The notes under the pieces are model-generated. The model saw only the letters and a program-made list of their open reading frames with translations, ran no database searches and was not told the DNA's origin. A DNA stretch of 34,039 bases from Rhodospirillales bacterium (GTDB lineage Bacteria > Pseudomonadota > Alphaproteobacteria > BOG-932 > Roseiterribacteraceae), in assembly GCA_003165335.1 (NCBI GenBank), contig PLTD01000204.1, positions 1-34,039 of the forward strand, read 5' to 3'. Position numbers and translations under genes: made by a program. Positions 1 to 34,039 of this stretch are shown here, piece by piece (the stretch's first letter is position 1; each line of letters begins with the position of its first letter).

Positions 1-2252
1 CCGACGCCAAGGGCGTCATCCAGATTTTCAATGTCGGCGCCGAGCGGATGCTGGGCTACACAGCCGCGGAAGTGATGAATACCATCACCCCGGCTGATAT
101 TTCCGATCCGCAGGAGCTTATCGCACGGGCACAGGCGCTCAGCGCCGAGCTCGCGACAGATATCACCCCGGGTTTCGAGGCTCTGGTCTTCAAGGCCTCG
201 CGCGGGATCGAAGACATTTATGAGCTGACCTATATCCGTAAGGACGGAACCCGCTTTCCCGCAGTCGTCTCGGTCACCGCGCTGCGCGATGCGCAGGGGA
301 CTATTATCGGCTATCTGCTGATCGGCACCGACAATACCGCGCGCAAGCTGGTCGAGGAAGAAAAGACCAAGTCGGACCAGCGCCTGCGTGATCAGCAATT
401 TTATACCCGTTCATTGATCGAATCGAACATCGATGCACTGATGACCACCGACCCTTCCGGCATCATCACCGACGTCAACAAGCAGATGGAAAAGCTGACC
501 GGCTGTACACGCGACGAGTTGATCGGCGCGCCGTTCAAGGATTGCTTCACCGATCCCAAGCGCGCCGAAGCCGCCATCAAGCGCGTATTGAGTGAAAAAT
601 CTGTCACGGACTATGAGCTGACCGCGCGTGCGCGCGATGGCAAACAGACCGTCGTGTCCTATAACGCGACGACCTTCTACGACCGTGGCCGTACCCTGCA
701 GGGCGTTTTTGCCGCCGCGCGCGACGTGACGGAACGCAAGCGGGTCGAGGCTGAGCTGCAACAGGCCAAGGCCGCCGCCGAGAGCGCCAGCCGGACCAAG
801 TCGGATTTCCTGGCCAGCATGAGCCATGAGATTCGTACACCCATGAATGCAATCATGGGCATCGCAGATTTGCTTGCGAAGACCGCGCTGACCCCGGAAC
901 AGGATAAATATGTCCAGATATTCCGCCGGTCCGGCGACAATCTGTTGAATCTGATTAACGACATCCTGGATCTTTCCAAAGTCGAGGCGTCGCAGCTCGA
1001 TCTGGAGCGGACCGGATTCTCGCTGAGCGATCACCTTGAAAAGGTGATGGAAATGGTGGCGCCGCGGGCCCATGAAAAAGGCCTGATGCTGGTGTGCGAG
1101 ATCGCGCCGGGCGTCAGCAACGACCTTGTCGGCGACCCGACGCGCCTGCGACAGGTCCTGCTCAACCTGCTCGGCAATGCGATCAAATTCACCGCGAAGG
1201 GTCAGGTCTCGCTCAAGGTCGAGGCAGACAGGGATAGTTCGGTGCCGACTGCGTTGCGCTTCACCGTCATGGACACGGGTATCGGCATCGCAAATGAAAA
1301 ACTGAGCCGGGTTTTCGAGCGTTTCACTCAGGCCGATTCATCCACGACCCGCAGGTTCGGCGGTTCAGGGCTGGGGCTGACAATTTCCAAACGCCTGGTC
1401 GAGTTGATGGGTGGACGGATCTGGGTGTCGAGCGAAGTCGACGCAGGAAGTGTATTCGCCTTCGCCGTCCCGTTCGAGATTTCCGTGGCCGCCAAGCGGC
1501 CGGTCAGCGCGCCGGTCGGCACCGATCCCGAAGCGCCACTTCTCCCGCTCAGAATCCTGATGGCCGAGGACTCTCCAGACAACTGTACGATCTTGCTCGC
1601 CTATCTGGAGGATACGCCCTATCGGATCGACGTCGCAGAGACGGGGGCCAAAGCCTGCACGATGTTCAAGGCCGGTCATTACGATCTTGTCCTGATGGAC
1701 CGCCAGATGCCGGTCATGGACGGCCTGACCGCAACGCGGACCATCCGAGCATGGGAGATGGCCAATGACCGGCAGCCGACACCCATCATCGCGCTTACGG
1801 CTTCCGCTTTGAAGGGCGACCGGGAGACCTGTCTTGCGGCCGGCTGCACGGCCTATTTGACCAAACCGATCAAGCAGGACGTTCTGCTGCAGGCGATCAG
1901 GGACTATTCGGCCGTCAGTGCGCGCGCGCCAAAGGCTGGCGGGGGTGCAACCGATCGGGCTTCGCGTGCCGCCTGCAGATTGGCGGAGCAGACCCCGGCC
2001 TATCTGGAAAACTGCCGTCACGATGTCGACGCAATGCGCGAGGCGCTGGATCGCCAGGACTTCGATGCCGTGACGATACTCGGTCACAATTTGCGGGGTT
2101 CGGGCGGCGGCTTCGGCTTTCAGGCTATTACGGATATCGGCGCCGCGATCGAGTTGGCGACCGGGGCCGCCGACATGGAAGAGTCACGCCGATGGCTGGG
2201 CGCATTATCCAGCTATCTTGAAACTGTCGGAACCGGCTCATTGCCCCACTAG
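1..2252 (+). CDS. Hybrid sensor histidine kinase (PAS-PAS-HisKA-HATPase-REC-Hpt), 5' truncated by window edge
   Basis: The reading frame is open from base 3 with PAS-like sequence before the first internal Met at 48, so the true start lies upstream of the window. Residues below count from that Met. Two PAS domains cover about 1-100 and 115-230. A HisKA domain carries the phospho-acceptor His at about 260 (MSHEIRTPMN). The HATPase domain shows an N box (LLNLLGNAIKFT), DTGIGI and GGSGLGL. A receiver domain follows with Asp at about 551 (LVLMDRQMP), then an Hpt-like end with His at about 680 (GHNLRGSGGG). This is a complete phosphorelay in one chain. No transmembrane segment is visible in the part present, so soluble versus membrane sensing cannot be decided. 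No cognate regulator is adjacent, and the next gene is convergent. The signal sensed is unknown. Confidence 0.93.
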   Translation, partial: DAKGVIQIFNVGAERMLGYTAAEVMNTITPADISDPQELIARAQALSAELATDITPGFEALVFKASRGIEDIYELTYIRKDGTRFPAVVSVTALRDAQGTIIGYLLIGTDNTARKLVEEEKTKSDQRLRDQQFYTRSLIESNIDALMTTDPSGIITDVNKQMEKLTGCTRDELIGAPFKDCFTDPKRAEAAIKRVLSEKSVTDYELTARARDGKQTVVSYNATTFYDRGRTLQGVFAAARDVTERKRVEAELQQAKAAAESASRTKSDFLASMSHEIRTPMNAIMGIADLLAKTALTPEQDKYVQIFRRSGDNLLNLINDILDLSKVEASQLDLERTGFSLSDHLEKVMEMVAPRAHEKGLMLVCEIAPGVSNDLVGDPTRLRQVLLNLLGNAIKFTAKGQVSLKVEADRDSSVPTALRFTVMDTGIGIANEKLSRVFERFTQADSSTTRRFGGSGLGLTISKRLVELMGGRIWVSSEVDAGSVFAFAVPFEISVAAKRPVSAPVGTDPEAPLLPLRILMAEDSPDNCTILLAYLEDTPYRIDVAETGAKACTMFKAGHYDLVLMDRQMPVMDGLTATRTIRAWEMANDRQPTPIIALTASALKGDRETCLAAGCTAYLTKPIKQDVLLQAIRDYSAVSARAPKAGGGATDRASRAACRLAEQTPAYLENCRHDVDAMREALDRQDFDAVTILGHNLRGSGGGFGFQAITDIGAAIELATGAADMEESRRWLGALSSYLETVGTGSLPH

Positions 2253-2313
2253 ACGGTATCGCCTGGCAAGTCCGCGCTCACTAGCCCGCGCACTCCGACA
2301 AGCATAGGGGCGA

Positions 2314-3333
2314 TCAATTCGCGGCGCGGTCGACCCTGACCATCATCTTGCCCTTATGCGGGGCACCGGGCTGAAACAATCTCTTGAACGCCGAGAGTGC
2401 GTTCTCCAGGCCTTCGGTAATATCGGCGTGATACTTGATCCTGCCTTGCGCATACCACCCGGCGATCTTGGCGGTGGCTTCGCCTATCCGGTCGAGATAG
2501 TCGTAGAGGATGAAGCACTGCATCGTGCAGCCGTTCAGCAACAGCGGCATGACGTCCAGGCCGACGGACGCGCGCTCTTCATTATATTGCGCCGTCAAAC
2601 CGCACACCGCTATGCGGCCGAACTTGGCCATATTTGCCGCAACGGCATTGCCGATGGCACCACCGACATTTTCGAAATAGACATCAACGCCCTTCGGGCA
2701 GAGTTCGCGCAGCCGCTGCTCGACGTCTTCGCGGGTGTAGTCGATGGCATGGTCGAACCCCAGATCGTCAGTCAGCCAGGCGCATTTCTCAGCCGACCCT
2801 GCGATCCCAATCACCGTGGCGCCCAGAATCTTGGCAATCTGACCCGCCAGTGAACCGACAGAGCCCGCCGCCCCCGACACTACAAATGTCTGACCGGCCT
2901 TCAGTTGCCCGATATCGACGACCCCGACATAGGCGGTGCCGCCAGGCCCCCGAAACAGCCCCATTGCCGCGTGCAGCGGCATACCGCCCAGATCGGCGAT
3001 CTTGTCCAACCCCTCGGCCGGCATAACCGCATAATCGCTCCAGGTGCCGACACCGCCGACGATGTCTCCGGCTTGAAACCGATCCGAATTCGACTTGACG
3101 ATTTCGCCCAGGACAAAGCCCCACATCGGCAATCCGGTGGGGATCTGCGGCATGTAAGTTGGGCCGGCCATCCAGCGCCGATTGGCGGGATCGAGCGACA
3201 AATACAACGTCTTTACCAGCACCTGGTCTTTGCCCGCCTCCGGCATCGGCCAATCCCGGAATTTCAACGCTGTGTCGAAGTCGTCCCTGATCGGAGGCTG
3301 TTCGAAAATCCACGCCCTATTGCTCTCAGCCAT
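2314..3333 (-). CDS. Zinc-independent medium-chain NADP-dependent oxidoreductase (CurA / leukotriene B4 dehydrogenase-like)
   Basis: The 339-residue product has the MDR layout: an N-terminal GroES-like domain with the LSLDPANRRWM segment (about 45-55) typical of the zinc-free alkenal/one reductase branch, then a Rossmann domain with GAAGSVGS (about 154-161). The usual zinc-binding cysteines are absent. The family reduces activated double bonds of enones or enals with NADPH. The start was set at MAESN, preceded by a GGGGAG Shine-Dalgarno. The open frame extends further upstream, but the extra residues look non-coding and would overlap the neighbouring SDR. It lies 76 bp downstream of that SDR on the same strand, so the two probably form an operon. 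The natural substrate is unknown. Confidence 0.88.
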   Translation of the reverse strand: MAESNRAWIFEQPPIRDDFDTALKFRDWPMPEAGKDQVLVKTLYLSLDPANRRWMAGPTYMPQIPTGLPMWGFVLGEIVKSNSDRFQAGDIVGGVGTWSDYAVMPAEGLDKIADLGGMPLHAAMGLFRGPGGTAYVGVVDIGQLKAGQTFVVSGAAGSVGSLAGQIAKILGATVIGIAGSAEKCAWLTDDLGFDHAIDYTREDVEQRLRELCPKGVDVYFENVGGAIGNAVAANMAKFGRIAVCGLTAQYNEERASVGLDVMPLLLNGCTMQCFILYDYLDRIGEATAKIAGWYAQGRIKYHADITEGLENALSAFKRLFQPGAPHKGKMMVRVDRAAN

Positions 3334-3409
3334 CGTCTCCCCTACCCCCGATCGGCGCTTATTTCCCGCAATTCTATACCGGGGACCGTCGGTTTCGCAT
3401 CGTGAAAAA

Positions 3410-4276
3410 CTATGCTGATCCAGGAATTCCCACCATTTCGGCACTAAGCCGCCACAAGCGCTCCACCGCATCAGGATCGTTAGATTGCGGCCTCGTCGGG
3501 GCCGCTTTCTTCTTGATGAGGTAGCGACCGGACACGGCAGCTAAATTCGGCGTGGTCGCCGCGAATAGCGAGTTTTCCGCGCCTTGCGCCTCACTGATCT
3601 GCAATGGACGGATCAGTGACCATAACAGTCTGAATATCGGCCCCTTGTTGCCGAAATTGCTGGCGACGAAACCTGGATGAACCGCAATCGCCGTAACTCC
3701 GGTGCCCTCGAGGCGATGAACGAGCGCATAGGTAAACATGATGTTGGCGAGCTTGGACTGTGGATAGGCCAATCCGATTATGTGTCGCTCGCGGTTCACA
3801 TCGTCGAAGTGAATTCGGCCGGAACGCTGGGCGTCAGAGGCCACGTTGACGATTCGCGCCGGTGCGCTCGCTTTCAGTGTCGAAAGAAGCAGGTTTGTAA
3901 GAAGAAATGGGGCAAGGTAATTAACCTGCCATGTCATTTCGAAACCATCTTCGGTCATTACCCGACGCGTCATAATCAGGCCGGCGTTATTGACCAGAAT
4001 GGCTATCGCAGGGTGGTTTGCGATAATGCGCTCAGCCATCGCCCTGACCTGACGAAGCGAGGCGAAATCCGCCTGCTCCGTCATGACGACAGCCCCGGAA
4101 CATTTGGATTCAATCCACGACTTGGCTGCATTCAACCGCTGTGGATCACGCCCGGTGATGAGGACAGCCGCTCCCCGCTGGGCAAGCCCCAATGCCGTAT
4201 AGCGCCCGATTCCGGCGGTCGCGCCAGTTACGATCGCGAGCTTTCCTTTGAGGCTGTCGTTGCGTTCATTGGTCAT
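3410..4276 (-). CDS. Short-chain dehydrogenase/reductase (retinol dehydrogenase-like)
   Basis: The 288-residue product is a classical-type SDR. It has the cofactor motif TGATAGIG (17-24), NNAG (96-99), a catalytic Ser near 147 and the YPQSK box giving Tyr171 and Lys175. The length and the strand after the active site resemble the retinol dehydrogenase/WWOX-like group, which oxidises or reduces alcohols and ketones with NAD(P)H. A GGGAAAG Shine-Dalgarno precedes the ATG. It is the first gene of a likely two-gene minus-strand operon with the downstream MDR reductase and is divergent from the ALDH-P450 pair. Proximity suggests these four oxidoreductases could share one lipophilic substrate pathway, which is inference only. 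Confidence 0.9.
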   Translation of the reverse strand: MTNERNDSLKGKLAIVTGATAGIGRYTALGLAQRGAAVLITGRDPQRLNAAKSWIESKCSGAVVMTEQADFASLRQVRAMAERIIANHPAIAILVNNAGLIMTRRVMTEDGFEMTWQVNYLAPFLLTNLLLSTLKASAPARIVNVASDAQRSGRIHFDDVNRERHIIGLAYPQSKLANIMFTYALVHRLEGTGVTAIAVHPGFVASNFGNKGPIFRLLWSLIRPLQISEAQGAENSLFAATTPNLAAVSGRYLIKKKAAPTRPQSNDPDAVERLWRLSAEMVGIPGSA

Positions 4277-4487
4277 TGAATTCTTTCCCAGTGTCGCACT
4301 TACCTAGCCTCGTGCGTACCGACTAAGCATGAATGGCCAATCGCAATCTACTGAGAAAGCGCGTTGCCCTGCCAATCCCAACGCAGAGCCTCATTTTACC
4401 CAAGCAAGCATTTGACTGTTTTTTGTTCGATGCCATAAATGAGGCGAGCGACAGAAGATCGTTTGATTATCGATATGGCGGGGACAC
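4277..4487. promoter_or_regulatory. Divergent intergenic region with candidate sigma-70-type promoter for the ALDH-P450 operon
   Basis: This gap separates the minus-strand SDR from the plus-strand ALDH. On the plus strand a TTGACT (4412-4417) and an ATAAAT (4435-4440) are spaced by 17 bases, a plausible -35/-10 pair about 45 bases before the ALDH start. The segment is visibly more AT-rich than its flanks. A short open frame here (4333-4590) has no family features and runs into the ALDH gene in another frame, so it was not called. No clear minus-strand promoter was identified. Confidence 0.45.
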
Positions 4488-5984
4488 ATGGCTCATCTCT
4501 ACGATGAGGATCGCGGCATTGCCCGATTTTTCAATGTCATCGATGGCGAAAAGCGATCCGCGCGGACCAATGACTGGCTGGACAGTATAAATCCCGCCAC
4601 TGCCCGGACATGGGCAGTGATCCCGGCCGCAGGGGCATCCGATATCGACGAGGCGGTGAGCGCCGCCTACCGTGCTTTCCGCGGCCCTTGGAGGAAAATG
4701 CCCGCGATGCAGCGGGCCGGACTGCTTAGGAAAATCGGCGACCTTATCGCGACCCATGCCGACGAACTGGCCCTTATAGAAACGCAGGACAACGGCAAGT
4801 TACTGAGTGAGACGAGCGCAGGAGACCTGCCGGCAGTCACCCAGATGTTCCATTATTGGGCCGGGGCAGCCGACAAGCTGCATGGCGAAACCGTCGATAT
4901 CTCCCCTGCCAGCCTAAACTACATCCGCCGCGAACCGATCGGTGTCGTCGGGATCGTGATCCCCTGGAATTCGCCCCTATCGATTTTCACGGCAAAAGTC
5001 GGCGCCGCCTTGGCGGCAGGCAACACGGTGGTCGTAAAGCCAGCCGAAACGGCATCGTGCTCGGTGCTTGCCGTCGCTCAGCTTTTCGCCAAGGCCGGAT
5101 TCCCGCCCGGTGTCGTCAATGTCGTCGCCGGCCTGGGAACCACGGCAGGCGACGCCCTGGCGGGCCATCCCGACGTCGGCAAGATCACGCTCACCGGGTC
5201 AACGGCGACGGCGCGTGCGATAACCCGCCGTTCAGCCGACGCGATCAAACCTTTGAGCTTCGAGCTGGGCGGAAAATCGGCCAATATCGTCTTTGCCGAT
5301 GCCGACTTGGACGCCGCCGCGATCGGCACAACAACCATGGCGGTCTTTACCGGCGCAGCCGGCCAATCCTGCATCGCCGGCTCCCGAATTCTCGTCCAAT
5401 CGTCGATCTATGACGAGATGGTCTCGCGGATCAGCACGATTGCAAAGTCGATCAGAGTCGGCGACCCGCTGGATAAGGCCACCGGCATGGGCCCGATCGC
5501 ACTGGACCGACAATTCGACAAGGTACGCAGCTATATCGAGCTTGGACGCTCAGAGGGCGGCGAGGTTCTGTTCGGTGGGCGCAGCGGCGCAAGTCTGTTC
5601 GACGACGGCTCACCCTTCGCTAAGGGCTATTTCGTTGAGCCCACGCTGTTTGCCGGCCTAAGCAATCAGGCACGGACGAGCCGGGAAGAAATATTCGGCC
5701 CAGTGGCCTGCATCATGCCGTTCGACGATGAAGACGAGGCGCTCGCCATCGCTAACGATTCGCCCTACGGCTTGGCTTGCGGCCTTTGGACAAACAATCT
5801 GAAACGCGCACATCGCATGGCTGCCTGCGTTGATGTCGGCGCGGTTTGGGTCAACACCTACCGCAGGATGCACTGGGCTCTTCCGTTCGGCGGCACCAAG
5901 GACAGCGGCTATGGCCGCGACAGCGGATTGGAGAGTCTTGAGGGCTATATGAAGGGCAAGGCGGTCTGGATCGACCTGACCTGA
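4488..5984 (+). CDS. Aldehyde dehydrogenase family protein
   Basis: The 498-residue product is a full-length NAD(P)-dependent aldehyde dehydrogenase. Visible signatures are PWNSPL with the oxyanion-hole Asn at about 161, FELGGKSANIV with the general-base Glu at about 259, the nucleophile Cys at about 295 in GQSCIAGSR, and EEIFGP toward the C-terminus. It would oxidise an aldehyde to the acid in the cytoplasm. The start at MAHLYDEDRG is preceded by GGCGGGGAC. Its stop is separated from the P450 start by a single base, so the two are almost certainly co-translated. That pairing suggests sequential oxidation: hydroxylation by the P450, then alcohol and aldehyde oxidation. The actual substrate is not recognisable. 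Confidence 0.95.
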   Translation: MAHLYDEDRGIARFFNVIDGEKRSARTNDWLDSINPATARTWAVIPAAGASDIDEAVSAAYRAFRGPWRKMPAMQRAGLLRKIGDLIATHADELALIETQDNGKLLSETSAGDLPAVTQMFHYWAGAADKLHGETVDISPASLNYIRREPIGVVGIVIPWNSPLSIFTAKVGAALAAGNTVVVKPAETASCSVLAVAQLFAKAGFPPGVVNVVAGLGTTAGDALAGHPDVGKITLTGSTATARAITRRSADAIKPLSFELGGKSANIVFADADLDAAAIGTTTMAVFTGAAGQSCIAGSRILVQSSIYDEMVSRISTIAKSIRVGDPLDKATGMGPIALDRQFDKVRSYIELGRSEGGEVLFGGRSGASLFDDGSPFAKGYFVEPTLFAGLSNQARTSREEIFGPVACIMPFDDEDEALAIANDSPYGLACGLWTNNLKRAHRMAACVDVGAVWVNTYRRMHWALPFGGTKDSGYGRDSGLESLEGYMKGKAVWIDLT

Positions 5985-5985
5985 A

Positions 5986-7227
5986 ATGACCACCACTTCT
6001 CTGATTTCTCCGCTGATGCCCGACGTCGATTTCGGCGTCGATCCGATCATAGACTTCTATGAGCGAACCGCCGCGCTGCAGGCCGAAGGAAGGCGCGTTG
6101 CCCCTGTCCGATTCAACGGCGGAATTGCCTGGCTGATCCTCAAGCACAAGGATCTGGCTGAAGCCTATAGCGACGAGGAGGGCCTTCCCGCCGCACCGGC
6201 CTATGAACGCCATACGGTACCGATCGAGGGCCGAACAATTCTCGCCATGACAGGCGAAGAGCACCGTATTCAGCGCGCCTTGGTATCGGCAGCATTCCAG
6301 CCAGCCGCAATCCGCCGCTTGGTCGATCGCACCCTTGTGCCGGTCGCGAATGGCCTGATCGATGCCTTCGCCGACAAGAAGGAGGTCGATATCGCAGCCG
6401 CCTTCGCGCGGGTCTACCCGTTCAGCGTCATCAGTCAGATGCTGACAATCCCGATCACCGACGAGAAAAACGTAATCGACTGGGTTTTCATGATGCTCCG
6501 CTATTTTTGGGAGCCGCAGAAGGCCATGACGGCGCGCGCCGCGCTCGACGCCTATGTAAAACCAATCATCGAGGCCCGCCGACGCAATCCGGGGGACGAT
6601 ATCATCTCCCGCCTAACGGTGGCTGAGGTCGAAGGTCACCGACTGAGCGAAGATCAGATTCTCACCTTTGTTCGCGTGCTGTATCCGGCTGGGGCCGAGA
6701 CTACCTTCCTTGCCATCAGCGGCATGATGTTCGAGGTTCTGTCGAACCCGGACATTCTGGAGCATCTGCGCGCGAAGCCGCAGGACCGGCCTGCCGCCGT
6801 GGAAGAATCATTGCGCAAGGCCGGCCCCCTGGCCGTTCTTCCACGCTATACGCAATCCGCGGTTACGATCGGCGGCGTAAAGATCCCGGCGAATAGCTGG
6901 CTGCTTTACGGCAACGGACCGGCCGGCCATGATTCGGACGAATATGCCGATCCCGAAAGCTTTCTCCTGGGGCGCGACAACAACCGGCACCTCGCTTTCG
7001 GCAAGGGACCGCATTTCTGCATCGGGTCCCACCTGGCCCGAGAGGAAATGCGCATCGCCCTTTCGCTGCTGCTCGACCGACTACCCGGTTTGCGCTTGAT
7101 CAAGGATGACTCGGTCCGAATCACAGGCACCGGCGGGATCCTGCGCGGTGCCTATAAATTGCCGGTGACGTTCGATGAAGTTCTGGCGCCCATCGAGTAC
7201 CAAACACCGAAAAGAGAGTGGCGTTGA
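5986..7227 (+). CDS. Cytochrome P450 (soluble bacterial type)
   Basis: The 413-residue product lacks a membrane anchor and has the full P450 signature set: I-helix AGAETT (235-240), ExxR as E274-S-L-R277, and the heme-thiolate loop FGKGPHFCIG with Cys345. It is a class I bacterial monooxygenase that would need a ferredoxin and a ferredoxin reductase, and neither is encoded in this window. The conserved acid/Thr pair of the I helix is present as E238-T239, so oxygen activation looks intact. It follows the ALDH after one base (translational coupling). The CYP family cannot be assigned by eye. Small terpenoids or aromatics are common substrates for such stand-alone P450s, but that is only a guess here. 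Confidence 0.95.
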   Translation: MTTTSLISPLMPDVDFGVDPIIDFYERTAALQAEGRRVAPVRFNGGIAWLILKHKDLAEAYSDEEGLPAAPAYERHTVPIEGRTILAMTGEEHRIQRALVSAAFQPAAIRRLVDRTLVPVANGLIDAFADKKEVDIAAAFARVYPFSVISQMLTIPITDEKNVIDWVFMMLRYFWEPQKAMTARAALDAYVKPIIEARRRNPGDDIISRLTVAEVEGHRLSEDQILTFVRVLYPAGAETTFLAISGMMFEVLSNPDILEHLRAKPQDRPAAVEESLRKAGPLAVLPRYTQSAVTIGGVKIPANSWLLYGNGPAGHDSDEYADPESFLLGRDNNRHLAFGKGPHFCIGSHLAREEMRIALSLLLDRLPGLRLIKDDSVRITGTGGILRGAYKLPVTFDEVLAPIEYQTPKREWR

Positions 7228-7328
7228 GGCTTTCGGCAGTTGCCTTTTCGACACGGCTAACCGAAACTTTTGTCGGCACACGATCACGGAACCGACACTT
7301 GGCTGACTTTAGGAAAGCGGCTTTTTAA

Positions 7329-8162
7329 ATGATCTCTCGCAGGGTTGTCCTCGCAGGTCTGACGGGTTTGACGATGCCGACCCTAACCGGTTGTGCAGGG
7401 CGCCCCACATCTCCCCGTCTGGCGGCAAGGCCAGGGCCAAAGACAACAGCTTCACCGGTCGGCTTAGACGCCGTAATCGATATGAGCCACTTGGTTGCGG
7501 TTACCGATTTCACATTGGTGCGCCGACACAGCAATATTCTGGCCGTTGTGCATAAAGCCAGCGAAGGCGGCGACTGGCGCGATCCGCTTTACAGCGAGCG
7601 CCGCCCTGAGGCCGAAGCGGCCGGTCTACTGTGGGGCGCCTACCATTTCGGCACGCATCAATATTCCGGAGCTGAGCAGGCCGCGGCCTTCCTGGCCGCC
7701 GCCCAGCCTGGACCGACGACGATAATGGCGCTGGATCTGGAGCCGAACGAACTCAACCCCGCCAACACAATGAACATCGAACAGGCCGAGGCCTTTGTCC
7801 TGGCCATCTATCAGGCGACCGGCCGCCTGCCCCTTGTTTACACGCACCCCATCTGGGCCGATGGAGGTTCATACGGAAGGGCCAGTATCAGCCTGGGAGG
7901 CGCCATCGGCCCTCAATCCATCCTGGCCCGCTGTGACCTATGGTTGGCAGATTATCGCGATGAACCCGAATTGCCCCTCGCCTGGGCGGCCAGGGGATGG
8001 CGTCTTTGGCAATATGCAGGCGATGTCAATGCGGATAATGGCGGGTCTTTCGACTCATCGTCGCGGGCAGTCGCGGGGGTCGAGCGCTGCGACCGCAATC
8101 TGTTTGTCGGCGATGCGCCCGCTCTCTATCGATACTGGAATGGCCACGCAGTCTCTGCCTAA
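7329..8162 (+). CDS. GH25 lysozyme-like lipoprotein
   Basis: The 277-residue product begins with a twin-arginine-like stretch (SRRVVLAG) followed by a lipobox LTGC, giving a predicted lipidated Cys22. The body matches glycoside hydrolase family 25: a strand-1 Asp in VIDMSH (D51), the catalytic D-x-E in ALDLEPN (D136, E138), GAYHF and the late RLWQYAGD strand. Family members cleave the muramic-acid to GlcNAc bond of peptidoglycan from the periplasmic side. The start ATG is preceded by AGGAAAG. It sits alone between the P450 and an ABC exporter with 101 bp and 219 bp gaps, so operon membership is uncertain. It could be a cell-wall remodelling enzyme or a domesticated endolysin-type domain; no phage genes are nearby. 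Confidence 0.88.
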   Translation: MISRRVVLAGLTGLTMPTLTGCAGRPTSPRLAARPGPKTTASPVGLDAVIDMSHLVAVTDFTLVRRHSNILAVVHKASEGGDWRDPLYSERRPEAEAAGLLWGAYHFGTHQYSGAEQAAAFLAAAQPGPTTIMALDLEPNELNPANTMNIEQAEAFVLAIYQATGRLPLVYTHPIWADGGSYGRASISLGGAIGPQSILARCDLWLADYRDEPELPLAWAARGWRLWQYAGDVNADNGGSFDSSSRAVAGVERCDRNLFVGDAPALYRYWNGHAVSA

Positions 8163-8381
8163 GGCGTCAGTGAGCAACATAAACCCGACATATCGTCGGC
8201 TATAGGGGCGTTCTTTCTGGGCCACCGCGACCGTGTTAATGGCCCACCATCGATCCATCTGTTGCTCCCTCTGCATCGAGAGGCGTAACCATAGGCCGGA
8301 TGCGGGTCACCGCAGGTTAGCCTCCAGCGCCAAGTCACTGGTAACTCCGTCGTCAGCAAACGCTCCAGCAAAGGTACAAAC
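8163..8381 (+). other. Intergenic spacer before the ABC exporter
   Basis: This 219-base gap holds no convincing gene. A small inverted repeat (CCGAC/GTCGG arms, 8185-8199) lies just after the GH25 stop but is not followed by a T tract, so it is at best a weak terminator. No clear promoter was recognised. The exporter start at its 3' edge is a GTG preceded by AAAGG. Confidence 0.4.
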
Positions 8382-10229
8382 GTGAGCGATCAAAGTCGTG
8401 GGGCACCCCAATCCGGCCCGTCGCGGTGGAACACGCCCGACCGTCCAAGAAGCAAGAATTACGCTTATCTGCTGCGCACACTGGGTTTCATGCGACCCTA
8501 TGTTCGGCAACTCACCTACTTCTTCATCGCTCTGCTGGTCACATCCAGCGCGACGCTCAGCATGGGGTTGGGCCTCAAATTCCTGATCGACCGCGGATTG
8601 AGCGCCCGTGATCCGGCCTTGCTGAACGAAGGATTGGCGATCGTCCTTGCCATCGTCGTTGCGATCGCCGCGGGGACCTACGTCAGGTTCTATTATATTT
8701 CATGGGTCGGCGAACGTGTCGTCGCCGATATCCGAAAAGCGGTTTTCAGCCAGATATTGAGGTTAAGTCCCGGCTTCTTCGAAACGACAAAGACCGGCGA
8801 AATCCTCTCGCGCCTGACGACCGATACGTCGTTGCTTCAAACGGTGGTGGGCTCTTCGCTTTCCATCGCCATCCGCAACATATTCAGCCTGGTCGGCGGC
8901 GTGGTCATGCTGCTGATTACGAATGTGAAACTGGCTAGTCTGGTCGCACTGGTCGTACCCGCTGTAATCGTCCCGATAATTTGGTTCGGCCGCCGAGTGC
9001 GGAAACTGTCTCGGGAAAGTCAGGATCGCGTCGCCGATGTCGGTTCCTATGCCGAAGAAAACCTGAACGCCATTCGTACCGTTCAGGCCTATGTTCACGA
9101 GGACATCGATCGCGCGTTCTTCAATCTGAACGCCGAGCGAGCGCTCTCCACCGCGATGCGGCGCATTCTGGCCCGTGCCGCCATGGGCGGGATCGTCATC
9201 CTCCTGGTGTTCGGCGCAATCGCCGTGGTGCTGTGGGCGGGTGGTCGCGGCGTCATCGCCGGCGAGATATCGCCCGGAGACCTTTCGGCCTTCATATTTT
9301 ATGCCGTCACCGTGGCCGCAGCCGTCGGCTCGGTCAGCGAGGTCATGGGTGATCTGCAACGCGCGGCGGGCGCGACCGAACGGCTGGTGGAATTGTTGGA
9401 GACACAGCCCGATATTGCGGCCCCTGCCAATCCGAAGCCGATGCCCGTGCCGGCTCAGGGCTCGGTCGTCTTCGATAACGTTACCTTCCACTATCCGTCG
9501 CGGCCGGATACCGCTGCGTTGCATGGGCTCAATCTAACCGTAAGTCCGGGCGAACATGTTGCACTCGTCGGTCCATCGGGTGCGGGCAAGAGTACGGTTT
9601 TCCAGCTGCTGCTGCGCTTTTACGACCCGCAGGCCGGAGCAATTCGCATCGACGGGATGGATCTGCGGGAAGTGGATCCGCGCGACGCCCGTTCGCGCAT
9701 CGCCATCGTGGCGCAAGATCCGGTCATTTTCGCCGCCGATGCGATGGAGAATATTCGCTATGGACGACCGAGCGCCAGCGACGCCGAAGTCATCGCAGCA
9801 GCGGAAGCCGCGGCTGCGATGGAATTCATCCGCAAGCTGCCGGAGGGAATGAAAAGCTTTCTTGGTGAACGCGGACTGCGCTTGTCGGGCGGACAGAAGC
9901 AGCGCATCGCCATAGCCCGTGCGATCCTGCGCGATCCGGCGGTTCTACTTCTGGATGAAGCAACCAGCGCCCTCGACGCGGAGAGCGAGCGGCTGGTCCA
10001 GACAGCGCTGGAGCATCTTATGATCAGACGCACGACAATGGTGATTGCACATCGCCTGGCCACTGTCGTGAACGCCGACCGCATCGCGGTAATAGACGAC
10101 GGCCGGCTGGTCGCCACAGGACGTCACGATCAACTGCTGATCAGTAACCCTCTTTACGCCCGTCTCGCCGCACTTCAGTTTACCGCAGACGCGGGCCGCC
10201 AAGCGGTCACCGCCGATGAGGCCATCTAG
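8382..10229 (+). CDS. ABC exporter, fused transmembrane and ATPase domains (ABCB/MsbA type)
   Basis: The 615-residue half-transporter has an N-terminal six-helix type IV exporter domain (about 35-330) and a C-terminal nucleotide-binding domain. The latter shows Walker A GPSGAGKST (about 397-405), signature LSGGQKQR (about 501), Walker B VLLLDEATSALD and the switch His in IAHRLAT. It should homodimerise in the inner membrane and export a lipid or amphipathic molecule using ATP. The chosen start is a GTG with AAAGG upstream, giving MSDQSRGAP. Similar stand-alone ABCB proteins are common in sphingomonads and are often annotated as lipid or multidrug exporters. Nothing in the neighbourhood fixes the substrate. 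Confidence 0.94.
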   Translation: MSDQSRGAPQSGPSRWNTPDRPRSKNYAYLLRTLGFMRPYVRQLTYFFIALLVTSSATLSMGLGLKFLIDRGLSARDPALLNEGLAIVLAIVVAIAAGTYVRFYYISWVGERVVADIRKAVFSQILRLSPGFFETTKTGEILSRLTTDTSLLQTVVGSSLSIAIRNIFSLVGGVVMLLITNVKLASLVALVVPAVIVPIIWFGRRVRKLSRESQDRVADVGSYAEENLNAIRTVQAYVHEDIDRAFFNLNAERALSTAMRRILARAAMGGIVILLVFGAIAVVLWAGGRGVIAGEISPGDLSAFIFYAVTVAAAVGSVSEVMGDLQRAAGATERLVELLETQPDIAAPANPKPMPVPAQGSVVFDNVTFHYPSRPDTAALHGLNLTVSPGEHVALVGPSGAGKSTVFQLLLRFYDPQAGAIRIDGMDLREVDPRDARSRIAIVAQDPVIFAADAMENIRYGRPSASDAEVIAAAEAAAAMEFIRKLPEGMKSFLGERGLRLSGGQKQRIAIARAILRDPAVLLLDEATSALDAESERLVQTALEHLMIRRTTMVIAHRLATVVNADRIAVIDDGRLVATGRHDQLLISNPLYARLAALQFTADAGRQAVTADEAI

Positions 10230-10294
10230 GCAAATCGGCTATTGGAAATGAGAGCTGAACCCCGCCGAAGGGAAGTTCAGATAAGGAGAGGTTG

Positions 10295-10960
10295 ATGGGA
10301 ACGATCGCGATCGTCGGCATGGGGCCCCTGTTGGGTCTGGGGCTGGCCAAAAGATTTGGACGGGAAGGTTTCAAGGTCGCGATGATCTCGCGCAATCAGG
10401 AGGCGCTCAGCAAATTCGAAGCGCAGTTGAAACCTCTCGGGATCGAGGCGGCGGGATTCGCAGCGGATGTGTCCGATCCGGCGCAGATCGAAAGAGCCTT
10501 CGCAGCCATTCGCGGGCGGTTCGGCGATATCGATATTCTGGAATTCAGCCCGACCAATTGGAACAAAGGCGACTATCAGTCGACCGTTGCCCTGGCCACC
10601 ACGGTGGAAAGCGCGAAACTTGATTTCGACCTACTGGTTCTGGGCGCCATCGCATGCGCACGTCAGGTGTTTCCCCAAATGGTCGAGCGCAAGTCGGGAG
10701 CGATTTTCTTTACGACCGGTTACTCAGCCATCCATCCGATCCCGTTCATCACCTCGCTTTGCCTGTCGAACTCGGCGCTGCGCAGCTATGCCTATTGCCT
10801 GCAGGAGGAATTGGCACCCAGTGGGGTTTATGTCGGAACCGTTTCGATCAACGCCTTTATCGCCGATGGGACTGCGGCCGACCCGGTTACGATCGCCGAT
10901 CTATATTGGGATATGTACAAAAAGCGGGATCGCATCGAAGAAGTCTTCGGTCCTGTCTGA
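10295..10960 (+). CDS. Atypical SDR-like protein lacking the Tyr-x-x-x-Lys active site
   Basis: The 221-residue product has an N-terminal Rossmann nucleotide motif (GMGPLLGLGLA) and SDR-like strand order, ending with the AYCLQEELAPSGV segment seen in many SDRs. Where the catalytic Tyr-x-x-x-Lys should be, the sequence reads LCLSNSALRSY, with Leu and Asn in the Tyr and Lys positions. The NNAG motif is also replaced (EFSPTNW). It may therefore bind NAD(P)H without classical dehydrogenase activity, or use another mechanism. The start ATG at 10295 was preferred over the adjacent TTG because AAGGAGAGG lies at ideal distance. It lies 65 bp after the exporter and is convergent with the guanidine ABC ATPase. 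Confidence 0.85.
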   Translation: MGTIAIVGMGPLLGLGLAKRFGREGFKVAMISRNQEALSKFEAQLKPLGIEAAGFAADVSDPAQIERAFAAIRGRFGDIDILEFSPTNWNKGDYQSTVALATTVESAKLDFDLLVLGAIACARQVFPQMVERKSGAIFFTTGYSAIHPIPFITSLCLSNSALRSYAYCLQEELAPSGVYVGTVSINAFIADGTAADPVTIADLYWDMYKKRDRIEEVFGPV

Positions 10961-11010
10961 GGCCGCATTGCAATGTCGTCCTGAACTTGGGAGCGGCTTA
11001 CGCGCGTGAC

Positions 11011-11739
11011 CTAAGCATGTCGTCGTTCAAGCGGAAGATCGAAGGTGATGGTCGCACCATAGGCGCCGGGTGCGCCGGGATCGACACGCACCTTATCGAA
11101 GGTCAGGACGCGCGTAGCCAACGTAAAGCCCTCCTTCAGGTCGTGCGTAACCATAAAGACGGTAATCTGCTCCTCCCGCCAAAGACGCGTGATCAGCTCA
11201 TACATCTGCGTCTTGGTGCCGGGGTCCAGGGCGCCGAACGGTTCGTCGAGCAGCAAAAGCTTAGGCTTGCGTATCAAGGTCTGAGCGATGGCCAGACGCT
11301 GCTGCATGCCGCCGGAAAGCTGAGCCGGATATTTATTGCGCGAAGCGCTGAGCCCGACCGCCTCGATAACGCGTTCAGCCTCGGCAATCGCGCGTCGCCG
11401 CGATGCCCCGAACAGCTTTCCGAGCAACGGTGATCCGCCGAATTCGAGCCCCAAGATCACGTTCTGAACAACGGTGAGATGCGGGAAGACCGAATAGCGC
11501 TGGAACACGACACCCCGATCGGGGCCCGGTTCGGCCGGTAGCTTTTCGCCGTCCAGCAGTATCTCGCCGCGCGTCGGCTGCTCCATCGATAGAAGCAGGC
11601 GGAGAAATGTTGTCTTGCCGCAACCGGACGGTCCGATCAGAACACAGAACTCACCCGATGCGATTTCGAGATTGATACGCTCCAGGACGATCTGACCGGG
11701 ATATTCCATCCAAAGATTGCGTACCGAGACCTGGCTCAT
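11011..11739 (-). CDS. ABC transporter ATPase of the guanidine-linked uptake system (NitT/TauT type)
   Basis: The 242-residue product carries Walker A GPSGCGKTT, signature LSGGMQQRLAIA, Walker B LLLLDEPFGALD and the switch His in MVTHDLKEG, typical of nitrate/taurine/aliphatic-sulfonate importer ATPases. The start was set at MSQVSVRN, where the ATG overlaps the permease stop as ATGA. The longer open frame upstream is a different frame inside the permease gene. It is the last gene of a minus-strand operon: TonB receptor, binding protein, permease, ATPase. The operon begins with a guanidine-I riboswitch, so the substrate is inferred to be guanidine or a guanidino compound. ABC systems of this type are known beside urea/guanidine carboxylase genes. 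Confidence 0.93.
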   Translation of the reverse strand: MSQVSVRNLWMEYPGQIVLERINLEIASGEFCVLIGPSGCGKTTFLRLLLSMEQPTRGEILLDGEKLPAEPGPDRGVVFQRYSVFPHLTVVQNVILGLEFGGSPLLGKLFGASRRRAIAEAERVIEAVGLSASRNKYPAQLSGGMQQRLAIAQTLIRKPKLLLLDEPFGALDPGTKTQMYELITRLWREEQITVFMVTHDLKEGFTLATRVLTFDKVRVDPGAPGAYGATITFDLPLERRHA

Positions 11740-12560
11740 GACCCGTCCGTCGACGCTAACCAAGGGAAGCAACGGCGATTGAAGACGCGCAGCGCCCAAT
11801 CCATCATAAAGGCCAGGAAGGTAATCCAGGCGACATAGGGCAGAATTACATCCATCGCCATATAGCGCCGCATCAGGAATATCCTGTAACCCAGCCCATC
11901 CGTTGCGGCGATCGCCTCGGCGGATATCAGGAACAGCCACGCCGGTCCCAGCGACAGTCGGATCGCGTCGGCCAATCGCGGCGCCATCTGCGGAAGAACC
12001 ACGCGCAGGATGATCTGCCAGGTTGACGCCCCCAAGGTCTGCGCCTTGATCAGCAGTTCTCCAGGCATGTCGGTCACGCGCAAGGTCAGATCGCGGATCA
12101 GGAACGGCGTGATTCCGATGACAATAAGCACAACCTTGGACAGTTCATCCAAGCCGAAAACGATGAACAAGATCGGCAATATGGCCATCGGCGGCACCAT
12201 CGAGACCACCGCAATAAACGGCGACAGGCCGGAGCGCACATAGGGAATGACACCGGTCGCAATGCCGAAGACCAGCCCCAACAGCGTGGCTACGGCCAAA
12301 CCCATGGCAAGCCGGCCCAGGCTGGCCAATGTGTCGACCCACAGCAATATCTCGCCGGTCCGCATATCCTGGGCGAAGGCCATGCGGTGGATGGCAGCGC
12401 CAAAGGCCGCCAGCCCCGGCAACAGCTTGTCGTTCGGATTGTCGGCCAGGCGTAGTGCGGAAAAGATGAAATAGGCGATGATGGCGAGGATGAACGGAAA
12501 CGCGCCCCAGGCGATCCGTCCGCCGCGGTCAGGTCGCCGATTGATGATGCGGCGGCTCAT
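11736..12560 (-). CDS. ABC transporter permease of the guanidine-linked uptake system (SsuC/TauC-like)
   Basis: The 274-residue inner-membrane protein has about six hydrophobic segments. Its cytoplasmic EAA-type loop (KAQTLGASTWQIILRVVLP) contacts the ATPase. This is the layout of NitT/TauT-family permeases. It starts 7 bases after the binding-protein stop and overlaps the ATPase start by 4 bases, so the three genes are coupled. Function is inferred from family and from location within the riboswitch-headed operon. The match to guanidine rather than urea rests on the riboswitch and on the adjacent assimilation operon, not on the permease sequence itself. Confidence 0.92.
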   Translation of the reverse strand: MSRRIINRRPDRGGRIAWGAFPFILAIIAYFIFSALRLADNPNDKLLPGLAAFGAAIHRMAFAQDMRTGEILLWVDTLASLGRLAMGLAVATLLGLVFGIATGVIPYVRSGLSPFIAVVSMVPPMAILPILFIVFGLDELSKVVLIVIGITPFLIRDLTLRVTDMPGELLIKAQTLGASTWQIILRVVLPQMAPRLADAIRLSLGPAWLFLISAEAIAATDGLGYRIFLMRRYMAMDVILPYVAWITFLAFMMDWALRVFNRRCFPWLASTDGS

Positions 12561-12567
12561 GCGGGCC

Positions 12568-13656
12568 TCAAAGCTTGTGGGCCGCGGCGAGCTTCATAAA
12601 TTCGTCATCGAAGCGCAGTTTGACATTCCCCTTGTCCCCTAAAATCTGCCCGCTGGGGAACTGGATGCCGACGACATCCATCGAAGGCGCCCCCTGCCCC
12701 AGCAACCCGTGATCGAAAGAAAACTTCCTTACCAGATCCATCGTTTTGGGCAGGTCCGCACCGTCGGCAAACGCCACGGCCTCCGTCGGGTCGTAGAACA
12801 TCCTGGTGGTCGTTAATTGGCGATCGAACCCGGCGATGTCAGTACCCGAATCGGTTGCCATCTGTTGGTGCGATGTATGGCTGGCAGCGTCAGCCGCGGA
12901 CATCGTGCTCATAACCTCGTACCAGGCCCCGGTCAGCGCCATCGCGAGTTTGGGATTATCCTTCAGGACGGCAGTCTTCACCCCCATCATGTCGATGATC
13001 TCGCCCGGCACCTGCGAGGAGTCGAAGACCTTTTCCGCCAGAGGGTTTTTCAGCACCTCGCCAACCTGCGGATTCCAGGTCACGACAGCACCGACGCCCC
13101 CGGTTCCGAAGGCGGCAACGATATCCGCATCCGATGTATTCACCAGCGTGACGTCGCGCTCGCTCAGATGGACCGTGTCCAGTGCCCGGGCCAGCAGATA
13201 TTGCGATACCGACAATTCGACTAGATTGACCTTGCGCTTGGCGATGTCCGCCAGCTTGGGATGGTCGGACGGATTGGCGCGTTTCAATATGACCGCGTCA
13301 TTGCCGTTCGAGTAATCGCCCAGAATGATCGCCGTCGTGTCGACGCCGCCCGCCGACGGAATTGTGAGGCAATCCATGTTGGTGAGGACGACCCCGTCGA
13401 AGGCGCCCGCCGTATATTGATTGATCGACTCCACATAATCGTTGACCTCGACCAGCTCGATCTGGATGCCGTATTTATCGGCCCATTTTTTCAAGATGCC
13501 GGCCTCGGCTGCATAGGGCCAGGGCATCCAGCCGACATAGATCGACCAGGCGATCCGGAACGATGTCTTAGGCGCCGCCTCTGCCTGCGGTGACGCGGCC
13601 GCCAGACCGGTCACGCACAGCAGTGCGGCTATCCACAATGGCACGGGCTTGCGCAT
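12568..13656 (-). CDS. Periplasmic substrate-binding protein of the guanidine-linked ABC transporter
   Basis: The 362-residue product starts with a Sec signal peptide (MRKPVPLWIAALLCVTGLAAA, likely cleaved near AEA). A type II periplasmic-binding fold of the NMT1/THI5-like NitT/TauT kind follows (IAWSIYVGWMPWPYAAEAGI, MDCLTIPSAGGVDTT). It resembles the urea-carboxylase-region binding proteins (TIGR03427-type), which were named for urea before guanidine was recognised as the substrate of these loci. It would capture ligand in the periplasm and deliver it to the permease. It begins 26 bases downstream of the TonB receptor. The order receptor, binding protein, permease, ATPase gives a complete two-membrane uptake route in one transcript. 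Confidence 0.93.
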   Translation of the reverse strand: MRKPVPLWIAALLCVTGLAAASPQAEAAPKTSFRIAWSIYVGWMPWPYAAEAGILKKWADKYGIQIELVEVNDYVESINQYTAGAFDGVVLTNMDCLTIPSAGGVDTTAIILGDYSNGNDAVILKRANPSDHPKLADIAKRKVNLVELSVSQYLLARALDTVHLSERDVTLVNTSDADIVAAFGTGGVGAVVTWNPQVGEVLKNPLAEKVFDSSQVPGEIIDMMGVKTAVLKDNPKLAMALTGAWYEVMSTMSAADAASHTSHQQMATDSGTDIAGFDRQLTTTRMFYDPTEAVAFADGADLPKTMDLVRKFSFDHGLLGQGAPSMDVVGIQFPSGQILGDKGNVKLRFDDEFMKLAAAHKL

Positions 13657-13682
13657 AGCATTGAACTCCTTCGCTTCGCCCC

Positions 13683-16079
13683 TTACGGGTTGAACCGAAC
13701 CTTTGCCGTGATTCCGATCGTCAGCGGCCTGACAGTATAGCCCTCGACGACGGTGTTGATTTCCGGACGTTGGATGATCGTCCGGTCGTCTCCCAGATTC
13801 TTGGCGTAAAGCGATATATCGTACATTTCGGTCTCAAACCCGAGGCTGGCGTTCACCACGCCGTACGACGGATTGTAGTAGTTCGAATTACCGATCTGAT
13901 AGCTGCCGTTGGAGCGCCCGGTGAACGTGTAATCGGTGCGGACGGTCAGCGTCATATCGCTGTTCAGCGGATAGTCATACTGAACCGAGCCTGTGAAAGT
14001 GTCATAAGGCACGTCGATCAGGCGCTGCCCGACTGCGACGGTCGAGGCGTTGTCCGTCTGGGTAATCGCGGCATGCTGGAAGCTGGCGGTGGCCCCTAAA
14101 GTCAGGCCGGGAATGGGCCGATAGCTCGCCTCAAGCTCACCGCCGTAAATATCGGCATCGCCGATGTTCAAGGTTACGTAATAGCCGCAAGTCGGCAGGT
14201 AGATCTGCTGCTGGATATTGCTCCACTGGGTGTAGTAGGCCGAACCGTCGATCGACACTTTATTGTCGTCCAGCCGGTTCTTCGATCCGACCTCATAGGT
14301 CCATAGCTTGTCCGAAGCGAACTTAAGCGGGTCGGACGTTATCCCGAGATTGGAGAAATCGCCCGCGCAAACCGTCGTCGGTCCGAAGGGCGCAGGACTG
14401 GGCTCCGGTCCGCCCAGCCGATAGCCTTTGGAAATCGACCCGTAAACATTCGATGATGGATCGACGTCATAGGTCATCGTGAACTTGGGCGTGAAAGCAT
14501 AGGAATGAGACAGTTGGTTGAACGGGCTGAAATTGCCAATCTGGTAGAAGCCGTAGGTCGTGAAATTCACCACATCGCGAGCGATCAGGTAACGCGCGCC
14601 GACCGCCGCATGCAGGTTAGGCAGGATGTCATAGTCCGCCTGCCCGAAAATCGCATACTGCCTTTCGTCATATTTTTTCTCATCAGCCTCATCGACATCG
14701 TTCGGGAACAACTGCGTAATTCCCGGCCCTCCGTAAAAGTCGTTAACCGGGCTTTGCTCGAGCGGTACGCCGTAAATCTGTTTGAAGGCAGCGTTGATTC
14801 CGGGGATCTGCTGGAAATTCGTGTTGTGAATCCATTGGTCCGAATAATAGAGACCCGCCACCCATTTCAGCGGCAACTCGCCTTCTTCGGGCAGGTGAGA
14901 CGATAGCCGCAGTTCCTGCGAAATCTGCCCGTAACGCGTCGTGTATTTAACGGGCGAGCGCAGATTGCCGATTATGGAATCGTCCTTCGCCGGGTTGGGC
15001 GCGAAGTTCGGATAGTTGGGATCGGGCGGAAGCGTATCCAAAAACGCCTCGGCGAACAGCGTGCTGTTATAGTAAGTACCGTCCTGTTGCCGGGCAAAAT
15101 CGCGCCAGAAATAACCGGTGACCGACGTCAGGTCGGCAAATCCCAAATCATGGGTGACGGTAAGGCTCGGCAGGAACATCGTATCCCGGCCATATTCCAC
15201 GACCTGTTTATCCTGCTTCCACAAGCCCTGGGCGGGATAGAAAGCCGCGTTATCGTCGGCCTTGTCGCGTTGGAAAAACAAGCCGGGCGTTACGGTCGTG
15301 TCATCGTCCACAAGCAGCTTGCCGGTGAGACGGAACATCAAAGCGCGCTCGTCATTGACGCCAGACTGGGCCAGTTCCCCGCTCTGCGTATAGTGATCGA
15401 TGTAGCCGCTATCGAGACTATAGCCCAGACTGGCCCGGATCGCCGCCTTACCCTCCACGATCGGCACATTGACGACAGCGCCTTCGTTGTAATTGACGCC
15501 GCCGTGGATGGTCCCCGACAAATCCGTCGAAAGCATACCGCTATAATTGTCGACGTCAGGCTGCTTGGTGACGAAGCGGATCGTCCCGCCCATCGAACTT
15601 GCGCCGTAGAGCGACCCCTGCGGGCCGCGCAGCACCTCGATCCGATCGATATCGAAGAGCTTTGGCTGGCTGGAACCGTCGAAGAAGTTTTTGACCGTGA
15701 TCGAGACATCGTCGAGATAGATGCCCACAGTGGCGGAACCCGAGGTCGAGCTGATGCCGCGGATCGAGATATTGTCCAGTCCCTCGCTGGCACCCAGCGA
15801 GTTGAACGAGACGCCGGGAATTGCGCGGGCGATATCGTCGTAGTTTGCAATCTGCTTTGCCTGGATCTCATAGCTGCTGAGGGCGGATATGCTGATCGGG
15901 ATATTTTTCAGATTTTCCGATCGCTTCTGCGCCGTGACGACAACCTCCTGCAGTCCGCTGTCGTCAGCTGGTGCGGCAGCGGCAGGATCGGCATCCGCCG
16001 CGAGTACAAGCCTATTGGGAATTGCCGCAAGCAACGCCATCAGGCTGACAGAAAGCAACGATGTTTCGCGAAATCCCAT
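13683..16079 (-). CDS. TonB-dependent outer-membrane receptor, first gene of the guanidine uptake operon
   Basis: The 798-residue product has a signal peptide (MGFRETSLLSVSLMALLAAI, cleavage near VLAAD), a TonB-box-like stretch (LQEVVVTAQKRSE), a plug domain with ISIRGIS and RGPQGSLYGASSMGG, and a long beta-barrel ending in ITAKVRFNP. Such receptors pump ligands across the outer membrane using ExbB/ExbD/TonB energy. The start at MGFRET was chosen because AGGAGG lies nine bases upstream; an upstream in-frame start at 16115 would place the Shine-Dalgarno inside the gene. A guanidine-I riboswitch and a sigma-54-type promoter precede it directly. This links the receptor to guanidine, which is unusual because guanidinium is small enough for porins. 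The ligand is inferred, not seen. Confidence 0.94.
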   Translation of the reverse strand: MGFRETSLLSVSLMALLAAIPNRLVLAADADPAAAAPADDSGLQEVVVTAQKRSENLKNIPISISALSSYEIQAKQIANYDDIARAIPGVSFNSLGASEGLDNISIRGISSTSGSATVGIYLDDVSITVKNFFDGSSQPKLFDIDRIEVLRGPQGSLYGASSMGGTIRFVTKQPDVDNYSGMLSTDLSGTIHGGVNYNEGAVVNVPIVEGKAAIRASLGYSLDSGYIDHYTQSGELAQSGVNDERALMFRLTGKLLVDDDTTVTPGLFFQRDKADDNAAFYPAQGLWKQDKQVVEYGRDTMFLPSLTVTHDLGFADLTSVTGYFWRDFARQQDGTYYNSTLFAEAFLDTLPPDPNYPNFAPNPAKDDSIIGNLRSPVKYTTRYGQISQELRLSSHLPEEGELPLKWVAGLYYSDQWIHNTNFQQIPGINAAFKQIYGVPLEQSPVNDFYGGPGITQLFPNDVDEADEKKYDERQYAIFGQADYDILPNLHAAVGARYLIARDVVNFTTYGFYQIGNFSPFNQLSHSYAFTPKFTMTYDVDPSSNVYGSISKGYRLGGPEPSPAPFGPTTVCAGDFSNLGITSDPLKFASDKLWTYEVGSKNRLDDNKVSIDGSAYYTQWSNIQQQIYLPTCGYYVTLNIGDADIYGGELEASYRPIPGLTLGATASFQHAAITQTDNASTVAVGQRLIDVPYDTFTGSVQYDYPLNSDMTLTVRTDYTFTGRSNGSYQIGNSNYYNPSYGVVNASLGFETEMYDISLYAKNLGDDRTIIQRPEINTVVEGYTVRPLTIGITAKVRFNP

Positions 16080-16184
16080 AGTCCGAAGCCTCCTGTGCAA
16101 GGTGCGGAATTGCACCTTCGAGAGACTTTTCGCGTCTAGGACTTAACCCCCACTCGGGTGATCATCCCGGGGCGCGAAGGCCTC

Positions 16185-16300
16185 CCCGACATTGGATCTC
16201 CCGGGCTTTTATCCCGCCGTGTGTCCAGCAGCGGCGCGCTGCTGGATGGCATCTCTCGGACCAGACATCCTCACCGGACCGGAACCCTAGACGCCCATTA
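16185..16300 (-). ncRNA. Guanidine-I riboswitch (ykkC type), leader of the TonB receptor/ABC uptake operon
   Basis: On the minus strand the conserved ykkC elements appear in order: TCTAGGGTTCCG (about 16277-16288), CTGGTCCGAGAGATGCC (about 16248-16264), a variable 9-bp stem (CCAGCAGCG/CGCTGCTGG), then ACACGGCGGGA, AAAAGCCC and GGGAGATC. These blocks match the guanidine-I class, which senses free guanidinium and usually turns genes on. The aptamer starts almost at the transcription start predicted from the sigma-54 element upstream. About 105 bases separate it from the receptor ATG. That spacer has a CGGG/CCCG hairpin and a perfect AAGGTGC/GCACCTT stem just before the Shine-Dalgarno. Confidence 0.95.
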
Positions 16301-16311
16301 CCCTTAAGCTA

Positions 16312-16326
16312 GCAAAGATCGTGCCA
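16312..16326 (-). promoter_or_regulatory. Sigma-54 -24/-12 promoter for the TonB receptor/ABC operon
   Basis: The minus strand reads TGGCACGATCTTTGC, matching TGGCAC-N5-TTGC exactly, with correct spacing between the GG and GC dinucleotides. A transcription start about 12 bases downstream falls near 16300, immediately at the 5' edge of the riboswitch aptamer, which supports the call. Sigma-54 promoters need an enhancer-binding activator such as NtrC. No clear NtrC dyad was identified upstream, only half-site-like GGTGCA. Confidence 0.8.
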
Positions 16327-16412
16327 GATTTTGCACCGCAGCAATTTGGCGAAAACCGTCGCAATACTTGCCGGTCCATCTGCTTGGGATGCTCATCCGG
16401 TTAGCAAATTGT

Positions 16413-16426
16413 GCATCGTGTGATGC
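16413..16426 (-). terminator. Weak hairpin after allophanate hydrolase, possible operon A terminator
   Basis: A 5-bp stem (GCATC-ACAC-GATGC) begins five bases past the allophanate hydrolase stop. It is followed on the minus strand by ACAATTTG rather than a clean T tract. It lies between operon A and the promoter of operon B. The stem is short, so termination is uncertain and read-through into operon B is possible. Confidence 0.3.
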
Positions 16427-16430
16427 CGTT

Positions 16431-18257
16431 TTAAGCAGAGTTTGACCGGCCGGCAGAAAGGCTCTCCCGGCCGAGCCAATTGAGCCAACCGCCGAACATT
16501 GTGATGTCCTCCGAATTGGCTACGGCGTAAGCCTCGGCGAGGAAGCTTTTCACTTGCGTACCGTCTTCCAGCGTCACAGTCCCGATACCCAGCGGCGGCG
16601 GAATTTCGGCCACGAAACTGCCGAAGGCGGCAAAATCCAGCTCCCATATTTCAAGTTCGATCAGCCCCTGGCCCAGCCCGTCATAGACCAGTCCCGGTTT
16701 TGCCGGCACCGTTCCGTCCAACGCATAAAGACTATAGCCGGGAGCTGATCTAGCCGACTTGACCAGACGCGCCTTGCGGTTCGTCAACTGCCAATTCAAA
16801 GGCTGTCCCGACAGATGCGCACCGACGACAGCGAGTGTGACCCCAGTCGGCTTGATCGGCGCAGCCGGCGCTTCCGGCGGAAGCGCCCGACCTGTTCCAC
16901 CGACGCTCGCGTCCGGCATCGCCCGGTGCAGCCGATCGGCCAACCGCGCAATTTTGTAATCTTCGAATGCGCGCCCCATCAACGTGACGCCGAACGGCAG
17001 ACCGCCCGGCCGAAAGCCTGCCGGAACGGCGATGGCGGACAGATCCATCAGATTCGCGAAATTGGTATAGATGCCGAGGTTGCTGTTGAGGTTGACCGGA
17101 TCGGCTAGCACTTGGTCGATCCGATAGGTCGTGCCTGTCGTAGGCAGCAACAGAACATCCATCCGCGCCCATTGCGCCTGCGCGGTGCGGATCAGTGCCG
17201 CGAGGCGGTAGAAGGACTGAAACCCATCGACCGCCGATATGCGCTCCGCACTGCCGATGATATCCCAGACAACAGGATGGACGGCGCCTGGATTGTCGAA
17301 TTTGAACGTCCGCAGCGCCGCCAGCCGCTCGGCAACCCAAGGACCCTGATAGAGCAGTTTAGCGGCATCTCGGAATGGGCTGAAATCGATCGCTACTTTC
17401 GTTCCCCCCAACGACGTCAAACGGTCGACAGCCTCGCCATATAATGCTGCCGCCGCATCATCACCGAAGAACTCGAGTCCATTTTCCGGCACGCCGAACG
17501 TGAAATCCGCGGGCAACTCGGCGTCAATTCCATGGGGTGCGGGACGCGCATAATCGTCTTCCTTGTCGAAACCTTGGGCCAAAGCCAGGACACGAAGAGC
17601 CTCACCCGCGGTTCCGGCAAAAATCGAAACGCAATCCTGGCTACGGCAAGCCGGAACGACGCCGCGCGTGCTGATCAGACCCTTTGTCGGCTTCAGTCCA
17701 ACGATGTTATTGAAACCGGCCGGGACCCGGCCCGAGCCCGCGGTATCGGTGCCGAGAGCAAAGCTTACGAGCCCGGCAGCCATTGCGACCGCGGAACCGG
17801 AACTCGACCCGCCGGAGATATAGGCCGGATCGAAAACAGAGGTGCAAATACCGTAGGGAGAGCGGGTTCCGACAAGGCCTGTGGCGAACTGATCGAGGTT
17901 CGTTTTCCCGACGACGATCGCGCCGGCGGCCTCAAGCTTTTCGACGGCCGTGGCCGAGCGATTGGGAATATAGGCGAACTCGGGACAGGCCGCGGTCGTC
18001 TCCAACCCGACGACATCGATATTGTCCTTAACCGCGAATGGGATGCCGAACAGCGGCATCGCCTCACCCGCATCCTGGCGCTGTCGAATCTCTGCGAGCT
18101 TTACGGCAAGCTGATCACGCGAAGCCAAGCTTATCCAAACCGGCCTTTCTCCATGCGCGGCGATGGCGTCCATCACTTCATCGAAGACCTGTTCGGGCGT
18201 AACGCTCCCGCAAGCATAGGCTGCTGAAAGTCCGGCAATATCGAGTGGTCGCGTCAT
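16431..18257 (-). CDS. atzF: Allophanate hydrolase
   Basis: The 608-residue product has an N-terminal amidase-signature domain with the Ser-cisSer-Lys triad: Lys77 in FAVKDNID, cis-Ser151 in GGSSSGSA and nucleophile Ser175 in DTAGSGR. The spacing equals that described for AtzF of Pseudomonas. A C-terminal allophanate hydrolase domain (about 470-600) follows. The enzyme hydrolyses allophanate to ammonia and CO2 (through N-carboxycarbamate). It is the last gene of operon A, 13 bases after the carboxylase, where it consumes the allophanate made by the carboxylase and the deiminase. It is a separate protein, not fused to the carboxylase as in yeast urea amidolyase. Confidence 0.95.
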   Translation of the reverse strand: MTRPLDIAGLSAAYACGSVTPEQVFDEVMDAIAAHGERPVWISLASRDQLAVKLAEIRQRQDAGEAMPLFGIPFAVKDNIDVVGLETTAACPEFAYIPNRSATAVEKLEAAGAIVVGKTNLDQFATGLVGTRSPYGICTSVFDPAYISGGSSSGSAVAMAAGLVSFALGTDTAGSGRVPAGFNNIVGLKPTKGLISTRGVVPACRSQDCVSIFAGTAGEALRVLALAQGFDKEDDYARPAPHGIDAELPADFTFGVPENGLEFFGDDAAAALYGEAVDRLTSLGGTKVAIDFSPFRDAAKLLYQGPWVAERLAALRTFKFDNPGAVHPVVWDIIGSAERISAVDGFQSFYRLAALIRTAQAQWARMDVLLLPTTGTTYRIDQVLADPVNLNSNLGIYTNFANLMDLSAIAVPAGFRPGGLPFGVTLMGRAFEDYKIARLADRLHRAMPDASVGGTGRALPPEAPAAPIKPTGVTLAVVGAHLSGQPLNWQLTNRKARLVKSARSAPGYSLYALDGTVPAKPGLVYDGLGQGLIELEIWELDFAAFGSFVAEIPPPLGIGTVTLEDGTQVKSFLAEAYAVANSEDITMFGGWLNWLGRESLSAGRSNSA

Positions 18258-18270
18258 TTGGCCCTATCCC

Positions 18271-21200
18271 TTATTCGGGACGAAAAACAACGAGCGTTTG
18301 ACCGGTCGTGACAGCCCGCCCCTCGGCACAGCGCATCTCGACCACCATTCCATCGGCAGGAGCCGAAACCTGCATTTCCATCTTCATCGATTCCACGATC
18401 ACCACGGTCTCGCCGGCTTTGACTTGCTGTCCGGCTGCTACCGGTATCCGCCAAACGCTGCCCGATACCGGGCTGGCGATTGCATCGCATCCTGGCGGAA
18501 GCTCGTCCGCATCCTGATCGATATGGGCTTCCGGAAGATCGGCTGCGTAGCTGATTTGACCCGAAGCCTCCCACCTTGCCCGTTCGGCCTCAAACGCGCT
18601 CTGCTGGCGTAACTTGGCAGCCCGGATGCCGGTTTCATTTTCTTCGAGGAAAATCCGGTAGTCCTTCAAGCTGAAGGTTTTTTCGACAATGTCGAGGCGC
18701 GCGCGCCCATGCAAAAAATCAGCGCGGAACTTAAGCAGATCTTCCCCGCTGACAGGATAGAATTGAACCTGATCGAAGAACCGCAGCAGCCAAGGGCGAT
18801 CCTTCTCAAATTCCGCCGTAACCCGGTAAGTGTTCCACATCTGGCAAGTGCGGCCGACGAACTGGTACCCGCCCGGTCCTTCCATGCCGTAGACACACAG
18901 ATAAGCCCCGCCGATACCAACGGCATTTTCCGGAGTCCAAGTGCGCGCCGGGTTATATTTGGTCGTGACCAAGCGATGCCGCGGATCGACCGGTGTGGCC
19001 ACCGGGGCGCCCAGATAGACGTCGCCCAAACCCATCACCAGATAGCGCGCTTCAAAGACAATCCGCTTCACATCCTCAATCGATTCCAACCCGTTGATGC
19101 GGCGGATAAACTCGATGTTGCTGGGGCACCATGGCGCATCCGCGCGGACCGACTGCATGTATTTTGCAATCGCAAGCTCAGTCGCTTCATCGTCCCAAGA
19201 CAATGGCAACCGGACAATCCGCGTGGGGACCTGCATATCTTCGATGCCGGTTAGGGATTCCTCGGCGGTCCACAGTATCTCGAGCAATCGGTCGAGCGAA
19301 AGAACGCGGCAGTCGTAGTGGATTTGCAATGACCGGATGCCGGGCGTCAGCTCGATGATGCCGGGGACCGATTGCCCTTCGACCCAACCCATTAAGGCAT
19401 GGACCCGCAAGCGCAATTCCAGGTCGAGAACAAGCGGCCCATACTCGACGAGAAGATATTTATCGCCCGCACGGCGATAAACGACCGCGGGTCGCGCCCC
19501 CTCTTGCGGCATTTCGGAAAGAATCGGGGCATCGATTCCGCTTCCGACGAGAAGCGGCAGTTCGGTTGCCTTCGGCTCGCGCAATTCGCAGACCAGTATG
19601 TCCTGGCGAGCCTCGGCCACCGCAGCCTCTGTCGGCGTCAGGCGGCGGAAACGCACCCTGTCGTTCGCACGCAGCTGCCCCATCTTCCAAAGCTCGGACT
19701 GAACGATCGTAACGGGACAGACGAAACCGCCAAGAGACGGACCGTCGGGACCCAATATGACGGGCATATCGCCGGTGAAATCTACGGCGCCGATTGCATA
19801 GGCATTGTCATGGATATTCGAAGGGTGAAGCCCGGCCTCTCCACCGTCCGACCGCGCCCATTTCGGCTTTGGCCCGATCAGGCGGACGCCTGTTCGGCTG
19901 GAATTATAGTGGACCTCCCAAGTGGCAGCGAAAAATTCCGCGATATCATCTTCGGTGAAGAAATCCGGGGCGCCATGAGGGCCATAGAGCACGCCCAATT
20001 CCCATTCATGAGAGATTGCGGGCTGCAGATGCGCCGGAATCCCGCGCGGACTCTGTCCGATCGCGCCATCGCCCAGATGGAGAACATCGCCCGGGATCAG
20101 CGCCCGTCCGCCGTGGCCCCCGAACTTGCCCAGCGTGAAGGTAGAGCGACTGCCCAGATATTGCGGTACCTCAAAACCGCCGCGGACAGCCAAATAGGCG
20201 CGACAGCCGGTATCCTTAACCGCGCCGATACGTAACATCGACCCGGCAGATATGCGGATAGGTGACCAGAAGCCAACCGACTTGCCATCGACTTCGGCGT
20301 TCATTTCCCCACCGGTCAGGCAGATGATTGCCGCCGTGTTGAATTTCAGAGTTGGGCCAGAAACCGTCAGTTCCAACGCCGCCGCCCCGGGCGGATTGCC
20401 GACGCCCAGGTTCGCAAGGCGGAATGAGACGTGATCCATTGGCCCGGAAGGGGGCACACCGACATTCCAATATCCGACCCGGCCGGGATAATCCTGGATC
20501 GTCGTCTGAGTGCCGGCTACCAGCACTTCAATCGTATTGGGCCTATAGGCGAAGTCTTCCAGGGCCCGCGTGGTCATGCTTCCGCCAGTGAATATCGGAT
20601 CGGCCACAAGCTGGCGCAGATAATCGAGATTGGTCTCGATACCGGCAATTACGGTGGAGGACAAAGCCGAACGAAGCTTCTCCAACGCCTCTGACCGATC
20701 CCTGCCAGTGACAATGATCTTAGCCACCAGCGGATCGTAGAAGGGCGTGATCTCGGTACCGTCCTCGACCCAGGTCTCGATCCGAGCACCGTCCGCAAAG
20801 CGCGCCCGGGTCAGCAGACCCGAAGACGGACGAAAGTCGCGCGCGGGATCTTCGGCATAGAGCCTCACCTGAATCGATGCGCCTTGAGGCGCCGGCTGGG
20901 ACAGTGAGAAAGCCTCCCCTGCCGCTTGGCGGATCATCCATTCGACCAGGTCTATGCCGGTGACCTCTTCGGTCACCCCATGTTCGACCTGAAGGCGCGT
21001 ATTGACCTCGAGAAAATAGAACTCCCCGGTTGCTGTGTCATAGATGAACTCGACCGTTCCTGCGCTGGCATAGCCGACAGCCTCGCCGAGCCGTACCGCC
21101 GTCGCCCACAAGGCCGCCCGAGTTGCCTGCGTCAGGCCCGGAGCCGGCGTTTCTTCGATAATCTTCTGGTTGCGGCGCTGCGTCGAGCAATCGCGCTCGC

Positions 21201-21870
21201 CCAGGGCGACGACCTTACCTTTTCCGTCGCCGAATATCTGAACTTCGATGTGCCGGCCACGCTCGACATATTTCTCCAGGAAAATGCCGGCCTCATCGAA
21301 ATTCCCGCGCGCCAAGCGGGCGACCCGGCCGAACAGCTCTTCCATCCGGTCTTCGCTTCGGCAGAGCTGCAGGCCAATACCGCCGCCGCCCGCCGTGCTT
21401 TTGATCATCACCGGATAGCCGATGCGCCGCGCCTCGATCTTGGCATGTGAGACGTCGCTCAGCAGTCCGCTACCCGGTGCAAGCGGCACACCCGCTCGCG
21501 CAGCCAGATCTCGGGCCGAATGCTTTAGACCAAAAGCCCGCATCTGCTCAGGCGTCGGCCCGATGAAGGTAATGCCGACTGCCGCGCATAATTCAGCGAA
21601 ACCCGGATTCTCCGAAAGAAACCCATATCCGGGATGGATGGCATCGGCACCGCAAGCCCGGGCGATTTCCAAAATCTTGTCGGCGCGAAGATAGCTTTCA
21701 GCGACCGGCGCCGGCCCGAGACAGACCGATTCCCCCGCCTGGGATACATGCAGCGAATTGGCATCGGCCTCGGAATAAACGGCGACCGATCCGATCCCCA
21801 TCCGATCCAGCGTGCGGATGATGCGGCAGGCGATTTCGCCGCGATTGGCGATAAGTACTTTCTTAAACAT
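18271..21870 (-). CDS. Biotin-dependent guanidine (urea) carboxylase
   Basis: The 1199-residue single-chain carboxylase has a biotin carboxylase domain (about 1-445; IANRGEIACRI, STAGGGGIGLQ ATP-grasp loop), a carboxyltransferase region made of AHS2/KipA-like (about 449-745) and AHS1-like (about 795-1000) parts, and a C-terminal biotin carrier domain with ESMKMEM, biotinyl Lys1163. Family members carboxylate urea or guanidine with ATP and bicarbonate. Guanidine is the preferred call because the operon is headed by a guanidine-I riboswitch and includes both carboxyguanidine deiminase-type genes, a combination shown in other bacteria to act on guanidine. Specificity residues were not checked by alignment. 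It lies 8 bases after the preceding gene and 13 before atzF. Older annotation would read urea carboxylase. Confidence 0.93.
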   Translation of the reverse strand: MFKKVLIANRGEIACRIIRTLDRMGIGSVAVYSEADANSLHVSQAGESVCLGPAPVAESYLRADKILEIARACGADAIHPGYGFLSENPGFAELCAAVGITFIGPTPEQMRAFGLKHSARDLAARAGVPLAPGSGLLSDVSHAKIEARRIGYPVMIKSTAGGGGIGLQLCRSEDRMEELFGRVARLARGNFDEAGIFLEKYVERGRHIEVQIFGDGKGKVVALGERDCSTQRRNQKIIEETPAPGLTQATRAALWATAVRLGEAVGYASAGTVEFIYDTATGEFYFLEVNTRLQVEHGVTEEVTGIDLVEWMIRQAAGEAFSLSQPAPQGASIQVRLYAEDPARDFRPSSGLLTRARFADGARIETWVEDGTEITPFYDPLVAKIIVTGRDRSEALEKLRSALSSTVIAGIETNLDYLRQLVADPIFTGGSMTTRALEDFAYRPNTIEVLVAGTQTTIQDYPGRVGYWNVGVPPSGPMDHVSFRLANLGVGNPPGAAALELTVSGPTLKFNTAAIICLTGGEMNAEVDGKSVGFWSPIRISAGSMLRIGAVKDTGCRAYLAVRGGFEVPQYLGSRSTFTLGKFGGHGGRALIPGDVLHLGDGAIGQSPRGIPAHLQPAISHEWELGVLYGPHGAPDFFTEDDIAEFFAATWEVHYNSSRTGVRLIGPKPKWARSDGGEAGLHPSNIHDNAYAIGAVDFTGDMPVILGPDGPSLGGFVCPVTIVQSELWKMGQLRANDRVRFRRLTPTEAAVAEARQDILVCELREPKATELPLLVGSGIDAPILSEMPQEGARPAVVYRRAGDKYLLVEYGPLVLDLELRLRVHALMGWVEGQSVPGIIELTPGIRSLQIHYDCRVLSLDRLLEILWTAEESLTGIEDMQVPTRIVRLPLSWDDEATELAIAKYMQSVRADAPWCPSNIEFIRRINGLESIEDVKRIVFEARYLVMGLGDVYLGAPVATPVDPRHRLVTTKYNPARTWTPENAVGIGGAYLCVYGMEGPGGYQFVGRTCQMWNTYRVTAEFEKDRPWLLRFFDQVQFYPVSGEDLLKFRADFLHGRARLDIVEKTFSLKDYRIFLEENETGIRAAKLRQQSAFEAERARWEASGQISYAADLPEAHIDQDADELPPGCDAIASPVSGSVWRIPVAAGQQVKAGETVVIVESMKMEMQVSAPADGMVVEMRCAEGRAVTTGQTLVVFRPE

Positions 21871-21878
21871 CCCGGGCG

Positions 21879-22523
21879 TCAGACCGGATTCCAGATCAGA
21901 ACTTCGATCGGGGTGGGGTTATAGGCATTGCACGGATTATTGAGCTGCGGACAGTTCGAGATCAGCACGATGACATCCATGCAGGCGCGCATCTCGACAT
22001 ATTTTCCGGGGCCGCTGACCCCATCGGCGAAGGTCAGGCCGCCTTGCGGGGTGACCGGCACGTTCATAAAGAAATTGATGTTGTGGGTGATGTCGCGCTT
22101 GGTCAATTTCATGTCGTCATGCTCAGCCACCGCCAGGAGCCAACTGTCGCGACAGGCATGCATGGTGCGCTTTTCCAGATCATAGCGAACGGTATTGGAC
22201 TCAGTCGCGCATGCGCCGCCCAGCGTGTCGTGCTTCCCGACCAGGTCGGCGACGATTTTCAGCATCACGTTGCATTCGGTGGATAGAAGCTTGGAGCCCA
22301 ATCCAAGATAGACATTGCCCTGGGCGCGGATCGTATCGACCGCGCTATAGCGCTCAGCCGGATCGTCGGCGCGAAAAAACAACGTATCGGCCGCCTGGTT
22401 TCCCTCCAGATCGACAATACGGAATATCTGATCCTTCTCGACCGTTCTGATCCAATAATCGCCTGCAGGAACGACCTGACGGAATATTGCAGCGTCCGGG
22501 TTCAACATACTTTCCTTAAGCAT
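21879..22523 (-). CDS. Carboxyguanidine deiminase subunit (DUF1989; urea carboxylase-associated protein UAAP2-like)
   Basis: The 214-residue product belongs to the DUF1989 family. It has an [15 protein letters not shown] start motif, [15 protein letters not shown] in the middle and a late [17 protein letters not shown] segment with a probable metal-ligand Cys. In characterised loci two such paralogues form a heteromeric enzyme (CgdA/CgdB) that deiminates carboxyguanidine to allophanate plus ammonia. This is the shorter paralogue. Whether it corresponds to the A or B subunit was not decided, so no symbol is given. Only two bases separate it from the upstream paralogue and eight from the carboxylase. 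Confidence 0.9.
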
Positions 22524-22525
22524 CT

Positions 22526-23263
22526 CTATTCCCCCTGATGCGAAGCGCAGAGGTGGTAGATTTCGTTATTGAGGAAACCTCGACCGTTCTCAGGGCGGGA
22601 ATTCAAACAGAAATCATCCTCAGCCACAGGCGCAGCTTTGCGGATGCGCAGCGTCACCGGTTTGCGGGGATATTCGGCCGCCGGATTCATCGGGTGGGGG
22701 CACGTGTGCAACAGCACCAGCGTATCCATCTCAAACCTGAGATCGAAGGATGAGCCGGCAGATGAATTGGCCGGATCGAAGACCATCGCCCCGTCGGCGG
22801 TAGCCGCGACCTTGCTGAACCAGTTCACATTCGCAGCAAGGTCGCGTCGGCCTAGCCCGTATTTTCCGCCCTCAACAAGAAAGGCGTCATGGCCGTTCTG
22901 GGTCCAGTCGTTCTTGTAATCCTGGTAGCTCCTGTTGCCCCACCGCTCGGCGACTATCGCCTTGTTCGCGTTGCCCGACACCGTGTCGTGCCAGCCGACC
23001 GTATCGCCGACGATCGAGCAAAATATCCGTCCCATGTCCGAATAGAGGCAGTGGCCGCGCGTCAGCCTGAAGGTATGCTGACATTTCAGCGTATCGGGTG
23101 CGTTGTAACGTTCCAGGGGATTGTGCGGATTATAGAAGAGCATCCCGACATTGGCGCCGCCCTGGTCGTCGATGAGGGTGAGCGCTGTCCCCCGGCGGGC
23201 CGTGAACGACCAATGTTTGCCGCCCTCGATAGCGGTCTCATAGAGAATCGCCCCATCAGTCAT
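22526..23263 (-). CDS. Carboxyguanidine deiminase subunit (DUF1989; urea carboxylase-associated protein UAAP1-like)
   Basis: The 245-residue product is the longer DUF1989 paralogue: [16 protein letters not shown] near the N-terminus, [14 protein letters not shown] centrally and [11 protein letters not shown] near the C-terminus, with Cys/His residues suited to metal binding. With its neighbour it would deiminate carboxyguanidine to allophanate. It is the first structural gene of operon A. Its ATG has only a modest own Shine-Dalgarno (AAAGG) and overlaps the stop of a 19-codon leader ORF that has a strong one, so translation may depend on coupling. A guanidine-I riboswitch lies about 175 bases upstream. 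Subunit letter not assigned. Confidence 0.9.
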
Positions 23264-23315
23264 GGAACGAGCCTTTCGGTGACCGGACCGGGACCTTCAG
23301 AAATCGAAATGCCAT
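23256..23315 (-). CDS. Leader peptide ORF (19 codons) overlapping the first deiminase gene
   Basis: A short frame starts at an ATG with AGGAGG nine bases upstream and encodes [19 protein letters not shown]. It ends with a TGA that overlaps the first codons of the deiminase gene in another frame (8-base overlap). It is too short for homology. Its strong ribosome site, its placement between a riboswitch and a weakly initiated gene, and the overlap suggest a coupling leader. The downstream gene's AAAGG lies inside this ORF. It could be chance, but the Shine-Dalgarno is the best one in the leader RNA and resembles that of the TonB receptor in position and sequence. Confidence 0.5.
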   Translation of the reverse strand: MAFRFLKVPVRSPKGSFHD

Positions 23316-23355
23316 AACGCACAGCCTCCTAACCAAAATGCATCCGTCGCACTTT

Positions 23356-23432
23356 CGAAGAGGCTCGTGGCAATTCCGGGACCATGACCGCCAATGGCGG
23401 AAGATCATCCCGAGGGTGCCAGAGCCTCCTCG
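23356..23432 (-). promoter_or_regulatory. Long post-aptamer hairpin, candidate expression platform of the operon A riboswitch
   Basis: Right after the aptamer the RNA can form a stem of about 16 pairs. The 5' arm (23417-23432, CGAGGAGGCTC-TGGCA) pairs with the 3' arm (23356-23372, TGCCA-C-GAGCCTCTTCG), with one bulge and one G-U pair. Inside is a second perfect dyad (CCGCC-ATT-GGCGG). The 3' arm includes AGCCTC, which can also pair with GAGGCT of the leader-ORF Shine-Dalgarno (23323-23330). The two pairings are mutually exclusive, which fits translational switching. There is no T tract for an intrinsic terminator. Deduced by eye, not folded computationally. Confidence 0.5.
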
Positions 23433-23545
23433 ATATTCGATCTCCCGGGCTTTTGTCCCGCCGTGTGTCCGCAGGCGCTGCGCCCGTGGATGGCATCTCT
23501 CGGACCAGTCATCCTCGCGGATCGGAACCCTAGACGCCTGCTGGG
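23430..23545 (-). ncRNA. Guanidine-I riboswitch (ykkC type), leader of the guanidine assimilation operon
   Basis: The minus strand carries the same conserved blocks as the copy near 16.2 kb: GGCGTCTAGGGTTCCG, CTGGTCCGAGAGATGCC, a variable GC-rich stem, ACACGGCGGGACAAAAGCCC and GGGAGATC. The two aptamers are nearly identical in the conserved parts and differ in the variable stem. The 5' edge coincides with the transcription start predicted from the sigma-54 element at 23555-23569. The regulated genes are the deiminase subunits, carboxylase and allophanate hydrolase, which match the known guanidine-I regulon. Confidence 0.95.
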
Positions 23546-23554
23546 ATCGATAAC

Positions 23555-23569
23555 GCAAAAACCATGCCA
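23555..23569 (-). promoter_or_regulatory. Sigma-54 -24/-12 promoter for the guanidine assimilation operon
   Basis: The minus strand reads TGGCATGGTTTTTGC, matching TGGCA(C)-N5-TTGC with the correct spacing of GG and GC; only the sixth base deviates. The predicted start near 23543 falls at the aptamer edge, just as for the second riboswitch. Its -24 half is the end of a perfect palindrome (23566-23584). Nitrogen-limitation control through an NtrC-like activator is inferred. Confidence 0.75.
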
Positions 23570-23584
23570 TTCCCAGGGAATGGC
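23566..23584. repeat. Perfect 9-bp-arm palindrome overlapping the -24 element
   Basis: GCCATTCCC and GGGAATGGC flank a single central base. Its minus-strand right end supplies the TGGC of the sigma-54 -24 box. A perfect dyad this short-spaced is a plausible operator for a dimeric regulator that could block or assist the promoter. It does not match the NtrC dyad I know (TGCACC-N5-GGTGCA). Confidence 0.5.
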
Positions 23585-23863
23585 GGATCGCTTGATCTAT
23601 GGGGATTTGGGATAGGCTTATGGCATAGACTTGCTTATCGCGCGTGCTGCGCATTTCCGTCATGCCCGAAAATTAAGCAGATCAAGCGCAGCCTTAGAAA
23701 CTGTACGGTCTAATGGAATCTGGCGGTTCGACGTCGTCCGCCCCACGACTGCCACACCGAATAGTGGCGGCGCGAACTCAAAATTTCCTTGAATTTCTGC
23801 CGGCGAGCGTGGCTGATCGCTCTGGTACTCATGCAAAAAGTCACCGACGGGTTAGAGCGATAA
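23585..23863. other. Divergent intergenic region between guanidine operon A and the TPP-enzyme operon
   Basis: No gene was supported here. It should hold the promoter and activator sites for both directions. On the minus strand the sigma-54 element and palindrome lie at its left edge. On the plus strand no confident promoter for the TPP enzyme was found; a TGGCAT..TTGC pair at 23621-23634 is one base too short for sigma-54. Confidence 0.4.
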
Positions 23864-25537
23864 ATGTCTGCCACCGATGCGCCCCCCCATTACACCGCGG
23901 CCCGGGCATTGGTCGAAGCCCTGCTGGTTCAGGGCGTCGACCATGTCTTCTGCGTTCCGGGAGAGAGCTATCTGGCGGTGCTGAACGCGCTCGCGGATTA
24001 TCGGGATCGGATCCGCGTCATCACCTGCCGGCACGAAGCTGGAGCCGCGAATATGGCGGAGGCCTATGGCAAGCTGACCGGCCGTCCAGGCATCTGCATG
24101 GTGACCCGCGGTCCCGGCGCGACGCACGCCAGTGTCGGCGTGCATACGGCGCAACAGGATTCGACGCCGATGATCCTGTTCGTCGGCCAAATAGCACGGG
24201 GCGATCGCGGTCGGGGTGCCTTTCAGGAGGTCGACTACACGCAGATGTTCGGGTCGCTCGCAAAACTGGCGATCGAACTGGACGATTCCAAGCGCGTCAA
24301 TGAAATCGTCCATCGCGCTTTTTCGACCGCCCTTCAGGGGCGGCGCGGCCCCGTTGTGGTCGCGCTGCCGGAGGATATGCTGATTGAGGACGTTGTCCCG
24401 TCTCCAAGCCTTCGAGTGGGACCCCGCCCTTCGGGGCTAGCCCCAAGCGTCGCTTCGCAGATCGCCGAACGGTTGGAGGCGGCAGAGCGTCCGTTGCTGC
24501 TTTTGGGTGGCAGCGGCTGGGATAATGAAGCACTTTCGGCACTTAAAGACTGGGCGGAAATATTGCGACTTCCGGTGGTCCTTTCCTTTCGCCGGAAGGA
24601 CCTGTGGGACAACGAGCACGCCTGCTATGTCGGCGACCTTGGACTGGGCACCAATCCCAAGCTGCTCGAGCGCATAGGGGCAGCCGATCTGATATTGGCC
24701 ATCGGTGCGCGTCTCGGCGAAAACGCATCGCAGGGCTATAGCCTACTGACCCAAGAGGAAGCCGCCGAAAGACTGATCCATATTCTGGCCGAACCCGGCG
24801 AAATCGGCCGGGTCTGGCCCACGTCGATCGGCGCTGTGGCGAACCCGTCCGAAGCCGCTTCAACCATCGCCCAAATTTCGATTCGGCGCCGATGGGAAGC
24901 TTGGCGCGCCGCCGCCAGACTGGATTACGAGAATTTTTCGGCGCCGATAAAAGTGTCGGGAGAGGTCAATCTTTCGGAGATATTTCAGCAGTTTCAAGCG
25001 CTGCTCGGACCCGACGCAATCATTTGCAACGGCGCAGGCAACTATGCGGCCTGGCTCCATCGTTTCCATCGGCACCGAACCCGGCCGTCGCAGCTGGCGC
25101 CCACCAGCGGCGCGATGGGGTATGGCCTGCCGGCATCCATCACTGCCAAACTGCTCTATCCCGACCGCGATGTGATTGCAGTGGCAGGCGACGGCTGCTT
25201 TCTGATGATCGGCCAAGAATTGGCGACTGCCGTCCAGAACGAAGTCAATATTATTGTCGTAGTCGTCGACAACGGTTCATACGGTACAATTCGCATGCAT
25301 CAGGAAACCCAGTACCCCGGCCGGACGATTGCGACTGACCTGCGAAACCCGGATTTCGTCGCCTTCGCCCGCGCTTTCGGCGCCTGGGCGACACGGGTCG
25401 AACGCTCCGAGGCGTTCCCGGCCGCGCTTGCGCAGGCGCGCAAAGCCGGCCTTCCTGCCCTCATTCATCTCGTGACTTCGATCGAAGATATTGCGCCAGG
25501 ACGCAGCATGAGCGACCTCCAAGCACGCACTCGATAA
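23864..25537 (+). CDS. Thiamine pyrophosphate-dependent enzyme (acetolactate synthase/decarboxylase superfamily)
   Basis: The 557-residue product has the three-domain layout of the POX/acetolactate synthase family: an N-terminal pyrimidine-binding domain with the activating Glu58 in CRHEAGAANMAEAYG, a central domain with LLLGGSGW, and a C-terminal diphosphate-binding domain with GDG (442-444) and DN (469-470) forming the Mg-TPP motif. Members decarboxylate 2-oxo acids or join or cleave C-C bonds. No small regulatory subunit gene (ilvH type) is near, so biosynthetic acetolactate synthase is unlikely. It is divergent from the guanidine operon and precedes an amidohydrolase by 36 bases, so those two probably form an operon. 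Exact reaction unknown. Confidence 0.9.
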   Translation: MSATDAPPHYTAARALVEALLVQGVDHVFCVPGESYLAVLNALADYRDRIRVITCRHEAGAANMAEAYGKLTGRPGICMVTRGPGATHASVGVHTAQQDSTPMILFVGQIARGDRGRGAFQEVDYTQMFGSLAKLAIELDDSKRVNEIVHRAFSTALQGRRGPVVVALPEDMLIEDVVPSPSLRVGPRPSGLAPSVASQIAERLEAAERPLLLLGGSGWDNEALSALKDWAEILRLPVVLSFRRKDLWDNEHACYVGDLGLGTNPKLLERIGAADLILAIGARLGENASQGYSLLTQEEAAERLIHILAEPGEIGRVWPTSIGAVANPSEAASTIAQISIRRRWEAWRAAARLDYENFSAPIKVSGEVNLSEIFQQFQALLGPDAIICNGAGNYAAWLHRFHRHRTRPSQLAPTSGAMGYGLPASITAKLLYPDRDVIAVAGDGCFLMIGQELATAVQNEVNIIVVVVDNGSYGTIRMHQETQYPGRTIATDLRNPDFVAFARAFGAWATRVERSEAFPAALAQARKAGLPALIHLVTSIEDIAPGRSMSDLQARTR

Positions 25538-25573
25538 AGGCGGATTTCAAGCCAATCAAAGGGGAAAGCTGTA

Positions 25574-27025
25574 ATGACCGGTAAAACAAAGGCTGCACAG
25601 GTGCGCGATCAGGTCGACCACCCGATCATCGATGCCGACGGACATTTCGTCGAAATCGGACCGATTCTGGACGACGAGCTTGCGACCTATCTCGAAGAAA
25701 CCGGCGGCAAAGAATTGCGGGACCGCTATTTGGCCAGCGCGTCCCGGCCGTTCAATACCGCCAATGTGCTGGCTAACAGGGATGACCCTGTCGTCCAGCA
25801 GGAATGGCGGTCGATGCCGTCCTGGTGGGGCTGGCAGACCAAGAACACGCTCGACCGCGCGACTGCACACCTGCCCAAGCTGCTCTATCAACGTCTCGAC
25901 GAGATGGGCATCGATTTCACCCTGATGTACCCCTCGGCCGTCTTGGGCTTGATCCATACCGAAGGCGAAATGGGCGCGGCGCTTGCGCGGGGCGCCAACC
26001 GCTATCTGGCGAGCATCTTCAAACCCTATAAGGACAGGATTGCGGTCGGCGCGATCATTCCGATGAGCAGGCCCGACCTCGCAATTGCCGAGCTGGAATA
26101 TGCCGTCAAGGAACTGGGCGCGAAGACTGCAGTCATTGCCGGGTTCGCACGCAGGCCCTTAGGCGACAAGCCGGCCAACGGACCGCAAGCTGTCCGAGCA
26201 GACCATTACGGTATCGACAGCCCTTATGACTATGACCCGTTCTGGGCGAAATGCGTCGAGCTGGGCGTGGCCCCGGTCAGCCACAGTTCGCACCTGCATT
26301 TGCGCGTTTCGCGCTCGGTTTCCAACTATGCCTACAACCATATCGGGGCTTTGGGCACATCGCATGAGTCACTGGCCAAGTCGCTTTTCATGGGCGGGGT
26401 GACCCGGCGCTTTCCGACCCTGCGCGTGGGGTTTCTCGAAGGCGGCGTCGCTTGGGCCTGCGCCCTTTATGCAGACCTGATCGGTCATTGGAGCAAGCGA
26501 AACGCCGAGGCGATTCTGGAGCTGGACCCCGACAGGCTCGATGTCGACGGGCTGATGAAATATGTCAAAGACTTTGGCGACGAGACTATGGTGGGGCAAC
26601 TCGACCGCCTGCGCCAATTCTTCTCGCAGCCGGCGGCGCGTCCCAAGCAGTTGGATGAGTTCTCGCGCGCCTTGATCCGCAAGGCCGAAGATATCCGCGA
26701 TCTGTTCGTTCCCAATTTCTATTTCGGCTGCGAAGCAGACGACCCGCTGGTCGGGTGGGCGTTCGCCGACAAGGTCAATCCGATGGGCGTTCAGCTTCGC
26801 GCCATGATCGGCTCTGATATCTCGCACTGGGACGTTCCCGACATGACCAAGCCTGTCGAGGAGGCTTATGAGATGGTCGAACACGGCAAGATCAGCGAGG
26901 CGAATTTCCGGGATTTCACTTTCACCAACCCGCTGCGGCTCCACGCCGGGATGAACCCGAAGTTCTTCGAGGGTACGGTCTGCGAAGCGGCGGCTGGGAA
27001 GGCGTTGGCTGCCGGTCTTGGCTGA
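25574..27025 (+). CDS. Amidohydrolase family 2 protein (possible metal-dependent hydrolase or decarboxylase)
   Basis: The 483-residue product fits the PF04909 group. It has an N-terminal IIDADGHFVE in place of the usual H-x-H strand, a mid-region SHSSHLH segment, RFPTLRVGFLEGGVAW and a late GSDISHWDVPD with the conserved Asp. Family members include metal-dependent decarboxylases of aromatic acids as well as hydrolases. The first metal motif reads D-x-D-x-H, as in many members of unknown function. AAAGGGGAAAG precedes the start. It follows the TPP enzyme by 36 bases and is convergent with an MFS transporter. A role in a shared catabolic route is inferred. Confidence 0.9.
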   Translation: MTGKTKAAQVRDQVDHPIIDADGHFVEIGPILDDELATYLEETGGKELRDRYLASASRPFNTANVLANRDDPVVQQEWRSMPSWWGWQTKNTLDRATAHLPKLLYQRLDEMGIDFTLMYPSAVLGLIHTEGEMGAALARGANRYLASIFKPYKDRIAVGAIIPMSRPDLAIAELEYAVKELGAKTAVIAGFARRPLGDKPANGPQAVRADHYGIDSPYDYDPFWAKCVELGVAPVSHSSHLHLRVSRSVSNYAYNHIGALGTSHESLAKSLFMGGVTRRFPTLRVGFLEGGVAWACALYADLIGHWSKRNAEAILELDPDRLDVDGLMKYVKDFGDETMVGQLDRLRQFFSQPAARPKQLDEFSRALIRKAEDIRDLFVPNFYFGCEADDPLVGWAFADKVNPMGVQLRAMIGSDISHWDVPDMTKPVEEAYEMVEHGKISEANFRDFTFTNPLRLHAGMNPKFFEGTVCEAAAGKALAAGLG

Positions 27026-27037
27026 TCCCGAGCGGCC

Positions 27038-27055
27038 GGCGCGTCAGGACGCGCC
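27038..27055. terminator. GC-rich hairpin between convergent amidohydrolase and MFS genes
   Basis: GGCGCGT and ACGCGCC arms enclose CAGG. The hairpin covers the last codons and stop of the MFS gene and lies 13 bases past the amidohydrolase stop, where a bidirectional terminator would be expected. No T tract follows on either strand, so efficiency is doubtful. Confidence 0.4.
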
Positions 27056-28399
27056 GAGCGCCTCGATGTCCCTGCCGATATTGCGCGACGCCAGCCAGAA
27101 ATGAAGCGCCGCCCAGGGATAGAAGACAGCGGCCAAGATCAGCGCCCAGCGCAGCCCGTCGGCGTCATTGCCGAAGTGCGCCGCGAATAGATCGCTCATG
27201 GCCCCGATCACCGGAGGCGCGATGCCATGGCCGATCAGGTTGGCGGCAAAGGTTACGAACATGCCGAGCAACGCGCGCATGGCAAGCGGCGCGAGAGATT
27301 GGGTGAGCGACATCGCGGCCGGGATCCAGACATTGTTGATTGCCGCGGGGACAACCAGGCACGCGAAGCAAAGCGCAAAATTATCGGTCAGCATCGCCAG
27401 GATGTAGAAAGGAAACGATATCAGCATCGAAAGCGCCGGCACGATCATATAGAATTTCAGATCGCGCTTGCCGAAATGGTCAGCCAGATAGCTGCCGCCC
27501 AAAGTTCCGATCAATCCGGTCGAACCTACCATAACGCCCCACTCAGGCCCGATCTGCCCGGCGGTCATATGATATGTGCGCTGGAGATAAGGCACGAACC
27601 AGACCATGCCGCCCACAGTCGAAAATGACGCGAACGACGCTGCGATCAGCAGATGGACGACCGTCTTTTTCTTAGTGACCGCCATAAAGACCTGCCTGAT
27701 CGGCAACGGCCGCTCAAGCTTTACATATTTGCCTTCGGCCAAGCCGCGAGGCGGTTCCTTCATCGTCGCGCGGATGATGAGCGCGACGAGCAGGCCTGGT
27801 AAGCCGACCACCAGCAGCGCGGCCCGCCATCCGTAATGATCCGCGATGACCCCGCCCAACGACACGCCGACCATAGAGCCGATCGGCAGGCCGATCAGAT
27901 AGACACCCATGGCGCGTGCGCGCTCGGTCGGGCCGAAATAGTCGGAGACCATCGTCATGGTCGAAGGGCCGAACGTGCCTTCGCCGACGCCGACACCGGC
28001 CCGGCAGACCAACAATTGCCAGTAGTTCTGGCACAGGCCGCAAAGCGCGGTGGCGACGCTCCAAAGCGCCAATCCGCCGGCGATGATCTTGGTACGCACC
28101 GCGCCGCCGTCGATAAAGCGCGCTGTGGGAATGCCGATCGAGGTATAGAATAGGGCGAAGGCAAATCCGGTCATCAGCCCCAACTGCCAGTCCATCAGGT
28201 GGAATTCCTTTTTGATGGATTGCTGGAGAACATTGATGATGTTGCGATCGATCGAGTTCAGAAAATACGCAATGAACATCATGAACACGACGTATTTGCG
28301 GTGACTGCGCCAATCGAACGACACAGTCGGCGCGGACATTGAGACCTCGCTCACGCCAAACCGATCTATCGTTTCCGCAATGTCCGCCGGTGACGCCAC
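27044..28399 (-). CDS. MFS transporter (spinster-like)
   Basis: The 451-residue inner-membrane protein has about 12 hydrophobic segments and MFS signature loops such as FIDGGAVRTKI after TM2 and RAGVGVGEGTFGPSTM in TM4, the latter typical of the spinster-like/hexuronate-type branch. It would move a small organic anion across the inner membrane with a proton. The start is set at a GTG (VASPADIAE) with GGGAGG five bases upstream. A later ATG (28339, MSAPTVSF) with GAGG, and an earlier GTG at 28441, are alternatives. Its position inside the TPP-enzyme/amidohydrolase/aldolase cluster suggests it imports their substrate. Confidence 0.9.
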   Translation of the reverse strand: MASPADIAETIDRFGVSEVSMSAPTVSFDWRSHRKYVVFMMFIAYFLNSIDRNIINVLQQSIKKEFHLMDWQLGLMTGFAFALFYTSIGIPTARFIDGGAVRTKIIAGGLALWSVATALCGLCQNYWQLLVCRAGVGVGEGTFGPSTMTMVSDYFGPTERARAMGVYLIGLPIGSMVGVSLGGVIADHYGWRAALLVVGLPGLLVALIIRATMKEPPRGLAEGKYVKLERPLPIRQVFMAVTKKKTVVHLLIAASFASFSTVGGMVWFVPYLQRTYHMTAGQIGPEWGVMVGSTGLIGTLGGSYLADHFGKRDLKFYMIVPALSMLISFPFYILAMLTDNFALCFACLVVPAAINNVWIPAAMSLTQSLAPLAMRALLGMFVTFAANLIGHGIAPPVIGAMSDLFAAHFGNDADGLRWALILAAVFYPWAALHFWLASRNIGRDIEALGAS

Positions 28400-28413
28400 A
28401 TATTCCTCCCGTT

Positions 28414-28461
28414 GACCTGCCAGAGCAGGCAGGTCACCCACTGCGGCGCCCTTAGGCGCCG
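28414..28461 (-). promoter_or_regulatory. Twin perfect hairpins just upstream of the MFS ribosome-binding site
   Basis: On the minus strand two perfect inverted repeats follow each other: CGGCGCC-TAAG-GGCGCCG (28461-28444), then GACCTGCC-TGCTCT-GGCAGGTC (28435-28414). The GGGAGG Shine-Dalgarno comes four bases later (28410-28405). They may be an mRNA leader structure, DNA operators, or a terminator-like attenuator. No T tract follows either stem. Confidence 0.5.
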
Positions 28462-28648
28462 GTTCCGAGTTTGCCCGGATACTTTCTCAAGACGCGGCAC
28501 GTTACCCCGGCGAGCTGCGCCTGTCCCCAACAATTAATGCCCTGTCCGCACGGTCGATGCTGCGGTAGATTATTTCGATAAGCTCGGAGTAACCGGCTGA
28601 AATCTCGGCACTTGAAAGCCTGTGCCGCGCGATGGGGAGCAATCCATT

Positions 28649-28993
28649 ATGGCCAAGTATCAACTTCTGGCATTCACCAATCCCGTCGCAGGACGAGAAG
28701 AGGAATTCAACCGCTGGTACCAGGAGCAGCATATTCCCGACCTTTTGGCGGTTCCGGGATTTGTATCTGCGCAGCGCTATGAGTTGACCGATGCAACCGG
28801 CAGCGACAATCCAGGCTGGACCTCGTTGGCCGTTTACGAGCTTGAATGCGATGACCCCGACGCGCTGATGGCCCAGGTGCGATCCCGGCTCGGCACCGCC
28901 GCTATGCCTGTCAGCGACTCACTGGAGCCCGGGACGTTCAAAGGCCTCATCGCGCGAGCGATCGCGACCCGCCTCTTTTCCAAGTCTGCGTGA
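28649..28993 (+). CDS. Small EthD-like / DUF4286-type dimeric alpha-beta barrel protein
   Basis: The 114-residue product reads as a ferredoxin-like alpha-beta barrel: an N-terminal strand (KYQLLAFTNPV), a helix with EEEFNRWYQEQHIPDLLAVPG and a second strand with SAQRYEL. This layout is shared by EthD-type proteins, which often accompany catabolic oxygenases and may act as small isomerase-like or accessory proteins. The start ATG has GGGGAGC upstream and was preferred to a GTG nine codons earlier. Its stop is 7 bases before the class II aldolase start, so they are co-transcribed. Function unknown. Confidence 0.82.
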   Translation: MAKYQLLAFTNPVAGREEEFNRWYQEQHIPDLLAVPGFVSAQRYELTDATGSDNPGWTSLAVYELECDDPDALMAQVRSRLGTAAMPVSDSLEPGTFKGLIARAIATRLFSKSA

Positions 28994-29000
28994 GGCGTCG

Positions 29001-29777
29001 ATGCCGACACAGAAATCAAAACTGGGAAAAGTGCGGAACCGGGTCAGCCCGCAGGAATGGCAAACACGGGTAGATCTCGCCGCCTGCTGCCGCCTAATCG
29101 ATCTCTACGGCATGTCCGACATGCTGGGTAACAATGTGACCGCGCGCGTTCCGGGAGAAAGCGGCCATCTCCTGATCAATCCGCTGGGGCTGCTCTATGA
29201 TGAGGTGACGGCATCCAGCGTCGTGAAAATCGATATGGACGGCAATATCGTGTCGGACGAACCGTCGGGCTATGGCGTCAACCAGGCCGGCTTTGTCATC
29301 CACGGGGCAATGCATCAGGCACGCCAGGACGTAAATTGCGTCATTCACACCCACACGCCCGCCGGCATGGCGGTATCGGCGCTCGAATGCGGCCTGCTGC
29401 CGGTAGTTCAGAACTCGATGCGTTTCGGTTCGGTCGCCTATCACGACTTCAACGGGCTTTCGCTCGATGTCGCGGAGCAGACCGTGCTGATGGCGGCGCT
29501 GGGCGAGGCCGATGTGATGATACTTCGCAACCATGGTCTGCTGGCCATGGGAAATTCGATCGCCGCAGCATTCGATACGATTTACCGCCTTGAACTCGTC
29601 TGCAAAGTGCAGATGGCGGTGCTCTCGACCGATGAAAAAATGCGCCGGATGCCAGAGGCCGTGATCGAGGACACCAAAGCTATGTACAAGAAATATGTCA
29701 TCCCGCGCGCCGGCTTGCTTGAATGGCCAGCCCTGCTGCGCAAGCTGGACCGCACCGACAGCAGCTATCGCAATTAG
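29001..29777 (+). CDS. Class II aldolase/adducin family protein
   Basis: The 258-residue product has the class II aldolase metal site: His116 and His118 in IHTHTPAG and His178 in RNHGLLAMG, with the early GNNVTARVPG and LINPLGLLYDE segments. Characterised relatives are zinc-dependent sugar-phosphate aldolases or aromatic/dihydroxy-acid decarboxylases, and many uncharacterised ones occur in catabolic clusters. Its Shine-Dalgarno (GAGG) overlaps the stop region of the EthD-like gene, indicating coupling. No sugar kinase or isomerase lies near, which favours a non-sugar substrate, but that is inference. Confidence 0.9.
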   Translation: MPTQKSKLGKVRNRVSPQEWQTRVDLAACCRLIDLYGMSDMLGNNVTARVPGESGHLLINPLGLLYDEVTASSVVKIDMDGNIVSDEPSGYGVNQAGFVIHGAMHQARQDVNCVIHTHTPAGMAVSALECGLLPVVQNSMRFGSVAYHDFNGLSLDVAEQTVLMAALGEADVMILRNHGLLAMGNSIAAAFDTIYRLELVCKVQMAVLSTDEKMRRMPEAVIEDTKAMYKKYVIPRAGLLEWPALLRKLDRTDSSYRN

Positions 29778-29808
29778 CAGATCCGCTATCCGGAGAGGGA
29801 CCGCAGGT

Positions 29809-30942
29809 CTATTCCAGAGATTTGTGGAATCTGAGCGTGCTTATCGTCAGCAAGACAGCGGCGATAGCCGCGAGCGCCGCCATGTCGGGCCACAATATGT
29901 CGAGCCCGACGCCCTTCAGAAACGTCCCGCGAATTATGACCAGATAGTAGCGCAGCGGATTGATATAGGTGAGCCACTGCAGGACCACAGGCATGCTGGC
30001 GATCGGATAGGCAAAGCCGGAAAGCGTAAATACAGGGTTCAAAACGAAGAAATTCGAAGCGAAGGCCTGCTGCTGGGTTTTGCACAAAGTCGATATCAAA
30101 AGTCCGATCGCCAGACTGCTTAGCAGGAACAGCGATGAGCCCAGCAGCATCACGAAGGGGCTGCCGACAAACGGAATGTGAAACCAGAGGACCCCAGTGA
30201 CGGCAACCAGAATGACCTGAAAAAGCCCGATCAGGAAGAAGGGCACGGTCTTGCCGATGATGAATTCGTAGGGCCGAATGGGTGTGACCATAATCTGTTC
30301 AAGGGTGCCCACCTCCCGTTCGCGCACGATAGCGAATGCGGTCAGGTTGACGATCGTCATCAGAGTCAGCATGCCGATCACGCCAGGCACGAAAAACCAG
30401 CGGCTGTTCAAATTCGGATTGTACCAATCGCGTTGGTCGACCGATATTTGAACCACTCTCATGCTTCGACCAGCCGCAGTTCGGCCTGCCAGATCGACCA
30501 TATATTGCTGGGAGAATGTCTCGACGATCGTACCCACGTAACCGAGCGCCACCAAGGCTTCGTTGGAATTCGTACCGTCGACGATGACCTGAAGCGGCGC
30601 CGTTTGGCCCTTGAGCAGCAAGTTCGCAAAACCGGCATGTATCACCAAAGCGGCTACGGCGTCGCCATTTTCGATCGCAGCTTCAGCCTGCGGCTGCGAT
30701 TGAGCGACGGTTACAATTTTGAACCGCGCATTGTTGGTGAAGTCCGCGAGTAAGGTGCGGCTTTCCTGAGTGTGGTCGAGGTCGAGCACCGCTGTCGGAA
30801 CGTTGAAGACTTCGAACGTCGCCGCATAGCCGAATATCAGCAATTGCAGGATCGCAGGGATCACCAGACGGTAACGAGCCCCCGTATCCCTATAGAATTC
30901 GAGAAACTCCTTTACCCAAATTCTGACAATTCTATCGAGCAC
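29809..30942 (-). CDS. ABC-2 type transporter permease (second of two; YbhR/YhhJ-like)
   Basis: The 377-residue product has one N-terminal transmembrane segment, a large extracytoplasmic domain, then a C-terminal bundle of about five helices with the VREREVGTLEQIMVTPI loop typical of ABC-2 permeases. It would form a heterodimer with the neighbouring permease. The start is a GTG (VLDRIVRIWVKE), five bases after the upstream gene's stop. It is the last gene of the exporter operon. Substrates of such systems include drugs and cationic amphiphiles; the specific one is unknown. Confidence 0.9.
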   Translation of the reverse strand: MLDRIVRIWVKEFLEFYRDTGARYRLVIPAILQLLIFGYAATFEVFNVPTAVLDLDHTQESRTLLADFTNNARFKIVTVAQSQPQAEAAIENGDAVAALVIHAGFANLLLKGQTAPLQVIVDGTNSNEALVALGYVGTIVETFSQQYMVDLAGRTAAGRSMRVVQISVDQRDWYNPNLNSRWFFVPGVIGMLTLMTIVNLTAFAIVREREVGTLEQIMVTPIRPYEFIIGKTVPFFLIGLFQVILVAVTGVLWFHIPFVGSPFVMLLGSSLFLLSSLAIGLLISTLCKTQQQAFASNFFVLNPVFTLSGFAYPIASMPVVLQWLTYINPLRYYLVIIRGTFLKGVGLDILWPDMAALAAIAAVLLTISTLRFHKSLE

Positions 30943-30947
30943 GGCGG

Positions 30948-32084
30948 CTAGTCCAGGCTCTTACGAAATGCCCGCGCCGCCCATGTCCCTACAGCGGCGG
31001 CATAGAGCAGCATGATCAGAATTGGGAACCACAAGTCGACGACGCCCGACCCTTTCAGGAAAATGGACTTAAGCGCGGTCAGGTAATAGCGGGAATAGAC
31101 CAGGTAAGTGACGGGCCGGATGAAGTCCGGCATCTGATCGATCGGGAAGGTGTAACCCGACAACATCATGGTCGGCAGCATGGTCAAGATCAGTGCGATC
31201 TGACTGGCGCCAAGTTGCGTGCGTATTGTGACCGAGACCAGATAGCCGATCGACAAAACGACGATCAGAAACAGCACCGTGACCAGCGTCAGGGTTGCGA
31301 GAGAGCCCCGAAACGGCACGCCGAACCACCAAACGGCGATGCCTAAGCAAAAGGTAGCGTCCAACATCCCAATCGCGAAATAAGGCAGCAGTTTGCCGAT
31401 CATCAACTCCATCGAGGTGATCGGCGTCGATACAAGGAGTTCCATCGTGCCGCGTTCCCACTCGCGCGATATCGTTAGAGACGTGAGCTGGGAGCCCACC
31501 AACGCCATCACGACGGCGACGACCCCGGGGATAATGAAATTGCGGCTGTCCAGATCCTCATTGTACCAAACCCGCGCTTCCAAGGAGAGCGGGGCGGCGG
31601 CCGCGACCGACGCGCCGCCGATCCCGGAAAACTGAAGCTGGACTTCGTCTGAAAATCCGCTGACCACAGATTGCGCATATCCGGTCGCCACCGCCGCCGT
31701 GTTGTCGTCAGTCGCATCCAAAATGGCCTGTATCGAACTCTGCCCTGAATCCCGCAGACGCTCAGAAAAATCGGGCGGAATAACGATGGTGATAACGCAG
31801 TCGCCGCGGTCGAGAGCAGTTGTAACGGACTTGTAACTATCGAGTACGTGCTTGACGGCAAAATAGGATGAGGCCTGAAAATGCTTGAGCAAAGACTGGC
31901 TGGTCTGGCTGTTCTCGCGGTCGAAGGTGCAAACCGCGACATGCTTGATGTCCAGATTTACGCCATAACCCAGCAGCAGCATCTGCATGAAGGGCATCAG
32001 CAAAGCGATGATCAGGCTGCGGCGGTCGCGCCAAATCTGCAGCCCCTCCTTTACGACGACTGCGCGTACACGACGGAGTTTCAT
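30948..32084 (-). CDS. ABC-2 type transporter permease (first of two; YbhS-like)
   Basis: The 378-residue product has the same topology as its partner: a TM1 near residues 24-44 (IIALLMPFMQMLLLGYGV), a periplasmic domain to about 175, then helices with ISREWERGTMELLVSTPI marking the ABC-2 core. The ATG overlaps the stop of the upstream ATPase by four bases (ATGA), so translation is coupled. The two permeases are divergent paralogues, consistent with a heterodimeric channel. It is not fused to an ATPase, unlike RbbA. Confidence 0.92.
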   Translation of the reverse strand: MKLRRVRAVVVKEGLQIWRDRRSLIIALLMPFMQMLLLGYGVNLDIKHVAVCTFDRENSQTSQSLLKHFQASSYFAVKHVLDSYKSVTTALDRGDCVITIVIPPDFSERLRDSGQSSIQAILDATDDNTAAVATGYAQSVVSGFSDEVQLQFSGIGGASVAAAAPLSLEARVWYNEDLDSRNFIIPGVVAVVMALVGSQLTSLTISREWERGTMELLVSTPITSMELMIGKLLPYFAIGMLDATFCLGIAVWWFGVPFRGSLATLTLVTVLFLIVVLSIGYLVSVTIRTQLGASQIALILTMLPTMMLSGYTFPIDQMPDFIRPVTYLVYSRYYLTALKSIFLKGSGVVDLWFPILIMLLYAAAVGTWAARAFRKSLD

Positions 32085-33034
32085 GCCGCCTCACGATTGC
32101 CGGTGACCAGCTGAACAAAAGCATCTTCGAGACTAGGCTCGATCGGCCTCACACGCGCCCCGGCGATGCCGTGAGCGGCAAGCCAGGCGATCAATCGGTC
32201 GGTTTGCCCAGCCTCGCGATCGACCAGCACATGAAGCGTATTGCCGAATGCCGCGACGTCACGCACCCCGGGCGCAGACCCTAATAGTTCGATAGCATGG
32301 CCGATTTCATCGCACTCAACGAGCAAGAGAGTACCGGGCAAGGCCCGATTCTTAAGCTCGGCGGGGGTCCCAAGCGCAACGAGCTTGCCCTGATCGATCA
32401 TCGCGATGCGGTTGCAATATTCAGCTTCGTCCATGTAGTGCGTCGAAACCAACACCGAGACGCCATCATCGGAAAGCTCGTGGATCAACTCCCAGAACCG
32501 CCGGCGCGAAATCGGGTCGACGCCGGAAGTCGGTTCGTCGAGGAACAAAACCGGCGGCCGATGAAGAATGGCGCAGCCCAAGGCCAGGCGCTGTTTCCAA
32601 CCGCCCGCCAGAGTACTCACGAGCGAGTCTTCGCGCCCGGCGAGACCCGCCATTTCGACGACCGAGAGGATGCGCTCGGCGATTTCCTTCTGCGGAACCC
32701 GATATATGCCCCCGAAAAACCTTAGATTTTCGGCAACCGTGAGATCGCCATATAGCGAAAATTTCTGCGACATATAGCCGATCGATTGACGCACTCTCTC
32801 CGGGTTGAGGGCTACGTCCACACCGGCGACCATAGCCCTTCCGCTCGTCGGTCGCAGCAAGCCGCAGAGCATTCTGATTATCGTCGATTTCCCTGCCCCG
32901 TTGGGCCCCAGAAAGCCCATGATTTCGCCGCGGCGGACATCGAAGGTCACGTCGTTTACAGCGATAAACGCCCCGAATCTCTTGATCAGATGATCGACCG
33001 AAATCTGGATATCGGGTTGCCGTTCGCCCGGCAC
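32081..33034 (-). CDS. ABC transporter ATPase, second of two in a YbhF-like pair
   Basis: The 317-residue product has Walker A GPNGAGKST, Walker B VLFLDEPTSGVDP and switch His in STHYMDEAEY, as in DrrA-type exporter ATPases. The signature loop reads LAGGWKQR rather than LSGGQ, a notable variation also seen in some halves of fused YbhF proteins. The start is a GTG sharing one base with the upstream stop. In Escherichia coli YbhF both nucleotide-binding domains are in one chain, but here they are separate, coupled genes. Confidence 0.92.
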   Translation of the reverse strand: MPGERQPDIQISVDHLIKRFGAFIAVNDVTFDVRRGEIMGFLGPNGAGKSTIIRMLCGLLRPTSGRAMVAGVDVALNPERVRQSIGYMSQKFSLYGDLTVAENLRFFGGIYRVPQKEIAERILSVVEMAGLAGREDSLVSTLAGGWKQRLALGCAILHRPPVLFLDEPTSGVDPISRRRFWELIHELSDDGVSVLVSTHYMDEAEYCNRIAMIDQGKLVALGTPAELKNRALPGTLLLVECDEIGHAIELLGSAPGVRDVAAFGNTLHVLVDREAGQTDRLIAWLAAHGIAGARVRPIEPSLEDAFVQLVTGNREAA

Positions 33035-33969
33035 TATGCAGCCTTCTCTTCGCGTTCGGTCAGCGAGACGAACAGATCCTCAACACTGGGGATTACTTGC
33101 CTGACTGGCTCGAAGACGATCCCGGCAGCATTTAGGGCCGCTGTCAGCTCGGGGATCCGGCGCGCAGCGTCATCGACGTGGATATGAATTCCATCCCCGA
33201 CGAGAAGCACATTTTCAACGCCGGGCAGTTTTGCGACCAGGTCGCGTGCGTCGCGCATCGAAGGGGAAATCACAGCGAGCATTGCCCCGGGCATCTTCGC
33301 CTTGAGCGAAGCGGGAGTATCGCAATGCAAAACCCGGCCTTCGTTGAGCAGCGCCAGCCGGCTGCAGCGTTCCGCCTCGTCAAGATAGGCGGTGGAGATC
33401 AAAATCGTCACCCCGTCGGCGCGCAACCCGAACAGGATCCGCCAGAAGTCGCGTCGCGATACCGGATCGACACCGGTTGTCGGCTCGTCGAGCAGGACGG
33501 CCCGCGGCGCATGGATCAGAGCACAGGTCAGCCCGAGTTTCTGCTTCATGCCGCCGGACAACTGGCCTGCCAGCCGTTGGCGAAACTGCAGCATATTCGA
33601 CGCAGCCAGCAGCCGCTCGGCGCGCTCTATGCGCAGCTTTCGCGGAATCTCGAATATTTCGGCATAGAAACGAATATTTTCGTCGACCGTCAGGTCTTCA
33701 TAAAGCCCGAAGCGCTGGGGCATGTAACTGACACGCGGCTTAACCGCCTCCGGATCGGTGACGACGTCCACGCCATCGACCATGATCGTCCCCGCGTCGG
33801 GCCGCATGACCCCTGCGATCATCCGCACAGTCGTCGTCTTTCCCGCCCCATCCGGTCCGACCAAACCGAAAATTTCTCCCCGGTCGACCGAAAAACTCAG
33901 ATGATCGACGGCAGTCACCGAGCCGAAGCTTTTGGTCAGGCCGGCAACCTCGATTGCAGACTCGCTCAT
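33034..33969 (-). CDS. ABC transporter ATPase, first of two in a YbhF-like pair
   Basis: The 311-residue product has Walker A GPDGAGKTT, a canonical signature LSGGMKQKLGL, Walker B AVLLDEPTTGVDP and a C-terminal extension typical of drug-exporter ATPases. Walker A has GPDG rather than GPNG, a variation common in the first half of YbhF/RbbA-type proteins. It overlaps the upstream HlyD-like gene by four bases (ATGA) and the downstream ATPase by one. The tight packing of HlyD, two ATPases and two permeases indicates a tripartite exporter needing an outer-membrane channel encoded elsewhere. Confidence 0.93.
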   Translation of the reverse strand: MSESAIEVAGLTKSFGSVTAVDHLSFSVDRGEIFGLVGPDGAGKTTTVRMIAGVMRPDAGTIMVDGVDVVTDPEAVKPRVSYMPQRFGLYEDLTVDENIRFYAEIFEIPRKLRIERAERLLAASNMLQFRQRLAGQLSGGMKQKLGLTCALIHAPRAVLLDEPTTGVDPVSRRDFWRILFGLRADGVTILISTAYLDEAERCSRLALLNEGRVLHCDTPASLKAKMPGAMLAVISPSMRDARDLVAKLPGVENVLLVGDGIHIHVDDAARRIPELTAALNAAGIVFEPVRQVIPSVEDLFVSLTEREEKAA

Positions 33970-34039
33970 GGCTTTCCCGGCGTCTGACCAGACTGCACAA
34001 GTTGGATTTGCGCATCCGCCGGCATGCCCGGCACCAGTT
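33966..34039 (-). CDS. C-terminal end of an HlyD/YbhG-like membrane-fusion protein (truncated by window edge)
   Basis: The last 23 codons of an open frame are present, ending in TPGKP and a TGA that overlaps the ATPase ATG. The visible LVPGMPADAQI segment is the common late strand of HlyD-family periplasmic adaptors. Its place at the head of two ATPases and two ABC-2 permeases matches ybhG in the ybhGFSR arrangement. Only the tail is visible, so the family call rests largely on context. Confidence 0.7.
   Translation of the reverse strand, partial: LVPGMPADAQIQLVQSGQTPGKP

Follow-up and report, generated by a model that had tools for sequence, protein, structure and literature searches.

What does a TonB-dependent outer-membrane receptor import when its gene stands directly behind a guanidine riboswitch? 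Were the answer guanidine itself, energised uptake would concern a nutrient thought to pass the outer membrane by pore diffusion. We analysed this question in a stretch of 34,039 nucleotides (contig PLTD01000204.1), hereafter referred to as the window. The preliminary description had taken the host for a sphingomonad, and this origin was rejected, because the GTDB order of the host comprises only five genomes in the collection searched, and the host is hence not a member of the Sphingomonadales; its closest named relative is the MAG RYN_452, labelled Rhodospirillales.

The gene order on the minus strand is guanidine-I aptamer, receptor, binding protein, permease and ATPase. The aptamer (16301–16196, minus strand; RF00442, 90.9 bits, E 2.4e-15) ends 116 bases before the receptor ATG at 16079, confirming the receptor gene as the first one behind the switch. 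The receptor gene (13683–16079, minus strand) is an intact reading frame of 798 aa, running uninterrupted from ATG 16079 to 13683, with AGGAGG upstream of the start; of the span 13683–16326 originally assigned to it, the receptor proper stands and reaches up to 16079, while the upper limit takes in the leader. Both the plug domain and the 22-strand-type barrel of TonB-dependent transporters were found, based on Pfam (Plug, PF07715, 73 bits; TonB_dep_Rec_b-barrel, PF00593, 112 bits) and on the predicted structure (AF2 pTM 0.81), for which the top PDB match in Foldseek was FyuA (TMt 0.87). In addition, a hydrophobic N-terminus and a TonB-box-like motif, EVVVTAQKR, were recognized by eye on the translation.

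The three genes that follow the receptor on the same strand encode an ABC importer, as had been described. The periplasmic binding protein (12568–13656, minus strand) matched TIGR03427 with 522 bits (cutoff 334). This model bears the name 'putative urea ABC transporter substrate-binding protein', and it represents the importer component that accompanies guanidine-type carboxylases; a sequence search detected no solved-structure relative of the protein. The permease (11736–12560, minus strand; PF00528) is of the Tau/Ssu type, and the ATPase (11011–11739, minus strand; PF00005) has a probable start at ATG 11739, picked from its overlap with the permease gene. The receptor and importer genes would be co-transcribed.

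A second guanidine-I aptamer (23440–23544, minus strand; RF00442, 83.8 bits) heads an operon of four catabolic genes. Both aptamers exceed the RF00442 gathering score of 63 and match the model over its full length (positions 1–107 of 107). The operon encodes two DUF1989 subunits of carboxyguanidine deiminase, namely, CgdA (UAAP1; 22526–23263; TIGR03425, 331 bits) and CgdB (UAAP2; 21879–22523; TIGR03424, 326 bits), followed by a carboxylase of the type annotated as urea carboxylase (18271–21870; TIGR02712, 1871 bits) and an allophanate hydrolase, AtzF (16431–18257; TIGR02713, 793 bits), all on the minus strand. The TIGR03425, TIGR03424 and TIGR02713 matches of the genes adjoining the carboxylase were above cutoff. 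An Asp at position 1584 of the Kluyveromyces lactis enzyme, together with Asp rather than Asn at position 1330, separates guanidine from urea carboxylases (PMC11410670). Alignment to 5i8i/3va7 placed D697 of the window carboxylase at KlUC 1330 (Asn in the yeast urea enzyme) and D950 at KlUC 1584, and the same two aspartates were present in the carboxylases of a congener and of a distant MAG. A urea carboxylase was therefore rejected, and the presence of both signature residues leads us to read the genes as a complete cluster for the assimilation of guanidine. Divergent from the catabolic operon lie genes for a thiamine-diphosphate enzyme (PRK08199 type) and an Amidohydro_2 protein (23864–27025, plus strand).

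The segment between the first aptamer and the receptor gene (16080–16195, minus strand) forms a leader or expression platform with an AGGAGG ribosome-binding site, and shares homology with the leader that precedes cgdA. The two leaders aligned with a score of 109, compared with a mean of 44.9 (sd 5.2, maximum 60) for 500 dinucleotide shuffles, and the homology, for which an alignment of five leaders was also made, runs through the ribosome-binding site including AGGAGG. From this homology, the catabolic leader was probably duplicated, giving the receptor operon a switch of its own. The region of the ribosome-binding site was base-paired in the single minimum-free-energy structure calculated for the leader, which suggests control of the receptor at the level of translation. 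The guanidine-I aptamers are expected to act in the activating sense, as on-switches.

The known guanidine clusters of Raoultella, Klebsiella, Pseudomonas and Vreelandella (PMC12186494, PMC11410670, PMC12508155) share with the window the same enzymes, the Tau-type importer family, the riboswitch classes and the carboxylase aspartates. The window differs from them by the TonB receptor inserted between the riboswitch and the binding-protein gene, and these papers name only inner-membrane importers. To determine how common this insertion is, we surveyed 71 further guanidine-I aptamer neighbourhoods of Alphaproteobacteria and other Pseudomonadota, covering approximately 9 kb on each side except in a few contigs that end earlier. 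Homologs of the binding protein and of the permease were each found near 60 of the 71 aptamers, and homologs of the guanidine carboxylase near 48. In contrast to the window, the binding-protein gene is usually the first gene after the aptamer. A homolog of the window receptor was detected by tblastn at none of the 71 loci, and none carried a TonB receptor in a switch-controlled position, the one receptor found by HMM search lying on the opposite strand. Guanidine-I-controlled clusters do not normally include such a receptor, and a general association between TonB receptors and the guanidine-I switch was rejected.

A search for TonB receptors beside guanidine riboswitches, as had been proposed, was nevertheless positive in two other genomes. 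The congener (G001) keeps the order aptamer, receptor and binding protein, with 86% identity for the receptor and 90% for the binding protein. In bog_994, a MAG labelled Burkholderiales (PLEY01000184), a guanidine-I aptamer precedes cgdA and cgdB, and a guanidine-II aptamer (36.5 bits; gathering score 32) then precedes the guanidine carboxylase, the allophanate hydrolase and a receptor, which is the last gene and lies at the contig end (aptamers at 9958–9835 and 8138–8096 of locus L136, both on the minus strand). This receptor is 53% identical to that of the window. The preliminary description had made its reading depend in part on whether any related genome keeps the receptor beside the switch; the congener does so, and the distant bog_994 has an orthologous receptor under a switch of the guanidine-II class. 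In a tree of 20 receptors, those of the window, the congener and bog_994 formed one clade with support of 100/100, whereas the paralogs from the same genomes (42–48% identical) are located elsewhere and fell outside this clade. A list of clade-specific residues was drawn up from the three guanidine-linked sequences. Since orthologous receptors occur in the clusters of the window and congener and of bog_994, the clade is linked with guanidine genes in two lineages far apart from each other, and via two different aptamer classes. TIGR03427 was not found in bog_994, which may be incomplete as a MAG.

These results bear on whether a receptor-rich genome had simply put one of its TonB receptors behind a duplicated leader, without functional meaning. 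The host genome does contain at least 28 TonB receptors, as counted with one query, and an unrelated receptor cluster landed mid-way in the guanidine locus of the congener. However, the receptor and binding protein are conserved in the congener, bog_994, a distant genome poor in TonB receptors, has an ortholog in a guanidine operon controlled by the other riboswitch class, and separate receptor clades stand at guanidine clusters in sphingomonads. Such a local accident is therefore highly improbable and largely refuted by recurrence, and chance placement was rejected on the basis of this recurrence and of the clade structure of the receptor tree.

Some features of these two genomes were recorded in addition. 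The cluster inserted in the congener lies on the opposite strand between the guanidine carboxylase and the riboswitch–receptor operon (L038, 5395–9996; L036, 1–9040), and encodes a Pot-type ABC importer, a LysR protein, a metallo-beta-lactamase-fold protein, a second TonB receptor and an SDR; the carboxylase of the congener has no allophanate hydrolase after it. In bog_994, the use of guanidine-I for cgdA–cgdB and of guanidine-II for carboxylase–hydrolase–receptor places two riboswitch classes for one ligand in one cluster.

Guanidine clusters of sphingomonads were reached by searching plasmid records with the carboxylase. Their carboxylases carry the same signature residues as that of the window, and no riboswitch was detectable in these clusters. 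In Novosphingobium pentaromativorans US6-1, a TonB receptor of a third clade lies directly behind atzF. A second clade stands at the guanidine cluster in eight of the nine plasmid records that contain a member of it, the exception being RL4: its gene points away from that of the binding protein in Novosphingobium EMRT-2, N. capsulatum, N. humi, PP1Y, KACC 22771 and Sphingobium TomTYG65, where the two are divergent, and lies a few kb further off in N. resinovorum. Mapping of the guanidine label on a tree of 30 receptors required three changes, all forced by supported branches, hence at least three changes of association, which we read as repeated recruitment of TonB receptors. That these represent three or more independent recruitments of dedicated energised outer-membrane transporters for guanidinium into assimilation clusters is a tentative reading, to which we give slightly less than an even chance. 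The second clade also pairs with a sulfotransferase gene, including in RL4 and Pseudoalteromonas, where guanidine genes are absent nearby. The sphingomonad case is the weaker evidence for the ligand, because this clade accompanies the sulfotransferase with or without guanidine genes. The gene near the clade is of a TPR/sulfotransferase family (L141, 15498–17102; L143, 15193–16770; L155, 11504–13087; L156, 12524–14077). The sphingomonad guanidine operons also encode a CopG/NikR-like regulator (L141, 6000–6524; also in L142–L147), with 97.3 bits to the NikR model (cutoff 105); this protein may serve as a guanidine-sensing regulator in place of an RNA switch.

The presence of such a regulator has some bearing on a different ligand, namely, an iron chelate, nickel or a cofactor such as biotin, needed in larger amount during growth on guanidine, the receptor being co-regulated on that account. 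The NikR-like gene in sphingomonads, the biotin requirement of guanidine carboxylase and the best fold matches, which are siderophore receptors as for any TonB receptor, would agree with this. Nevertheless, the guanidine carboxylase pathway works without nickel, and the window contains no NikR-like gene. Furthermore, all 23 NCBIfam matches of the receptor to siderophore, heme and B12 equivalogs or subfamilies were far under cutoff (126 against 223.5 for TIGR01783; 52 bits against 600 for BtuB), and the receptor lies in an importer operon directly ahead of the binding-protein gene. We consider an unrelated ligand quite improbable.

The receptor is tied to guanidine import genes, as had been claimed, both by its place at the head of a guanidine-type importer operon and by the recurrence of the association in other genomes. 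From the gene arrangement, we consider it marginally probable that the receptor is induced by guanidine and serves in the TonB-dependent transport of guanidinium, or of a guanidino compound very similar to it. Guanidine would seep slowly into the cytoplasm, bind both aptamers and switch on both operons together; the receptor would then carry guanidinium across the outer membrane and deliver it in the periplasm to the binding protein whose gene comes next. Passage through the inner membrane would follow by way of the ABC importer, and ammonia and CO2 would be formed by guanidine carboxylase, carboxyguanidine deiminase and allophanate hydrolase. The two-membrane path and its control by guanidine are read from the sequence, whereas the transported molecule and the activating sense of the switch are inferred. 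The switch in front, the full pathway, the recurrent receptor linkage, the homologous leader and the lack of a cutting enzyme support this transporter, while the small size of guanidinium, which is small enough for porins, the absence of the receptor from nearly all guanidine clusters, the sulfotransferase pairing in sphingomonads and the lack of TIGR03427 in bog_994 count against it.

The receptor might instead import a larger molecule, such as an arginine- or agmatine-type compound, a guanidinylated sugar or natural product, a biguanide or guanylurea, that is cut outside the cluster, the released guanidine being sensed and used. Substrates of TonB transport are usually molecules whose size or scarcity makes porins inadequate (PMC11658791), and another guanidine operon contains an enzyme set that demethylates methylguanidine (PMC12508155). 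In addition, sister receptors have amidases, polyamine-type binding proteins and a SIS–SIS–PfkB set as neighbours, which suggests that small nitrogenous organic compounds are the substrates of the wider receptor family. However, no enzyme able to cut a larger guanidino compound and release guanidine was found among the genes of either operon, and what the cluster does encode, pathway enzymes and binding protein alike, is the usual set for free guanidine. A guanidine-yielding ligand is therefore rather unlikely, and uptake of guanidine appears the favoured reading, the larger compound being less likely.

Porin scarcity had been proposed as the reason for energised transport. In the host, three Porin_4-like matches and at least 28 TonB receptors agree with this, and the genome is of the porin-poor, TonB-rich Caulobacter type. 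As a full explanation it is weakened by bog_994, in which a strong Porin_4 porin is encoded and TonB receptors are few; since that genome is not porin-poor, energised uptake may be better explained by scarcity of guanidine or by a larger ligand. In porin-poor Caulobacter, TonB transport of maltose and N-acetylglucosamine is established (PMC11658791, PMC4659666). The receptors concerned, MalA (maltodextrins) and NagA (N-acetylglucosamine), resemble that of the window in the plug and barrel, in linkage to a catabolic operon and in transporting a nutrient that supplies carbon or nitrogen, not iron, and they accept small substrates such as maltose (PMC11658791, PMC4659666). The window receptor is unlike them in its proposed substrate, a 59-Da cation, and in its control by a guanidine riboswitch.

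TonB transporters under riboswitch control are known for cobalamin (BtuB) and thiamine, with the aptamer directly before the receptor gene, and these switches repress the receptor gene when the nutrient is in ample supply. The guanidine-I aptamer of the window is expected, in contrast, to turn the receptor gene on, and the metabolite and receptor family also differ. No TonB–guanidine link was found in the open full-text literature, in agreement with the earlier claim, and a 2025 review of guanidine biology names inner-membrane importers only. The association of receptor and guanidine genes is real and recurrent, and apparently undescribed, and guanidinium is a candidate ligand.

The natural concentration and sources of guanidine are open questions (PMC12186494). 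If the receptor carries guanidinium, the expenditure of proton-motive force and ATP would mean that the habitat offers little guanidine and that scavenging it pays; alternatively, the true environmental form would be a larger guanidino compound, and either answer is informative. Transport of guanidinium would widen the range of TonB substrates to a very small organic cation, with a riboswitch in control. The path over both membranes would then be complete and of high affinity, for a compound that ranks among the smallest organic nutrients known to be so carried. Recurrence in cultured Novosphingobium and Sphingobium makes the function accessible by gene removal. Among the sister receptors, one (L043, 3076–10225) lies behind genes for a LacI/IF-2B-domain protein, two SIS-domain proteins and PfkB, an arrangement that resembles a utilization set for fructosamine (Amadori compound).
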